Source: Bordetella genomosp. 5
GTDB lineage: Bacteria; Pseudomonadota; Gammaproteobacteria; Burkholderiales; Burkholderiaceae_B
Reading direction: 5' to 3'
Assembly: GCF_002261475.1 (NCBI RefSeq)
Contig: NZ_NEVN01000007.1
Span: forward strand, 310,001 to 374,000
DNA length: 64,000 nucleotides
Below, in pieces: positions 1 to 64,000 of this stretch (position 1 is its first letter; every line of letters begins with the position of its first letter). The notes beneath the pieces were generated by a model that worked only from the letters and a program-made list of their open reading frames with translations, searched no databases and was not told where the DNA came from. A program made the position numbers and the translations under genes.

Positions 1-32
1 CAGATCCCCAGGATCAGGCTGCGCAGGTGCAC
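1..32 (-). CDS. Possible 5' end of a membrane protein gene, cut by the window edge
   Basis: A GTG at 30-32 on the minus strand opens a frame that runs off the left edge and reads MHLRSLILGI. This resembles the N-terminus of the next gene, a membrane-anchored diguanylate cyclase that begins MRQLDLRHLVLGL, so it may be a related sensor protein. Only ten codons are visible and there is no clear ribosome binding site, so this is a weak call. Confidence 0.25.
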   Translation of the reverse strand, partial: MHLRSLILGI

Positions 33-219
33 GCGTATGGGAAGTAGCATAGGCAGGCAGCAGGACGGGCAAGCTACCTATGATAGCGACACACCATGGC
101 AACGGCGAGCGTATGCCATGGCCGGAACAAGCGCCGTCTCACGCGCGCCACGTCTGCGAGTATGGCCGGGCCATAGGCCGCCTGCCCGCCAGACCCCGCC
201 GCTCGGTCTGGCTGCCGGG

Positions 220-1776
220 TCAATCGGGATTCTGCGCGGAGCACACCCGATTGCGGCCGCTGGCCTTGGCGCGGTAGAGCGCCTGGTCCGCGCGCGCCAG
301 CGTCTCGGCCAGCGTGGCGCCATCCTGCGGATAGGCGGCCACGCCGATCGACACCGTGCGCGCGCCCTGCGGGATGGCCTGGAATCCCTCGATATCCACG
401 CGGATCCGTTCGGCCACGCGCAGCGCCACATCGTGCGGCGCGCCGGGCAGCAGCATGACGAACTCCTCTCCGCCCAGCCGTCCGACGATGTCGTGGCTGC
501 GGGCGCGCTTGCTCAACAAGGCCGCGATGCCTCGCAGCACCGTGTCGCCCGCGGCGTGGCCGTGCTCGTCGTTCACCGACTTGAACAGGTCGATGTCGAT
601 CGCCAGCACCCCCACCGGCGCGGCCAGCGTAATCTCGTGCTGCAGGTATTCGTCGAGCCCCCGGCGATTGAGCGTGCCGGTCAGCGGGTCGGTCAGGCTC
701 TCCTGACGCAGGCGGTCGAACTTGTTGCCGATGCGGCGCCGCGCGGCGGCCAGCGAGCGCTTGATCTGATCGGCTTCGCGGTACCACGCGCTGATGGCCT
801 CGATCCGGCGCGGCGCGCGGAACTGGTCCAGGTCGACCGCCACCGCGGCCAGGCGCGAGAGCGGGCGCACGATGCGGTTGGCCAGCCACCACACGAACAG
901 GATGGACAGGCACAACCACGGCAGGGAGATCTGAAGCGTGCGTTGCACCAGCTGGGGCGAGCGGGCCAGCACGGTATCGACCGGGCGCTGCACGACCAGC
1001 CCCCACCCCGCCGTGCGCACGCGCGCGTAGCCGGCGAGCATCTCGCCGCCTTGCGGCGCCGTCAGCCGCTGGGATCCCTCTTCGCCACGCATCAGCGCGG
1101 CCACGGCCGGATCGTCGACCAGATCCGCCCCGACCGTCTCGAACCTCGGGTGATACAGCACCACCCCTTCGGCGTCGACCACGTAATGCTCGGTGCCGTT
1201 GCGGTGCACCTGCTCGCCCAGCAACTCGCTCAAGCCATTGGGCTCGTGCAGATACAACACGCCGGCCACCATGCCGCCGTAGCTGCCATCCTCGAGAAAC
1301 ACCGGATGCGAAATGGAGACGACCCACCGGCCCGTCGGCGATACGAAAGGCGCGCTGATGCGGGGCTCGCGGCTGGCGAGCGCCCGGGCGCTTTCGGAGG
1401 AGGTCACCCGGCGCGGCAGGACGCCCGAGGGCGGCGCCTGGGCGGCGATCATGCCGTCGGCCCGCACGTAGATCACGGTGTTGAAATCGGTGCCAAGGCT
1501 CTGCATGCGGCGCAGCTCGGCTTCGACCACGTCGGGCCGGCCATCGGCCTCGCCGATTTCCTCGGCGCCATAAGCCAGATCGGACAGCGCCTTGCGCAGA
1601 AACACATCGGCCGTGTGCGCGAGCTTCTGCGCGAACACGCGGTTGTCTTCGAGGGTGCTGCTGGTGAGGATCTCGCGCTGTACGACGGTGCTCGAATAGA
1701 GGGCGCCCGCCAGGCCAAGCAGCAGAGAAAGGACGCTCAACCCGAGAACCAGGTGACGTAGATCGAGTTGGCGCAT
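220..1776 (-). CDS. Membrane-anchored diguanylate cyclase with periplasmic sensor (Cache-like) and GGDEF domains
   Basis: The 518-aa protein should make cyclic di-GMP from two GTP in response to a periplasmic signal. A first membrane segment covers about residues 8-27, a Cache-like periplasmic region about 30-275, and a second membrane segment about 280-298 with a short HAMP-like linker. The GGDEF domain runs from about 360 to the end. The active-site motif GGEEF is at 435-439. An RSHD sequence at 426-429 sits at the spacing of the RxxD inhibitory site, so feedback inhibition by c-di-GMP is expected. No EAL domain is present. The gene lies alone, divergent from the stress protein at 2001. The ligand cannot be read from the sequence. 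Confidence 0.9.
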   Translation of the reverse strand: MRQLDLRHLVLGLSVLSLLLGLAGALYSSTVVQREILTSSTLEDNRVFAQKLAHTADVFLRKALSDLAYGAEEIGEADGRPDVVEAELRRMQSLGTDFNTVIYVRADGMIAAQAPPSGVLPRRVTSSESARALASREPRISAPFVSPTGRWVVSISHPVFLEDGSYGGMVAGVLYLHEPNGLSELLGEQVHRNGTEHYVVDAEGVVLYHPRFETVGADLVDDPAVAALMRGEEGSQRLTAPQGGEMLAGYARVRTAGWGLVVQRPVDTVLARSPQLVQRTLQISLPWLCLSILFVWWLANRIVRPLSRLAAVAVDLDQFRAPRRIEAISAWYREADQIKRSLAAARRRIGNKFDRLRQESLTDPLTGTLNRRGLDEYLQHEITLAAPVGVLAIDIDLFKSVNDEHGHAAGDTVLRGIAALLSKRARSHDIVGRLGGEEFVMLLPGAPHDVALRVAERIRVDIEGFQAIPQGARTVSIGVAAYPQDGATLAETLARADQALYRAKASGRNRVCSAQNPD

Positions 1777-2000
1777 GAGACGCTAAGGGCCGGGCAACAC
1801 ACAAACCTTCGATCATAGCCCCGGGGGGCTCACTATGGTTAGTCCTGCGTCGATGAAACCGCAAAACTGTGGGGCGCCAGCCTCCTTTTGGGGGATCCGT
1901 CTCTGCTTTGCGCAGGCTTGCACCGCCCCGCCGAACGCACGATAGTTAGGGGACAGCGCCGTCCCGCGGGCCCCGCCCGCGCCGCGACCAGGAGAAGGCC

Positions 2001-2855
2001 ATGAAACACGTCATCGCCTGTATTGCAGACACCCCTCGGGCCGAGGATGTCTGCGATCACGCCATCTGGGCCGCGCAGCGGCTCGACACCGATCTCGAGT
2101 TCCTGCACGTGCTCGAATACCAGCCCGAAACGGCGCCGATCTCCGATCTGGGCGGCGGCATCTGGATCGGAGCGCAAGAAACCCTGCTCCTGGAACTCGC
2201 CGAGCTCGACAAACGGCGTTACGAACTGGCCCGGCAACACGGGCAGCAACGCCTCGAGGCCGCGATCCAGCGTGCCCGCGACGGCGGTGCGCTACGTACC
2301 GATGGGCGCCAGCGCCAGGGGCTGCTGGTGGATACGCTGCTGGAGCTCGAGGCCGACACCCGGCTCTTCGTGATGGGCCCGCACAGCGGCCCGCCGCGCA
2401 CGTCGCGCCTGCTGCCCGACCACAAGCTGGAGGCCTCGGTGCGGGCGCTGCGCCGGCCAGTGCTGGTGGCCAACCGGCCATTTCAGCCGCCCGCGCGCTT
2501 CATGGTCGCCTTCGACGGCAGCGAGACGTCGCGGCACACGGTCGAGGCCGTCAGCCGCAGCCCGCTGCTGGTGGGGCTGGAATGTCATGTGGTGGTCGTG
2601 CACGCCGATCGGGGCGTGTGCGCCGAGGCGCTGCAGTGGGCGCGCTCGGCCCTGACCCAGGCGGGCTTCGCCACCGAAGGCGTGCAGCGCCAGGGCGAGC
2701 CGGCCGCCGCGCTGGTCGCGCATGCGCGCGAGGCCGGCATGGACCTGCTGGTGATGGGCGCCTATGGCCACTCGCGCATCCGGCAGTGGGTTTTGGGCAG
2801 CACCACCACCGCCCTGCTCAATCAGGCGCCGACCAACCTGCTGATTCTGCGCTGA
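2001..2855 (+). CDS. Tandem-domain universal stress protein (UspA family)
   Basis: The 284-aa protein has two Usp domains (about 1-150 and 152-284). The second carries the nucleotide-binding pattern G-x2-G-x9-G-S at about residues 253-267 and should bind ATP. The matching region of the first domain is degraded, as in other tandem UspE-like proteins. The start ATG follows GGAGAAGG at a normal distance. The family acts in the cytoplasm in stress survival; the trigger here is unknown. The 224-bp gap to the divergent cyclase gene must hold its promoter. Confidence 0.9.
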   Translation: MKHVIACIADTPRAEDVCDHAIWAAQRLDTDLEFLHVLEYQPETAPISDLGGGIWIGAQETLLLELAELDKRRYELARQHGQQRLEAAIQRARDGGALRTDGRQRQGLLVDTLLELEADTRLFVMGPHSGPPRTSRLLPDHKLEASVRALRRPVLVANRPFQPPARFMVAFDGSETSRHTVEAVSRSPLLVGLECHVVVVHADRGVCAEALQWARSALTQAGFATEGVQRQGEPAAALVAHAREAGMDLLVMGAYGHSRIRQWVLGSTTTALLNQAPTNLLILR

Positions 2856-2860
2856 CGCGT

Positions 2861-3280
2861 TCAGCCGGCCTGGCCGCGCCCGTCGAGCAGACCCGCCAGC
2901 GAGCCGAGCAGTTTGGCGGGATCGAGCCCCTGGCCGGCGCCCAGCGCGCCGTCGGGCGTGGCCTGGTCGACCAGCTTGGGCAACAGGGAGGTGAGCGACT
3001 CCAGCACCGAACCGCGCTCCTGGCCGGTACGGGTCGCGACGGCGTCGACCATGCCGGGGTCCAGCACGCCGTCGAGCTGCTGCGCCGAGACCGGCAGATT
3101 CGGGCCGGTACCTACCCACGAGCTCACCACGTCGCCCAGGCCGCCCTTCTGGAAGCGCTCGACGAGCCCGGAAAGACCACCGGGATATTTGTTGATCTGT
3201 TCGATGAGCGCGGGGATCAGGGATGCGGCGCTGCCGGCCTGGCTGCCCGCCAGCGTGGAAAGGGTGTTCAACAGACTCAT
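2861..3280 (-). CDS. YidB-like DUF937 family protein
   Basis: A 139-aa Gly/Leu/Ala-rich protein with the DUF937/YidB pattern: a helical N-terminus, a G-G-L-[SG]-G-L stretch, then VSSWVGTGPNLPVSAQQL and a C-terminal region rich in LLPKLVD-type helices. The family has no established biochemical role. I chose the ATG at 3280 because GAGGAG lies eight bases upstream; a GTG at 3307 would add nine residues. It is convergent with the Usp gene, leaving only five bases between the two stops. Confidence 0.8.
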   Translation of the reverse strand: MSLLNTLSTLAGSQAGSAASLIPALIEQINKYPGGLSGLVERFQKGGLGDVVSSWVGTGPNLPVSAQQLDGVLDPGMVDAVATRTGQERGSVLESLTSLLPKLVDQATPDGALGAGQGLDPAKLLGSLAGLLDGRGQAG

Positions 3281-3335
3281 CACGCACTCCTCATCAAGGG
3301 GGGACACGCCCCGGACTCAGGCAGTCTAGCGTGAG

Positions 3336-3356
3336 GGGCCGGCATCGCGCCGGCCC
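3336..3356. terminator. GC-rich hairpin downstream of the transglycosylase gene
   Basis: GGGCCGGC and GCCGGCCC pair across a five-base loop. There is no T-run on either strand, so it may be a weak or Rho-assisted terminator, or only an mRNA 3' stabiliser for the gene ending at 3432. Confidence 0.3.
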
Positions 3357-3431
3357 GGATTTGCTGCAATTGCAACGAATCGTGCAACAACGCCGGGGCG
3401 GCGGAGGGCTCCGCCCACCCCGGCGCGGGCC

Positions 3432-4679
3432 TTACTTGGCTCGCATGGCGCGCAAGGTTTTCTGGCCGGCGCGCCCGTCGTCGGGCAGCCCGAGCTTGCG
3501 CTGCTCTTCCTGCAGCGCCTGGCGGGTGCGGGTGCCGATCACGCCATCGGGCTTGCCGATGTCGTAGCCGCGCGCCACCAGCAGCTCCTGCAGTTCGCGG
3601 CGCTCGGCGCGCGACAGGCCCGGATCATCGGTGGGCCATGCGCGGGCGAACGGCATGCCGCCGCGCAGGCGATCCGACAGGTGGGCGATGGCGAGCGCGT
3701 AGCTCTCGGCCGCGTTGTACGAATAAAGCGCATCGAAGTTGCGCGTGACCAGGAAGGCCGGCCCCTGCACCCCGGCCGGCAGCAGCAGGCCCACCTGCTG
3801 ATCGCCGGACGGCAAGGCGCGGCCATCGGCGCGCTTGATGCCCTGCGCGGCCCACTGCGACATGGGCTTCTTGTTGCGGCGACCCGCGCCGCTGGTGTCC
3901 ATGCCGGCGGGCACGGTGACCTCGAAACCCCAGGTCAAGGCGGGATTCCAGCCGGCCCGCTTCAGGAAATTGGCCGTGGACGCGAGCGCGTCGGGCTTGC
4001 TGTCGACCAGATCGCGGCGGCCATCGCCGTCGAAGTCGACCGCCAGCCGCAGATAGGTGGACGGCATGAACTGCGTCTGGCCGAAGGCGCCGGCCCACGA
4101 GCCGTTCAGGCGTTCGGGCTTGACGTGTTCGTCCTGGATGATCTTGAGCGTGGCGTAGAGCTCGCCGCGGAAATAGGCCTGGCGCCGGCCGAAGCACGAG
4201 AGCGTCGAGAGCGAGGTGAGTAGCGGCCGGCCACCGAGATTCTGGCCGAAGTTGCTCTCCACGCCCCAGACGGCCACCACCGTGGCGGGATCCACGCCAT
4301 ATTGACGCTCGATCTGCGCCAGCTCCTTGGACCATTCTTCGAGGCCCTGCTGGCCGTCGTGGATGCGCTCCTCGTCGACCAGGCTCGCTAGATAATCCCA
4401 GATCGGCGTCTTGAATTCGGGTTGGGCGTCGAGGAAGCCGATCACGGCCATGTCGGGCGTGAGCGACTTCGTGTGCTGGTCGAACGTGGCGCCGCTCACC
4501 CCCGCCTTGATGGCCTCGGGCCGCAAGGTGGCCAGGCAACTGGCATAAGTTTTGAGGTCGGCCTCGCTGGGCGCCTCGGGCGTGGCCTGGGCCTGGACGG
4601 CGCCGGCGGCGGCGGTGAGCGCCGTGATGGCGGCGAATTGAGACAGGAATCGGCGGGTCGTGATGGCGTGTCGGTTCAT
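3432..4679 (-). CDS. MltB-type lytic murein transglycosylase with peptidoglycan-binding domain
   Basis: This 415-aa periplasmic enzyme should cleave the MurNAc-GlcNAc bond of peptidoglycan, forming 1,6-anhydroMurNAc ends. A signal peptide covers about residues 1-31 (basic start, hydrophobic stretch, VQAQA cleavage region). There is no lipobox, so it is probably soluble. The GH103/MltB catalytic domain spans about 40-345, with the catalytic Glu at 141 in VWGVESNFGQ, plus the Phe-Gly-Gln-Thr-Gln-Phe-Met-Pro-Ser motif further on. A PG_binding_1 domain fills about 350-413. It is a single-gene unit upstream of the YidB-like gene. Confidence 0.93.
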   Translation of the reverse strand: MNRHAITTRRFLSQFAAITALTAAAGAVQAQATPEAPSEADLKTYASCLATLRPEAIKAGVSGATFDQHTKSLTPDMAVIGFLDAQPEFKTPIWDYLASLVDEERIHDGQQGLEEWSKELAQIERQYGVDPATVVAVWGVESNFGQNLGGRPLLTSLSTLSCFGRRQAYFRGELYATLKIIQDEHVKPERLNGSWAGAFGQTQFMPSTYLRLAVDFDGDGRRDLVDSKPDALASTANFLKRAGWNPALTWGFEVTVPAGMDTSGAGRRNKKPMSQWAAQGIKRADGRALPSGDQQVGLLLPAGVQGPAFLVTRNFDALYSYNAAESYALAIAHLSDRLRGGMPFARAWPTDDPGLSRAERRELQELLVARGYDIGKPDGVIGTRTRQALQEEQRKLGLPDDGRAGQKTLRAMRAK

Positions 4680-4714
4680 GCGGAGATTCTAAACGCAGCC
4701 CCGCGGACACGGTG

Positions 4715-5407
4715 TCACAAGCCGTCACCTTGCAGTCGCCGGGTCCAGTCTTCGGCCAGACCGGCGTCCCGCCGCTTGGCGAACAGCGTCCGCCACCCTG
4801 GCGAAAGCTCCGGCATCTCCGCCAGCTCGGCCAGCGCGTCGCCTTCGACCAGACGACGATTGAGCACGTCCTGGATCCGCGCCAGGGGCCAGTTCGGCCG
4901 CGGCCGCTCGGCGAGCACGAGCGTGTCGCCGGCTGCGAGCATCCCCTCTTCGAGCACGCGGTAATACCAACCGGTGCGGCCGCCCTGCTGCACCTGCGCG
5001 GCCATGCCCTTGTGGTCGAACCGCACATCGAGCTTCCAGCAGGGCTGACGCGCCTGCGACACCTGCAGCACCAGGTCGCCACAGCGGTACACATCGCCGA
5101 TGCAGACCTCGTGTTCGGTCAGGCCGCGGGTGCTGATGTTCTCGCCGAAGGCGCCGGGCTGACGCAGCACCGCGCGCTCGCCGAGGCGCTCCCGCCAGGC
5201 CGGATAATGGTCGTAGGCATAGTGGTGCACCGCTTTCTCGGGGCCACCATGAAAGCGCGGATCGGCCTGCTCGTCGCCCACGAGGCCGAGGCGGCCCACG
5301 CGCACGGGGCCGCTCAAGGCCGTCTTGGCGATGGCGCTGCGTTTGCCGCTATCGCCCAGCGGCGCCACGGCGCCGGTCAGCACCGCTTCGATGATCCAGC
5401 CACTCAT
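4715..5407 (-). CDS. MOSC domain protein, YiiM-like
   Basis: A 230-aa MOSC-fold protein of the YiiM type, a family tied to molybdenum-cofactor-dependent reduction of N-hydroxylated bases. Visible signatures are GDEQADPRFHGGPEKAVHHY, FGENISTRGL and the conserved Cys123 in the QARQPC stretch, the expected cofactor-binding residue. The ATG at 5407 overlaps the stop of the DUF455 gene as ATGA, so the two are probably translated together. The longer in-frame extension upstream lies inside that gene and is rejected. The substrate is inferred from the family only. Confidence 0.85.
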   Translation of the reverse strand: MSGWIIEAVLTGAVAPLGDSGKRSAIAKTALSGPVRVGRLGLVGDEQADPRFHGGPEKAVHHYAYDHYPAWRERLGERAVLRQPGAFGENISTRGLTEHEVCIGDVYRCGDLVLQVSQARQPCWKLDVRFDHKGMAAQVQQGGRTGWYYRVLEEGMLAAGDTLVLAERPRPNWPLARIQDVLNRRLVEGDALAELAEMPELSPGWRTLFAKRRDAGLAEDWTRRLQGDGL

Positions 5408-6228
5408 GTCGCCTCCTGGGGCGTTCCGGCGACCAGCGCCGCCAATTCCTCGTCGTCGAATCCGGCCGCGCGGCGCGCCTCGACATTGAAGGGTCCGCGC
5501 TGACGTGGCGCGCCATAACGCGCCGCCAGCTCGGCGTACTGCGCCACCGGCGCCAGACCGCGCTCGGCGCAAACCTGCCGGTACCAGCGATTGCCGATCG
5601 CCACATGGCCGATCTCGTCGCGCAGAATGATATCGAGGATGGCCGCCCCCTCGGCATCGCCGGCGCGCGCCAGCTTGTCGCGGATGAGCGGTGATGCGTC
5701 GAGCCCGCGCGCCTCCAGCGTGCGCGGCACCAGCGCCAGCCGCGCGAGCAGATCATCGCGGGTGCGGTGGGCCATGTCCCACAGGCCGTTATGCGCCGGG
5801 AAATCGCCGTAGGCATGGCCGAGCGTGCCGAGATGGCGATTGAGCAGGTCGAAGTGGTAGGCCTCTTCGCGGGCGACGAAAAGCCAGTCGCGGTAAAAGG
5901 CCGCCGGCAGCCCCGGGTAGCGCCAGATCGCGTCGAGCGCCAGATTGATCGCGTTGAACTCGATGTGGGCCAGGGCATGCAGCAAGGCGGCGCGCCCCTC
6001 GGGCGTCTGGACCGAGCGCTGCCGCACCTGCACGGGCGGCACCAGCTCGGGCGCACGCGGGCGTCCCGGCAGGCCGGCCGGCTCGGCGAGCACGGCGTCG
6101 GCGCCGGGCGGCAGGTCGTCGCCGATCGCCGCCACGGCCGCCAGCTTGGCCGGCCATTCGGCGGCGCACAGCGCGTTCAGCGCCAGGGAGCGCAGCGTGG
6201 GCTGCGGCGCAACTGCATTCATGTCCAT
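5404..6228 (-). CDS. DUF455 ferritin-like family protein
   Basis: A 274-aa all-helical protein of the DUF455 family, a ferritin/rubrerythrin-like fold. Repeated Glu and His motifs on long helices (HIEFNAINLALD, EEAYHFDLLNRHLG, RDEIGHVAIGNRW) look like a carboxylate-bridged dimetal site. The reaction is not established; relatives of this fold include tRNA and small-molecule hydroxylases. Its four-base overlap with the following MOSC gene suggests a shared redox or base-modification task. This is inference. Confidence 0.85.
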   Translation of the reverse strand: MDMNAVAPQPTLRSLALNALCAAEWPAKLAAVAAIGDDLPPGADAVLAEPAGLPGRPRAPELVPPVQVRQRSVQTPEGRAALLHALAHIEFNAINLALDAIWRYPGLPAAFYRDWLFVAREEAYHFDLLNRHLGTLGHAYGDFPAHNGLWDMAHRTRDDLLARLALVPRTLEARGLDASPLIRDKLARAGDAEGAAILDIILRDEIGHVAIGNRWYRQVCAERGLAPVAQYAELAARYGAPRQRGPFNVEARRAAGFDDEELAALVAGTPQEAT

Positions 6229-6329
6229 ATCCGCAAGAGCGAGCCCGGCGCAATGGCCGGGCGATGCAATAACCTCGGCCCGCGCACGGCTACCCCGGCA
6301 CGGACACCGGCAGACTTTATCATTGCGCC

Positions 6330-7469
6330 ATGGACCCCGCGTATCGCCTTTGCATCGAATCCTCGCTCGCCGCCATCGATCCCGACGCGTGGAACGCCCT
6401 GACGGACGGTCACCCCTGTCTGCAACATGCCTATCTGCATGCGCTGCACGAGACGGGCTGCGCCACGCCGCGCACCGGCTGGACGCCGTACTACCTGACG
6501 CTGCGTCATGACGAGGCGCTGGCCGGCGCGGTGCCGCTCTACCTCAAGACGCACTCCCGCGGCGAATACGTGTTCGACTTTGCCTGGGCCGATGCCTACG
6601 AGCGTCATGGCCTGCGCTACTACCCGAAGCTGCTGGCCGCCGTGCCGTTCACGCCGGTGCCCGGCCGCCGCCTGCTGGCGCGTACGCCCGCCGAGCGCGA
6701 CGCGCTGGCCGAGGGCCTGGTCGGGCTCGCGCGCGCCCTCAAGGTCTCGTCGCTGCATGTGCTGTTTCCGGATCCGGACGAGCGCGATGCGCTGGCGCGC
6801 GCCGGCTGTCTGGTGCGCGAAGGCGTGCAGTTCCATTGGCAGAACGCGGGCCATCCGGACATGGCCGCCTTTCTGGCCGCGTTCAATCACGACAAGCGCA
6901 AGAAGCTGCTGCAGGACCGCAAGCGGGTCGCGGCCGCCGGCGTGCGGTTCCGTCGCCTCGACGGTCCCGACATCACCGCCGACCATCTCGATTTTTTCTA
7001 TGCCTGCTACTGCCGGACCTACTTTCAGCACGGCAACCCGCCCTATCTCACCCGCGCCTTCTTCGAACGGCTGCATCGCGAGATGCCCGGGCAGCTGATG
7101 CTGGTGCTGGCGGAACGCGAGGGCGAACCCGAGCCGGTCGCCGCGGCGCTCAATCTGCGCGGCGACGATGTGCTCTACGGCCGCTACTGGGGCACCCGCG
7201 AATTCATTTCGGGCCTGCACTTCGAGACCTGCTACATGCAGGCGATCGAGTACTGCATCGCGCACGGACTGCGGGCCTTCGAGGGCGGCGCGCAGGGCGA
7301 ACACAAGATGGCGCGCGGGCTGATGCCGGTGCCGACGTGGTCGGCGCACTGGATCGCCGATCCCCGCTTCGAGGCGGCGATCGACGAATTCCTGACTGAT
7401 GAAACGCGCTCGGTGGATGCCTACCGGGATGCGCTCGCGCACCACACGCCGTTTCGGCGCGAAGGCTGA
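6330..7469 (+). CDS. FemAB-like GNAT N-acyltransferase (PF04339 type)
   Basis: The 379-aa protein matches the family often called peptidoglycan biosynthesis/GNAT-like (PF04339). Landmarks are the N-terminal HPCLQHAYLHALHETG, the central DKRKKLLQDRKRV segment and the C-terminal FEGGAQGEHKMARGL motif. The family is predicted to move an acyl group onto an amino group, but I know of no demonstrated substrate for it. It is transcribed away from the DUF455 gene and ends 16 bases before the stop of the convergent DUF1854 gene. Confidence 0.82.
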   Translation: MDPAYRLCIESSLAAIDPDAWNALTDGHPCLQHAYLHALHETGCATPRTGWTPYYLTLRHDEALAGAVPLYLKTHSRGEYVFDFAWADAYERHGLRYYPKLLAAVPFTPVPGRRLLARTPAERDALAEGLVGLARALKVSSLHVLFPDPDERDALARAGCLVREGVQFHWQNAGHPDMAAFLAAFNHDKRKKLLQDRKRVAAAGVRFRRLDGPDITADHLDFFYACYCRTYFQHGNPPYLTRAFFERLHREMPGQLMLVLAEREGEPEPVAAALNLRGDDVLYGRYWGTREFISGLHFETCYMQAIEYCIAHGLRAFEGGAQGEHKMARGLMPVPTWSAHWIADPRFEAAIDEFLTDETRSVDAYRDALAHHTPFRREG

Positions 7470-7485
7470 GCCGCGCCGGCCCGCC

Positions 7486-7962
7486 TCAGAGAAAGCGGTC
7501 GAGCAGCTTGCGGCTGTGGCGATCGAGGGCCAGCGCGTCGCGGATCAGATAGTGGATCCCGTGGCTGTCGGAGATCAGCAAGGTGTGGCCGGTCAGCCGG
7601 CGAATGTCTTCTTCGCCGCGCAACACGAACGACACGTCGCCGCGATCCGTCGAGACCTTCCAGGTCGAGGGCGTCGCGTAGGTGGACACCGCCACGATGC
7701 GCTTGATCTCGGGCATGAACTCGCGCCCGGCCAGCTCCGCATCGAGCAACTCGCGCGCCGCTGGCGCCAGCGCGGCCATGTCGCCGATCCACACCAGCTC
7801 GTGACCATCGGCGCTCATGAGCGACAGGCCGCCGCGCGGATCGCTCACCGGAAACGCGCGCACCGGATAGACGCCCTCGTGCACCGCGCCCGACTCTTCC
7901 TGGAAGACCAGGCGGCCCATGGCATTGCGCTGCAGCCGCAGATTGGAAAGTGAATGCGCCAT
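7486..7962 (-). CDS. Cyanophycin-locus DUF1854 protein
   Basis: A 158-aa DUF1854 protein. The core contains GHELVWIGDMAAL, EFMPEIKRIV, TPSTWKVSTDRG and IHYLIRDALALD. The family is repeatedly found beside cyanophycin synthetase genes, as here; its activity is unknown. No signal peptide or membrane segment is visible, so it is probably cytoplasmic. The ATG at 7962 begins four bases after the stop of the ABC gene; an ATG at 7992 would overlap that gene by 26 bases. Neither has a strong Shine-Dalgarno sequence, so coupling to the ABC gene is likely with either start. Confidence 0.82.
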   Translation of the reverse strand: MAHSLSNLRLQRNAMGRLVFQEESGAVHEGVYPVRAFPVSDPRGGLSLMSADGHELVWIGDMAALAPAARELLDAELAGREFMPEIKRIVAVSTYATPSTWKVSTDRGDVSFVLRGEEDIRRLTGHTLLISDSHGIHYLIRDALALDRHSRKLLDRFL

Positions 7963-7966
7963 GGCG

Positions 7967-10249
7967 TTATGCGACGGCGACGATGTCGTCATCGTCTTCG
8001 CCGTTTTCGGAGTCGTTGTTGCGGGCCTGGGCCTGATAGAGGCGGTAGTACGCGCCCTCGCGCGCCATCAGCGCCTCGTGCGGCCCTTCTTCGATCACCT
8101 GACCGCGATCCAGCACCACCAGCCGGTTGGCGCGGCGCAGGGTCGACAGACGGTGGGCGATCGCGATGGTGGTGCGGCCACGCACCAGATTGTCGAGCGC
8201 CTTCTGGATTTCTTTCTCGGTGGTGGTATCGACCGAGGAGGTCGCTTCGTCGAGGATCAGGATGCGGGGGTCGATCAGCAACGCGCGGGCGATCGAGATG
8301 CGCTGGCGTTCGCCGCCCGACAGGGCCTGGCCCCGCTCGCCCACGAGCGAATCGTAGCCATGGGGCAGGCGCAGAATGAAGTCGTGCGCATGCGCGGCGC
8401 GCGCCGCGGCGATGATCTCTTCGCGCGTCGCCTCGGGCTTGCCGTAGGCGATGTTGTCGGCGATGGTGCCGAAGAACAGGAACGGCTCCTGCAGCACCAG
8501 CCCGATATGCCGGCGGTAATCCGACACGCGCAGCGAGCGGATGTCGGTGCCGTCGACCAGCACCGAGCCCTCCGAGACGTCGTAGAAGCGGCAGATCAGG
8601 TTGATCAGCGTGCTCTTGCCCGAACCGCTATGGCCGACCAGGCCGATCATCTCGCCGGGCGCGATGTCGAGGTTCAGGCCGCGGATCACCTGGCGGTTGC
8701 CATAACGGAAGCCGACGTCACGCAGCTTGATGTGCCCCTGCACGTGCGGCAGCGCGACGGGCCGCGCGGGCTCCGGCACGCTCGAGACGTGATCGAGAAT
8801 ATCGAAGATGCGCTTCGCGCCCGCCGCCGCCTTTTGCGTGACGGACACGATGCGGCTCATCGAATCGAGCCGCGTGTAGAAGCGCCCGATATAGGCCAGG
8901 AAGGCCGCGAGCACGCCCACGGTGATCTGATTCTGCGAGACCTGCCAGATGCCGAAGATCCACACCACCAGCAAACCGATCTCGGTGAGCAGCGTGACGG
9001 TCGGCGAAAACAGCGACCACACGGTGTTCACGCGATCGTTGACTTCGAGGTTGCGGTTGTTGGCCTCGCGAAAGCGCTGCACTTCGCGCTTTTCCTGGGC
9101 AAACGCCTTCACCACGCGGATGCCGGGAATCGTATCGGCCAGGACGTTGGTGATCTCGGACCAGATGCGATCGACCTTCTCGAAGCCGTGCCGCAGGCGA
9201 TCGCGCACCACGTGGATCATCCACATGATGAACGGCAGCGGCACCAGCGTGACCAGGGCGAGCCACGGATTGATCGTGAAGAGGATGGCCGAGGTCATGA
9301 CGATCATCAGCACATCGTTGGCGAAATCGAGCAGGTGCAGCGACAGGAACACGCAGATGCGGTCGGTCTCGCTGCCGATGCGCGCCATCAGATCGCCGGT
9401 GCGCTTGCCGCCGAAATACTCGAGCGACAGGTGCTGCAGATGCTCGTAGGTGGTCGTGCGCAGATCGGCGCCGATACGCTCGCTGACCCAGGCCAGGATG
9501 TACGTGCGGGCCCAGCCCAGCGCCCACGCCAGGATGGCCGAGGCGAGCAGGCCACCGAGATACAGCCGCACCTTGTTGTAGTCGATCACCTCGCCGTTCT
9601 GGTAGGGGATCAGCACCTCGTCCATCAGCGGCATGGTGAGGTACGGCGCCACCAAGGTGGCGGCGGTACCCAGCAGCGTGAGCAGGAAACCAACGAGGAG
9701 CGGCAGGCGGTAGGGCCGGGCGAAGCGCCACAGGCGCAGCAGCGCCCAGGTCGAGGGCGCCTCGGCGGGTTCGCCGTCGCAGTGCGGACACTCCTCCTGG
9801 TCGGCGCTCAGCAGCGCCTGACAGGTCGGGCAGACATGGACGTCGGCGTCGGCGGCCGGCCTGTTGGACAGACGCAACGCCTGCTGGCTTTCGAATTGGC
9901 CCAGCAGACGCAGCGCGGCGGGATTGCGGCCCAGCGTGAAGCGCCAGAGCCCGAGGCGCTGTGTGCCGTCATCGAGCTCGAGGCTGGCCGCCCCGGCGTG
10001 GTCGTGCAGATTGAGCCGCAGCGCGCTGGAATAGGACCAGGCCTGCCAGAGGCCGTCGGCGTCGCGGGCCAGCAGGCGCTGGTCGGTGGCGAGCACCAAC
10101 CCGCTCGCGTACCGCAGGCGCGCGTCGAGGTCGGTTTCGAGCCACGCCAGGATGGACTCGCCCTCGCCCAATTGGGCGTCGGCCTCGGCCCGCCACGACG
10201 AGGGCAACTCGCGCGTGTTGGCGCCGGAAGTTGTTTGGTGATTTTTCAT
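7967..10249 (-). CDS. Cyanophycin-associated ABC exporter with PH-like and zinc-ribbon N-terminus
   Basis: A 760-aa half-size ABC exporter fused to an unusual N-terminal region. Residues about 25-125 ([11 protein letters not shown] followed by alternating strands) look like a bacterial PH-like domain. Cys140, 143, 154 and 157 form a CxxC-x10-CxxC zinc ribbon. Six membrane helices follow (about 170-450), then the nucleotide-binding domain with Walker [10 protein letters not shown], the signature LSGGERQ and the Walker B/D-loop [11 protein letters not shown]. The C-terminus is strongly acidic. It should work as a homodimer. Its conserved place beside cphA genes ties it to cyanophycin metabolism, but its cargo is unknown. 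It is divergent from cphA' and is followed by DUF1854. Confidence 0.88.
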
Positions 10250-10340
10250 CAGAACGCGTATTACACCGCTCCCAGCCGGCCATGAGTCATCTACTCAGGC
10301 CACGGACCGAAAACGTGTCCGTTCCTTACAACAGCGCGAG

Positions 10341-10369
10341 TTTATATGGGCAAAAAGGCGGCGTATAGT
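10341..10369 (+). promoter_or_regulatory. Candidate sigma-70 promoter for cphA'
   Basis: TTTATA at 10341-10346 and TATAGT at 10364-10369 are separated by 17 bases, matching the -35 and -10 consensus at 4/6 and 5/6. It lies in the AT-richest part of the divergent cphA'/ABC intergenic region. Use of this promoter would give a leader of about 135 nt that contains the inverted repeat at 10416-10492. Confidence 0.42.
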
Positions 10370-10415
10370 AGCAGCCGATTTTCGTATTTTCCACCGTAGG
10401 AAATCTCCACTCACC

Positions 10416-10492
10416 ACACATAGGCTACACCCCGTCCGGCACCAGTCTGGCTCTACGGCCTGCCCCGGGAAATCCCTCCCCTGCCTATGTGT
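10416..10492 (+). repeat. 10-bp perfect inverted repeat in the cphA' leader
   Basis: ACACATAGGC at 10416-10425 and its exact complement GCCTATGTGT at 10483-10492 flank 57 bases. The right arm ends 20 bases before the cphA' start codon. It could close a long stem-loop in the leader RNA or form two half-sites for a looping regulator. The sequence alone does not decide between these. Confidence 0.5.
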
Positions 10493-10511
10493 AAACGCAC
10501 CCCAAGCATCC

Positions 10512-13127
10512 ATGAAAAAAAAGGACATTGAATTTCTCGATGTCGTGGCTTTGCGCGGCCCGAACATTTGGACGTACCGACCGGTGCTGGAAGCCTGGGT
10601 CGACATCGGCGAGTTGGAAAACTACCCGTCGAATGTCATTCCCGGCTTCTACGAGCGGTTGACGGCCTGGCTGCCCACGCTGATCGAGCACCGGTGCAGT
10701 CCGGGTGTGCGTGGAGGCTTCCTGCAGCGCCTGCGCGAAGGCACCTGGCCCGGTCACATCCTCGAGCACGTCACGCTCGAGGTGCAGAACCTGGCCGGCC
10801 TGCCGGGCGGCTTCGGCAAGGCCCGCGAGACGTCCACGGTGGGGGTCTACAAGGTGGTGGTGCGCGCCTGGCACGAACAGGTCACCCGCGCCGCCCTGGC
10901 GGCCGCGCGCGACTTGGTCATGGCGGCCATCGAGGATCGGCCGTTCGACGTCGACGACGCGGTGAGCGACCTGCGCACCCTGGTCGACCGTCATTGCCTG
11001 GGTCCGAGCACGGCCTGCATCGTCGATGCCGCCGATGATCGCGATATTCCTTATATTCGTTTGTTTGAGGGCAATCTCGTCCAGTTCGGTTACGGCGCGC
11101 GTCAGCGCCGCATCTGGACCGCCGAGACCGACCGTACCAGCGCCATCGCCGAAGGCATCTCGCGCGACAAGGATCTCACCAAGTCGCTGCTCTCCACCGC
11201 CGGCGTGCCGGTGCCCGAGGGCCGTCTGGTCGAAACCGTCGAAGACGCCTGGGACGCCGCGCAGGACATCGGCCTGCCGGTGGTGGTCAAGCCGTACGAC
11301 GGCAACCACGGACGCGGCGTCTTCACCAACCTCATGACGCGCGAAGAGGTCGAATCGGCCTACGCCGTCGCGGTCGAGGAAGGCAGCGGCGTGATCGTCG
11401 AGCGCTTCGTGCTGGGCATCGAGCATCGCCTGCTGGTCGTGGGCGACCGCATGGTGGCCGCCGCCGCCGGCGAAGAAGCCTGGATCACGGGCGACGGCAC
11501 GCAGACCGTCGACGAGCTCATCGCGAGCCAGATCAACACCGATCCGCGCCGCGGCCGCACCGAAAACCACCCGCTCAATCCGGTCCGGCTGGATTCGGCC
11601 GCACGCCTGGAGATCGCGCGCCAGGGCCTCACCGCCGACAGCGTGCCGGCCGAAGGCCTGCGCGTCCTGATTCAGCGCAGCGGCAACGTCGCGTTCGACG
11701 TGACCGACAAGGTCCACCCCGACATCGCCGAGCTGGTCGTCCTGGCCGCCCGCGTCGTTGGCCTGGACATCGCCGGTGTCGACCTGGTCGTACAGGACAT
11801 CACCAAGCCGCTCGAGGCACAGCGTGGCGCCATCGTCGAAGTCAACGCGGGCCCGGGCCTGCTGATGCACCTGAAGCCGGCCGAAGGCACGCCGCGCCCG
11901 GTGGGCCGCGCGATCGTCGACCATCTCTTCCCCGACGGCGAGTACGGCCGCATTCCGGTCGTCGGCATCACCGGCACCAACGGCAAGACCGTGGTGGCGC
12001 GCCTCGTCGGCCGCATCCTGCACCTCTCCGGCAAGCAGACCGGCGTGGCCTGCAGCGAGGGCCTGTACCTGAACAAGCGCGCGGTCCAGCAGGGCGATTG
12101 CGCCACCTGGGCAGCGGGCCGCCGTGTGCTGATGAACCGCTCGGTCGACGCCGCCGTGATCGAAAACGACAGCGGCGTGATCCTCGGCCAGGGCCTGGCC
12201 TACGACCGCTGCCAGGTCGGCGTGGTCACCAACATCGACGAAGGCGATCACCTCGGCGACTTCGACATCAACGAAACCGACCGTCTGTTCAACGTGTTCC
12301 GCACGCAGATCGACGTGGTGCTGCCGGGCGGCGTGGGCGTGCTCAACGCCCGCGACCCGCGCGTGGTCGAGATGGCCGAGCTCTGCGACGGCGAAGTGAT
12401 GTACTTCGGGCTCACGCCCGACGTCCCGGCGCTCGCCTCGCACGTGGCCCTCGGCAAGCGCGCCGTGTTCGTGCGCGACGGCCGCATCGTGCTGGCGCGC
12501 GGCCGCGACGAAGAGCAGCTTGCCGACATCGCCGCCGTGCCGCTCACCCATGGCGGCCGGGTGCAGTTCCAGATCGAAAACGTGCTGGCCGCGGTGGCCA
12601 CGGCCTGGGCGCTCGACGTCCCGGTCGAGGTGATCCGCGCCAGCATCGAGACCTTCGACATCGACCAGGCCGATGCGCCGTGGCAGTTCACGCTGTTCGA
12701 ACGCGACGGCGTGTCCGTCGTGGTCGACGACGTGCACAACGTGCCCGGTCTGCGCGCGCTGCTCGCGTCGGTCGACCAATTTCCCAGCCAGTCGCGCACG
12801 GCCGTTTACTCGGCCGGCCAGGACCGGCGCGACGAAGACCTCATCGAGCAGGGTCGCCTGCTCGGCGCGGCATTCGATCGTGTCGTCCTCTACGATGACT
12901 GCACCGTGAAGAGCAAACGCCCGGCCGGTCAGGCCCGCGCGCTGCTGCGTCAGGGGCTGGAACAAGGAGGCCGGACCGTCGAGATTCTCGACGAACCCGA
13001 CCATGCGCAAGCCATTCTCCGGGTGCTCGCGCAGCCGGTGGCTGGTGAGTTCGTGCTGCTGCAATCCGATGAAGCGTTTTCTGGTCCGACCATAGACCTG
13101 GTTCGCCGCTGGATCCAACAAAACTGA
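10512..13127 (+). CDS. cphA': Cyanophycin synthetase paralogue CphA' with altered Mur-ligase site
   Basis: An 871-aa cyanophycin synthetase homologue. The N domain (about 1-160) carries HILEH at 82-86, the HxxEH site that in cyanobacterial CphA1 forms a primer-making hydrolase. The ATP-grasp domain (about 220-480) has KPYDGNHGRG, keeping the His of the canonical loop, and EVNAGPG. The Mur-ligase-like domain has an intact P-loop GTNGKT at 488-493. However, the usual ARGGIL motif reads DSGVIL, and the usual DY(A/G)HNP motif reads DDVHNV at 739-744. ATP-grasp chemistry (Asp addition to the backbone) therefore looks competent, while Arg addition looks doubtful. No good Shine-Dalgarno sequence precedes the ATG. 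It is co-directional with cphA, 55 bases upstream. Confidence 0.93.
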   Translation: MKKKDIEFLDVVALRGPNIWTYRPVLEAWVDIGELENYPSNVIPGFYERLTAWLPTLIEHRCSPGVRGGFLQRLREGTWPGHILEHVTLEVQNLAGLPGGFGKARETSTVGVYKVVVRAWHEQVTRAALAAARDLVMAAIEDRPFDVDDAVSDLRTLVDRHCLGPSTACIVDAADDRDIPYIRLFEGNLVQFGYGARQRRIWTAETDRTSAIAEGISRDKDLTKSLLSTAGVPVPEGRLVETVEDAWDAAQDIGLPVVVKPYDGNHGRGVFTNLMTREEVESAYAVAVEEGSGVIVERFVLGIEHRLLVVGDRMVAAAAGEEAWITGDGTQTVDELIASQINTDPRRGRTENHPLNPVRLDSAARLEIARQGLTADSVPAEGLRVLIQRSGNVAFDVTDKVHPDIAELVVLAARVVGLDIAGVDLVVQDITKPLEAQRGAIVEVNAGPGLLMHLKPAEGTPRPVGRAIVDHLFPDGEYGRIPVVGITGTNGKTVVARLVGRILHLSGKQTGVACSEGLYLNKRAVQQGDCATWAAGRRVLMNRSVDAAVIENDSGVILGQGLAYDRCQVGVVTNIDEGDHLGDFDINETDRLFNVFRTQIDVVLPGGVGVLNARDPRVVEMAELCDGEVMYFGLTPDVPALASHVALGKRAVFVRDGRIVLARGRDEEQLADIAAVPLTHGGRVQFQIENVLAAVATAWALDVPVEVIRASIETFDIDQADAPWQFTLFERDGVSVVVDDVHNVPGLRALLASVDQFPSQSRTAVYSAGQDRRDEDLIEQGRLLGAAFDRVVLYDDCTVKSKRPAGQARALLRQGLEQGGRTVEILDEPDHAQAILRVLAQPVAGEFVLLQSDEAFSGPTIDLVRRWIQQN

Positions 13128-13138
13128 TAACCGACTCA

Positions 13139-13158
13139 GCGCCGTCGCAAGACGGCGC
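13139..13158 (+). other. Intercistronic hairpin between cphA' and cphA
   Basis: GCGCCGTC and GACGGCGC form a perfect 8-bp stem closed by a GCAA tetraloop, followed only by ACTTT. That is too weak for a full terminator. It may partly terminate transcription or protect the cphA' 3' end, setting the ratio of the two proteins. Confidence 0.5.
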
Positions 13159-13182
13159 ACTTTCCCGACAGGAATGCCTGCC

Positions 13183-15753
13183 ATGGAAGTTTCTCGCATC
13201 CGCGCGCTGCGCGGCCCCAATCTCTGGAGCCGCAACACGGCCATCGAGGCAATCGCCTCCTGCGCCGACCAGGAATGTTCGCTGGCGTCGCTGCCTGATC
13301 TCGAAGCGCGGCTGCGAGCCCGCTTTCCCCAGCTCGGGCTGTTACAGCCCGAGGGTCACGCCGACTCCGTGTCGCTGGCCCACGTTCTGCAGATCATCGC
13401 GCTGTCATTGCAGGCCCATGCGGGCTGTCCGGTGACCTTCGGGCGCACTTCGCCCACGATCGAACCCGGCGTGTTCCAGGTCGTTGTCGAGTACAGCGAA
13501 GAAGAAGTCGGCCGCCTTGCCATGACGCTGGCCGTCGAGCTGATCGAGTCGGCGCAGGCCGACACGCCGTTCGACCTGCCCGACGCGCTGCGCCGCCTGC
13601 GCGAGCTCGACGAAGACGTGCGCCTCGGTCCCAGCACCGGCTCGATCGTCAACGCCGCCACCGCGCGCAACATTCCCTACCATCGCCTCACGCAGGGCAG
13701 CATGGTGCAGTTCGGCTGGGGCCGGCGTCAGCGCCGCATCCAGGCCGCCGAGACCGACCGCACCAGCGCGATCTCCGAATCGATTGCGCAGGATAAAGAC
13801 CTGACCAAGATGCTGCTCGACGCCGCCGGCGTGCCCGTCCCGCTCGGCCGCTCGGTCGACAGCGCCGAGGCCGCCTGGGAAGCCGCCCAGGAGCTCGGTG
13901 GCCCGGTGGTGGTCAAGCCGCGCGACGGCAGCCAGGGCCGCGGTGTCGCGGTCAACATCGAAACGCGCGAGCGCGTGCTGGCCGCCTTCGAGGCCGCCTC
14001 CGACATCAGCTCCGAAGTGATCGTCGAGCGCTACATTCCGGGCCACGACTTCCGTCTGCTGGTGGTGGGCAATACGCTCGTCGCCGCGGCCCGCCGCGAC
14101 CCGCCGCAGGTCACCGGCGATGGCGTGCAGACCATCCGCCAACTGGTCGAGCAGGTCAATGCCGACCCGCTGCGCGGCGATGGCCATGCCACCTCGCTCA
14201 CCAAGATCCGTTTCGACGACATCGCGCTGGCCACCCTGCGCAAACAGGGTTACGAGGCCGACTCGGTGCCGCCCGCCGGCACGCTGGTCGTGCTGCGCAA
14301 CAACGCGAACCTGAGCACCGGCGGCTCCGCCACCGACGTGACCGACGAAGTGCACCCCGAAATGGCCGCCCGCGCCGTGACGGCCGCGCGCATGATCGGC
14401 CTGGACATCTGCGGCGTGGACGTGGTTGCCGAGACGGTCCATCTGCCGCTCGAAGACCAGCACGGCGGCGTGGTCGAGGTCAACGCGGCGCCGGGTCTGC
14501 GCATGCACCTGAACCCCTCGTTCGGCAAGGGCCGCGCGGTGGGCGAAGCCATCGTGGGCCAGATGTTCGCCGACGGCGACGATGCGCGGATTCCCGTCAT
14601 CGCGGTGGCGGGCACCAACGGCAAGACCACCACGGTGCGCCTGAGCGCGCACCTCCTGACCTGCGCCGGCAACAACGTCGGCATGACGAACTCCGACGGC
14701 GTGTACGTCGGCAAGCGCCGCATCGACACCGGTGACTGCAGCGGCCCGCGCAGCGCGCGCCGCATCCTGCTGCACCCCGAGGTCGACGCGGCCGTGTTCG
14801 AAACCGCGCGCGGGGGCATCCTGCGCGAAGGCCTGGCCTTCGACCGCTGCGACGTCGCCATCGTGACCAACATCGGCATGGGCGACCACCTGGGTCTGGG
14901 CTATATCAGCACCGTCGAAGACCTGGCCGTGGTCAAGCGCGTGATCGTGCAATACGTGAAGAACAGCGGCATGGCCGTGCTCAACGCGGGCGATCACATC
15001 GTGGCCGAGATGGCCAGCGCCTGCCCGGGCGAGGTCACCTATTTCGCGCTCGACCGCAACCATCCCCTGATCGCCACCCATCGGGCCCAGGGCAAGCGCG
15101 TGGTCTATCGCGATGGCGACCACATCGTGGCCGCTCAAGGCACCCAGGAAGTCACGCTGCCGCTGGCCGCCATTCCGCTCACGCGCGACGGCGCGATCAC
15201 CTTCCAGGTCGAAAACGCCATGGCCTGCGTGGGCGCGGCCTGGGCGCTCGGGCTGGATTGGCAGGTCGTGCGCGACGGCCTCGCCAGCTTCGTCAACGAC
15301 GCCGCCACGGCGCCGGGCCGCTTCAACGTGTTCGACTACCGCGGCGCCACCCTGATCGCCGATTACGGCCACAACCCCGACGCCATCCTGGCGCTGGTGC
15401 AGGCGGTGCAGGCCATGCCGGCCAAGCGCCTGAGCGTGGTCATCAGCGGCGCGGGCGACCGGCGCGACGAAGATCTCAGCCGCCAGACCGAGATCCTCGG
15501 TGATGTGTTCGACGACGTGATTCTCTACGAAGACCAATGCCAGCGCGGCCGCGCCGACGGCGAGGTGCTCGCGCTGTTGCGCCAGGGCCTGGCCAACGCA
15601 CAGCGCGCCAACCATGTCGAAGAGATCCGCGGCGAGTTCATCGCCATCGACCGCGCGCTCGAACGCCTCAACCCCGGCGACCTCTGCCTGATCCTGGTCG
15701 ACCAGGTCGAAGAAGCGCTCGCGCACATCGCCGAGCGCGTGGCCGGCCGCTGA
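13183..15753 (+). CDS. cphA: Cyanophycin synthetase CphA with altered N-terminal hydrolase motif
   Basis: An 856-aa synthetase that builds cyanophycin, a poly-Asp backbone with Arg on each side chain. The ATP-grasp domain shows KPRDGSQGRG and EVNAAPGLRMH. The Mur-ligase domain has GTNGKT at 477-482, an intact ARGGIL motif and DYGHNP from residue 727. The N-domain site that reads HxxEH in CphA' reads HVLQI here (67-71), so the Glu is replaced by Gln and the second His is lost. The His of the ATP-grasp DGNHGRG loop is also Gln. I chose the ATG at 13183 because AGGA lies nine bases upstream; an ATG at 13174 directly abuts that AGGA. Confidence 0.93.
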   Translation: MEVSRIRALRGPNLWSRNTAIEAIASCADQECSLASLPDLEARLRARFPQLGLLQPEGHADSVSLAHVLQIIALSLQAHAGCPVTFGRTSPTIEPGVFQVVVEYSEEEVGRLAMTLAVELIESAQADTPFDLPDALRRLRELDEDVRLGPSTGSIVNAATARNIPYHRLTQGSMVQFGWGRRQRRIQAAETDRTSAISESIAQDKDLTKMLLDAAGVPVPLGRSVDSAEAAWEAAQELGGPVVVKPRDGSQGRGVAVNIETRERVLAAFEAASDISSEVIVERYIPGHDFRLLVVGNTLVAAARRDPPQVTGDGVQTIRQLVEQVNADPLRGDGHATSLTKIRFDDIALATLRKQGYEADSVPPAGTLVVLRNNANLSTGGSATDVTDEVHPEMAARAVTAARMIGLDICGVDVVAETVHLPLEDQHGGVVEVNAAPGLRMHLNPSFGKGRAVGEAIVGQMFADGDDARIPVIAVAGTNGKTTTVRLSAHLLTCAGNNVGMTNSDGVYVGKRRIDTGDCSGPRSARRILLHPEVDAAVFETARGGILREGLAFDRCDVAIVTNIGMGDHLGLGYISTVEDLAVVKRVIVQYVKNSGMAVLNAGDHIVAEMASACPGEVTYFALDRNHPLIATHRAQGKRVVYRDGDHIVAAQGTQEVTLPLAAIPLTRDGAITFQVENAMACVGAAWALGLDWQVVRDGLASFVNDAATAPGRFNVFDYRGATLIADYGHNPDAILALVQAVQAMPAKRLSVVISGAGDRRDEDLSRQTEILGDVFDDVILYEDQCQRGRADGEVLALLRQGLANAQRANHVEEIRGEFIAIDRALERLNPGDLCLILVDQVEEALAHIAERVAGR

Positions 15754-15888
15754 GACGTCCCCCTGCCCGGCCTGCTGTCCGCGTGACGGCAGGCCGGCGC
15801 GCCCCCTCCGCCCGGCCCCAGCGCCTCACCTCTTGGCTCCTCTTCGCCCGGTCGGCACCCTCCTTCCAGATACATTCAGTTAATTAAT

Positions 15889-15912
15889 CGGCGCGAAAGC
15901 GCCGTTTTGTTT
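15889..15912 (+). terminator. Rho-independent terminator of the cphA operon
   Basis: CGGCGC and GCGCCG pair around a GAAA tetraloop, followed by TTTTGTTT. It lies 135 bases after the cphA stop and closes the cphA'-cphA transcript. Confidence 0.8.
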
Positions 15913-16095
15913 ATCTGAATGCAACTGACGCATGGCTTTACTCCATCCCCGTTTATTGCCCGGCAAGCGTTACAAATTCGATTTTCGCTATGGCGTTTTA
16001 CTGAAATCGCATTTGTAACAGCGACCTCGGGCACGACCCTTGCTCATGAGAAGTGTGTTGTCGATCAAGGGCTTACATTTGCCCACACCCCGGCT

Positions 16096-16125
16096 TTGAC
16101 AGGCCGCGCCGGGGCCTCGTACGGT
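16096..16125 (+). promoter_or_regulatory. Candidate promoter of the csbD stress cluster
   Basis: A perfect -35 TTGACA at 16096-16101 is followed after 18 bases by TACGGT, a weak -10. It lies about 90 bases before the csbD start. The poor -10 would fit an activator or an alternative sigma factor, but this is not shown. Confidence 0.3.
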
Positions 16126-16217
16126 AGGAACCGTGCTGATCAGCAACCAAACATCCCGGCGGCACGAGACACCCAGGCCACGGTGGATCGGTCACCAAGC
16201 AACGCAAGGAGAGGCAG

Positions 16218-16418
16218 ATGAACAACGACATCATCGCAGGCAAGTGGAAGCAACTGAGCGGTAAGGCCAAGGCGGCCTGGGGCGACCTGACCGACGACGA
16301 GCTGACGCGCACCGAAGGCAACGCCGAACGTCTGGCCGGCCTGATCCAGGAGCGTTATGGCAAGACCAAGGACGAAGCCAAGAAGGAAGTGGACGACTTC
16401 TTTGATCGCAATCGTTGA
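16218..16418 (+). CDS. CsbD family stress protein
   Basis: A 66-aa hydrophilic protein with the CsbD pattern: NDIIAGKWKQLSGKAKAAWG, then DDELTRTEGN and a Lys-rich C-terminus ending in VDDFFDRNR. CsbD proteins are abundant general-stress proteins of unknown molecular role, probably cytoplasmic. The ATG follows AGGAGAGGC. It is the first gene of a co-directional stress trio with the DUF1328 and BON genes. Confidence 0.93.
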   Translation: MNNDIIAGKWKQLSGKAKAAWGDLTDDELTRTEGNAERLAGLIQERYGKTKDEAKKEVDDFFDRNR

Positions 16419-16505
16419 TGGCGCGGGGCGTGCCTCGGGCACGCCCCTTGCTGAATAGGGTACGCCCCCCGATCGCATCGGGAAATTCCTCCGAGGAGCA
16501 CCATC

Positions 16506-16670
16506 ATGCTGTATTACGCAGCTGTCTTCTTCGTGATCGCCATCATCGCCGCTGTGCTCGGCTTTGGCGGGATCGCCGCCGGCGCTGCCGGTATCGCGAA
16601 AGTCCTGTTCTTTGTCTTCCTGGTCCTGGCCCTGCTCTCCATCCTGAGCGGCGCGCTGCGCAGGAAATAG
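16506..16670 (+). CDS. DUF1328 small membrane protein
   Basis: A 54-aa protein starting [20 protein letters not shown], with two hydrophobic segments (about 4-27 and 30-50) joined by a Gly/Ala-rich turn and a basic C-terminus. This is the DUF1328/YtjA pattern. It should sit in the inner membrane; its function is unknown. GAGGAG lies at a good distance before the ATG. It is 87 bases after csbD and is commonly found with CsbD and BON proteins in stress regulons. Confidence 0.88.
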
Positions 16671-16822
16671 GCGGTGGCGTGGCATCTGGCGCCGGTCTGA
16701 TCCGCGCTCATGCTGGCCCGGCCTCACGGCCGCGGCGTGAGCGCCCCTGGACCGGACCGGCCCTCGATGCCAGGCCCGCAACGCCCCTAAGACCAACAAA
16801 CAAATCATTCTGGAGTAATGCC

Positions 16823-17158
16823 ATGAACACTCGCAAACTGATCGCCGCTATCGCTATCGGCAGCACCGCCATCCTGGGTACGACCGCTTACGCCGCCGAC
16901 GACGGCAAGCCCAAGCAGTCGGTCGGCGAATACGCCGGCGACGCCGCCGTCACCACCAAGGTGAAGGCCGCCATCGTGGCCGAAAAGGATCTGAGCGCCC
17001 TGGACGTGGCCGTGGAAACCAACAACGGCGTCGTGACGCTGACCGGCACCGTCGGCACCGCCGACCAGGCCGACCGCGCCGCCAAGGTTGCGCGTGGCGT
17101 CGACGGCGTCAAGCAAGTCGAAAACAAGGTCAAGGTGGACCCGGCCAAGGCCAAGTAA
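16823..17158 (+). CDS. Periplasmic BON domain protein (OsmY-like)
   Basis: A 111-aa protein with a signal peptide (about 1-24, cleavage near TAYAAD) and one BON domain (about 38-107) with the pattern TTKVKAAIV...VVTLTGTVGT...VDGVKQVENKV. BON domains are thought to bind phospholipid, and OsmY relatives act in envelope and osmotic stress. I chose the ATG at 16823, preceded by TGGAG. The in-frame extension back to 16415 runs through the DUF1328 gene and is rejected. It is the last gene of the stress trio. Confidence 0.9.
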   Translation: MNTRKLIAAIAIGSTAILGTTAYAADDGKPKQSVGEYAGDAAVTTKVKAAIVAEKDLSALDVAVETNNGVVTLTGTVGTADQADRAAKVARGVDGVKQVENKVKVDPAKAK

Positions 17159-17254
17159 TAGGCCAACCGGAAGGCCGCGCAAGCGGCCTTCACGCACCGC
17201 TTCGCGCGGTCTTGCTTTGAGTGACCCCGTCCATCCCCGCGATGGACGAATCTT

Positions 17255-17281
17255 CCGGGCCCCTGTGGCCCGGTTTTTTTT
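17255..17281 (+). terminator. Rho-independent terminator of the stress trio
   Basis: CCGGGCC and GGCCCGG pair across a five-base loop, followed by eight Ts. A second perfect hairpin at 17171-17190 (AAGGCCGC, GCAA loop, GCGGCCTT) sits nearer the BON gene without a T-run and may protect the mRNA end. Confidence 0.85.
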
Positions 17282-17349
17282 GTCTTGGGACCGTGCAGGT
17301 CGCGTCGTCATGCGGCCACGGGCGACGACACGGGCCGGGCCGCCGCGCT

Positions 17350-17850
17350 TCAAGCCGCCGCCGGCGGCTCCCCCCCGGCATGCGATTCGCACGCCATCCG
17401 CTCGGCCACCTTCGCGTCCCAGCCCCGTTCGCGGCAGAGCACATCGAATTCGCGCGCCAGATCGGCCAGCGCGATACGGCCCAGGCGCTCGACCAGCAGG
17501 GCCTCGGCCTGCCTGAGCGCGTCGTCCAGCGCGGCGTTGACCACCTGCTCCACCCCGCACTCGGGATTCTCGACCTCGTTGCCGATGGCAAAAATGCGCG
17601 GCCCGCCGACGGCGTTGTGCACGTCGAGCAGCGTCACCCGCGCGAGGTCGCAGGCGAGCGACCATCCGCCACCGTGGCCCTTTTCCGAACGCACATAGCC
17701 CGCTTGCCGCAGACCCGCCATGGTCCGGCGCACCACCACCGGGTTCGTGCCTAGCATTTTGGCGATCTGCTCGGAGGTGTAAGGCGCGTCGTGCCGCGCC
17801 ATATGCAGCAGCACGTGCAGCATGCGCGATAGACGGCTGTCGCTTCGCAT
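17350..17850 (-). CDS. Rrf2 family transcriptional regulator
   Basis: A 166-aa winged-helix regulator of the Rrf2 family: MLHVLLHMARHDAPYTSEQIA, then a recognition helix in TNPVVVRRTMAGLRQAGYV, then the GHGGGWSLA wing. Family members such as IscR and NsrR bind Fe-S through three closely spaced Cys; here the Cys (about 68, 98, 140) are far apart, so a classic cluster site is missing. I chose the ATG at 17850 because GGGAG lies upstream. It is divergent from a flavoprotein gene, with a long operator-like dyad between them, so it probably controls itself and that gene. Confidence 0.9.
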   Translation of the reverse strand: MRSDSRLSRMLHVLLHMARHDAPYTSEQIAKMLGTNPVVVRRTMAGLRQAGYVRSEKGHGGGWSLACDLARVTLLDVHNAVGGPRIFAIGNEVENPECGVEQVVNAALDDALRQAEALLVERLGRIALADLAREFDVLCRERGWDAKVAERMACESHAGGEPPAAA

Positions 17851-17872
17851 CGAATGTTCTCCCTGTCGAATA

Positions 17873-17946
17873 CGAAACATTATAAGTTGCGTGATGCCCC
17901 GCGCGCGGCTACCATGACGGCACATCACGTAACTTTAAATGTTTCG
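17873..17946. promoter_or_regulatory. Long operator-like dyad between the Rrf2 gene and its divergent partner
   Basis: A 24-base arm at 17873-17896 matches the reverse complement of 17923-17946 at 21 of 24 positions, with 26 bases between. Each arm contains an AAC-N7-GTT core (17876-17888 and 17931-17943), as expected for two copies of one regulator site facing the two divergent promoters. Confidence 0.7.
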
Positions 17947-17982
17947 ATAGGCCGGCACACCGGCCGCACGCAAGGAGCCCGT

Positions 17983-18873
17983 ATGTTTCATGACGCCCTC
18001 ATCATCGGCGGCAGCTATGCCGGCATGGCCGCCGCTCTGCAGTTGGCACGCGCACGGCGGCGCGTCCTGGTCGTCGACGCAGGTCAGCGACGCAACCGCT
18101 ACGCCGCGCACTCGCATGGCTTTCTGACCCGGGACGGCGAGTCGCCCGCTGCCATCGCCGATATCGCGCGGCAGCAGTTGCTGGCCTACGACACGGTGAC
18201 GTGGATCGACGGCACGGCGGAATCGGCCGAGCGCGTCGACGGCGGTTTCAGCGTGACGATCGGCAAGACGGGCGCGGCGCGCGCCCGGCGCCTCATTCTG
18301 GCCACCGGCCTGCGCGACCACCTCCCCGAGCTGCCCGGTCTGGCCGAGCGCTGGGGCCGATCGGCCTTCATGTGTCCGTACTGCGACGGCTATGAACTCG
18401 ATCGCGGCCCGGTCGGCGTGCTGGCCACGTCGGCGCTCGCCATGCACCAGGCCCTGCTGCTGCCGGATTGGGGGCCGACCACGCTGTTGCTGAATGGGGC
18501 GTTCGTGCCCGATGCGGATCAGGCCGCACAGCTGGCGGCGCGCGGCGTCGTGATCGAACCCGCGCCCGTGCTGCGGCTCGAGGGCAAGGCCGACGTGGTC
18601 ATGGGCGATGGCCGGACGCTGTCTTTCGCCGCCGTGTTCGTCGCGACCCGGATCGAGCTTGCCAGTCCGATCGGCGCCACCCTGGGCTGCGCCCTGGACG
18701 ACTGGCCCCAGGGCCAGACGCTGCGCACCGATGCACTAAAAGCGACCACGGTCGAAGGCGTGTACGCCTGCGGCGACGCGATCCGGGCCGCGGGCTCGGT
18801 GTCACTCGCCGTCGCGGACGGCGCCATGGCCGGCATGGCGGTGCACCGATCGCTCGTGTTCCCCGCGCACTGA
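17983..18873 (+). CDS. Thioredoxin-reductase-like FAD-dependent oxidoreductase
   Basis: A 296-aa flavoprotein. The N-terminal FAD Rossmann motif is IIGGSYAGMAA, a CPYC redox pair lies at 131-134, and a C-terminal GVYACGDA motif binds FAD. This is the thioredoxin reductase fold and length. The partner protein is unknown; no thioredoxin gene is adjacent. I chose the ATG at 17983, with AAGGAG upstream; the longer frame would cross the operator region. It is divergent from the Rrf2 regulator, which probably represses it. Confidence 0.9.
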   Translation: MFHDALIIGGSYAGMAAALQLARARRRVLVVDAGQRRNRYAAHSHGFLTRDGESPAAIADIARQQLLAYDTVTWIDGTAESAERVDGGFSVTIGKTGAARARRLILATGLRDHLPELPGLAERWGRSAFMCPYCDGYELDRGPVGVLATSALAMHQALLLPDWGPTTLLLNGAFVPDADQAAQLAARGVVIEPAPVLRLEGKADVVMGDGRTLSFAAVFVATRIELASPIGATLGCALDDWPQGQTLRTDALKATTVEGVYACGDAIRAAGSVSLAVADGAMAGMAVHRSLVFPAH

Positions 18874-18894
18874 GGCAGGCGCGGGGGCAGCGCA

Positions 18895-19773
18895 TCAGGG
18901 CAGGCGGACTTCGCCCTGCCCCAATTCGATCACGCGGCCTCCGACCTGAATCGCGCCCTCGGCGCGCAGGTCGAGCAGCAGACGGCAGGGCCGGGACACC
19001 TGATCGCCCTGGCTCACGCGCAGGCTGGCCGGCAGGGTTTCGCCGCGCGAGAGCAGCCAGCCGCCCAGGTTGGCGCACGCCGACCCGGTGCCCGGATCCT
19101 CGGCCACGCCGCCGCCCGACTTGGCGAAGAAATAGCGCGCGGTCACGGGGCGTCGGCCATCGGCCTGCGCGTCGCCTTCGAACGCGAACACATAAGCGGT
19201 GCGGCGTCCCAGGCTGGACAGCTCCCATTCATCGAGCCGCGCGCCATCCGGTTGCGCGCGCAACACCGCCTCGGCGGTCTTGACCGGCACCAGCAGTTGG
19301 TCGGCGCCGGTATCGACCCAGCGCGGTGCATCCAGCAAATCCGACTCGGCCAGACCGAGGTGGCTCGCAATCGTGGCGGGGTCGAGCTTGGCCGCCGCCG
19401 TGCGCGGCGCGCCCTCGGTGGGCGCCGTGAGCGTCCAGGTATCGCCTTGTGCCCGCACGCCGACAATGCCGGACGGGAACGACAGCCTGACCTGATCGCC
19501 CTTGCCTTGCAGCGCACGCACGACATGCGCCGTGCCGAGCGTGGGATGTCCGGCAAAGCGCATCTCGTAGCCCGGCGTGAAGATCCGCACGCGTGCATCG
19601 GCGCCATCGGTGGCCGGCAGCACGAACGTGGTCTCGGACAGATTGAACTGCAGCGCCAGGGCCTGCATGGTGGCATCGTCCATGCCTTGCGCGTCTTCGA
19701 ACACGCACAGCGGATTGCCGTCGAACGTGGACTCGGCAAAGACATTGAGCAGACGATAACGATAGATCTTCAT
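18895..19773 (-). CDS. PhzF family isomerase/epimerase-like protein
   Basis: A 292-aa protein of the PhzF fold, two diaminopimelate-epimerase-like halves. Landmarks are FDGNPLCVFEDA near the start, NLSETTFVLP with the conserved Glu, GHPTLGTAHV and the C-terminal DPGTGSACANLGGWLL. No phenazine genes are nearby, so the substrate is unknown, as for most PhzF relatives. The ATG at 19773 has GAGGAG upstream. It converges on the flavoprotein gene. Confidence 0.9.
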   Translation of the reverse strand: MKIYRYRLLNVFAESTFDGNPLCVFEDAQGMDDATMQALALQFNLSETTFVLPATDGADARVRIFTPGYEMRFAGHPTLGTAHVVRALQGKGDQVRLSFPSGIVGVRAQGDTWTLTAPTEGAPRTAAAKLDPATIASHLGLAESDLLDAPRWVDTGADQLLVPVKTAEAVLRAQPDGARLDEWELSSLGRRTAYVFAFEGDAQADGRRPVTARYFFAKSGGGVAEDPGTGSACANLGGWLLSRGETLPASLRVSQGDQVSRPCRLLLDLRAEGAIQVGGRVIELGQGEVRLP

Positions 19774-19928
19774 GGCGGGCCGCTCCTCGGGCACATCGAA
19801 CGAGCGGCCACTATACCGGCGGCCCCGCGCGCCTCACAGATACAGTTCTGCCGAAACGCGCCGGCACAGCCGGGCCGGCGCACCGGTACAGCGAGCGCCC
19901 CGCCGCGATCGGCGAGGCGTGCTGGCGC

Positions 19929-21350
19929 TCACCAGGCGATGAAGAACAGATACCAGGCGAGGCAGAACGGCACGAGCCCGGCGGCGGCCATGCCCCACGC
20001 GAGCGCGCGTCGCGGCAGGCCGTGGCCACGCTGCGCCAGCACTCGCCACAGCAGGCGCAGCGTCCAGGCCACCGCGAGCGACAGCAGCGTGAGCCGTACC
20101 GGCGTGGCCCAGCCCGTGCGCACGCCTTCGTGCTGCAGCAGGGTGAGCGTGGTGGCCGACAGGCCGAGAAACACGCCGATGCCCGCCGTGGGAATCAGGG
20201 CCTGCGCCAGCTTGTGCAGGCCGGCGAATCGGCCGTGCGCGACGTGGTCGGGATGTTCGGCATCGGCCGGCGCGACGACCGCGGCGGTGAGCGGCGCGAT
20301 GCGATCGGACAGCCACAGCGCCAGCCACGCCACACCGCCCACGCACACGGTGCTGCCCGCGCAGAACGCCAGGATCGCCCCGCCGTCGAGCCACGAGAAG
20401 CTGTCGTTCACCTCGGGATAGTGCGTGAGGATGAACCAGGGCGCGTTGTCCGCCAGCGGCCACATGATGTCGTGCTCGACCAGCCAGGTGGCGGCCCATT
20501 GCTTGAGCGTGACGTACCAGGGGCTCGCGCTCCAGAGAAACGCGCCGATCGCGATGCCCATCAGGCCGAACAGGATGAGCGCGGTCTGCCAGCCGTCTCC
20601 CTGAGCCACCTGCACGATTTCTTCTTCGGGCGAGCGCGGCGTGAGCTGGATCGCGCCGCGGTAGTCGCTGCAGCGGCCACAGACATGGCAATCCCCGGCC
20701 CCCTTCATATGACGCAGCGGCACCAGCGGCGCGCAATTGACCGGTTCGATCCGGATCACCGGATGGCGCCAGGCCTCTTCATTGACCTTGAAATGCCAGG
20801 GCGCCAGCTTGGCGAGCAGATTGAACACGCCGTTGACCGGGCACAGATACTTGCACCACACGCGCTTGCTGCGGCCGTAGAGGTAGCCCACGATCATGGC
20901 CGCGACGGTCGAGCCGCCCAGCACCGCCAGCACGGCCAGCGGATACTGATACACGCTCACCAGCTGGCCGTAGACCGTGGTGAGCGCGAACGCCACGAAC
21001 GGCCAGCCGCCCCAGCGCATCCACTTCGGAATCGCGCGGCCGCGGCCGCGCTCGCTGGCCCACTCCGTCAGCATGCCCTCCGGGCAGAGCCACCCGCACC
21101 AGGCGCGCCCGAGGATCGGCATCGACACCAGCACGAAGGGCCACCACACGCCCCAGAACGCGAACTGCGCCACGATGGTCAGGTTGTCGACCACCGATGC
21201 CGCGTTGTCGGGCAGCGGCAGACAGGCGGGCACGATGAGCAGAAAAGCGTAAACCGCGACGATCCCCCACTGCAGCTTGCGCAGCAACGGGGCATGGTCG
21301 CGGAGAAAGTCGGCAAAGCGGGCGGTCGCCCGCCCGAGCACAGCTGCCAT
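19929..21350 (-). CDS. ftrD: Polyferredoxin of the ferrous iron importer (FtrD-like)
   Basis: A 473-aa inner-membrane iron-sulfur protein related to NapH/RdxA. Several membrane helices are visible (about 28-46, 65-85, 117-155, 250-275, 320-350 and others). Cys clusters lie at 85/89 and 166/170, plus 206 with 221/224/227 in a ferredoxin-like CHVCGRC stretch. In FtrABCD systems this protein is thought to pass electrons that support iron oxidation or reduction during uptake. It is the last gene of a four-gene operon, 45 bases after ftrC. Confidence 0.88.
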   Translation of the reverse strand: MAAVLGRATARFADFLRDHAPLLRKLQWGIVAVYAFLLIVPACLPLPDNAASVVDNLTIVAQFAFWGVWWPFVLVSMPILGRAWCGWLCPEGMLTEWASERGRGRAIPKWMRWGGWPFVAFALTTVYGQLVSVYQYPLAVLAVLGGSTVAAMIVGYLYGRSKRVWCKYLCPVNGVFNLLAKLAPWHFKVNEEAWRHPVIRIEPVNCAPLVPLRHMKGAGDCHVCGRCSDYRGAIQLTPRSPEEEIVQVAQGDGWQTALILFGLMGIAIGAFLWSASPWYVTLKQWAATWLVEHDIMWPLADNAPWFILTHYPEVNDSFSWLDGGAILAFCAGSTVCVGGVAWLALWLSDRIAPLTAAVVAPADAEHPDHVAHGRFAGLHKLAQALIPTAGIGVFLGLSATTLTLLQHEGVRTGWATPVRLTLLSLAVAWTLRLLWRVLAQRGHGLPRRALAWGMAAAGLVPFCLAWYLFFIAW

Positions 21351-21395
21351 GGTAGAACCTTAAAGAATCATCCGGGGTGGTGCCGCTCCGGCATG

Positions 21396-22241
21396 TCAGG
21401 AGACCGCGCGGGCCGGACGACCCGCGGCGCCGCGGCTGGCGCGGCCGAGCAACAGCCAGACCACCACCCAGTAGGCCACCCAGATCAGCACCGACGAGAG
21501 CGCAGGGAACGCGCGATAACCCGCGAAATCCGCCAGCAACTTGCCCAGGCCGCTGCTGTCGTCGAGCAGCCACGAGCTGTCCCACACCGGATCGACCAGC
21601 GTCGGCACGACGCCGAGCGAGATCAGGCGGTCGATGCCACCGACCAGCAGCGCACCGGCGAGCAGCAGCAGGAGCACTTCGGTCAGCACAAAAAAGCGGC
21701 GCCAGGTGATGAGCTTGCCGCCCAGCTGCAGCAGCCAGAACGTCAGCAGCGCGACGGCAAAACCACCGAGACCCGCGAGCGTGAGCGCCAGCGCGCCGCC
21801 CTCCTGCTGCGCGGCCGCCACCGTGCCATAAAGAAACACCACGGTCTCGCTGCCCTCGCGCGCCACGGCGATCATGACCAGCACGAAGAGGCCCCACCAG
21901 CTGTCCCGGACGAGAGACTCCTGCGCACCGCCTTCGAGCTCTCGCTTGAGGGTGCGGCCGTGGCGCTTCATCCAGACCACCATCTGCACGACGAGCGCGC
22001 AGGCGACGAGCGACATGCCCGCCTGGAACCACTCCTGGCCCTCGTCGCTCAGCCACTCGGACACGCCCAGCAGCACCAGCGCCAGCGCCAATGCGAGCGC
22101 CAGCCCGGCGGCCACGCCGCCCCACAGATAAGGCATGCCGCGGCGCCCTTGCGGCGCGGCGCGCAGCCAGGTGTACAGAATGCCCACGACGAGCAGGGCT
22201 TCGACGCTTTCGCGCCAGACGATGAATAGAACCTGTTCCAT
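21396..22241 (-). CDS. ftrC: FTR1-family high-affinity iron permease
   Basis: A 281-aa inner-membrane permease of the FTR1/EfeU family. The two REXXE iron-binding motifs are present: RESVE at 10-14 and REGSE at 128-132. About seven membrane helices can be seen. It should carry iron across the inner membrane after handling by FtrA and FtrB. It starts 13 bases after the ftrB stop. Confidence 0.93.
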   Translation of the reverse strand: MEQVLFIVWRESVEALLVVGILYTWLRAAPQGRRGMPYLWGGVAAGLALALALALVLLGVSEWLSDEGQEWFQAGMSLVACALVVQMVVWMKRHGRTLKRELEGGAQESLVRDSWWGLFVLVMIAVAREGSETVVFLYGTVAAAQQEGGALALTLAGLGGFAVALLTFWLLQLGGKLITWRRFFVLTEVLLLLLAGALLVGGIDRLISLGVVPTLVDPVWDSSWLLDDSSGLGKLLADFAGYRAFPALSSVLIWVAYWVVVWLLLGRASRGAAGRPARAVS

Positions 22242-22254
22242 GAAACTCTCGCGC

Positions 22255-22605
22255 TCAGTCTTTGGGCTTGACCACCAGCGTGCCCTTCACGTCCTGGTGG
22301 AAGTCATCGAAGAACGGATACTCGCCGGGCCGCGAAATCGTGATGACCACAAAGGACTTCACGCCCGGGCCCAGCACTTTTTCCTTGCGCAGCGGAATGC
22401 TCTCGAACTCGACGGGCGCGTTGCTCTCGTTGATGAGTTCGATCTTGAAGCGCCCTGCCGGCACTTCGAGCCGCGCGGGCTCGAAGGTGCCGTCGGGTTT
22501 GAAGGTCAGCGTGAACGTCGGCAACTCGGCGGCGCGCGCGGCCTGGGGCCACGCCAGCGCCACGGCCAGCACGCACGCGAACAATCCTGCCCACAAGGCG
22601 CGCAC
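22255..22605 (-). CDS. ftrB: Periplasmic cupredoxin of the ferrous iron importer
   Basis: A 116-aa exported protein with a signal peptide (about 1-25, ending near ARAAE) and a small cupredoxin-like beta domain. FtrB is proposed to oxidise Fe2+ bound by FtrA before FTR1 uptake. No ATG fits. A GTG at 22605, two bases after the ftrA stop, gives a proper signal peptide; the longer frame would run inside ftrA. Tight spacing argues for coupled translation. Confidence 0.85.
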   Translation of the reverse strand: MRALWAGLFACVLAVALAWPQAARAAELPTFTLTFKPDGTFEPARLEVPAGRFKIELINESNAPVEFESIPLRKEKVLGPGVKSFVVITISRPGEYPFFDDFHQDVKGTLVVKPKD

Positions 22606-22607
22606 GA

Positions 22608-23147
22608 TCAGTACCCGCCCTTCTTGCCGGTGCCGGCGAAGACGAATTCGTAATCGATGTCGAAGGGTTCGAACCACGGACCCACGCCGGTTTCCTTGTC
22701 GACGTGGCGGCCGAAGTGGCTCATCTTGTCGGCCGAGGGCGGCAGGATCGAATACTTGAGCTTGTACTTGCCGGGACCGTCGAGCTTGACGTTGTCGCCG
22801 TAGTGCGGACCGTCGTTGGCCACCATGGGCATGAACGTGCCCTTCTGCACCTTGTCGCTACCGACCTTTTGCAGCTCGTACTTGACCACGAGATACGGCA
22901 TCCATTCGCCTTCGGGGAAGCCCGTGACGTTGCCGGCGGTGGCGTGGATGTCGGCTTCGAGGTGAACATCGGAATCCTTGGCCGGACGCATCATGCCCGG
23001 AGGATCCATCTCGATCGGCTGCAGGTAGACAGCACCGATTTCCATGCCGCCTTTTTCCACGGGCTTGCCGATGGGGTACTCGGCGGCGATCGCGGCGGCG
23101 GAGAACGTCATGCCGGCGAGTGCCAGCACAAGGGCTTTCTTCATCAT
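22608..23147 (-). CDS. ftrA: Periplasmic P19-like iron-binding protein
   Basis: A 179-aa periplasmic protein of the P19/FtrA (Tp34-like) family: signal peptide about 1-22, then EYPIGKPVEKGGMEIGAVYL, a Met-rich EMDPPGMM loop and conserved His and Asp residues that bind metal. It should capture Fe2+ in the periplasm. The first of two adjacent ATGs (23147) is best spaced from AAGGA. It is the first gene of ftrABCD. The leader carries CAGTTC-N12-GAACTG (23172-23195), a possible regulatory dyad; I see no clear Fur box. Confidence 0.92.
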   Translation of the reverse strand: MMKKALVLALAGMTFSAAAIAAEYPIGKPVEKGGMEIGAVYLQPIEMDPPGMMRPAKDSDVHLEADIHATAGNVTGFPEGEWMPYLVVKYELQKVGSDKVQKGTFMPMVANDGPHYGDNVKLDGPGKYKLKYSILPPSADKMSHFGRHVDKETGVGPWFEPFDIDYEFVFAGTGKKGGY

Positions 23148-23248
23148 CAGGGGATCCTTGAAAACAGCGGGCAGTTCAAAAACAAACAAGAACTGTTTTC
23201 ATTAATGTAGCCCCGATGAACTGACATTCTCCTTAAGTTAAAGGCTCC

Positions 23249-23283
23249 AAAACAAAGCGGCGCCGTATCAACGGCGCCGCTTT
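23249..23283 (-). terminator. Rho-independent terminator of the pha operon
   Basis: A 12-bp stem (23254-23265 with 23272-23283) with a six-base loop. Read on the minus strand it ends in a T-rich TTTGTTTT tract. It closes transcription from phaR and insulates ftrA. Confidence 0.85.
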
Positions 23284-23315
23284 GCGGTGTATCAATCTCG
23301 GATTCGAGCGCGCAA

Positions 23316-23882
23316 TTACTTGCGGCCGCCCGGGGGCGTGGTGCCCGGCGGGAACGGGAAATTTGAGAACATCGCGCGCGTCTGATCCTGCATCTGATCC
23401 TGCATCTGCACGAACAGATTCTTGCTCTGGTCGATGTAGTTGTTCATCATTTTCTGCAGCATGGGCGTCTGCACATTCATGAACTGCGTCCAGGCTTCGG
23501 GACCGAACTGGCTGCCGTAAACGCCCTTGGACTGCTCGGCCATGCGTTGCTGGATTTCCATGAACGCCTGGATGTTCTTCTCGAGGTACGAGCCCATGAT
23601 GCCCTGCATCGCGTGGCCGTAGAAACGGATGATCTGCGAGAGCATGTTGGACGAGAACATCGGCATGCCGCCGCTCTCTTCTTCGAGAATGATCTGCAGC
23701 AGAATGCTGCGCGTGAGGTCTTCGCCGCTCTTGGCGTCGACGACCTGGAATTCTTCGTTGGCCAGCACCAGTTGCTTGACGTCGGCCAGCGTGATGTACG
23801 TGCTCGTCTGCGTGTCGTACAGGCGGCGGTTGGGATACTTCTTGATGAGGCGCAGGGCGGCGCCCGTTTGTGCTTGCGTCAT
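23316..23882 (-). CDS. phaR: Polyhydroxyalkanoate synthesis repressor PhaR
   Basis: A 188-aa regulator. The N-terminal DNA-binding domain (about 10-75) has the family signature IKKYPNRRLYDTQTSTYITL. PHB accumulation-regulatory repeats follow (about 75-165), then a Gln/Met-rich tail with MQDQMQDQ repeats. PhaR binds both PHA granules and phasin promoters and frees the DNA when polymer appears. It lies downstream of phaC and phaB, the usual order in this group. Confidence 0.95.
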   Translation of the reverse strand: MTQAQTGAALRLIKKYPNRRLYDTQTSTYITLADVKQLVLANEEFQVVDAKSGEDLTRSILLQIILEEESGGMPMFSSNMLSQIIRFYGHAMQGIMGSYLEKNIQAFMEIQQRMAEQSKGVYGSQFGPEAWTQFMNVQTPMLQKMMNNYIDQSKNLFVQMQDQMQDQTRAMFSNFPFPPGTTPPGGRK

Positions 23883-23991
23883 GTCTGTCCCCGAGATCGG
23901 GAGATCTCTTTAACTTTGAATGATTTTACGTGCATTGCCGGATGCCCGCTGGCAGCGCGCATCCGGCCCTCCTGTGCATGGATGTATGACG

Positions 23992-24729
23992 TCAGCCCAT
24001 ATGCAGCCCGCCGTTGAGCGAGAAGTCGGCGCCCGTGGCGAAACCCGACTCTTCACCCGCCAGCCACGACGTCATGGAAGCGATCTCTTCGGGCGCGCCC
24101 AGGCGGCGCACCGGGATCGTGGCCACGATCTTCTCGAGCACGTCCGGACGAATCGCGCGCACCATGTCCGTGCCGATATAACCCGGCGAGATCGTGTTGA
24201 CGGTCACGCCCTTGCTCGCGAGCTCCTGTGCCAGCGCCATGGTGAAGCCATGAATGCCGGCCTTCGCGGTCGAGTAGTTGGTCTGGCCGAACTGGCCCTT
24301 CTGGCCATTGACCGAGCTGATGTTGATGATGCGGCCGAACTGACGCTCGACCATGCTGTCGATCACCTGCTTGGTGACGTTGAACAGGCTGTTGAGGTTG
24401 GTGTCGATCACCGCGCGCCAATCGTCGACCGTCATTTTGCGGAACAGTCCGTCGCGCGTGATGCCCGCGTTGTTGACCAGCACGTCGACTTCGCCCAGCT
24501 CCGACTTCACCTTGTTGAAGGCATCCACGGTGGATTCCCAGTCGGACACGTTGCCCACCGACGCGTAGAACGTGTAGCCCTGCGCGGCCTGCTCGTCGAT
24601 CCACTGCTGATAATTGCGGCTCGGCCCGCAGCCCGCCACGACGCGGAAACCATCCTTGGCCAGCCGTTGGCAGATCGCCGTTCCGATGCCGCCCATACCG
24701 CCCGTCACATATGCCAGTTTTCCGCTCAT
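23992..24729 (-). CDS. phaB: Acetoacetyl-CoA reductase
   Basis: A 245-aa short-chain dehydrogenase that reduces acetoacetyl-CoA to (R)-3-hydroxybutyryl-CoA with NADPH, the monomer for PHB. Visible are the Rossmann motif TGGMGGIG (9-16), NNAG (86-89), a catalytic Ser near 138-139, and Tyr152 and Lys156 in the YSTAK motif. AAGGAGG precedes the ATG at 24729; the longer open frame begins inside phaC and is rejected. It sits between phaC and phaR. Confidence 0.95.
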   Translation of the reverse strand: MSGKLAYVTGGMGGIGTAICQRLAKDGFRVVAGCGPSRNYQQWIDEQAAQGYTFYASVGNVSDWESTVDAFNKVKSELGEVDVLVNNAGITRDGLFRKMTVDDWRAVIDTNLNSLFNVTKQVIDSMVERQFGRIINISSVNGQKGQFGQTNYSTAKAGIHGFTMALAQELASKGVTVNTISPGYIGTDMVRAIRPDVLEKIVATIPVRRLGAPEEIASMTSWLAGEESGFATGADFSLNGGLHMG

Positions 24730-24779
24730 TTGAAACCCTCCTTGGGGTGACGCACGCATGTTGATGGATGTAGCACCAA

Positions 24780-24800
24780 CGCCCCGCCATGCGCGGGGCG
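24780..24800 (-). other. Intercistronic hairpin between phaC and phaB
   Basis: CGCCCCGC and GCGGGGCG pair across a CATGC loop with no T-run. It probably acts in mRNA processing or stability rather than termination. Confidence 0.35.
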
Positions 24801-24812
24801 CGGTAGTGAGGT

Positions 24813-26438
24813 TTAAACCGCTCGCACTTTGACGTAGCTGCCAGGCGCCGCCTCGATCGGCGCAAAGCGTGCGTTGCCCAGCTTGCGGCGCGCGGCCACG
24901 CGCGTGCCGCCCTGGCCCGACAGCCACTCGGCCCAATCGGACCACCAGCTGCCTGGGCGCTCTTGCGCCTGCGACAGCCAGGCGTTGGGGTCGCCCGGAA
25001 GGCTTGCGCCCTCGGGAGCGACCCAGTAACTGCGTTTTTTCTTGGCCGGCGGATTGATCACCCCGGCGATGTGCCCCGACGCGCCCAGCACGAAGCGACG
25101 GGGGCCGCGCAGCAGTTGGGTGGAGGCATACGCCGACACCCACGGCACGATGTGGTCTTCGCGCGAGCCGAACAGATATGCCGGCATCTCGAGCCGCGTG
25201 AGATCGATCGGCGTATCGGCGGCCTGCGCGAGGCCCGGCACCTTGAGGTTGTTTTCGAGGTAGGTATTGCGGAAGTACCAGGAAAAAAACGGGCCCGGCA
25301 GATTGGTGCTGTCGGCGTTCCAGAACAGCAGATCGAACGCCGGCGGCGTCTGGCCCTTGAGGTAGTTGTTGACCACGTAGTTCCAGACGAGCTCGTTGGG
25401 CCGCAGGAACGAGAAGGTGGTGGCGAGATCGCGCGCCGGCATCAGGCCGCCCTTGCCGAACTGCTGCTCGCGCACCTGCGCATGCAGCTCGTCGACGAAC
25501 ACCTTCAGCACGCCGGTATCGTGAAAATCCAGCAGCGAGGTCAGCAGCGTGAGCGAAGCCACCGGCTCCTGGCCACGCGCGTGCGCCAGCGCCAGGGCCG
25601 AGGCCAGCATCGTGCCGCCCACGCAGAAGCCGAGCGCATTGACCTGCTTTTCGCCGGTGATCTCGCGCGCCACGTCGAGCGCGCGCAGCACGGCGTCATC
25701 GAGGTAGTCGGACCAGGTGGCCGTGTCGACCCCATCGGCATCCGACGCCAGCGGATTGCGCCACGAAATGATAAAGACCGTGTGGCCCTGCTCGACCGCG
25801 TGCCGCACGAACGAATTCTCGGGCTGCAGGTCGAGGATGTAGTACTTGTTGATGTTGGGAGGCACGATCACCAGCGGCCGGCGGTACACCTTGTCGGTGA
25901 GCGGCGCGTACTGGATCACCTGCATCAGCGGATTCTGGAAGACCACCGAGCCCGCCGTGGTGGCGACGTTGCGGCCGATCTCGAAGTGCGTTTCGTCGGT
26001 CTGCGTGATGCGGCCGCGCTTGATGTCGGCCAGCAGATTGGCCATCCCGGCGCTGAGCACCTTGCCCGCGCTGTCGATGATCGACTGCTGGGCGTCGGGG
26101 TTGAACGCGAGAAAATTGGCGGGCGATAGCGCATCGATCCATTGCATGATCGAAAAGCGCAGACGCTGACGCAGCGGCTCGCTGACCTGCGCGGCATCGA
26201 CCATGCGATTGAGCGCGCGCGCCGACAACAGATAGGCATGCACCATCAGCAGGTGCGGGCCGGCCTTGGCCCAGGCTTCACCGGCGAAGCGGCGATCGGC
26301 AGGCGGCGGCAGGGTGCCCGCCTTGGCCTGCTCGCAAAGGCGCAGCCACTCTCGCGAGAATTCGGCTTGGATGTCTGCCAGAGCGTCCGGTGCCACGCTC
26401 ACCGGGACGGGCCTTGCAGCGGATAGATGGGCGTTCAC
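24813..26438 (-). CDS. phaC: Class I poly(3-hydroxyalkanoate) synthase
   Basis: A 541-aa synthase that polymerises (R)-3-hydroxyacyl-CoA. The lipase-like box GFCVGG places the catalytic Cys at 272, with Asp428 and His456 (SGHI) completing the triad. The N-terminal domain (about 1-190) and the VPPNINKYYILDL segment are typical of class I. It is somewhat shorter than the roughly 589-aa Cupriavidus enzyme. The start is a GTG at 26438 preceded by AAGG. It heads the phaC-phaB-phaR unit; phaA (beta-ketothiolase) is not in the window. Confidence 0.95.
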   Translation of the reverse strand: MNAHLSAARPVPVSVAPDALADIQAEFSREWLRLCEQAKAGTLPPPADRRFAGEAWAKAGPHLLMVHAYLLSARALNRMVDAAQVSEPLRQRLRFSIMQWIDALSPANFLAFNPDAQQSIIDSAGKVLSAGMANLLADIKRGRITQTDETHFEIGRNVATTAGSVVFQNPLMQVIQYAPLTDKVYRRPLVIVPPNINKYYILDLQPENSFVRHAVEQGHTVFIISWRNPLASDADGVDTATWSDYLDDAVLRALDVAREITGEKQVNALGFCVGGTMLASALALAHARGQEPVASLTLLTSLLDFHDTGVLKVFVDELHAQVREQQFGKGGLMPARDLATTFSFLRPNELVWNYVVNNYLKGQTPPAFDLLFWNADSTNLPGPFFSWYFRNTYLENNLKVPGLAQAADTPIDLTRLEMPAYLFGSREDHIVPWVSAYASTQLLRGPRRFVLGASGHIAGVINPPAKKKRSYWVAPEGASLPGDPNAWLSQAQERPGSWWSDWAEWLSGQGGTRVAARRKLGNARFAPIEAAPGSYVKVRAV

Positions 26439-26596
26439 TTCGACACCTTGTTATCGGAACTGCGCGAGTTGATGGTGCATGGCAGCGTCGATCACTGTCA
26501 ATGCGGGTATACCTAGGATAATGCATCCGGCGCCCTGCCCTGCGGCGCCGCACGCACGGCACGGGCCGTGAAAATGCTGCGCTGCCTTGGCAGCGA

Positions 26597-27361
26597 TCAA
26601 AGCGGCCGCAACCAGGCGAGCAATGCCATGCGTCCGGTGACGCGATCGCGCCGGTACGAAAAGAACCGCGCCGGGTCACTGACCGTGCACAGGCCGCTCA
26701 GTTCGACCTCGGCCACGCCGGCGCGCCGCAGGCGCAGCCGCGCCAATGCGGGCAGATCGGCCAGCCACTTGCCGGAGATGCCCGGCCGTGGCGTGAAGCA
26801 CGCGGCGGCCTCCGGACCGTCGGCGGCGAAGGCCTCGAGCACGTCGGCGCCCACCTCGAAATGCGCCGCGCCGATGCCCGGGCCGACCCACGCGCGAAAG
26901 TCGCGCGCCGCGGGGGCCTTGGCCTGCATGGCGGCCATCGTGTTTTCGAGCACGCCGCCGGCCAGACCGCGCCAGCCCGCGTGGGCGGCACCCAATACGG
27001 TGCCGGCCGCGTCCGCGATCACCACCGGCAGACAATCGGCCACCATGACGGCCAGCACCTGCCCCGGCCGGGTGGTGACGCTCGCATCGGCAGCGATCTC
27101 GCCCTCGGGCGCCGGTCCGTCGGCATCGTGCACCTCGGCGCCGTGCACCTGACGCAGCCAGCGCGGCTCGCCCGCAACGGCGGCGCGCACGCGCCGACGG
27201 TTCTCCGCCACGACCTCGGGTGCGTCGTCGGCCCGGATGCCGAGATTGAGACTGGCGTGAGGCCCCTGCCCGGCGCCACCGGCGCGCGTGGTGCAGAAAT
27301 ACTCGACGCCGGTCCAGGCCGCGCCGCTCACCACCGGCAAGCCGGCCACTATGCGTTCCAT
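26597..27361 (-). CDS. pgeF: Peptidoglycan editing factor PgeF (YfiH family)
   Basis: A 254-aa cytoplasmic protein of the PgeF/YfiH (DUF152, once called laccase-like) family, which removes wrongly incorporated Ser from peptidoglycan precursors. The zinc-site motifs ADCLPVV and AAHAGWRGL are present, along with a conserved Cys near the C-terminal third. The ATG at 27361 lies inside the end of rluD (13-base overlap), the common rluD-pgeF arrangement. The longer frame upstream is inside rluD and is rejected. Confidence 0.92.
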   Translation of the reverse strand: MERIVAGLPVVSGAAWTGVEYFCTTRAGGAGQGPHASLNLGIRADDAPEVVAENRRRVRAAVAGEPRWLRQVHGAEVHDADGPAPEGEIAADASVTTRPGQVLAVMVADCLPVVIADAAGTVLGAAHAGWRGLAGGVLENTMAAMQAKAPAARDFRAWVGPGIGAAHFEVGADVLEAFAADGPEAAACFTPRPGISGKWLADLPALARLRLRRAGVAEVELSGLCTVSDPARFFSYRRDRVTGRMALLAWLRPL

Positions 27362-28311
27362 GTGATCGTCTCCTGTACGGCGCTCATGTCGGCCGGCACG
27401 GGCGCCTGAAAGCTCACTTCGCCGCCGCCACCGGGATCGTCGAAATGCAGGGCACGCGCGTGCAGCATCTGCCGCTGCGCGCCCGCCAGCGGCTTGCCGC
27501 CGTAGGTGGCGTCGGCCAGCAGCGGATGGCCGAGGCTGGCGATATGGACGCGAATTTGATGCGTGCGGCCGGTTTCGAGGCGGCACACGATTTCGGTGAC
27601 GCGCTCGCCTGCCGGCGCCGTGCCGCGGCGTTGGGGTTGGTAGTGCGTGATGGCGGGCTTGGGCGCCACCGGGCGCTCCACGCTCATGCGCACCGGCACC
27701 CGCGGATCCCGACCGATGGGTCGGTCGACGGTGCCGGAGGCCGTGAGCCAGCCGTGCGCCAGCGCCACATATTCGCGGCCCATGGAGCGGGCCTGCAGCT
27801 GACGCACCAGATGCGTCTGCGCGACATCGTTGCGCGCCACCACCATCAGGCCGGAAGTGTCTTTGTCGAGGCGGTGCACGATGCCGGCCCGGGCCACGCG
27901 GGCCAGTTCCGGGTATCGGTGCAACAGGCCGTTGAGCAGGGTGCCGCTCCAGTTGCCCGCGCCGGGATGCGTCACCAGGCCGGCCGGCTTGTTGACCACG
28001 ATCCAGTCGGGGCTGTCGGCGATCACGCGGAACTCGACGGGCTCGGGCGCGAACGCCTGGCTTTCGGGGGAGGCCTGCTCCCAGACGGTGAGCACGTCAC
28101 CGGGGCCGACCGTCTGGCGCACCTTGGCCGGTTTGCCGTTGACCTGCACATGCCCATCCTCGATCCAGCCCTGCAGACGGCTGCGGGAATGGTCCGGCAA
28201 AAGCCCCGCCAGGACCTTGTCGAGCCGGTCGGCCCGGACCGTTTCGGGCACCGTGAGCAGCTGGGGTTCGTCGTCGGAAAGCGCTTCTGCGCTGACGGCT
28301 GTATCAGACAT
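27349..28311 (-). CDS. rluD: 23S rRNA pseudouridine synthase RluD
   Basis: A 320-aa enzyme that isomerises uridines of 23S rRNA helix 69 (positions 1911/1915/1917 in E. coli). An S4 RNA-binding domain covers about 20-80. The catalytic motif HRLDKDTSG is at 146-154, with Asp149 as nucleophile. It is divergent from bamD and overlaps pgeF downstream, the conserved bamD/rluD/pgeF neighbourhood of many proteobacteria, which supports RluD over RluA/RluC. Confidence 0.93.
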   Translation of the reverse strand: MSDTAVSAEALSDDEPQLLTVPETVRADRLDKVLAGLLPDHSRSRLQGWIEDGHVQVNGKPAKVRQTVGPGDVLTVWEQASPESQAFAPEPVEFRVIADSPDWIVVNKPAGLVTHPGAGNWSGTLLNGLLHRYPELARVARAGIVHRLDKDTSGLMVVARNDVAQTHLVRQLQARSMGREYVALAHGWLTASGTVDRPIGRDPRVPVRMSVERPVAPKPAITHYQPQRRGTAPAGERVTEIVCRLETGRTHQIRVHIASLGHPLLADATYGGKPLAGAQRQMLHARALHFDDPGGGGEVSFQAPVPADMSAVQETITWNA

Positions 28312-28364
28312 GGAGACAAATCATATAATCAGCCCAGCATGCTAACACCAAGGAAACGACTCTC

Positions 28365-29213
28365 GTGATTCTCCGCCACGCTGCTCCTACGAATACCGCC
28401 CCTCGAAAAGGGGCGGTCCTTGCCGCGGCAATCGCGCTGGCCGGCGTTCTGCTCGTCTCCGGTTGCGGCGGCGCCGACACCAAGTACGACAAGACCGCCG
28501 GCTGGAGTGCCGAGCAACTCTACGCCGATGCCAAAGAAGAAGTTTCCGCTGGCAACTGGAACGAAGCGCGCGAACGCCTGACCGCGATCGAGAGCCGCTA
28601 TCCGTTCGGAACCTACGCCCAGCAGGCCTTGATCGAACTGGCCTACGTCAACTGGAAAGACGGCGAAAACGAACAGGCCCTGGCTGCCTGCGACCGCTTC
28701 CAGCAGCTCTACCCGAACCATCCCGGCACGGACTACGTTCTGTACCTCAAGGGTCTGGTCAGCTTCACGCCGGCCAGCGCTTTCATGAGCAACCTGACGG
28801 GTCAGGATCCGGCCGAGCGCGACCCCAAGGGCCTGCGCGCGTCCTACGATGCCTTCGGCGAGCTGGTCAAACGCTATCCCGAAAGCAAGTACACGCCCGA
28901 TGCGCAAAAGCGCATGACCTGGCTCGTGAACGCGATCGCGATGAACGAAGTCTACGTCGCCCGCTACTACTACGAGCGCGGCGCCTACGTGGCCGCGGCC
29001 AGCCGCGCCCAGACGGTCATCACCGACTTCGAGGGCGCCCCCGCCACCGAAGAGGCGCTGTACCTGCTGGTGCTGTCGTACGACAAGCTCAACATGACCC
29101 AGCTGCGCGACGACGCCAAGCGCGTGCTCGACCAGAACTTCCCCAACAGCCAGTTCAACCAAAAGGGCCTGGCCGCGGACAAGAGCTGGTGGAACCCCTT
29201 CAGCTGGCGCTGA
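28365..29213 (+). CDS. bamD: Outer membrane assembly lipoprotein BamD
   Basis: A 282-aa lipoprotein of the BAM complex, which folds beta-barrel proteins into the outer membrane. The lipobox LLVSGC gives the lipidated Cys at 34. TPR-type helical repeats follow (about 50-265), with the typical AEQLYADAKEEV and ESRYPFGTYAQQA motifs. The start is a GTG at 28365 preceded by AAGGAAA. It is divergent from rluD and is followed by a strong terminator. Confidence 0.95.
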   Translation: MILRHAAPTNTAPRKGAVLAAAIALAGVLLVSGCGGADTKYDKTAGWSAEQLYADAKEEVSAGNWNEARERLTAIESRYPFGTYAQQALIELAYVNWKDGENEQALAACDRFQQLYPNHPGTDYVLYLKGLVSFTPASAFMSNLTGQDPAERDPKGLRASYDAFGELVKRYPESKYTPDAQKRMTWLVNAIAMNEVYVARYYYERGAYVAAASRAQTVITDFEGAPATEEALYLLVLSYDKLNMTQLRDDAKRVLDQNFPNSQFNQKGLAADKSWWNPFSWR

Positions 29214-29231
29214 GCCCCGCGCAGTTCATGT

Positions 29232-29271
29232 AAAAGGCCTCGCAACCCAAGGGTTGCGAGGCCTTTTGTTT
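29232..29271. terminator. Bidirectional terminator between bamD and the helicase gene
   Basis: A 17-bp perfect stem (29232-29248 with 29251-29267), a two-base loop in the DNA reading and a T-rich end. The AAAA start of the stem gives Ts on the other strand, so it can serve both converging genes. Confidence 0.9.
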
Positions 29272-29318
29272 GGCAGGCGCGACCGGGTCCAGCGGGTGCG
29301 CCTGAGACGGCGCGCGGC

Positions 29319-31400
29319 TCAGTCGCTGCTCTCGGCCTTGCGCTCCAGAAAAGCCAGCGCTTCGTTCAGCTCGCGCGTGCGGGCAAACGGCGGCAGGCCG
29401 CGCCACAGGCGCTTGCCGTAGGGCTTCTCGACCAGGCGCGCGTCGCCCACCATCAGGACGCCCCAATCGGACTCGGTGCGGATCAAGCGCCCTGCCCCCT
29501 GCTTGAGCGAGATCGCGGCTTCCGGCAGCTGATACTCGGCGAACGGATTGCCGCCTTCGGCACGGCAGGCACGCAGCCGCGCCTCGATGACCGGATCGTC
29601 GGGCGGCGCGAACGGCAGCTTGTCGATCGCCACCAGCGTGAGGATGTCGCCAGGTAGGTCGATGCCTTCCCAGAAGCTCTGGCTGCCCACCAGCACCGGG
29701 TGCTTCAGCTTGGCGAAGCGCTCGAGCAGGTCGCGGCGCGTGGACTGGCCCTGGCGCAGCAGGGGCCAGTCGTGGCCGGCATCCTCGAAGGCATCGGCGA
29801 GCAGGTCGGCGACGCGCTCGACCGCACGCAGCGTGGTGCACAGCACCAGCGCGCCGCCGGGGCTTGCCTCGAGCAGCGGCATCAGGGTTTCGACAAAGCG
29901 CCCCACGAACTGCGGCGCGTGCGGCTCGGGCATGTCGCGCGGCACGAACAGCAGGCCCTGGCTCGGATAGTCGAACGGCGACTCCCATTTGCCGGTGCGC
30001 GCGCCCTCCAGGCCGAGCTGACGCAGAAAATGCTGGAAATCGCCCTGCACCGACAGCGTGGCCGAGGTCATGACCCAGGCCTGATCGCCCTTGCGGTAGC
30101 GCGAGAACGCCTTGGCCACCGAAAGCGGCGCGGCGTGCAGGCGCACGTGATGCTGCCCCTGCTCGACCCAGCGCACGGCCGGACCGCTCCAGCTGTGCTG
30201 GGCCTGATCGGCCAGCGCGGCGATCTCGCTCGCCACGGCGGGCGAGGTGTCTTCGGGCAGGTTGATGTCCTGGCCGAAACCGTCGTCGTCGGCGCCGGGC
30301 GCGCCATGCCGCGCCGGCGTGGCCCAGCGCGACAGACGCAGCGACAGGCCCGCCCCGGCGCGCGCGGCCGCCATCAGATCGGGATGCTTTTCGGCCACGC
30401 CGGTGAGCGCGCGGGTGGCCGCGTCGACGACTTCGCGCAGATGCGCCAGCGCCACGTCGAACTCCGCGGCATTGGGGATGGCCTCGAAGGTGGCCTTGCG
30501 GCCGGGCATCTGCTCCAGCGGCGCACAGACGAGGCGCAGTTCGCGCGCGGCGGTCTCGACCTGGCGGCTCACGTCGCTCCATTTGGCGGCCTCGCGCGCA
30601 TAGGCGAGGCCCGCGGCTTCGAGGGTGCGGCCAAAATCGAGCAACTGGTGCGTCGAGACGCTGCTGCCCAGGAAACGCGTGGCGGTGTCGGGCAACTGAT
30701 GCGCTTCGTCGAAGATGACCGTATCGACTTCGGGCAGCAGGTCCGTGACACCCTCTTCGCGCAACACCAGGTCGGCCATGAAGAGGGCGTGGTTGACGAC
30801 CACGACGTCGGCCTCCTGCGCCGCCCGGCGTGCCTTCACGACGAAGCAGTCGCGAATGCGCGGGCACTCCTGGCCCAGGCAGTTTTCGCGCGTGGAGGTC
30901 ACGCGTTGCCAGATCTCCGCGTCTTCGGGGATCTGCGCCAGATCGGAGCGGTCGCCCGTTTTGGTGATGCCCGCGAAGACCTGGATCTTGCGCAACTGGG
31001 CGACTTCGGAGCGCGACTTGAGCGCGCGTTCGTCGCCCTGCAGGCGGTCGAGGTGGTAATGACAGACGTAGTTGCCCCGGCCCTTGAGCAGCGCGGCCGT
31101 GACCGGTGCGCCCAGCGCGGCGCGCACGCGCGGCAGGTCGCGCGCATAGAGCTGGTCTTGCAGCGTGCGGGTGCCGGTGGAGATCAGCACCTTGCCGCCC
31201 TGCACGAACGCCGGCACGAGATAGGCCCAGGTTTTGCCCGTGCCGGTACCGGCCTCGGCCACCAGGGTGGCGCGATCGACGATGGCCTCCTCGATGGCTT
31301 GAGCCAGCGCCACCTGGGCGGGCCGCGAGCGGTAGCCCGGCATGGCTTGCGCCAGCGGGCCGTCGTCGGCGAAGAATTCCGAAATGTTCAGGTCCAGCAT
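29319..31400 (-). CDS. DinG/YoaA-type XPD-like Fe-S DNA helicase
   Basis: A 693-aa superfamily 2 helicase. Walker A is GTGTGKTW (about 51-58) and the DEAH box is at 231-234. Four Cys at 113, 174, 179 and 185 match the XPD-type 4Fe-4S cluster between motifs I and II. The C-terminal half has the SFWEGIDLPGD and QGAGRLIRTESDWG motifs. Such 5'-to-3' helicases resolve R-loops or damaged structures. Without phylogeny I cannot choose between DinG and YoaA. It converges on bamD and is divergent from tex. Confidence 0.92.
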   Translation of the reverse strand: MLDLNISEFFADDGPLAQAMPGYRSRPAQVALAQAIEEAIVDRATLVAEAGTGTGKTWAYLVPAFVQGGKVLISTGTRTLQDQLYARDLPRVRAALGAPVTAALLKGRGNYVCHYHLDRLQGDERALKSRSEVAQLRKIQVFAGITKTGDRSDLAQIPEDAEIWQRVTSTRENCLGQECPRIRDCFVVKARRAAQEADVVVVNHALFMADLVLREEGVTDLLPEVDTVIFDEAHQLPDTATRFLGSSVSTHQLLDFGRTLEAAGLAYAREAAKWSDVSRQVETAARELRLVCAPLEQMPGRKATFEAIPNAAEFDVALAHLREVVDAATRALTGVAEKHPDLMAAARAGAGLSLRLSRWATPARHGAPGADDDGFGQDINLPEDTSPAVASEIAALADQAQHSWSGPAVRWVEQGQHHVRLHAAPLSVAKAFSRYRKGDQAWVMTSATLSVQGDFQHFLRQLGLEGARTGKWESPFDYPSQGLLFVPRDMPEPHAPQFVGRFVETLMPLLEASPGGALVLCTTLRAVERVADLLADAFEDAGHDWPLLRQGQSTRRDLLERFAKLKHPVLVGSQSFWEGIDLPGDILTLVAIDKLPFAPPDDPVIEARLRACRAEGGNPFAEYQLPEAAISLKQGAGRLIRTESDWGVLMVGDARLVEKPYGKRLWRGLPPFARTRELNEALAFLERKAESSD

Positions 31401-31588
31401 CGATGCGGTGGGTGCGCTAAAGTGGCAGGCATTTTAGCGCGCCGTCCTGTAGGGGCCCGGCGCAGCCTCCCCGATTTGACGGGGAAATCCGCCTTTCTGC
31501 CAGAGTGACAGCCATGTCTCGTAACAGGGCGCCACGGGCAGCTTATGGCACAATCCGCCCCTTGTTTTCCCTTTGACGCCGTCTCGAG

Positions 31589-33973
<2,385 letters not shown>

Positions 33974-33988
33974 GCACGCCCAAAACAG

Positions 33989-34027
33989 AAAAGCCGCCAG
34001 GGTGGACACCCCACCTGGCGGCTTTTT
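33989..34027. terminator. Bidirectional terminator between tex and trpS
   Basis: A stem of about 16 bp (AAAAGCCGCCAGG with one bulged G, pairing to CCTGGCGGCTTTT) ends in TTTTTT on the plus strand and TTTTCTGTTTT on the minus strand. It serves both converging genes. Confidence 0.88.
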
Positions 34028-34069
34028 TCATGGCGCGGCGCCGCGGACGCGACGCCGTTGCGATGCGGA

Positions 34070-35416
34070 CTACTGGGCCAGCGAGGCCAGCGCGTCCTGC
34101 ACCTGCACGGCCTGCGCATCGGCGGCCGCCGCATCGGCGGCGGGCGCGCCACGGGCCACTTCGGCGCCGTCCAGGCTCGCCACCACGGCCAGCCCGTCCA
34201 GCGTGACCACCGCCACGCCGGGCTGCTGCAAACGCTTCGTGAGCGCGCCAGCGGCCTTGGGATCGGCATGGCTGCCCGACACCAGCAGCTCGTTGCCGTC
34301 GGCGCCGAGCAGGCGGAAACGGAACGAACCGTCGTCGTCGCGGAAGCTGACGAAGCGTGCGCCCTTGGCCGCCTTCTTGGCGCCCGCGGCCGCCTGGACC
34401 GGGCCGCTGGTGAGGTTGCGCAGGCCCACGGCCTCACGCAGTGCCTCGATGGCGGGTTGAGCCAGCTTGCGCGCCTTCTGGGCGCCGGCCTGCAGAATCT
34501 CTTCGATACGGCCGGGGTTGGAGATCAGCGCATCGTAGCGGTCGCGCATCGGCGCGATGTCCTGCTCCAGGCGCTGGATCAGCGCTTCCTTGGCGTCGCC
34601 CCAGCCCATGCCGTCGGCCAGTTGCGCGCGCAACTGGGCCGATTCGGCCTGGCTGGCGAAGGCGCGGTAGATCGTGAACAGATGCGCGCTGTCGGCATCC
34701 TTGGCCTCGCCCGGCTGGCGCGAGTCGGTCACGATGCGCGACACCGCCGCGCGCAGCGCGCGGGCGCCACCCTCGAACAGCGGAATCGTGTTGTTGTAGC
34801 TCTTGGACATCTTGCGGCCATCGAGGCCGGGCAAGGTGGCGACCTCTTCTTCGATGACTACATCGGGCAGCACGAAGAACTCGCGGCCGTACAGGTGATT
34901 GAAGCGCTGGGCGATATCGCGCGTCATCTCGATGTGCTGCACCTGATCCCGGCCGACCGGCACCTTGTGCGCGTTGAACATCAGGATGTCCGCCGCCATC
35001 AGAACCGGATACGAGAACAGGCCCATGGTCACGCCGTCATCGGCTTCCACGCCCTTGGCGGTGTTCTGGTCGACCGACGCCTTGTAGGCATGGGCACGAT
35101 TCATCAGGCCCTTGCCGGTCACGCACATCAGCAACCAGCACAGCTCCGGAATCTCGGGAATGTCGGATTGGCGATAGAAGGTCGCGCGATCGGTGTCCAG
35201 GCCGCCGGCCAGCCAGGTGGCCGCGATTTCGAGGCGCGAGCGGGCCACGCGGGCCGGGTCGTCGCACTTGATCAGCGCGTGGTAGTCGGCGAGGAAGAAG
35301 AATGCGTCGACCCCCGGCTGGGTGCTGGCCTGGATGGCCGGGCGGATGGCGCCGGCCCAATTGCCGAGGTGAGGAGTGCCGGTGGTGGTGATGCCAGTGA
35401 GGACGCGGGTGTTCAT
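34070..35416 (-). CDS. trpS: Tryptophanyl-tRNA synthetase with C-terminal DUF1508-like extension
   Basis: A 448-aa class I synthetase that charges tRNA-Trp. The HIGH-type motif is PHLGN with His16, and KMSKS is at about 201-205. The catalytic and anticodon-binding parts end near residue 335, the usual length of bacterial TrpS. The extra 110 residues begin with a Lys/Ala linker and then FRDDDGSFRFRLLGADGNEL (about 355-374), which resembles a DUF1508/YegP repeat, followed by an Ala-rich tail. The ATG at 35416 is preferred over a TTG at 35428. A 14-bp tandem repeat lies upstream. Confidence 0.93.
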   Translation of the reverse strand: MNTRVLTGITTTGTPHLGNWAGAIRPAIQASTQPGVDAFFFLADYHALIKCDDPARVARSRLEIAATWLAGGLDTDRATFYRQSDIPEIPELCWLLMCVTGKGLMNRAHAYKASVDQNTAKGVEADDGVTMGLFSYPVLMAADILMFNAHKVPVGRDQVQHIEMTRDIAQRFNHLYGREFFVLPDVVIEEEVATLPGLDGRKMSKSYNNTIPLFEGGARALRAAVSRIVTDSRQPGEAKDADSAHLFTIYRAFASQAESAQLRAQLADGMGWGDAKEALIQRLEQDIAPMRDRYDALISNPGRIEEILQAGAQKARKLAQPAIEALREAVGLRNLTSGPVQAAAGAKKAAKGARFVSFRDDDGSFRFRLLGADGNELLVSGSHADPKAAGALTKRLQQPGVAVVTLDGLAVVASLDGAEVARGAPAADAAAADAQAVQVQDALASLAQ

Positions 35417-35480
35417 GACGCGAGACAAAGCCTGAGGTGAACGACGATGGGCCTCAGTTTACCGTGCCCACGCCGGTGTC

Positions 35481-35592
35481 GAGGTGCGGCCGGCGCGGTG
35501 CGGCCGGCGAGGCGCGGCCGGCGAGGCGCGGCCGGCGAGGCGCGGCCGGCGAGGCGCGGCCGGCGAGGCGCGGCCGGCGAGGCGCGGCCGGC
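35481..35592. repeat. 14-bp tandem repeat upstream of trpS
   Basis: Six perfect copies of GAGGCGCGGCCGGC fill 35509-35592, and two degenerate copies cover 35481-35508. The period is not a multiple of three and the array lies between the DUF3325 stop and the trpS start, so it is noncoding. Each unit contains the self-complementary GCCGGC/CGGCCG core, so the array can fold or slip. Confidence 0.93.
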
Positions 35593-35614
35593 GAGGCATC
35601 CGATACCGGCGCGC

Positions 35615-35941
35615 TCAGCTCACCCAGGCGAACACGGGCGCCGCGACGGCGCACGCGCCGCCGGCGGCCAGCGCCACGCGCGGCACGTAGGTCAGCGCCC
35701 AGATCAGCAACAGACCCGCGAAGCTGAGGATGCCGATCCATTCGATGGTGCCGTAGCTCCAGCCCCAGGCGTGGGCCGAGGCCATGAGCGACAACGTGAG
35801 GCCGAGCCAGCCCAGCGTGCGCAACAGGAGCTTGTGGCGGCGCGGCAGGCTGCGGTCGAAGACATCTTCGTAGTGGCGGTCCATGCCCAGACACAGCGCG
35901 GCGAATCCCGCGTAGGCCAGGCAGAAAGCGGCGGCGTTCAT
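35615..35941 (-). CDS. DUF3325 small membrane protein of the siderophore-iron locus
   Basis: A 108-aa protein with three predicted membrane helices (about 1-19, 40-62, 65-105) and the DUF3325 pattern CLGMDRHYEDVFDRSLPRRH. It begins seven bases after the PepSY gene, with GAGGTG upstream, so it is the last gene of that operon. The function is unknown. The family is found with PepSY membrane proteins in siderophore loci. Confidence 0.85.
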   Translation of the reverse strand: MNAAAFCLAYAGFAALCLGMDRHYEDVFDRSLPRRHKLLLRTLGWLGLTLSLMASAHAWGWSYGTIEWIGILSFAGLLLIWALTYVPRVALAAGGACAVAAPVFAWVS

Positions 35942-35945
35942 GTCA

Positions 35946-37721
35946 TCACCTCGTGGCGGCGGAAGGATTGCCGTCGATCGGCGCGGATTGTGGGGCGGGC
36001 TTGGGGGTGGGTTTGGCCCCGGCCTGCGGCGCGGCCTTGGCACCGCGCGCGGCGGGCTGCGGGCGGCCACGGCCGGACTTGTAGGCGATCCAGCCCAGCA
36101 GCAAGGCCGTGGCCAGGCAGGTCAGGTCGAAGCCGGCCATGACCCAGTCGCCCTTGGCCAGCGACACGCCGAGATGGCGCTGCGTCGTGAACGCGTTCAC
36201 CACCGGCACCAGCGCGAACAGAATCGCGCCCAGCGCGCTCAGGTCGCGCCACTTGGTCTTTTGACGCAGGAAGGCGTAGACGAAGCACAGGCCCCAGGCC
36301 CAGAAGAACACGCGCACCTCGAGCCGGGCGTGCTGCGCGACCGTCGGATCGAGCAGGCGGTTGGCCCAGAAGAAGGCCGCGATGGCGACACCGATGCCGG
36401 CGATGGTGCCGGCGTTCAGACCGTCGACCAGGCGCAGCGAGAACGCCTCGCGCTGACCCTTCACGTTCTTCTGACGCCGTTTGGCGATCCACAACACCAG
36501 CCCGGTGCCGACCATGGCCGTGCCGGCCAGGCTCACCAGGAAGTAGAACCAGCGCAGCAGCGGTTCGGCGAAGAGGCCGAGATGCAGACCCACGATCGTG
36601 CCCGCGGTGACCGCGGCTGCGCTCGGCGCGGCCGCCGCGCTGATCAGCTCGCCGGTCACCCCGTTGTAGCTGTTGGTGGGGGCCATGCGGCCGTACGACA
36701 CGCGTTCACTCACCGCGCGGGTGACGGTGACGGTCGAGCCCGCGTCGAACGGGTGATTCACCACGACGCGGCCGGCGCGACCGCCCTCCCAGCCGGCTTC
36801 GGCCCGGTCGACCACGGTATTGAGGTCGACCAGCGTGGCGGGCTGTTTGGTGGGCTTGGGCACCGCGAACGCCGGGAACATCTCGTCGAAGTACTCGCGG
36901 TCGCTCTTGTAGGCGGACAGCACGCTGGCCGGCATCAGCATGTACACGAACAGGATCAAGCCGCTGAACGTGATCATGAGATGGAACGGCAGGCCCAGTA
37001 CGGAGAGCGCGTTGTGCCCGTCCATCCAGGCCCGTTGCCCGCCCTTCTTGGGCCGGAACGTAAAGAAGTCGGTGAATATCTTTTTGTGCGTGATGACGCC
37101 GCTGATGATGGCCACCAGCATGAACATGCCGGCGATACTCGCCAGCCAGCGTCCCCACGGAAAGCTCATCTCGAGCTCGAAGTGGAATCGATAGAAGAAG
37201 TCGCCGCCACGGGTCTCGCGCGCCTTGATCTCGTCGCCCGACACCGGATCGATCGTGACGCGTTTGAATGCGCGCTCGCCAGGAGGCGGCTTGGCCCGCT
37301 GATACGAGGCATGGATCGCGGGCTCGCGATCGGAGGGCAGCGAGATGAACCAGCGCGTCGAATCCGCGGCGTGGGTCTCGAGGTACTTGCGCGCGACCGC
37401 CAGGGCCTGCGCCTGCGGCACCTTCTGGACCTCGATCTCCGGCTGCATCCAGCGCGTGATTTCGGGGCGGAAGAACGCCAGCGTGCCGGTCAGGAACATG
37501 GCGAACAGCACCCAGCCGAAGATCAGCCCGGACCAGGTGTGCAGCCAGGACATCGCCTGGCGCAGCCCTTCGCCCTGCGCGGCGTCTTTCTTGGCGGAAG
37601 CGGCTTTGGATGCGGCGGGGCGTGCGGCCTGGGGCGTACCCGGGAGGTCGGACCCGGCGCCCGTCTTGGCGTCAGACATGGATTGCAGCGAAGTATCAGA
37701 AAGAGGCGTGGAACCGCTCAC
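35946..37721 (-). CDS. PepSY-associated inner-membrane protein, probable ferric-siderophore reductase component
   Basis: A 591-aa PepSY_TM family protein: an N-terminal Ala/Lys-rich linker, a first membrane helix in SWLHTWSGLIFGWVLF, a large periplasmic PepSY region, and paired helices around HKKIFTDFFTFRPKKGGQRAWMDGHNALSVL and further downstream. Relatives such as FpvG reduce ferric siderophores in the periplasm. The GTG at 37721 overlaps the DUF3649 stop as GTGA; an ATG at 37679 is the alternative. It follows DUF4198 and DUF3649, an order reminiscent of Pseudomonas fpvGHJK. That parallel is my inference. Confidence 0.87.
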   Translation of the reverse strand: MSGSTPLSDTSLQSMSDAKTGAGSDLPGTPQAARPAASKAASAKKDAAQGEGLRQAMSWLHTWSGLIFGWVLFAMFLTGTLAFFRPEITRWMQPEIEVQKVPQAQALAVARKYLETHAADSTRWFISLPSDREPAIHASYQRAKPPPGERAFKRVTIDPVSGDEIKARETRGGDFFYRFHFELEMSFPWGRWLASIAGMFMLVAIISGVITHKKIFTDFFTFRPKKGGQRAWMDGHNALSVLGLPFHLMITFSGLILFVYMLMPASVLSAYKSDREYFDEMFPAFAVPKPTKQPATLVDLNTVVDRAEAGWEGGRAGRVVVNHPFDAGSTVTVTRAVSERVSYGRMAPTNSYNGVTGELISAAAAPSAAAVTAGTIVGLHLGLFAEPLLRWFYFLVSLAGTAMVGTGLVLWIAKRRQKNVKGQREAFSLRLVDGLNAGTIAGIGVAIAAFFWANRLLDPTVAQHARLEVRVFFWAWGLCFVYAFLRQKTKWRDLSALGAILFALVPVVNAFTTQRHLGVSLAKGDWVMAGFDLTCLATALLLGWIAYKSGRGRPQPAARGAKAAPQAGAKPTPKPAPQSAPIDGNPSAATR

Positions 37722-38014
37722 GGCCGGCCCACCCAATAAAGCAGCGCGAAAACCAGGGTGGGCGCGATCACGCCCACCCAGGCGCGCACCGTGGTGCGCG
37801 TTGCGAAGACCCATATCACGGCGCAGGCGTACACCACGAAGGATGTCAGTTGCGCGATCACGACGGCGTCGAGACGGCTGAGCGGCAGCCAGACCGCCAG
37901 GGCGGCTGCGACGGCCGACGCGAGCAGATATCCGCCGCCGACGGCGGCAAGCGCGCGAGAAGCGACGATGAAGCGATAGCGCAGCATGCCTGCGCCGGAT
38001 ACGGGCGCTTTCAC
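37718..38014 (-). CDS. DUF3649 small membrane protein
   Basis: A 98-aa protein with three predicted membrane helices and the DUF3649 pattern SRALAAVGGGYLLASAVAAA plus VYACAVIWVFA. The GTG at 38014 overlaps the DUF4198 stop as GTGA, and its own stop overlaps the PepSY start, so three genes appear to be translationally chained. An ATG at 37987 is an alternative start. The function is unknown; it is probably an accessory subunit of the PepSY reductase. Confidence 0.84.
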   Translation of the reverse strand: MKAPVSGAGMLRYRFIVASRALAAVGGGYLLASAVAAALAVWLPLSRLDAVVIAQLTSFVVYACAVIWVFATRTTVRAWVGVIAPTLVFALLYWVGRP

Positions 38015-38628
38015 TTGGAACGATCGAAGGTCAGGGTGGTGACGTAACGGACCTTGGTGTAGGGCTTGCCACCGTGGTCGCCGGTCTTGTCCTGGGCATG
38101 CGCCGCTTCGAGCACGTACTGGCCGGTCCAGGGCGTTTCGATCGTGAACTTGCCGGACTCATCGGTACGGAACTGCTTGAGCCACTTCGGCGGACCGAAC
38201 ACGGTCACCTCGGTCTTCGGCAGCGGCTTGCCGTCGAAGGTCAGCACGAAGGAATTCGAGCCCGCTTCGGCCGGCACGATCTCCAGCGGCAGTTGCGCCT
38301 TGGTGTCCTGGCGGCCGACGCGCGCGCCGTACTCGACCAGCGTTTCCTTGAAGAGCGCGGCCTGGCCCAGACGCGTATCGCCGCGGGCGTCGAACTCGTA
38401 GTAGTCGGCACCCGACGCGGCCGGCTTGACGGCCTTGCCGTTGAGCTTGGGCTCGGTCAGCACCTTGCCCAGGAAGCCGTCGGTCTTCTCGCGCATGTCG
38501 TCGGCCCATTCGCCGAAGTAGGCACGAACCTTGGATTCACCGGCCGGCTCGAGCCAGACGAAGTGGGCCGATGCCATGCTGGTCCAGCCCAGCAGCGCGA
38601 GCGCCGCGACGGATTTGATGATGCGCAT
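38011..38628 (-). CDS. DUF4198 periplasmic protein of the siderophore-iron locus
   Basis: A 205-aa exported protein: signal peptide about 1-21 (cleavage after ASA), then the DUF4198 core HFVWLEPAGESKVRAYFGEW and a C-terminal beta-rich region with FTIETPWTGQYVLEAAH. DUF4198 proteins are linked to metal handling in the periplasm. The ATG at 38628 follows AAGGAAA; the longer frame has no signal peptide. It is the first gene of the operon, with a Fur-box-like sequence upstream at 38789-38807. Confidence 0.87.
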   Translation of the reverse strand: MRIIKSVAALALLGWTSMASAHFVWLEPAGESKVRAYFGEWADDMREKTDGFLGKVLTEPKLNGKAVKPAASGADYYEFDARGDTRLGQAALFKETLVEYGARVGRQDTKAQLPLEIVPAEAGSNSFVLTFDGKPLPKTEVTVFGPPKWLKQFRTDESGKFTIETPWTGQYVLEAAHAQDKTGDHGGKPYTKVRYVTTLTFDRSK

Positions 38629-38788
38629 GTTGCTTTCCTTGTGGTGATACGGATTGCGCGCCGTCCCCCTCGACGGCTGCGCGTGCCCCGTGTCTCTTTG
38701 GACGCCAACGGAGCCCTTCCCCGATGACGATTTGCCAGTACGCCCTGCCCCGCTCCCGTCAAAAGAGCGCGCCAAAGCGAAAACACCC

Positions 38789-38807
38789 GCAAATTATAAT
38801 CATTCTT
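38789..38807 (-). promoter_or_regulatory. Fur-box-like sequence upstream of the DUF4198 operon
   Basis: The 19-base sequence matches the E. coli Fur consensus at 14 positions, including an unbroken ATAATCATT core. It is in the short AT-rich stretch between the TonB receptor stop and the DUF4198 start, suggesting iron repression of the reductase operon. Confidence 0.55.
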
Positions 38808-38875
38808 AATTAAACAGTGGCCCGCCTATCGTTGCGCGCGCCACTACTTTCCTGTTTCACGCCGTTGCGCCGCCT

Positions 38876-41368
38876 TTACCAGCGGTAGCGCAGCGACGCC
38901 TTGACGGTGCGTTCGTAGCCGTACCAGCACCACGCGCCCGACGAGCACGCGGCGATGTATTCCTTGTCGAACAGGTTCGACACGTTCAACGCCACCTGCA
39001 TCCCCTTGAGCGCGGGGGAGGCCCGGCCCAGGTCGTAATCCAGCATCAGGTCGAACAGCGTGACCGACGGCACCTTGAAGCTGTTGACGTCGTCGCCGTA
39101 GCTCGAGCCGAGATAGCGCACGCCCCCACCCACGCCGAGACCGGCGAGCGGGCCTTCCTGCATCTGGTAGCGCGCCCACGCGGAAGCCTGGTGCTGCGGA
39201 ATGCCGGTGGGACGCTTGCCCTTGAGGTTGAGGCCGGCGGCGTTGGGGTTGGCGCGCTCGTACTCGTTGTCGAGGTAGGAGTAGCTCGCGATCAGGCTCA
39301 GGCCGCGCACCGGCTCGGTCTTGGCTTCGAGCTCGATGCCCTGCGTGCGCAGTTCACCGGCCTGCACCGAGCACCGGCTCGCGCCGCACATGTGCGTGGG
39401 ATCCGGATCGGTGGTGAGCATGTTTTCGCGGCGGATATCGAAGGCAGCGGCGCTCAACAGCGTGGCGGAGCCCGGCGGCTGATACTTCACGCCGACTTCG
39501 TACTGCTTGCCCTCGATCGGCTTGAACGGCGAATTGTTCCAGCCCGTGCCCGACTGCGGCTCGAACGACTCCGAGTAGCTGACGTACGGCGCCACGCCAT
39601 TGTCGAAGTTGTAGATGAGACCCACGCGGCCCGTGAACGCTTCGGCCTGCAGCGCGGAGCTGCTGTGGCTGCCGGTGATCGGGTTGTCCGTGCCGCTGTG
39701 CGTGCGCGACCAGTCGTAGCGTCCGCCGAGCAATACCGACAGACGATCGATCTTGATCTGATCCTGCGCGTACAGGCCCGTCTGATACTGCCACTGCGTC
39801 TGATCGCTGGTGAACGCCGGCGTCGCGATGTTCATGTGATTGTTCGGATTGAACACATCGATCGGAGGCGCCGTGCCGAAGCCGGACAGCGTGTCGGTCT
39901 CGACGCGCTGGTAATCGAAGCCGAGCAGCACCTTGTGACGCAGCGGACCGGTGTCGAAGTCGGCCTGCAGATTGTTGTCGACGGTGAACGCGTTCACATC
40001 GACATCGGTGGCGATCACGCCGCGACCTTGGTAGCGGTAAGAGGCGTCGGTATAGCCATAGGTGTTGGCCGTCGACGTGCCGTACACGCTGCGATAGATG
40101 CCTTCGGAGTGCTGATAGCGCAGGCTCTGAGACGCCTTGAACGTGTCGTTGAAACGATGCTCGAGCACGTAGCCCAGCGCATAGCTCTTGCGGTCGCTGC
40201 GCTCGAAGTTCGCATCCCCGTCGTAGTAGCTGGGCGACAGGCGGCGGCCATCCGGCGCGGACAGCACGGTGCGCATCGCCGGCACGGCCCCATAAGAGCC
40301 CATGTCCGGATCGCGCTGGAAGTTGGTCAGCAGGGTGAAGGACGTGTCCGCGTTCGGCTTCCAGCTGAACGACTGCGCGATGAAGTAGCGGCGTTCCTTG
40401 GTGTGATCGACCTGGCCGTCTGCGCGGTAGCCGGCGCCCGTGAAGCGGTAGCCGAACTTGCCCGCCTCATCGATGGGGCCGGTGAAGTCGAAGTTGGCGC
40501 GGCGGAAATCGTAATTGCCGCCCATGATCTCCACTTCGTTGAAGCGCTCGCTCAACGGGCGCTTGCTGACCTGGTTGACCACCCCGCCCGGGCCGCCCTG
40601 GCCGTACATCACCGACGACGGGCCCTTCAGCACGTCCACGCGTTCCAGACGATAGGCATCGACCTGCGGCAGCGCGTCGCGGCCACCGAACACCCGCATG
40701 CCATCCAGATAGGTGGCGGCCGAGAAGCCGCGCACATTGAACTGATCCAGGCGCGTGGCCGTCGCGCCGCGCGCCTCGGTCGTCACGCCGGCCGTGTAAC
40801 GCAACACCTGATTGAGCGTCTGCGCGCCCTGCTCCGCGATCTGTTCGCGCGTCACGACCGAAATCGACTGCGGCGTCTCGATCAGCGGCGTATCGGTCTT
40901 GGTGCCGCTCATGCTCACCGTCGACACGTAGCCCAGCGTCGGGCCCGACGCGAACTCGGAGGCGCCCGTCACCGTCACCGGCGCGAGCGTGGTCGCGTCG
41001 CCCGACGGCGCGGCGTGCAGCGACCAGGCACGGTTGCCATCGGCGCGTGCCACGAGACCGGTGCCGGCCAGCAATTGCGCGAAGCCCTCGGCCACGCCGT
41101 ACGAACCCGACAGACCATTGGAACGGCGCCCGGCCGCCAAGGCCGGATCGAAGGACAGGACGGCCCCTGCCTGACGGGCATAGCGCGTGAGCGCGTCGGC
41201 CAGCGGACCGGCGGGGATGCTGTAGGTCTGGCGTACCGGCTGCGCCTGGACCGGCGTACCGGAGCCGGCGAGCACGAGCGTGCCCAGCGTGGTGCCGCCG
41301 AGCGCGGCGATCAGCGCCCGGCTGGCGGCGCTGCGTTTCAGACGCAGACGCACGGGATGTTGCGACAC
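38876..41368 (-). CDS. TonB-dependent ferric-siderophore receptor with signalling (STN) domain
   Basis: An 830-aa outer-membrane transducer. A signal peptide covers about 1-43. An STN domain (about 48-118) for talking to FecR begins QTYSIPAGPLADALTRYARQ. The plug domain (about 160-265) includes PQSISVVTREQI, and the beta-barrel ends in the aromatic LRYRW. Cys pairs in the late barrel (HMCGASRC and CSSGAWC) recall FpvA/FoxA-type receptors. The ligand is not readable. It lies 107 bases downstream of fecR with FecI as likely activator. Confidence 0.94.
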   Translation of the reverse strand: MSQHPVRLRLKRSAASRALIAALGGTTLGTLVLAGSGTPVQAQPVRQTYSIPAGPLADALTRYARQAGAVLSFDPALAAGRRSNGLSGSYGVAEGFAQLLAGTGLVARADGNRAWSLHAAPSGDATTLAPVTVTGASEFASGPTLGYVSTVSMSGTKTDTPLIETPQSISVVTREQIAEQGAQTLNQVLRYTAGVTTEARGATATRLDQFNVRGFSAATYLDGMRVFGGRDALPQVDAYRLERVDVLKGPSSVMYGQGGPGGVVNQVSKRPLSERFNEVEIMGGNYDFRRANFDFTGPIDEAGKFGYRFTGAGYRADGQVDHTKERRYFIAQSFSWKPNADTSFTLLTNFQRDPDMGSYGAVPAMRTVLSAPDGRRLSPSYYDGDANFERSDRKSYALGYVLEHRFNDTFKASQSLRYQHSEGIYRSVYGTSTANTYGYTDASYRYQGRGVIATDVDVNAFTVDNNLQADFDTGPLRHKVLLGFDYQRVETDTLSGFGTAPPIDVFNPNNHMNIATPAFTSDQTQWQYQTGLYAQDQIKIDRLSVLLGGRYDWSRTHSGTDNPITGSHSSSALQAEAFTGRVGLIYNFDNGVAPYVSYSESFEPQSGTGWNNSPFKPIEGKQYEVGVKYQPPGSATLLSAAAFDIRRENMLTTDPDPTHMCGASRCSVQAGELRTQGIELEAKTEPVRGLSLIASYSYLDNEYERANPNAAGLNLKGKRPTGIPQHQASAWARYQMQEGPLAGLGVGGGVRYLGSSYGDDVNSFKVPSVTLFDLMLDYDLGRASPALKGMQVALNVSNLFDKEYIAACSSGAWCWYGYERTVKASLRYRW

Positions 41369-41475
41369 AGGGTTCTCCTCAGAAATGCAGAAAGCAAAAG
41401 CGTTTACTCATGGCTTTCCGCACCAGCGAAGCAAACCTGCAGTCCCGCGACAAAAAAAGATGTAACCGTGGCGGC

Positions 41476-42447
41476 TCAGGCCTCGCGCGGCCCCACGCTG
41501 AGCCAGTAGCGGCTGCGGCGTTGCACCGCGATCGGCAGCGACTTCGCGACGGCGGCCAGCGCGCGCTCGGCGTCGTAGAGCGGGAACACGCCCGAGATGG
41601 GCAGCTCGGCCACGCGCTCGTCGACCCGGATCAGACCGACGCGATTATCGGCAAGCCGCCGCACCAGCCGGGCCAGCGGCCACGCCTGAGCCACGATCAG
41701 CCCCTGAGCCCAGGCCGCGGCATCCGGATCGGCCACGCCAGCGCGTGCCGCGCCGTCGGCGGCGATCGTGAGGCTCTCGCCTGCCCGCATCAACAGGGTG
41801 CCCGGCACATCGTCGCGGTGCAGCGCGACGAAGCCTTCATACACATCGATCCGGCAGCCCGAGACCATGCGCCGCACGCAGAAGCGAGCCTCTTCGGCGC
41901 TGAGCGTGCCGTAACCCGTATCGACATTCAGCACCGGCTGCAGCACCGCCAGATGCGCGGCACGCACCAGGATTTCCCCGCGCAGCAGGCTGACGGCGCG
42001 CCGCTCGTCCCGCAGTTCGGTGCGGATGGCGGTGTCACCCGCCAGCGTCAGGCTGAGGCCCTCGGCCAGCGCGATCTCGCGCGTCTCGCCGGTGTCGGTG
42101 CTGTAGTCCGCGACCAGGCGTTGCCAGGGCGCATGCCGGTACACCAGCCCGCCCGTACCCGCCAGCACCGCGCCCGCGACCAGGCCGCGCAATACGGCCC
42201 GGCGTTGTGGCCGCGGCACGCGCGGCGCGCGGTCGAGCGCGGCATGCGCCAGCCCCGCCGGCACGCGGCTCACGCCCTGTGCGACACGGTCGACGCGCTG
42301 CCAGGCGGTGCGGTGCGCGGGATCCGCGTCGATCCAGCGGGTGCAGGCGGCGCGCAATCCCTCGTCGGCCTCGCCCGACTGCAGCCGGGCCCACCAGGTG
42401 ATGGCCTGTCGCACCACCACGTCGCTGGGCGTGGACATATCAGTCAT
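41476..42447 (-). CDS. FecR-type anti-sigma/signalling membrane protein
   Basis: A 323-aa inner-membrane regulator. The cytoplasmic N-terminal domain (about 1-85) has the WWARLQSG...RWIDADPAHRTAWQRV pattern. One membrane segment lies near 95-112, and the periplasmic FecR domain (about 120-210) is followed by an STN-contacting C-terminus. It should hold the sigma factor until the receptor binds its siderophore. The ATG at 42447 overlaps the end of the sigma gene by eight bases; an ATG at 42438 would also fit. Confidence 0.92.
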   Translation of the reverse strand: MTDMSTPSDVVVRQAITWWARLQSGEADEGLRAACTRWIDADPAHRTAWQRVDRVAQGVSRVPAGLAHAALDRAPRVPRPQRRAVLRGLVAGAVLAGTGGLVYRHAPWQRLVADYSTDTGETREIALAEGLSLTLAGDTAIRTELRDERRAVSLLRGEILVRAAHLAVLQPVLNVDTGYGTLSAEEARFCVRRMVSGCRIDVYEGFVALHRDDVPGTLLMRAGESLTIAADGAARAGVADPDAAAWAQGLIVAQAWPLARLVRRLADNRVGLIRVDERVAELPISGVFPLYDAERALAAVAKSLPIAVQRRSRYWLSVGPREA

Positions 42448-42964
42448 GGAACGCGGCATAGCAGGCGCTCATCGCCCGCACCATGTATTGCTGCACCGAG
42501 CTCACGGACACGCCGAGGCGCGCGGCGATCTCGGCATAGCTCAGGCCATCGACCTGCGACAGCAGGAAAGCCTCGCGCGCCCGGGGCGGCAGGCCGTCGA
42601 GCATGCGATCGAGTTCGGCCAGCGCCTGCAGCAGTTCGATGCGCTGCTGCGGCGACGGCGCGGCCGCGGGCGGCAGGCTCTCGAGGTAAACCAGGTAGGC
42701 GGCTTCGAGGGCGGCATGGCGGTGATGGTCGATCACCAGGCCCCGCGCGATCGTGGTGAGCAGCGCGCGCGCCTGCTCGATCCGCACGGCCTTGCTGCCC
42801 TGAATCACACGGACGAACACGTCCTGCGTGAAATCCTCCGCGCGGTCGCGGCAACCGAGCCGGCGCCGGAACCAGCCGGCCAGCCAGGAGCGATGCTCGC
42901 GATACAGGCCCTCGACGGGCATGACATCGGACGCTGGCGCGGACGGGGAATGAAGCGTGGACAC
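42440..42964 (-). CDS. FecI-type ECF sigma factor
   Basis: An ECF sigma factor of about 174 aa for iron-siderophore genes. The sigma2 region contains LYREHRSWLAGWFRRRLGCRDRAEDFTQDVFVRV. The sigma4 region contains PPRAREAFLLSQVDGLSYAEIAARLGVSVSSVQQYM, with the helix-turn-helix. The start is uncertain: GTG at 42964 gives a family-typical length, and ATG at 42922 is the first in-frame AUG. A Fur box lies 44 bases upstream, so iron should repress it. It is the first gene of the fecI-fecR-receptor chain. Confidence 0.92.
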   Translation of the reverse strand: MSTLHSPSAPASDVMPVEGLYREHRSWLAGWFRRRLGCRDRAEDFTQDVFVRVIQGSKAVRIEQARALLTTIARGLVIDHHRHAALEAAYLVYLESLPPAAAPSPQQRIELLQALAELDRMLDGLPPRAREAFLLSQVDGLSYAEIAARLGVSVSSVQQYMVRAMSACYAAFHD

Positions 42965-43007
42965 GGGCAAGGAGGGCAAGACGGTAAGACCAGCCGCCCA
43001 TACTAGT

Positions 43008-43026
43008 GATAATCAACATCATTATC
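43008..43026 (-). promoter_or_regulatory. Fur box controlling the FecI/FecR/receptor genes
   Basis: The 19-base sequence begins GATAAT and ends CATTATC, matching the Fur consensus at 16 of 19 positions. It lies between the sigma gene and ogt. Because the genes on the minus strand are iron genes, they are the likely target. Confidence 0.8.
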
Positions 43027-43128
43027 AATTTTCAGGCCCAAATCCGGCGGGCTAAACGCGCCGGGTGTGCCAAAAAAACAACCCGCTTAGAATCCCGGGA
43101 TGATCTGGATCTCCCCTGGAAGGCGCTG

Positions 43129-43644
43129 ATGCCACGGCTCGAATACCTGTCGCTCGATACGCCCGTGGGCACGCTCAGGCTGATTGCGCGCGGCGACCTT
43201 CTCGCGGCCGTCCTGTGGCCGGACGAACGTCCGGGCCGGGTGCCGCTCGACGCGCCGCTGGCCAACCCGGCGCATCCGGTGCTGCGGCAGGCGCGCACGC
43301 AGTTGCAGGCCTACTTCGCGGGCGAGCTGCGGCGCTTCGACCTGCCGCTGGACTTCGCAGGCACGGCCTTTCAACAGCGGGTCTGGCAGGCACTGCTGGC
43401 CATTCCGTATGGTCAGACGCGCAGCTATGCCGAGATCGCGCGCCAGCTCGATGCACCGGCGGCGGTGCGCGCCGTGGGCGCGGCCAACGGACGCAACCCG
43501 CTGTCGATCATCGCGCCCTGCCACCGCGTGGTCGGCAGCGGCGGCGCATTGACGGGGTTTGCAGGCGGGCTGCCGGCCAAGACCTGGTTATTGCGTCATG
43601 AGGGCGTGGCGATCGACGCCGGCCGGATCACACGCCCGGCGTAA
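43129..43644 (+). CDS. ogt: Methylated-DNA-protein-cysteine methyltransferase (Ogt/AdaB type)
   Basis: A 171-aa suicide repair protein that takes alkyl groups from O6-alkylguanine. The active-site motif PCHRV places the acceptor Cys at 131. The helix-turn-helix region IPYGQTRSYAEIARQLDAP and the N-terminal TPVGTLRLIARG are typical. The ATG at 43129 has GGAAGG upstream; the longer frame back to 43006 runs through the Fur box and is rejected. It is divergent from the sigma gene. Confidence 0.93.
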   Translation: MPRLEYLSLDTPVGTLRLIARGDLLAAVLWPDERPGRVPLDAPLANPAHPVLRQARTQLQAYFAGELRRFDLPLDFAGTAFQQRVWQALLAIPYGQTRSYAEIARQLDAPAAVRAVGAANGRNPLSIIAPCHRVVGSGGALTGFAGGLPAKTWLLRHEGVAIDAGRITRPA

Positions 43645-43873
43645 CGGCGCCTTCGCCCCCCGCGGCATGGGCCGCCCCGGGTTCGCCCGCCGCGGCATGG
43701 GCCGCCCCGGGTTCGCCCGCCGCAGCATCCGCCGCCGCGATTTCGATGTCCGCGGTGTCGCGCGCGGCGACGGGGCTTGCGGGGGTGGCTTCATGGCGGC
43801 CGGCCCCTGCGCCCGCCACGCGCCGCACCGGGTCAGGGCGAAAGAAATCGGCAATCACATCGGCGCCGTCCAT
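43628..43873 (-). CDS. Hypothetical small protein with a 10-residue repeat, coupled to the Atu4866 gene
   Basis: An 81-residue frame whose ATG overlaps the Atu4866 stop as TGATG, a form usual for coupled translation. It starts MDGADVIADFFRPDPVRR and becomes Ala/Gly/Pro-rich, with a perfect tandem duplication of a 10-residue unit containing GEPGAAH. Its last 17 bases overlap the end of ogt on the other strand. I recognise no family. It could be a young or decaying gene, or chance in GC-rich DNA. Confidence 0.35.
   Translation of the reverse strand: MDGADVIADFFRPDPVRRVAGAGAGRHEATPASPVAARDTADIEIAAADAAAGEPGAAHAAAGEPGAAHAAGGEGAVTPGV
43661..43720. repeat. Perfect 30-bp tandem duplication
   Basis: Bases 43661-43690 are repeated exactly at 43691-43720, and a diverged partial third copy follows. 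The 30-bp unit keeps the reading frame of the minus-strand small ORF. Confidence 0.95.
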
Positions 43874-44241
43874 CACGCCCCCACCCGGTAGTAGACGAAG
43901 CCCGCGTGATGCAGGGCGCCGTCGCGGAACACGCCATCGGCGGCGTGGCCGCTGTCGTCGCGGTACTCGATGTAGTTGCCCTCGATCCAGAAACGCCCGG
44001 CGGCGCGGCGGGGCTGGTCCCGGCGCGCCTCGTGATAGCGGCCGTTGGACCGCAGCTCGTGACGCACGCTGCCGTCGGCCGTGACCCAGGTGCCGAGAAA
44101 CTGGTCGGGGTGCACCGGCGCATCGCGGTCGACACCGCGCGCGGCCATGGCCTGGGCGCCAAACATCGCCTGGGCGCCGCCGTGGCGGTTCGAAGGCCCT
44201 CGAGGACCTCGGGAGAAAAGCGCGGGATTCTTGATATTCAT
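43873..44241 (-). CDS. Atu4866 domain protein
   Basis: A 122-aa protein whose second half (about 45-122) matches the Atu4866 fold: FLGTWVTADGSVRHELRSNGRYHEARRD, GRFWIEGNYIEYRDDSG and a C-terminal ALHHAGFVYYRV. This small beta-barrel family is lipocalin-like and has no known activity. No signal peptide is evident. It is divergent from an AraC regulator that probably controls it, and its stop overlaps a small downstream ORF. Confidence 0.85.
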   Translation of the reverse strand: MNIKNPALFSRGPRGPSNRHGGAQAMFGAQAMAARGVDRDAPVHPDQFLGTWVTADGSVRHELRSNGRYHEARRDQPRRAAGRFWIEGNYIEYRDDSGHAADGVFRDGALHHAGFVYYRVGA

Positions 44242-44434
44242 GGCTGGACTCCTTCAGGTACGACATCCGCCGGGAGGTTTCCGACGTTGACCGACATGTT
44301 AGGGATCACCCGAAACTGGGGAAATATCCAGGACTCCTGCGTTATTGCCTATTCCTCCAGGATTTTGAGAGCAAGCACCATACGGGGGCATATTTATGGT
44401 CTATTGCTACTTTCCTTGCCGCCGCACGTAAATC

Positions 44435-45388
44435 ATGACCGCGCATGTCGATCCCGCCCTCACCCGCCAGACCGTCGATCTGGTTCTGCAACTGGCGCCC
44501 ACCGAAGGCTATACCCTGACCGCCCTGCCCGGGGTCAAGCTGATGCGGTCGCAGCGCTCGCTGCCGCGTACCCAGGTGCTTTACGAGCCCAGCATCGTCA
44601 TCGTGTTCCAGGGGCAGAAACGCGGTTTTCTGGGCGACTCGGTCTACATCTACGACGCGCAGCACTACCTCGTGCTGTCCGTGCCGCTGCCCTTCTCCAC
44701 CGAGACCCAGGCCACGCCGGACCAGCCGCTGCTCGCCATGTCGATCCAGCTCGACATGACCGCGGTGGCCGATCTGGTGCTCGCGATCGACCAGTCCGGT
44801 CATCACGCGCCGGCGCCGCCGTGCGGCATCATTTCCACCCCGCTCGACGACACCCTGGCTCACGCCACGCTCCGGCTGCTGCGCGCGCTGTCCCATCCGC
44901 TCGAGGCCGAGGTGCTGGGTCCTGCCATCGTGCGCGAGATCAGCTACCGCGTGCTGATGGGCGAGCAAGGCGGCGCCGTGCGCGCCGCGCTGGCGCAGCA
45001 TGGCCACTTCGGCAAGATTGCCAAGGCCTTGCGCCGTATCCATACCGATTACGCCCGCTCGCTCGATGTGTCGGGTCTGGCCGATGAGGCCGGCATGAGC
45101 GTGGCGGCCTTCCACCTGCACTTCCGCGCCGTCACCCAGACTTCGCCGATCCAGTACGTGAAGTCGACGCGCCTGCATCAGGCGCGGCTGCTGATGATCC
45201 GCGAAAGCCTGACCGCGGCGGCCGCGTGCACGCGCGTGGGCTACGAAAGCCCCTCGCAGTTCAACCGCGAGTTCAAGCGCTTCTTCGGCCGCACGCCGGG
45301 CGAAGAAGCGGAGCTCATGAAGGGGCTGTTCGCCACCGAGCGGCTGCAACCCGTCCTGACCGAGCGCTACGTGGCGACGCTGCGCTGA
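44435..45388 (+). CDS. AraC family transcriptional regulator
   Basis: A 317-aa regulator. The AraC_N-type ligand domain (about 25-180) has ALPGVKLMRSQ and YEPSIVIVFQGQK. Two helix-turn-helix motifs follow (about 205-305), including LADEAGMSVAAFHLHFRAVT and ACTRVGYESPSQFNREFKRFFG. It is divergent from the Atu4866 gene over a 193-bp gap, which suggests local control. The inducer is unknown. Confidence 0.92.
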   Translation: MTAHVDPALTRQTVDLVLQLAPTEGYTLTALPGVKLMRSQRSLPRTQVLYEPSIVIVFQGQKRGFLGDSVYIYDAQHYLVLSVPLPFSTETQATPDQPLLAMSIQLDMTAVADLVLAIDQSGHHAPAPPCGIISTPLDDTLAHATLRLLRALSHPLEAEVLGPAIVREISYRVLMGEQGGAVRAALAQHGHFGKIAKALRRIHTDYARSLDVSGLADEAGMSVAAFHLHFRAVTQTSPIQYVKSTRLHQARLLMIRESLTAAAACTRVGYESPSQFNREFKRFFGRTPGEEAELMKGLFATERLQPVLTERYVATLR

Positions 45389-45442
45389 TCCCGCCGCGCG
45401 GCCCGGGGCGGACCCGGCGGCGGCCGGTCGGGCGGGCCGTGA

Positions 45443-45889
45443 TCAACGCGGCTTGCGCACGCGGGTGCGCGCCGGCGCGATCGGCTCGCCGGCGGCATCG
45501 CGCGGCGCCATGTAGGGCACGGCCTTGCCCGTGTCGGTGTCGAGCAGGACCGAACGCGCCTCCCCGCGCGCGAACAGATGATGTTCGCCCCACTGGCGCA
45601 AGGCCACGACCACCGGAAAAAGCGACTCGCCCCGGGGCGTCAGCACATACTCCTGATAGGCCGATCCATCGGAGGCAGGCTGCAGCGCCAGGATCTCCGC
45701 ATCCACGAGACGACGCAGGCGGTCGGCCAGGATGTTGCGGGCCGCACCCAGGCTGCGTTGAAAATCGCCGAAGCGCCGCATGCCATCGAAGGCGTCGCGC
45801 ACCACCAGCAAGGCCCAGCGGTCGCCCAGCAGCGCGGCGGAACGCGCCACCGGGCAGGTCGAACCCTCGGCTTCTTTCGTTGCTGCCAT
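45443..45889 (-). CDS. HxlR family transcriptional regulator
   Basis: A 148-aa winged-helix regulator with the HxlR core CPVARSAALLGDRWALLVVRDAFDGMRRF, then RNILADRLRRLVDAEIL and YVLTPRGESLFPVV. A C-terminal extension (about 110-148) of unknown role follows. The Cys near residue 13 is the conserved position used for redox sensing in some HxlR proteins. The ATG at 45889 is preceded by GGAGGG. It is divergent from an MFS exporter gene, the typical regulator-transporter layout. Confidence 0.92.
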   Translation of the reverse strand: MAATKEAEGSTCPVARSAALLGDRWALLVVRDAFDGMRRFGDFQRSLGAARNILADRLRRLVDAEILALQPASDGSAYQEYVLTPRGESLFPVVVALRQWGEHHLFARGEARSVLLDTDTGKAVPYMAPRDAAGEPIAPARTRVRKPR

Positions 45890-45982
45890 CACACCCTCCG
45901 CTCACGCCATTCGATAGTGCAACGACGCCCCGCGTCGCCGCCAATGTAGTTGCATTTTAAAACCGCCAGGCCTACCATCCAA

Positions 45983-46003
45983 CTGGTTTTTATTTGAAAC
46001 CAG
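45983..46003. promoter_or_regulatory. Inverted repeat at the HxlR/MFS intergenic region, possible HxlR operator
   Basis: CTGGTTT and AAACCAG are separated by seven bases and lie directly before the MFS start at 46010. A second partial copy (AAAACC-N-CCAG) lies about 25 bases upstream. Placement over the exporter start region fits a repressor site. Confidence 0.5.
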
Positions 46004-46009
46004 GCTGCC

Positions 46010-47254
46010 ATGAGTCAGGAACACAGCCCTGCCGCCCCGCCCCCGCCCCCGCCCCCGCCCCCGCCCCCGCCGCCGCTCTCGTCCGGGCAGGTGCTGCTGC
46101 TGGCGGTCGCCAGTGGCGCGAGCGTCGCCAACGTCTATTACGCACAGCCGCTGCTGGACACGCTGTCGCGCGACTTCGGGATCGGCACCGCGGCGGTCGG
46201 CGGCGTCGTCAGCGCCACGCAGTTGGGCTGTGCGTTGGCCCTGGTGCTGCTGGTGCCGCTGGGGGACCGCCTGGAACGCCGCCGCCTGCTGACGCTGCAA
46301 CTGGCCGCGCTCGCGGGCGCCCTGGTCCTCGTCGCGTGCGCCCCGTCCGCGTCCGCGCTGCTCGTGGGCATGCTGGCGGTGGGGCTGCTCGGTACGGCCA
46401 TGACCCAGGGGCTAATCGCCTACGCCGCGAGCGCGGCGGCGGGCGCGGGACAGGGGCGCGTGGTGGGCGCGGCGCAGGGCGGCGTGTTCGTCGGCCTGCT
46501 GCTGGCGCGCGTCTTCGCGGGCGCGGTCAGCGATCTCGCGGGCTGGCGCGGCGTGTATGCCGGCGCGGCCTTGCTCATGCTGGCGCTGCTGCTGCCCTTG
46601 TGGCGGCGCCTGCCGGCCCTGCCGCCCGCGCGGGCGCCCCTGCCCTACCTGGCGTTGCTCGGGTCCATGTGGCTGCTGCTGCGCGACGAACGCGTGCTGC
46701 GGGTGCGCGGCACGCTGGCCCTGCTGATGTTCGCCGCGTTCAATATCTTCTGGAGCGCGCTGGTGCTGCCGCTCTCGGCGCCCCCGTACGCGTATAGCCA
46801 TACCGCCATCGGCGCCTTCGGCCTGGTCGGCGCGCTCGGTGCGCTGGCGGCAGCGCGCGCGGGCCACTGGGCGGATCGCGGCTGGGAGCGGCGCACCACC
46901 CTCGCCGCGCTCGTGCTGCTGCTGATCGCCTGGTGGCCGCTCGCCCGGTTGCCCCACTCGCTGGGCGCGCTCATCGTGGGCATCGTGCTGCTCGATCTCG
47001 GCGGCCAGGCCCTGCACGTCACCAATCAGTCGATGATCCTGCGCACCCGGCCCGACGCGCCCGGCCGGCTCATCGGCGTGTACATGCTGTTCTATGCCGT
47101 GGGCAGCGGCCTGGGCGCGTTGGGTGCGACGCAGAGCTACGCGTTCGGCGGGTGGACCGCCGTGTGCCTGCTCGGCGCCGCGGTCAGCCTGGCGGCGCTG
47201 CTGTTCTGGGCCGCCACCCTCGCTTCTTCGCGCCACGCGCAGCGCCCGCGCTGA
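46010..47254 (+). CDS. MFS drug-exporter-like transporter with polyproline N-terminus
   Basis: A 414-aa major facilitator transporter with about 12 membrane helices and the motif LVPLGDRLERRRLL between helices 2 and 3. It is similar in type to predicted arabinose/drug efflux pumps. The first helix begins near residue 26. Residues 10-22 are thirteen consecutive prolines, encoded by a CCGCCC hexamer repeat. Such a run normally stalls ribosomes unless EF-P acts. It is divergent from HxlR, which probably represses it. Confidence 0.9.
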   Translation: MSQEHSPAAPPPPPPPPPPPPPLSSGQVLLLAVASGASVANVYYAQPLLDTLSRDFGIGTAAVGGVVSATQLGCALALVLLVPLGDRLERRRLLTLQLAALAGALVLVACAPSASALLVGMLAVGLLGTAMTQGLIAYAASAAAGAGQGRVVGAAQGGVFVGLLLARVFAGAVSDLAGWRGVYAGAALLMLALLLPLWRRLPALPPARAPLPYLALLGSMWLLLRDERVLRVRGTLALLMFAAFNIFWSALVLPLSAPPYAYSHTAIGAFGLVGALGALAAARAGHWADRGWERRTTLAALVLLLIAWWPLARLPHSLGALIVGIVLLDLGGQALHVTNQSMILRTRPDAPGRLIGVYMLFYAVGSGLGALGATQSYAFGGWTAVCLLGAAVSLAALLFWAATLASSRHAQRPR

Positions 47255-47271
47255 GCCGCGGCGCAAACGCA

Positions 47272-47294
47272 CAGGCCGCGCGTCGCGCGGCCTG
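47272..47294. terminator. Strong GC hairpin between the convergent MFS and zapE genes
   Basis: A perfect 10-bp stem (CAGGCCGCGC with GCGCGGCCTG) and a three-base loop, without a T-run. It could end either converging transcript with Rho help. Confidence 0.4.
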
Positions 47295-47348
47295 CGTCTG
47301 TCGGACCCACCCGGGAACACGGCCCGGAACGGGCGCGATCGCGGCGCG

Positions 47349-48440
47349 TCAGAGGTTGGCTGTCTGGCGCCGCTCGGCCTCGAGGTACTCGCGCGACTGC
47401 ATTTCCAGAATGCGCGACACCGTGCGATGGAACTCGTTGGCGAGCGCCCCCTCGGTGTAGATCTCTTCGGGCGGGCACTCGGCCGACATGATGAGCTTGA
47501 CCTTGTGGTCGTAGAACACGTCGATCAGCCACGTGAAGCGGCGCGCTTCGGACGCCTGGCGCGGTCCCATGCGGGGCACGCCCGACAGGATCACCGAATG
47601 GAATCGGTTGGCGAGCTCCAGATAATCATTCTGCGAGCGCGGACCGCCGCACAGCGTGGCGAAGTCGAACCACACCACCGAGCCCGACAGGGCCACCGCG
47701 CGAATCTCGCGATGCTCGATGTGCAGCACCGGCTCCTGCGGCGGCGTGTCGGCCAGGCCGTCGAACGCTTCCTGCAACGCCGTCTGTGCGCGCTCGTCGA
47801 GCGGCGAGTGATACGCGTGCACCTGCTCGAGCGTGCGCAGGCGGTAATCCACGCCGGTGTCCACGTTCATGATATCCATGCGGCTCTTGATGAGCTCGAT
47901 GGCGGGCAGGATGCGGTCACGGTGCAAGCCGTCGGGATACAGGGTCGAGGGCTCGTAGTTCGAGGTCATGATGAACGACGTGCCGTACTCGAACAGCTTG
48001 AGCAGCAGCCGGTACAGGATCATGGCATCGGCCACGTCCGACACATGGAACTCGTCGAAACAGATCAGGCGGTAGCGCTTGGCGACACGCTTGGCGACCT
48101 CGTCGAGCGGGTCCTGCATGCCCTTCACGTTTTCGAGTTCGCGGTGCACGCCGCGCATGAACTCGTGGAAGTGCAGACGCGTCTTGCGCACGACCGGCAC
48201 GGTCGCGTAGAACGCATCCATCAGGAAGCTCTTGCCACGGCCCACGCCGCCCCAGAGATACACGCCACGCGGCACGTCGGGACGATTGAGCAGCTTCTTC
48301 AGCGCATTGGAGCGCATCGCCTTGAAGCGCAGCCAGTCGTCGTAATAGCGTTGCAGGCGCTCGATGGCGCGCTCCTGCGCCGCGTCGGGCTTGTAGCCGC
48401 GCTCGGCCAGGGCATGTTCGTAGTATTCGCGGACGTTCAT
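47349..48440 (-). CDS. zapE: Cell division protein ZapE (AFG1-like ATPase)
   Basis: A 363-aa P-loop ATPase of the AFG1/ZapE family. Walker A is GVGRGKS at about 65-71 and Walker B is in RLICFDEFHVSDVADAMIL. It ends with the family-typical LANEFHRTVSRILEMQS. ZapE acts at the Z-ring late in division, especially without oxygen. It lies 121 bases downstream of lpdA, separated by a terminator, an order conserved in betaproteobacteria. Confidence 0.93.
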   Translation of the reverse strand: MNVREYYEHALAERGYKPDAAQERAIERLQRYYDDWLRFKAMRSNALKKLLNRPDVPRGVYLWGGVGRGKSFLMDAFYATVPVVRKTRLHFHEFMRGVHRELENVKGMQDPLDEVAKRVAKRYRLICFDEFHVSDVADAMILYRLLLKLFEYGTSFIMTSNYEPSTLYPDGLHRDRILPAIELIKSRMDIMNVDTGVDYRLRTLEQVHAYHSPLDERAQTALQEAFDGLADTPPQEPVLHIEHREIRAVALSGSVVWFDFATLCGGPRSQNDYLELANRFHSVILSGVPRMGPRQASEARRFTWLIDVFYDHKVKLIMSAECPPEEIYTEGALANEFHRTVSRILEMQSREYLEAERRQTANL

Positions 48441-48457
48441 GTCGCTGCAGGAGTCCT

Positions 48458-48490
48458 AAAAGCAAAAAGGCGGATCGCGCGATCCGCCCA
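48458..48490 (-). terminator. Rho-independent terminator of the sucA-odhB-lpdA operon
   Basis: A perfect palindrome at 48469-48488 (GGCGGATCGC with GCGATCCGCC) is followed on the minus strand by TTTTTGCTTTT. It lies between lpdA and zapE. Confidence 0.82.
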
Positions 48491-48561
48491 GATGTCGCCG
48501 CGGGCGCGGGCCCGCGACGCCGGGACGCGGCGGCCGGGGCCGCCCGCGTTCCGGACACGCA

Positions 48562-49989
48562 TCAGAAGTTCAGCGTGCGCTTGTCGACGGCCAGCGCGGC
48601 TTCCTTCACGGCTTCCGACAGGGTCGGGTGCGCGTGGCAGATGCGGGCGATGTCTTCGGCGGCGCCACGGAATTCCATGATGGTCACGGCTTCGGCGATG
48701 AGCTCGGAAGCCATCGGGCCGATGATGTGCACGCCCAGGACCTCGTCGGTCTTGGCGTCGGCGATCACCTTGGCGAAGCCGGTGGTGTCACCGATGGCGC
48801 GCGCACGGCCGTTGGCCATGAACGGGAACGAACCGGCCTTGTACTCGCGGCCTTCGGCCTTGAGCTGCTGCTCGGTCTGACCCACCCAGGCGATCTCGGG
48901 CGAGGTGTAGATGACCCACGGCACGGTCGCGAAGTTGACGTGACCGTGCTGGCCGGCGATACGCTCGGCCACGGCAACGCCTTCTTCTTCGGCCTTGTGC
49001 GCCAGCATCGGGCCACGCACCACGTCGCCCACGGCCCACACGTTCGGCAGGTTGGTCTTGCAGTCGCCGTCGACGGCGATGAAGCCACGCTCGTCGAGCT
49101 TCAGGCCCACGGCGTCGGCATTCAGGCCGCCGGTGTACGGCACGCGGCCGATCGAGACGATCAGCTTGTCGACCACCAGCTTCTGCTCGCCACCCTTGGC
49201 GTCGGTGTAAGGCACGGTCACGCCCTTGGCGGTGGCCTTGATTTCGCCGATCTTCACGCCGGTCTGGATGTCCAGGCCCTGCTTGGTGAACGACTTCAGG
49301 GCTTCCTTGGCGACCTGCTGATCGGCGGCCGCGAGGAACTCGGGCATCGCTTCCAGCACGGTCACTTCGGCACCCAGGCGGCGCCACACGCTGCCCATTT
49401 CGAGGCCGATCACGCCGGCGCCGATCACGCCCAGCTTCTTCGGCACGGCCGACAGATTCAGCGCGCCGTCGTTGGACAGCACGGTCTTTTCGTCGAACGG
49501 CACGCCCGGCAGTTCACGGGCCGACGAACCGGTCGCCACGATCACGTGCTTGGCAACGAGCTCTTCTTCGGTGGTGCCGGAGACCTTGATGGCCCAGCCG
49601 CCTTCGACCTGGCCGGTGAAAGCACCCTTGCCGTGGAAGAAGGTGACCTTGTTCTTCTTGAACAGGTAAAGGATGCCGTCGTTGTTCTGCTTGACGACCT
49701 TGTTCTTGCGGCCGATCAGCGTGTCGAGCTTGAGCGTCACGCCCTTGACTTCAATGCCGTGCTCGGCGAAGTGGGTGTTGACCTCTTCGTAGTTTTCCGA
49801 GGACTGCAGCAGTGCCTTGGACGGGATGCAGCCGACGTTGGTGCAGGTGCCGCCAGGAGCCGGGGCGCCTTCGCCGTTCTGCCAGGCGTCGATGCAAGCC
49901 ACGGTCTTGCCGAGCTGGGCAGCGCGGATGGCTGCGATGTAACCGCCGGGGCCGGCACCGATGACGACGACGTCGAATTGTTTGGACAT
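48562..49989 (-). CDS. lpdA: Dihydrolipoyl dehydrogenase (E3)
   Basis: A 475-aa flavoenzyme that reoxidises dihydrolipoyl groups of the 2-oxoglutarate dehydrogenase complex with NAD+. The N-terminal FAD motif is GAGPGGY, and the redox disulfide Cys49/Cys54 is in CTNVGC. The NAD motif is [13 protein letters not shown], and the C-terminal [13 protein letters not shown] holds the catalytic His-Glu pair. The ATG at 49989 starts the canonical [13 protein letters not shown]. It is the third gene after sucA and odhB, behind a probable attenuator hairpin. Confidence 0.96.
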
Positions 49990-50104
49990 AGTGTTCTCGC
50001 GATGAGTGAGGTTCAGGCAGGAGCCCTGTGCGGGACTCGTGCGGCGCGGGCGCATCGCAGCGCCCCTTTACGCCAGAGCGGGCGGCCGAGGATCAGCAGC
50101 CTGC

Positions 50105-50142
50105 GAAAAAACGGGCGAAACGGTCAGCGCCATTTCGCCCGT
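50105..50142 (-). terminator. Attenuator-like hairpin between odhB and lpdA
   Basis: ACGGGCGAAA and TTTCGCCCGT form a 10-bp stem across a 12-base loop, followed on the minus strand by six Ts. It has full terminator form but sits inside the operon. It may lower lpdA transcription relative to sucA-odhB, or lpdA may have its own promoter in the 163-bp gap. Confidence 0.7.
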
Positions 50143-50152
50143 TGCTGTCGGA

Positions 50153-51379
50153 TTACAGCTCCAGCAGCAGGCGCTGCGGATCTTCGAGCGCTTCCTTCAT
50201 GGCAACCAGGCCCAGGACGGCTTCGCGGCCGTCGATGATGCGGTGGTCGTAGGACATGGCCAGGTAGTTGATCGGACGGATCACGATCTGGCCGTTCTCG
50301 ACGACGGCGCGTTCCTTGGTGGCGTGCACGCCCAGGATGGCCGATTGCGGCGGGTTGATGATCGGGGTCGAGAGCATCGAACCGAACACACCACCGTTGG
50401 AGATCGAGAAGGTACCACCGGTCATTTCTTCGATGCCCAGCTTGCCATCGGCAGCGCGGCGACCGAAGTCGGCGATGGTCTTTTCGATGTCGGCGATCGA
50501 CATCTGGTCGGCGTTGCGCAGGATCGGCACCACCAGGCCACGCGGGCTGCCCACGGCGATGCCGATGTCGAAGTAGCCGTGGTAGATGATGTCCTTGCCG
50601 TCGACCGAGGCGTTCAGGAGGGGGTACTTCTTCAGGGCGGCAACGGCAGCCTTGACGAAGAACGACATGAAGCCGAGCTTCACGCCGTGTTCCTTCTCGA
50701 ACTTCTCTTTGTACTTGTTGCGCAGATCGATCACGGCCTGCATGTTGACCTCGTTGAAGGTCGTCAGGATCGCGTTTTCTTGTTGCGACTGCAGCAGACG
50801 CTCGGCCACGCGGGCACGCAGGCGGCTCATCGGAACGCGTTGTTCCGGACGGCCGTCGAGCGAGAACGTGGCGGGCGCGGCCGGAGCGGCAGCGGCCTTG
50901 GCGGGCGCGGCGCCAGCCTGGGCGGCCAGGGCGTCGCCCTTGGTCACGCGGCCATCACGGCCCGAACCGGACACGCTGGCGGCGTCCACGCCCTTTTCGG
51001 CGAGGATCTTCGAAGCGGCGGGCGAAGCGACGCCGGCGGCGGCGTTGCTGGCCGGGGCGGCAGCGGGAGCGGCCGGAGCGGCAGCGGGCGCGGCGGCCGG
51101 GGCTTCGGCAGCGGCCGGAGCAGCGGCGGCGGCCTTGCCAGCCGTGTCGATCTTGGCGATCAGCTGGCCCGAGGTGACGGTGCTGCCGTCACCGGCAACG
51201 ATTTCCGCCAGCACGCCGGAAGCCGGCGCGGGCACTTCGAGAACCACCTTGTCGGTTTCGACTTCGATCAGGATTTCGTCGGCCTCGACCGCGGCGCCAG
51301 GCTGCTTCTTCCAGGTCAGCAGAGTGGCTTCCGAAACGGATTCGGACAGTTGAGGGACGACAACGTCGGTAATAGCCAT
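50153..51379 (-). CDS. odhB: Dihydrolipoyllysine succinyltransferase (E2 of 2-oxoglutarate dehydrogenase)
   Basis: A 408-aa E2 component. One lipoyl domain (about 1-77) has Lys44 in the ETDKV motif. An Ala/Pro-rich linker, a peripheral subunit-binding domain (about 120-160) and the catalytic domain (about 180-408) follow, with YDHRIIDGREAV near the C-terminus supplying the catalytic His and Asp. It lies 40 bases after sucA. The single lipoyl domain and the neighbours identify the succinyl rather than the acetyl enzyme. Confidence 0.95.
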   Translation of the reverse strand: MAITDVVVPQLSESVSEATLLTWKKQPGAAVEADEILIEVETDKVVLEVPAPASGVLAEIVAGDGSTVTSGQLIAKIDTAGKAAAAAPAAAEAPAAAPAAAPAAPAAAPASNAAAGVASPAASKILAEKGVDAASVSGSGRDGRVTKGDALAAQAGAAPAKAAAAPAAPATFSLDGRPEQRVPMSRLRARVAERLLQSQQENAILTTFNEVNMQAVIDLRNKYKEKFEKEHGVKLGFMSFFVKAAVAALKKYPLLNASVDGKDIIYHGYFDIGIAVGSPRGLVVPILRNADQMSIADIEKTIADFGRRAADGKLGIEEMTGGTFSISNGGVFGSMLSTPIINPPQSAILGVHATKERAVVENGQIVIRPINYLAMSYDHRIIDGREAVLGLVAMKEALEDPQRLLLEL

Positions 51380-51419
51380 GGTAATGAATTCCGTAAAGTT
51401 GGTGTTCTGAGTCGCTGGA

Positions 51420-54290
51420 TTACTTGGTCAGCATGAAGCCCTTGTACTTCGCGGCGAAGGCCTGCTCGATGAGCGCCTTCTGCTGCTCCTGGTGCTTGGC
51501 CAGGTAGCCCACGGCCGGCGAGGCCGATGCGGGGCGACCGGCATACGCCAGCTTCTGGCCTTCGGCCATGTTTTCGTACAGGTGGTGCTGAACGTAGAAC
51601 CATGCGCCCTGGTTCTGCGGTTCGTCCTGAACCCAGATCACTTCGGTCGCCTTCGGGTACTTGCGCAGTTCGGTCTCGAACGCCTTGTGGGCGAACGGGT
51701 ACAGCTGCTCGACGCGGACGATCGCGACGTTGTCGGCTTCGCGTTCGCGGCGTGCGTTGACCAGGTCGTAGTAGACCTTGCCCGAGCATGCCAGCACGCG
51801 CTTGACCGAAGCGGCCTTGATCGAATCGTCGACTTCGCCGATGACCGGGCGGAAGCTGCCGCCGGCCAGGTCGGTGAGGGGCGAACCCGCGTCTTTGTTA
51901 CGCAGCAGCGACTTGGGCGTGAAGATCACGAGCGGCTTGCGGAACTGGCGGATCATCTGACGGCGCAGCAGATGGAAGATCTGCGAAGCCGAGGTCGGCT
52001 GAACGACCTGGATGTTGTTGTCGGCGCACAGTTGCAGGAAGCGCTCGATACGGCCCGACGAGTGCTCCGGACCCTGGCCTTCGTAGCCGTGCGGCAGCAT
52101 CAGCGTCAGACCCGACTGGCGGCCCCACTTGGCTTCGCCCGAGCTGATGAACTGGTCGATCACGACCTGCGCACCGTTGACGAAGTCACCGAACTGGGCC
52201 TCCCAGATCGTGAGCGTGTTGGGCTCGGCCGACGAGTAACCGTATTCGAACGCGAGCACGGCTTCTTCGGACAGCACCGAGTCGATCACCGTGAAAGGCG
52301 CCTGGCCTTCGGAGACGTTCTGCAGCGGAATGTAGGTACCGTCGTTCCAGCGCTCGCGGTTCTGGTCGTGCAGCACGGCGTGACGGTGCGTGAACGTGCC
52401 ACGGCCCGAATCCTGACCGGTGATGCGGATCGCGTAACCCGAAGCGACCAGCGTGGCGAAAGCCAGATGCTCGCCCATGCCCCAGTCGAGGTTCTGCTCG
52501 CCCTTGGCCATGTTGCGACGGTCGTTCAGCAGCTTGGCCACCAGCGGGTGCACCGTGAAGCCATCCGGCACGGACGTGATGCGTTCGCCGATGCGCTTGA
52601 GCTCGGCCAGCGGCACCGCGGTGTCGGCCTGGTCGGTCCACTTGGCGCCCATGAACGGGGACCAGTCGATCGCGTACTTGCTCTTGTAGTCGGTCAGCAC
52701 GGGCTCGATCGTGCGCTGGCCGTCTTCCATCAGCTGGCGGTAATCCTTGACCATCTGATCGGCATCGCCTTCGGCCAGGACGCCCTGCGTCTGCAGCTTC
52801 TCGGCGTACAGCTTGCGCGTACCGCCGTGATGGCCGATGCGCTTGTACATCAGGGGCTGCGTGAGCGACGGGGTGTCTTGCTCGTTGTGGCCGAGCTTGC
52901 GGAAGCACACGATGTCGAGGACGACGTCGTGGCGGAATTCCATGCGGTAGTCGAGCGCGAGGCGGGTCGCGAACACGACGGCTTCGGGATCGTCGCCGTT
53001 GACGTGGAACACCGGCGCTTCGATCATCTTGACCACGTCGGTGCAATACAGCGTGGAGCGCGAGTCGCGCGGATCCGACGTCGTGAAGCCGATCTGGTTG
53101 TTGATGACGATGTGCAGCGTGCCGCCCGTACCGTAGCCGCGCGTCTGGGCCAGGTTGAGCGTTTCCATCACGACACCCTGGCCAGCGAAAGCCGCGTCAC
53201 CGTGCACCAGCACGGGCAGCACTTGCTTGCCTTCGGCGTCGCCGCGGCGCTCTTGGCGGGCGCGGACGCTGCCCTCGACCACCGGGTTGACGATTTCGAG
53301 GTGGGAGGGGTTGAACGCCAGCGACAGGTGCACCGGACCGCCACGGGTCGAGACGTCGCTCGAGAAGCCGTTGTGGTACTTCACGTCGCCGTCGGTCAGG
53401 CCTTCGGCGTGCTTGCCTTCGAACTCGGCGAACAGGTCACCGGGCATCTTGCCCATGATGTTCACGAGCAGGTTCAGGCGGCCGCGGTGAGCCATGCCCA
53501 CGACGATTTCCTGGACGCCGGATTCGCCGGCGTGGTTCACCACTTCGTCCATCGAGGCGATGAAGCTTTCACCGCCCTCGAGCGAGAAGCGCTTCTGGCC
53601 GACGTACTTGGTGTGCAGGAAGCGCTCGAGACCTTCGGACTCGGTGAGCTGCTGCAGGATGTGGCGCTTTTCTTCGGGCGACCAGGTCGGTGCCGACAGC
53701 GTGCTTTCCAGGCGTTGCTGGATCCAGCGCTTGGCAGCCGGGTCGGAGATGTGCGAGAACTCGGCGCCGATCGAACGGCAATACGTGTCGCGCAGGGCCT
53801 TCAGGATGTCGCGCAGCGTCATGGTGCTGGCGGTCGTGAAGTAGGTATTCGTGGCCGAGTAGGTCTGGTCCAGATCGGCTTCGGTCAGTCCGTAGAAGGA
53901 CGGATCGAGCTCGGGGATCGGCGGACGCTCCTGGCGCTTGAGGGGATCGAGATCGGCCCAGCGCGAACCCAGCGAACGGTAGGCGGCGATCAGCGATTGG
54001 ACCGACACCTGCTTGCTGGCGACCGACAGATCGGGCTCGGCAGCGCGTTGCAGGAAAGCATTGGCGCGGGCACGTTGCGCAAACGATTCGACGACGGGCG
54101 CATGAGCCTGGTCACGCGTGGCTTCTTGGCCATCCGTGGCGGGTGCATGCTGCAGCTGGTCGAAATATTCGCGCCAGTTGTCCGCGACCGAGCCGGGATT
54201 GTCGAGATACTGTTCGTAGAGTTCTTCTACGTACGGCGCATTACCGCCGAACAGATAGGAGGTAGATAGGGATTCTGATTCCGTAGACAT
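51420..54290 (-). CDS. sucA: 2-oxoglutarate dehydrogenase E1
   Basis: A 956-aa thiamine-diphosphate enzyme that decarboxylates 2-oxoglutarate and passes the succinyl group to OdhB. Landmarks are the N-terminal ENSYLFGG-like segment reading STSYLFGGNAPYVEELYEQY, the GMAHRGRLN motif, the GDAAFAGQGVVMETLNLAQ thiamine-binding region and the C-terminal YAGRPASASPAVGY. The length fits the family. It is the first gene of the operon, with a candidate promoter about 130 bases upstream. Confidence 0.96.
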   Translation of the reverse strand: MSTESESLSTSYLFGGNAPYVEELYEQYLDNPGSVADNWREYFDQLQHAPATDGQEATRDQAHAPVVESFAQRARANAFLQRAAEPDLSVASKQVSVQSLIAAYRSLGSRWADLDPLKRQERPPIPELDPSFYGLTEADLDQTYSATNTYFTTASTMTLRDILKALRDTYCRSIGAEFSHISDPAAKRWIQQRLESTLSAPTWSPEEKRHILQQLTESEGLERFLHTKYVGQKRFSLEGGESFIASMDEVVNHAGESGVQEIVVGMAHRGRLNLLVNIMGKMPGDLFAEFEGKHAEGLTDGDVKYHNGFSSDVSTRGGPVHLSLAFNPSHLEIVNPVVEGSVRARQERRGDAEGKQVLPVLVHGDAAFAGQGVVMETLNLAQTRGYGTGGTLHIVINNQIGFTTSDPRDSRSTLYCTDVVKMIEAPVFHVNGDDPEAVVFATRLALDYRMEFRHDVVLDIVCFRKLGHNEQDTPSLTQPLMYKRIGHHGGTRKLYAEKLQTQGVLAEGDADQMVKDYRQLMEDGQRTIEPVLTDYKSKYAIDWSPFMGAKWTDQADTAVPLAELKRIGERITSVPDGFTVHPLVAKLLNDRRNMAKGEQNLDWGMGEHLAFATLVASGYAIRITGQDSGRGTFTHRHAVLHDQNRERWNDGTYIPLQNVSEGQAPFTVIDSVLSEEAVLAFEYGYSSAEPNTLTIWEAQFGDFVNGAQVVIDQFISSGEAKWGRQSGLTLMLPHGYEGQGPEHSSGRIERFLQLCADNNIQVVQPTSASQIFHLLRRQMIRQFRKPLVIFTPKSLLRNKDAGSPLTDLAGGSFRPVIGEVDDSIKAASVKRVLACSGKVYYDLVNARREREADNVAIVRVEQLYPFAHKAFETELRKYPKATEVIWVQDEPQNQGAWFYVQHHLYENMAEGQKLAYAGRPASASPAVGYLAKHQEQQKALIEQAFAAKYKGFMLTK

Positions 54291-54617
54291 AATGTCGCTT
54301 CACCTTGACGAGTGCTTCACTCGCATACGATGCAGGAAAACCTTCCGCGACACGGGCTTCCCGTTTGGCGGATAGCAGGGGCAGAAGGCACGTACAAGCC
54401 TCGAAAGCCGTGTCGGCAGTATACCCCCTGAAGTTTGGGGGCGTCTTGCTGCAATCGCGTGACATGCGCCGAAGATCAAACATGGATGCATTCCTGGCAA
54501 GAATGCCTCGCGCTTCGCCGCGCATAACGGTGTCTACACGTCGCCATTATCGGCAATCGGTCGCGCCGGGGTCGGGTGGCCCGACCTCCGGCAAGTGTGT
54601 CCAGAATACGACGCAAA
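54291..54617. other. 327-bp intergenic region between sucA and the OPT transporter gene
   Basis: It holds the sucA leader and candidate promoter. Open frames crossing it on both strands overlap sucA or the OPT gene in the wrong frame and lack protein-like composition, so no gene is called. Confidence 0.55.
54418..54441 (-). promoter_or_regulatory. Candidate sucA promoter -10 with adjacent C5/G5 dyad
   Basis: On the minus strand TATACT (54423-54418) is an excellent -10 hexamer. Directly upstream is CCCCC-N8-GGGGG, filling the usual spacer, and no good -35 is seen. A promoter with such a spacer often needs an activator. The leader to the sucA start is about 125 nt. Confidence 0.35.
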
Positions 54618-56699
54618 TCAGGGTCGCGCCAAGACCCTGCGTCCAATCCACACCGCCACAAGGGCAAAAACGGCCAATCCGAGCCAGCGCGCGGGGCCTT
54701 CGAAGTCCGCGCCGACGAGCGCCAACGGCGCGTCCTGGCCGCTGAACCCGATCACGCCGGCGAGCAGCACCCCGACGAGGCTCTCGCCCACGATCAGGCC
54801 CGACGCGATCAGCACGCCGCGCCGGTTCGGCGCGTCGGCATGGGCTTCGTAGGATTCGCCGGCGGCCGCGGCGCGCCGGCGCAGGCGCCGCGACAGCACC
54901 CACGCCAGAAACGCACCCACCACGATGGGCGCGCTGGCGGTGGGCGGAAGATAGATGCCGATGCCGACCGCCAGCACCGGCAGCCGTGCAACGGCGCAGG
55001 TCGACTTCAACACCTGGTCCACGACGATCAACGCCGCGCCGATCGCCATGCCGATCAGGATCATGGTCCAGTTCAGATGGTGCGTGAAGATGCCTTGCGC
55101 GATGGCGAGCATCAGCGTGGCCTGCGGCGCGGCGAGCGCCTGATCGGGGTCCATGCCGGGGCGCGGCAAGGCATCGGCGAAGCCGTAGGCGTTGTAGAGC
55201 AGGTCCAGCACCGGCGAAATGACGGCTCCCCCCACCACGCAACCGATCAGCAACGCCACCTGCTGACGCCAGGGCGTGGCGCCCACGAGCCAGCCGGTCT
55301 TGAGGTCCTGCAGGTTGTCGTTCGAGATCGAGGCCACCGCCACGACCGCCGACGTGGTGAAGATCGCCAGCGCGATGCCCAGGCGCACGCCCTGTTCCGT
55401 GCCGAGCAGGCCCTCGCCGTCGTTGAGCATCACCATCAAGAGCGAGACCAGCACGATGGCCACGATCCCCACGCCGGAGATCGGGCTGGTCGAGGAGCCC
55501 ACCAGCCCCGCCATATAGCCGCAGGCCGCCGCGACCAGGAAACCGAACACGAACGCGAACAGCACGGCGTAGGCCACCAGCACGCCGATGCGGCCGGGCG
55601 AGAGCGGCGCGCCACTCATGAACGCGAGGAACGTGAATACCAGTATGGCCAGCAGCACGAGCGAAATGCCGATGACCCACGGCGCGGGCAGGTCGCGCTC
55701 GGTGCGCGGGGCATCGCCACGCGGGCGCCCGCCCTTGCCCACCATCGACATCGACGCGCGCACGCCGCGCACCATGGGCACGAACAGCGTGGCCAGGGTC
55801 CAGATGGCGCCCACCCCGATGACGCCCGCGCCGATGAAGCGGACCTGCGTGCTCCAGAGACCGGTCGCGTAGTCGGCTAGCGACACGTCCGCGGCACGCT
55901 CGCCCAGCGCCGTCAGGACCGGCACCGCGATGCCCCAGGCGATCACCAGCCCGGTCAGCATGGCCAGGCCGGCGACGATGCCGATCAGGTAGCCCGCGCC
56001 CAGCAGAGCCAGCGAGAAGCCCATCGGCAGACGCAGCACCGCTGCGCCGATTGCGAGAAAGCTGCTGGCGCCATCGGCGAGCAGGCGCAGGCCACCGGTC
56101 GCGAAGCTGACCACGGCCGCGATGCCGCCACCAAACAGGATGTCGGCCATGCCCGTGCCGCCCGGTCGTGGGACGACGGGGGCCGTTCGGGCTGTGTCAG
56201 GGTGCACCGCGCCCTCCCCCTCCCGTTCCTGGGCTCGGGCGGCGCTGCCCACACGCAGAATCTCCGCCGCCGCCACGCCTTCCGGGTAAGGCAGGTTGCT
56301 CTGCACCACCATCACGTGGCGCAGCGGAATGGTGAACATCACGCCGAGCATGCCGCCGGCCGCGCAGATCGCCAGCGTCTGCCAGAACGGGAACGCGCTC
56401 CAATGGCCCAGCATCACCAGCGCGGGCAGGATGAAAATGATGGACGACAGCGTGCCGGCCGCGGAGGCCTGGGTCTGCACCATGTTGTTCTCGAGGATGT
56501 TCGCGCCCTTGAACATGCGCAACACCGACATGGAGATCACCGCCGCCGGAATGGCCGACGAGAACGTCAGGCCGACTTTCAAGCCGAGAAACACGTTCGA
56601 AGCCGTGAACACGATCGTGATCAGGGCACCGAGGATGACGCCACGCAGCGTCAGCTCGGGCAGTGTCATGGCATCGGGCACCCGCAGGCCTGCGCTCAT
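54618..56699 (-). CDS. OPT family oligopeptide/metal-complex transporter
   Basis: A 693-aa inner-membrane protein with about 14-16 hydrophobic segments and the OPT family pattern: ELTLRGVILGALITIVFTASNVFLGLKVGLTF near the start, QTQASAAGTLSSIIFILPALV, and PYPEGVAAAEIL. OPT proteins import peptides or metal chelates; which one cannot be read here. The ATG at 56699 has GGAG upstream. The longer frame to 56855 adds an implausible soluble leader. It is divergent from the E1 gene. Confidence 0.92.
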   Translation of the reverse strand: MSAGLRVPDAMTLPELTLRGVILGALITIVFTASNVFLGLKVGLTFSSAIPAAVISMSVLRMFKGANILENNMVQTQASAAGTLSSIIFILPALVMLGHWSAFPFWQTLAICAAGGMLGVMFTIPLRHVMVVQSNLPYPEGVAAAEILRVGSAARAQEREGEGAVHPDTARTAPVVPRPGGTGMADILFGGGIAAVVSFATGGLRLLADGASSFLAIGAAVLRLPMGFSLALLGAGYLIGIVAGLAMLTGLVIAWGIAVPVLTALGERAADVSLADYATGLWSTQVRFIGAGVIGVGAIWTLATLFVPMVRGVRASMSMVGKGGRPRGDAPRTERDLPAPWVIGISLVLLAILVFTFLAFMSGAPLSPGRIGVLVAYAVLFAFVFGFLVAAACGYMAGLVGSSTSPISGVGIVAIVLVSLLMVMLNDGEGLLGTEQGVRLGIALAIFTTSAVVAVASISNDNLQDLKTGWLVGATPWRQQVALLIGCVVGGAVISPVLDLLYNAYGFADALPRPGMDPDQALAAPQATLMLAIAQGIFTHHLNWTMILIGMAIGAALIVVDQVLKSTCAVARLPVLAVGIGIYLPPTASAPIVVGAFLAWVLSRRLRRRAAAAGESYEAHADAPNRRGVLIASGLIVGESLVGVLLAGVIGFSGQDAPLALVGADFEGPARWLGLAVFALVAVWIGRRVLARP

Positions 56700-56961
56700 C
56701 GTCAACTCCGAAAATTCTAAAAGTGGCGCGAGTGTAGCGTCCACCACCTGGACATTTCCTGACAGCGCGCCCCGCGCCGCCGCCTCGGACCAACGCCCGA
56801 TTTCGCCGATGTGCGGCAGATCGTGCTGCATAAATCCGCCAGACAACGCCTTCATGCCGCCAGCATGGCCTACGGCCTATCGGCTTCGGTCACTTGTGCG
56901 TCTCAGGTGGCGCTAGCATGGGCGACACGCAGACCAAGACAAAAAGCATCGGAGACAACGC

Positions 56962-59688
56962 ATGACACCGCCCCTGCCCGCCCCCGGCCATCAGCAAGCG
57001 CCCTTCCTGCGCGACGATACCGACCCCGAAGAGACCGCCGAGTGGCGCGATGCCCTCGACGCGCTTGCGCAAACCGAAGGCGCGCCGCGCGCGGCCTTTG
57101 TGCTGGCGCGCCTGCTCGACCATGCGGCCAGTCTGGGGGTGCGGGCCGGCGGTCAGGTCAGCACCGCCTATCTCAATACGATCGCGGCAGCCGACGAGCC
57201 GCCGTTCCCGGGCGATCTCGGTCTCGAAGAACGGATTGCATCCATCAATCGCTGGAACGCGCTGGCGATGGTGGTGCGTGCCAACCAGGCGCACGGCGAG
57301 CTGGGCGGACACATCGCGAGTTACGCGTCGGCGGCCGATCTGTTCGAAGTCGGCTTCAACCACTTTTTCCGCGGACCCGACGCGCCGGGCGGCGCGGACC
57401 TCGTCTATATGCAGCCCCACTCGGCGCCCGGCATCTATGCCCGCGCCTATCTCGAAGGCCTGCTCGACGACGAGGATCTCGCGCTGTTCCGCCAGGAGAT
57501 CACTGCACGCGCCGCCGGACGCCGCGGCCTGTCCTCGTATCCGCACCCCTGGCTGATGCCGGATTTCTGGCAGTTCCCCACGGGCTCGATGGGCATCGGT
57601 CCAATCAATGCGATCTATCAGGCGCGCTTCATGCGCTATCTCGAGCATCGCGGCCTCGCGCCCGAGTCACAGCGCAAGGTCTGGGGCATCTTCGGCGATG
57701 GCGAAATGGACGAGCCTGAATCCATTGCCGCGCTCACGCTGGCCGCGCGCGAGCGGCTCGACAATCTCGTGTTCGTCGTGAACTGCAACCTGCAGCGCCT
57801 CGATGGCCCGGTACGCGGCAACGGCCGCATCATCGACGAACTCGAAACGCTGTATGCCGGCGCGGGCTGGAACGTCATCAAGGTCGTGTGGGGCAGCGAC
57901 TGGGACGCCCTCTTGCGCCGCGATGCGAGCGGCGCGCTGGCACACGCCTTCGCGCACACGGTCGATGGCCAGTTCCAGACCTTCGCGGCCAACGACGGCG
58001 CCTACAACCGCGAGCACTTCTTCGGCCAGGACCCCGCGCTCGCGGCGCTGGTGGCCGACTGGCCCGACGAGGCGATCGACCGCCTGCGCCGTGGCGGCCA
58101 CGACATGACGAAGATCCACGCGGCGTATGCCCGCGCGGTGGCGCATCGCGGCCAGCCCACGGTGATCCTGGCGCAGACGAAAAAAGGCTTCGGCATGGGC
58201 GCCGCGGGCCAGGGCAAGATGACCACCCATCAGCAGAAAAAGCTCGACGACGACGCGCTGCTGGCGTTTCGCGATCGCTTCGCGCTGCCGCTCTCCGACG
58301 CCGACTGCCTCGCGCTGCGTTTCTTTCGGCCCTCGTCCGACAGTGCCGAGATGCGCCACCTGCAGGCGCGGCGCGCCGCGCTCGGTGGCCACCTGCCGCG
58401 CCGCCGGGCGCAGGCCCAGCCGCTGGCGGCGCCGCCGGTCACTCAGTGGGCCGGCTTCGCGCTCGCGCCCGACGGCAAGGAGATGTCGAGCACAATGGCG
58501 CTGGTGCGCATGCTGACGCAGCTGCTGAAAGACCCGGCGCTGGGCCCCCGCATCGTGCCGATCGTGGCGGACGAGGCGCGCACCTTCGGCATGGCCAATC
58601 TGTTCCGCCAGATCGGCATCTATTCGGCGCAGGGGCAACTCTACGAGCCCGAGGACATCGGCTCGGTCCTGTCGTATCGCGAGGCGCGCGACGGCCAGAT
58701 CCTCGAAGAGGGCATCACCGAGGCCGGCGCGATCTCGTCGTGGACGGCGGCCGGCACCAGCTACTCGGTGCACGGCCTGCCGATGCTGCCGTTCTATATC
58801 TATTACTCGATGTTCGGCTTTCAGCGCATCGGCGACCTGATCTGGGCGGCCGCGGATCAGCGCACCCGCGGCTTTCTGATCGGCGCGACCTCGGGCCGCA
58901 CGACGCTCGGCGGCGAAGGTCTGCAGCACCAGGACGGCTCCAGCCATCTGATCGCCGCCACCGTGCCCAACTGCCGCGCCTACGATCCGGCGCAGGCCTA
59001 CGAGGCCGCGCTGATCGTCGAGGAAGGCATGCGCCGCATGCTGACCGAGGACCACGACGAGTTCTATTACCTGACGGTCACCAACGAGAATCTGCCCCAG
59101 CCCGACCTGCCCGATGCCAGCGTGGCGCCCGACTGCCGCACGGGCGTGCTGCGCGGCATGCATCGCGTACGTGCCTGCGATGCTCCCCGCGTGCGGCTGC
59201 TCGCGGCGGGCCCGGCGCTGGCGGAGGCCCTGCGGGCGGCCGAGACCTTGCAGAGCGAACACGCGGTGCCTTGCGAGGTCTGGAGCGTCACGAGCTACAG
59301 CGAGCTCGCGCGCGATGCCCGCCGCGTCGAGCGCGCCCGCGTCCTCGGTCTGAATCATGAGCCATCGTGGCTCGCGCACTGCCTGGGCCAGGACGGCCCG
59401 CCGGTGCTGGCGGCCAGCGACTACGTATGCGCGGTGCCCGATCAGATCCGCGCCCATGTGAGCGCGCCCATGCGCAGCCTGGGCACCGACGGTTTCGGCC
59501 GTAGCGACACGCGGGCCCGCCTGCGCGACTTCTTCGAGGTGAGCGCGGCGTGGATGGTGCTGCACGCGCTCGATCTGGCGTGTGCGCGGGCCACCGATGC
59601 CGAGGCCGCGCGGCTGCAGGAGGCCATCGCGCGGCAACGCGCTGCGCTCGACGCCGCCGGGCGCGACGCGCCGCCCTGGCTCCGCTGA
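56962..59688 (+). CDS. aceE: Homodimeric-type pyruvate dehydrogenase E1 paralogue, stand-alone
   Basis: A 908-aa thiamine-diphosphate E1 of the AceE type. The thiamine/Mg motif GDGEMDEPES starts at 245 and ends with NCNLQRLDGP. His423 in THQQKK matches a conserved catalytic His of E. coli AceE. The QFPTGSMGIGPI and SYREARDGQILEEGITEAGA regions are also present. No E2, E3 or pdhR gene is adjacent, unlike normal aceEF operons. It may be a second E1 or serve a related 2-oxoacid. It is divergent from the OPT gene and 195 bases upstream of maeB. Confidence 0.87.
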   Translation: MTPPLPAPGHQQAPFLRDDTDPEETAEWRDALDALAQTEGAPRAAFVLARLLDHAASLGVRAGGQVSTAYLNTIAAADEPPFPGDLGLEERIASINRWNALAMVVRANQAHGELGGHIASYASAADLFEVGFNHFFRGPDAPGGADLVYMQPHSAPGIYARAYLEGLLDDEDLALFRQEITARAAGRRGLSSYPHPWLMPDFWQFPTGSMGIGPINAIYQARFMRYLEHRGLAPESQRKVWGIFGDGEMDEPESIAALTLAARERLDNLVFVVNCNLQRLDGPVRGNGRIIDELETLYAGAGWNVIKVVWGSDWDALLRRDASGALAHAFAHTVDGQFQTFAANDGAYNREHFFGQDPALAALVADWPDEAIDRLRRGGHDMTKIHAAYARAVAHRGQPTVILAQTKKGFGMGAAGQGKMTTHQQKKLDDDALLAFRDRFALPLSDADCLALRFFRPSSDSAEMRHLQARRAALGGHLPRRRAQAQPLAAPPVTQWAGFALAPDGKEMSSTMALVRMLTQLLKDPALGPRIVPIVADEARTFGMANLFRQIGIYSAQGQLYEPEDIGSVLSYREARDGQILEEGITEAGAISSWTAAGTSYSVHGLPMLPFYIYYSMFGFQRIGDLIWAAADQRTRGFLIGATSGRTTLGGEGLQHQDGSSHLIAATVPNCRAYDPAQAYEAALIVEEGMRRMLTEDHDEFYYLTVTNENLPQPDLPDASVAPDCRTGVLRGMHRVRACDAPRVRLLAAGPALAEALRAAETLQSEHAVPCEVWSVTSYSELARDARRVERARVLGLNHEPSWLAHCLGQDGPPVLAASDYVCAVPDQIRAHVSAPMRSLGTDGFGRSDTRARLRDFFEVSAAWMVLHALDLACARATDAEAARLQEAIARQRAALDAAGRDAPPWLR

Positions 59689-59883
59689 GGCGGAGGCGGC
59701 ACTTTCGCTGCGCTGCAACAAGAACGCAGCGCCGCGTTCTGTGTTGAAATACTGGGCTGTTCCAGGCCGCATGCGGTTTTGCGGGCGTGTGTCCCACGCC
59801 CGCCGCGGCCGACAACGCGCAGCGATATTCCCGATTTCGCCGTTCCTCACGCTTTCCAGTTAGCGCCAAAAAGGCTGTACCTC

Positions 59884-62166
59884 ATGGACGAAACCCTCTC
59901 CAAGCGGGCGTTGGATTACCACGCCTATCCCACCCCGGGCAAAATCTCTGTCACCCCCACCAAGACGCTGGCCAACCAGGACGACCTGTCGCTGGCCTAC
60001 TCGCCCGGCGTGGCCGCGGCGTGCATGGCGATCTTCGACCAGGGCAATGACGCCGCCTCGATGTACACCTCGCGCTCCAACCTGGTGGGCGTGATCACGA
60101 ACGGCACCGCGGTGCTCGGCCTGGGCAACATCGGCCCGCTGGCCGCCAAGCCCGTGATGGAAGGCAAGGGCTGCCTGTTCAAGAAATTCGCCGGCATCGA
60201 TGTGTTCGACATCGAGCTGGCCGAAAACGACCCCGACAAGCTGGTCGAGATCATCGCGGCGCTCGAGCCCACGCTGGGCGGCGTCAACCTCGAAGACATC
60301 AAGGCGCCCGAGTGCTTCTACATCGAGAAGAAGCTGCGCGAGCGCATGAAGATCCCCGTCTTCCACGATGACCAGCACGGCACCGCCATCATCTCGGCCG
60401 CCGCCATCCTCAACGGCCTGAAGGTCGTGGGCAAAGCGATGGGCGACGTGAAGCTGGCTTGCTCCGGCGCCGGCGCCGCCGCCATCGCATGCCTGGATCT
60501 GCTGGTCGACCTGGGCATCAAGCGCGAAAACATGTACGTGGTGGACTCCCGTGGCGTGATCTGGGAAGGCCGCGACGAAAACATGGAGCCCAACAAGCGC
60601 CGCTACGCGCAGAAGACCGACGCGCGCACGCTGGCCGACGTGGTCAACGGCGCCGACGTGTTCCTGGGTTGCTCGACCGCGGGCGTGCTCACCGGCGACA
60701 TGGTCAAGACCATGGCCGTCAAGCCGCTGATCCTGGCCCTGGCCAATCCCGAGCCGGAAATCCGCCCCGAGATCGCGAAGGCCGCCCGCCCCGACTGCAT
60801 CATCGCGACCGGCCGTTCGGACTACCCGAACCAGGTCAACAACGTGCTGTGCTTCCCGTTCATTTTCCGCGGCGCGCTGGATGCCGGCGCCAGCCGCATC
60901 ACCGAAGAGATGAAGCTCGCCTGCGTGAAGGCGATCGCCGAGCTGGCCCAGGCCGAGCAGAACGACGAAGTGGCGCGCGCCTACGCGGGCGAAGAGCTGT
61001 CGTTCGGCCCCGACTACATCATTCCGAAGCCGTTCGATCCGCGCCTCATCGTGCAGATCGCGCCGGCCGTGGCCCAGGCCGCCGCCGCGTCGGGCGTCGC
61101 GGCTCGCCCGATCGAAGACATCGAAGCCTACCGCCGCAAGCTGATGGGCTTCGTGTACCACTCGGGCCAGCTGATGCTGCCGCTCTTCCAGGAAGCCCAG
61201 AAGGCGCCCAAGCGCGTCGTCTACGCCGACGGTGAAGACGAGCGCGTGCTGCGTGCCGTGCAGGTCGTGGTCGACGAGAAGCTCGCCTTCCCGATCCTGG
61301 TGGGCCGTCCCGCCGTGATCGAGATGCGCGTGCAGAAGTTCGGCCTGCGTCTGGTCGCCGGTCAGAACATCGAGATCGTGGATCCCGAAGACGACGCGCG
61401 CTTCAACGAAACGTGGCAGGGCTATTACGAGCTGCGCGGCCGCGAGGGCGTGACGCCGGCCATCGCCAAGGCGATGATCCGCAAGCACAACACGCTGATC
61501 GGCGCGATGCTGCTGCGCCGTGGCGATGCCGACGCGCTGCTGTGCGGCGTGGCCAGCAAGTACGACAATCAGCTGAAGTACATCGACGAAGTCATCGGCA
61601 AGAAGCCCGGCCAGACCTATGCCGCGCTCAACGTGCTGATGCTGCCGAACCAGACGCTGTTCGTCGCCGACACCCACGTCAACGAAAACCCCAGCGCCGA
61701 ACAGATCGCCGACATCACGATCCAGGCTGGCGAAGAAATGATGCGCTTTGGCGTGGTCCCCAAGATCGCGCTGCTGTCGCACTCCAACTTCGGCAGCCGC
61801 CCGACCGAGTCGTCGCGCAAGATGGCGCATGCGCGCCGCCTGGTGTCCGACCGCGCACCTCACCTCGAAGTCGATGGTGAGATGCACGCCGACGCCGCGC
61901 TGTCCGAATCGATCCGCACGCAGGCCTACCCCGACAGCTCGCTCAAGGGCCGCGCCAACCTGCTGGTCATGCCGAATCTGGACACCGGCAACATCACCTA
62001 CAACATGCTCAAAATGACGGGCAGCAACGGTGTGGCCATGGGCCCCATCCTGCTGGGCGCCGCCCGTCCGGTGCACATCCTGACGACCAGCGCCACCGTG
62101 CGCCGCATCGTCAACATGACGGCCCTGGCCGTCGTGGACGCGCAGCAGGAAGCCACGCAAGGCTGA
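59884..62166 (+). CDS. maeB: NADP-dependent malic enzyme with phosphotransacetylase-like C-terminus
   Basis: A 760-aa MaeB-type fusion. The malic enzyme part (about 1-430) decarboxylates malate to pyruvate and makes NADPH, with [12 protein letters not shown], the FDDDQHGTA-like segment reading [10 protein letters not shown] and the NAD(P) motif SGAGAAAI. The phosphotransacetylase-like part (about 435-756) has [18 protein letters not shown]; in MaeB it is regulatory. The ATG at 59884 gives the family-typical [13 protein letters not shown]; the longer frame is rejected. NADPH could feed the phaB reaction. Confidence 0.95.
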
Positions 62167-62188
62167 TCGCACGCGCATCGAGGCAAGA

Positions 62189-62216
62189 GGGCATCCCGCG
62201 AGGGATGCCCTTTTTT
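62189..62216 (+). terminator. Rho-independent terminator of maeB
   Basis: GGGCATCCC and GGGATGCCC pair around a GCGA loop, followed by six Ts, 22 bases after the maeB stop. Confidence 0.9.
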
Positions 62217-62312
62217 CTTGGTCTCGCTGCCGACCGGGGAGGTCTGAACGGATCTCGAGGAAGTCGCACGCCGGATCGCCGCATCCCCGCGAGAATGAAA
62301 AGAAGCGCCCTC

Positions 62313-62354
62313 CCCCAAAAACAGGCAGACCTCCCCAACATCAGGGAGGCCTGC
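62313..62354 (-). terminator. Terminator of the autotransporter gene
   Basis: GCAGACCTCCC (62325-62335) pairs with GGGAGGCCTGC (62344-62354), with one mismatch and an eight-base loop. It is followed on the minus strand by CTGTTTTT, just after the autotransporter stop. Confidence 0.7.
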
Positions 62355-62364
62355 GTGCCTTCGG

Positions 62365-64000
62365 CTACTTGCCCAGCGGGATCGCCACGTTCAGGTTGAG
62401 CGAGTAGTCGCCGCGACCCGACTTGCCTGCGTAGTCCTGGCTGATGCGGATCTGCGACGTGCCCGGACCCTGCATCTCGTAGCCCAGACCGAAGCGCGTG
62501 ACCACCTTGCCCGGCTGTGCCCCGTTCACCGCGAAGGACGTGCCTGCCGCGTCCTTGGCGTTGAGCCTGGGCTTCTTGGCCAGGATGTCGTAGCCCACGC
62601 CGGCGTAGGCCGTGACGCTCTGATCATCCGCGAGCTGGTAGCGATACCTCATGCCCACCATCGGCGTGAGCGACTGCGCTTCCTGCTTGCCCACGCTCAG
62701 GTTGGACCACCCCGCGCCACGCTCCTGATGCGCACCCACGCCCGCGCGGCCATACTCGACCTCCAGCCACGGCGTGACCGTGTGCTTGCCCAGTTGGTGA
62801 TCGCGTTCGTAGTTCAGCGACAGCACCGCCGTGCGCCCGTTCGGGTTCGACTTGGCATGCGCCTCGTCGCCGATGGTGTCGCGCCGGCTTGCGCTGTTGC
62901 GATCCAGACCCACCTTGCCGATCACCGACATCCGGCCCAGCGTGCCCAGGTCGTGGCTTGCGTAGCCGGCGAGCTGATAGCTCGCGCCGCTGGCCCGATC
63001 TTCCGTCGCGCCGTCGCGCCCCTTGGTCGTGGCGCCCTGCACCAGCAGCGCCGCGCCGACCCGGGTCTTGTCGCCAAGCGCCCGGTCCGTGCCCACCGCC
63101 AGGCCACCGACCTTGCGATCGAAGCCCGGCGTGGCGGCGCCTTGCGAGCCCGTGGACCAGCCGCCGTAAGGCGTCATCCACACCGTGTTGGCGGCGTTGG
63201 TGCCCAGATATGCCGGGCCCGACATGCGGCCCATGCGATCGCGCACCACGCTCATGCTGGCCTGGGCCTGCTCGAGCGACATCTGCGCGAAGTTGCCGCC
63301 GAAGAGCGGCGTCGACAGCGTCGGGCCGCTTGCCCCGGTGACCACCAGATCGAGCTGGTTGCCGTTGCGCTCGACGCGGTAGTCCACGCCGCGATACGTA
63401 CCGCCGCCGTAGGTGCCGTTCAGGCCACCGTTTGCGCGCAGGAAGCCGCTGTAGCGTTCACCCGGCTTGAGCGGCGCCGTCGACGGGTTCAGCTTCAGCG
63501 CCGCGCCGGCCGCCAGCGTGGCCGACTGGCTCACATCCAGCACGCCGTACTGACCCGCGGCGGTACCCAGCATGGCCAGGTCCAGCACGCCGTTGGCGGT
63601 CTGCACGTAGTTGCCGGTGAGCTTCAAGGTCTGGTTGGCACCGATGCGCAGCGTGCCATCGTTGGTGAGCGTGTCGGCTTTCAACCCGGCGGCGCGCAGC
63701 GACGGCATCAGGCCCAGCAGACCGCCGCTCGCCACCGTGAACGTGGACGCGTTGCCTTGCAGCGCCAGATCACCGGCGAGCTCCACTTCGCCATCGCGGG
63801 CCGCGGTGAGCTTGTTCCAGCCCTGCACCGCGGTCACACCCGCGCCGCCCGACGTAGAGACCGTCAGCTTCTGCTTCTCGCCCACAGTCAATTGGTTGGC
63901 GTGCGTGGTGTCGCGCAACACGGACTGACCCAGCTGCGTTCCGGAGGCCACAGTGAGGGTGTTGCCGGAGCCGCCCACGTTGATATCACCAGCCAGCGTT
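62365..64000 (-). CDS. Autotransporter, C-terminal part (passenger end and beta-barrel), cut by the window edge
   Basis: At least 545 codons of an outer-membrane autotransporter (type Va secretion); the N-terminus lies beyond the window, and a GTG at 63978 is an internal codon. The passenger part shows Gly/Asn/Thr/Leu-rich repeats typical of a beta-helix, such as GTLRIGANQTLKLTGNYVQ. A linker near YLGTNAANTVWMTPYGGWS leads into a C-terminal beta-domain of about 270 residues with alternating strands, ending in YSLNLNVAIPLGK. The effector role is unknown. Confidence 0.9.
   Translation of the reverse strand, partial: TLAGDINVGGSGNTLTVASGTQLGQSVLRDTTHANQLTVGEKQKLTVSTSGGAGVTAVQGWNKLTAARDGEVELAGDLALQGNASTFTVASGGLLGLMPSLRAAGLKADTLTNDGTLRIGANQTLKLTGNYVQTANGVLDLAMLGTAAGQYGVLDVSQSATLAAGAALKLNPSTAPLKPGERYSGFLRANGGLNGTYGGGTYRGVDYRVERNGNQLDLVVTGASGPTLSTPLFGGNFAQMSLEQAQASMSVVRDRMGRMSGPAYLGTNAANTVWMTPYGGWSTGSQGAATPGFDRKVGGLAVGTDRALGDKTRVGAALLVQGATTKGRDGATEDRASGASYQLAGYASHDLGTLGRMSVIGKVGLDRNSASRRDTIGDEAHAKSNPNGRTAVLSLNYERDHQLGKHTVTPWLEVEYGRAGVGAHQERGAGWSNLSVGKQEAQSLTPMVGMRYRYQLADDQSVTAYAGVGYDILAKKPRLNAKDAAGTSFAVNGAQPGKVVTRFGLGYEMQGPGTSQIRISQDYAGKSGRGDYSLNLNVAIPLGK

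Follow-up and report, generated by a model that had tools for sequence, protein, structure and literature searches.

The two tandem cphA genes of Bordetella genomosp. 5 probably encode a natural split cyanophycin synthetase, in which CphA' and CphA are subfunctionalised halves with the active-site complements N+G-M- and N-G+M+, respectively. Neither polypeptide combines the N, G and M sites. Comparison of the sequences has established reciprocal losses of predicted active sites between the paralogues, the conservation of these losses, the grouping of the paralogues and their linkage to genes for an ABC transporter and a DUF1854 protein. The gene cluster itself is already in print; the division of active sites between two cphA genes is apparently undescribed. 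The mechanism proposed here would start from the duplication of an ancestral CphA1 that had all three sites and lay next to a DUF1854/ABC-transporter unit. CphA' would then have kept the N-domain zinc endo-cyanophycinase while its own synthetase sites died, whereas CphA would have given up cutting and retained ligation of both the backbone (Asp) and the side chains (Arg). The two proteins most likely associate, presumably as a heteromer in which CphA elongates chains. CphA' would bind zinc and cut some of these chains into short oligomers that restart synthesis, with primer making, as opposed to recycling or trimming of polymer, as the presumed purpose of the cutting.

The tandem genes and the surveyed loci

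The window, a 64,000-nucleotide stretch of a Bordetella genomosp. 5 contig (NZ_NEVN01000007.1), carries cphA' and cphA as tandem open frames on the plus strand together with divergent ABC transporter and DUF1854 genes, a cluster of the Group 1 type (Table 1). Both proteins are recognised by the cyanophycin synthetase model NF010623 (1270 bits for CphA' and 1256 bits for CphA; curated cut-off 877), and they occupy the sole two places above the cut-off in a search of the whole genome. Homologues of CphA begin at Met4 (13183), not at 13174. The nearest CphA' found, at 93%, comes from Bordetella genomosp. 1.

Table 1. Features of the cphA'/cphA locus, in window coordinates; single residues are in SuCphA1 numbering
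Feature	Coordinates	Strand	Remarks
DUF1854 family protein, 'cyanophycin metabolism-associated'	7486..7992	-	NF052234; divergent
ABC transporter, 'cyanophycin metabolism-associated'	7967..10249	-	NF052233; transmembrane and ATPase domain, MsbA-like; divergent
CphA'	10512..13127	+	871 aa; predicted hydrolase site of the N domain intact; aspartate site (G domain) and M-domain site degenerate
Cx19HxxEH site of CphA'	10686..10769	+	EHRC, residues 59-62; HILEH, residues 82-86 (10755-10769)
CphA' stretch with R323 -> Gly	11427..11474	+	R323 lost in 124/124 rows (Gly in 122)
CphA' G-omega large loop	11670..11702	+	STGG (396-399) deleted
CphA' VEVNAGPGLLMH, R458 -> Leu	11835..11870	+	R458 lost in 124/124 rows (Leu in 117)
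CphA' degenerate M site	11973..12179	+	GTNGKTVV; ENDSGV replaces ETARGG
CphA	13174..15753	+	859 aa; N site lost; predicted aspartate recognition and M site intact
CphA N-site remnant, QPEGHADSVSLAHVLQI	13345..13395	+	Cys loop deleted; HVLQI replaces HxxEH
CphA P-loop G, H267 -> Gln	13915..13944	+	KPRDGSQGRG; Gln in 119/122 CphA rows

A locus search with CphA' as the query returned 65 loci, 61 of them carrying CphA'. CphA lies immediately downstream in 60 of these 61, the remaining locus being cut by a contig end, and the ABC and DUF1854 genes are present at 60 of the 61, with the exception sitting at a contig end. Searches of genomes sampled from the order (399), the class (274) and the phylum (249), in overlapping sets, led to the retrieval of 79 chosen places, one filler and 11 plasmid loci; for the two-match genomes of the order, 60 places were read, approximately one per genus, including one genome with a single match (G030). 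The resulting alignment has 278 rows, comprising 124 CphA', 122 CphA (including that of L158, which is unpaired) and 32 single-copy CphA1 (including SuCphA1). Weak Mur-type matches (L063-L065), repeats (L147-L157 and L161-L171) and two CphA fragments of L094 (547 and 474 aa) were dropped, and at L001 and L100 the contig stops before CphA is complete. The 121 paired loci correspond to 118 distinct ones, since L010/L089, L038/L107 and L039/L145 are the same contigs taken twice. A non-redundant set of 70 loci, with CphA G domains less than 90% identical, is free of such doubled contigs. Row counts given below are not counts of independent events, because all rows share one origin.

Distribution of the N, G and M sites between the paralogues

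The published N site has the form Cx19HxxEH with Glu82, an E82Q variant being inactive without primer, and the motif is present in 83% of the CphA1 sequences in a set made non-redundant at 70% (PMC9262961). The initial annotation had pointed to such a primer-making HxxEH hydrolase site, in agreement with the published account, and had set HILEH of CphA' against HVLQI of CphA, where Gln stands for Glu and the second His is gone. It had also called for alignment to a CphA1 of known structure. When both proteins are aligned to SuCphA1 (PDB 7lg5), the two motifs are found to share the active-site helix (H79-H83), so that the difference is a genuine one. CphA' has the whole site, retaining H57, C59, F67, R70, H79, E82, H83 and E87 (SuCphA1 numbering), while CphA has lost H83 and, by deletion of the Cys-ligand loop, C59 as well, with 9 residues fewer around the Cys ligand. 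The numbering of HVLQI as 67-71 corresponds to the Met4 start used by homologues; counted from the 13174 frame, the motif covers residues 70-74 (13381-13395).

The difference is general among the surveyed loci. All eight N-site residues are identical in 124/124 CphA' rows, and the C59/H79/E82/H83 set is intact in 0/121 paired CphA versus 29/32 single-copy CphA1; among all 122 CphA rows, the unpaired L158 alone has it. Between positions 45 and 79, CphA' has 34 residues (121/121), compared with 25 in 104/121 CphA, and H79 is retained in 104/121 CphA. Position 82 of CphA is Glu in 59 rows, Gln in 42 and another residue in 21, hence the Glu-to-Gln change is not the general lesion of CphA and appears from the alignment as one among several. 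A different Glu/His set in the CphA pocket, which the initial annotation had named as possible counter-evidence, was not seen in the alignment, and a substitute for C59 and H83 in the N domain was not found among the conserved Cys, Asp, Glu and His columns. Cys29, Cys94 and several Glu residues are conserved in the CphA N domain. An AlphaFold2 (AF2) model of CphA' (24 sequences, pLDDT 80.7) superimposes on TeCphA1 (7wae) with TM 0.89/0.88 and places H82, E85 and H86 on a helix spanning residues 80-94. The model of CphA is of low quality in the G domain and superimposes poorly, with TM 0.48 for the top-ranked match; it supports no claim, and the CphA pocket has for this reason been judged from sequence alone.

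The losses run in the opposite direction for the synthetase sites, whose catalytic residues were taken from PMC9262961 and PMC9427784 and read in SuCphA1 numbering. R323 and R458 occur together in 0/124 CphA', 122/122 CphA and 32/32 single-copy CphA1. Loop positions 396-398 are missing in 124/124 CphA' and position 399 in 123/124. Part of the J-loop is reportedly missing in CphA' of R. eutropha H16, an observation attributed to Adames in 2013. In published work on TeCphA1, the substrate aspartate is contacted at its beta-carboxylate by N394 and R323, R458 sits near its alpha-carboxylate, and Ala mutants of each of the three were impaired; N394 is retained in 120/124 CphA'. The M set (K499, T500, T501, E558, R561, D585 and H586) is complete in 0/124 CphA', in 122/122 CphA and in 23/32 single-copy enzymes; the incomplete single-copy sets carry Ser in place of Thr at 500 or 501, apart from one with Asn585. 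In CphA' of Bordetella genomosp. 5, GTNGKTV and ENDSGV replace GTNGKTT and ETARGG. The M-lid is absent in 72/121 CphA'; that of Bordetella genomosp. 5 is present and degenerate. CphA of this organism has R323, loop 396-399, R458 and all seven M residues. Apart from H267, the exceptions among the G and M residues examined are E215, replaced by Ser, and Thr522, which is Ser in 62/122 CphA rows; a SuCphA1 E215 mutant retained half of its activity (PMC9427784).

The one residue that complicates this picture is H267, found in 120/124 CphA' and 30/32 single-copy enzymes but in only 3/122 CphA, Gln taking its place in 119. Synthesis by CphA is not assured, because H267A inactivated the G site of SuCphA1. 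Nonetheless, the apparently unsplit L158 also has Gln, three paired CphA have His, and CphA with Gln267 is presumed here to be active in synthesis.

Taken over all sites, the division is reciprocal in 121/121 paired loci (118 distinct; 70/70 at less than 90% identity). In the non-redundant set, the N site is found in 70/70 CphA' versus 0/70 CphA, and the M site in 0/70 versus 70/70. Mean identities over 4000 sampled locus pairs follow the same division, CphA' being the more conserved in the N domain (0.688, against 0.626 for CphA) and the less conserved in the M core (0.532 against 0.709), with close values in the G domain (0.706 and 0.739). The CphA' N domain has only 24 invariant columns of 158 and the eight site residues are among them (hypergeometric 9e-8, an indicative value only, the rows being related). 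In SuCphA1, a chain occupying the N site is contacted by M-core positions 603 (S) and 607 (E) (PMC9262961). All 124 CphA' have R and D there, and the two positions belong to the 18 of 226 M-core columns conserved at 97% or more, compared with 72 in CphA, which suggests that the dead M domain of CphA' may have been kept where it serves the cutter. W672, a tetramer residue of SuCphA1, is variable in all groups and uninformative. The initial annotation had proposed that CphA' cuts for a CphA unable to do so; this proposal fits the alignment and appears stronger than could be appreciated at that time, because CphA' has also lost residues needed for synthesis.

Neighbouring genes, origin and competing explanations

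At thresholds of E <= 1e-100 for CphA and E <= 1e-250 for the ABC transporter, 148 of the 399 genomes sampled in the order have CphA and 133 have the ABC gene, all 133 falling within the 148. Two CphA genes are present in 134/399, and the ABC gene accompanies 131/134 two-copy versus 2/14 one-copy genomes. The two-match genomes without an ABC match are G086, G122 and G229, and the one-match genomes with it are G358 and G030, the CphA of the latter (L100) being truncated where its contig stops. In the class sample, the ABC gene occurs in 5/274 genomes, all with CphA, and the nine further genomes with CphA lack the ABC gene and show a single match; one ABC-positive genome (G489) has a single match over the threshold, CphA' having been seen when the locus was read. 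The phylum sample has CphA in 14/249, with two matches in 11 and one in 3, including the apparently unsplit G838.

Cyanophycinase (TIGR02069) shows the opposite association, scoring above the cut-off in 10/133 ABC-positive versus 11/15 CphA-positive, ABC-negative genomes (Fisher p 2.8e-8, among related genomes). In the Bordetella genomosp. 5 genome there is no cyanophycinase match at E <= 1e-20. Its sole S51-family match is a protein of 234 aa that by eye looks PepE-like, an IaaA-family match is present, and IadA has none above the cut-off. On plasmids, an annotated cyanophycinase lies near the single CphA1 in 9/11 loci (L172, L173 and L175-L181), L174 and L182 being without one nearby.

Two quick trees built from 25 of the 121 paired loci, the second without L073, each place CphA', CphA and the single-copy enzymes on their own sides of a branch (SH-aLRT 96-100). 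If the root is placed within the single-copy group, a common stem leads to both CphA' and CphA (support 96 and 99), in keeping with a single old duplication behind the pair. In a genome outside the class (L158/L183), the DUF1854 and ABC genes diverge from one CphA gene, and the usual place of CphA' is empty. Its CphA has the N, aspartate and M residues, plus Gln267, and it is apparently an unsplit relative beside the ABC/DUF1854 genes, although a second copy downstream is conceivable because the contig breaks off within the M lid and contamination of the assembly stands at 8%. In the G-domain tree L158 groups with CphA (93), and the N+G+M tree puts it with CphA' (92); an early branch could behave in this way.

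The main competitor of the primer-making role accepts that CphA' cuts and gives the cutting a different purpose. CphA' could be an endo-cyanophycinase that mobilises the product in place of CphB, or trims it to an exportable length, and is not mainly a primer maker. The scarcity of cyanophycinase in pair genomes, that of Bordetella genomosp. 5 included, and the transporter linkage speak for this, and we regard it as unlikely although worth keeping in view; full mobilisation would be poorly served, because the N domain of SuCphA1 is slow and yields mainly 4-mers from the segments tested, and for primer making there is a direct precedent in print (PMC9262961). A related proposal, that CphA builds, CphA' cuts to set length and the ABC transporter with DUF1854 exports cyanophycin-like oligopeptides, the pair not being a storage synthetase at all, seems to us a doubtful but not negligible one. 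The ABC linkage and the absence of cyanophycinase leave room for a trimmed and exported product. If this were true, the balance of making and cutting would be set by separate genes, and neither cyanophycinase nor granule would be needed.

The remaining explanations assign CphA' no cutting role, and two of them draw on a fact that also weighs against a pure hydrolase, namely that most CphA' retain ATP-site residues and H267 (120/124) with no obvious need for them. These residues, together with the M-lid missing from 72/121 CphA', would suit a CphA2-like polymerase whose G domain links preformed beta-Asp-Arg dipeptides; CphA2 lacks the P-loop of M and the M-lid (PMC9427784), and such a pair was earlier named CphA1/CphA2 (PMC5178258). 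However, Stanieria CphA2 (8fxh) has the R323 that every CphA' has lost, a comparison with CphA2 made at R323 alone; CphA2 is without the N-site motif (PMC9262961) found in all 124 CphA', and CphA' of L068 has lost H267, D431 and N452 while keeping all eight N residues, leaving the polymerase reading very improbable. A structural or regulatory subunit with a relict hydrolase site would likewise account for conserved ATP-site residues in a plausible heteromer, but a relic would hardly hold eight invariant site residues while those of the M site drift, and we give this little credence. Decay of a redundant copy, to which the degenerate G and M sites and the frequent loss of the C-terminal lid might point, is barely credible, since every one of the 124 rows has a long open frame, the N site is invariant and the order with CphA and the ABC/DUF1854 genes is conserved. 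The split synthetase with a primer-making CphA' stands as the best explanation, and the even transcription of both cphA copies reported in Accumulibacter (PMC10687191) is compatible with a stoichiometric complex.

Relation to known cyanophycin systems

To the discoverers of the N site, no second polymerase with a site dedicated to making primers was known, and they noted that expression cannot serve to adjust making against cutting in CphA1, since one protein does both (PMC9262961). In CphA'/CphA, making and cutting have apparently been separated by nature. The split predicts that expression of a single gene will understate the activity of the pair, making co-expression the right test, and it raises the question of the cargo of the linked ABC transporter. 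In the literature searched, whose coverage leaves most subscription papers outside, no description of reciprocal active-site loss in cphA pairs was found, and no paper on DUF1854.

Several published clusters resemble this one in gene content. Group 1 clusters have two cphA genes and an ABC transporter without cphB (PMC10687191), Sideroxydans has an adjacent cphA pair and Herminiimonas two copies, both without cyanophycinase (PMC5178258; PMC5670224), and R. eutropha has two copies as well (PMC11362209), the wild type with its two homologues having yielded no observed cyanophycin according to this 2024 review, a point against the split synthetase. In the parts of these sources available, such pairs are treated as two synthetases and a site-by-site division is not described.

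Among characterised enzymes, SuCphA1 of Synechocystis sp. UTEX2470 (7lg5/7txv) shares with the pair the N-G-M fold, the Cx19HxxEH cutter and the G and M residues; it has all three sites on one self-priming chain, whereas in the Bordetella genomosp. 5 pair they are spread over two genes. TmCphA1 (PMC9262961) and, by alignment, A. baylyi CphA1 are synthetases without the N-site motif, like CphA, but have H267 where CphA has Gln. Cyanobacterial CphA2 has an inactive M domain and a lost M-lid, as in most CphA'; it differs in lacking the N-site motif, in keeping R323 (8fxh) and in polymerising dipeptides. The closest parallel is an engineered one. SuCphA1 with its G and M sites inactivated enabled primer-independent synthesis by the primer-dependent TmCphA1, and an N-G+M+/N+G-M- SuCphA1 heterodimer was functional, its primer-free activity being somewhat below that of the all-in-cis one (PMC9262961), a shortfall that counts against the split. 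The heterodimer and the trans mutants divide the active sites in the same way as CphA' and CphA; the former is a laboratory construct, while the latter pair is natural and clade-wide, with additional lid and loop deletions.

Residues of the CphA half of the pair

His at position 267 (SuCphA1 numbering) is held to stabilise the acylphosphate. Gln replaces it in 119 of the 122 CphA rows, and the Chryseobacterium CphA1 (L174) likewise carries Gln here. Conserved cysteines occur in the CphA N domain at aligned positions 29 (115/121) and 94 (119/121).

Features by window position or, where a locus is named, position within it
Feature	Position	Strand / note
DUF455 and FemAB-like genes	5404-7469	
Long open frame likened to that over CphA'	7919-10285	+
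919-aa open frame, antisense over CphA'	10485-13244	-
CphA N domain	13183-13680	
Long open frame likened to that over CphA'	13405-15726	-
CphA H267 to Gln site	13915-13944	
L183 single CphA gene, apparently unsplit	6284-11782	adjoins DUF1854 and ABC genes; genome outside class
L181 shorter Mur-ligase family gene	6251-8020	Ruegeria plasmid
L172 shorter Mur-ligase family gene	8720-10591	Roseateles plasmid

Neighbouring genes and frames

Among the fetched loci, 33 have a DUF455 relative upstream and 34 a FemAB-like one; all of these loci are labelled Achromobacter or Bordetella, and the wider locus set has neither gene there. The three long open frames are probably high-GC artefacts.

Related loci

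The CphA' of L061, a pair-bearing MAG labelled Moraxellaceae, clusters with Gallionella in the tree; mis-binning is possible. The L183 CphA has N, aspartate and M residues, plus Gln267, and the arrangement looks like a pre-duplication state, a reading limited by the contig ending at the locus. Among plasmid-borne single-copy CphA1 enzymes, those of Deinococcus deserti (L182) and Chryseobacterium lack an intact N site. In L181 and L172 the shorter Mur-ligase family gene lies after the genes for cyanophycinase and one single-copy CphA1, possibly constituting another two-ligase arrangement.
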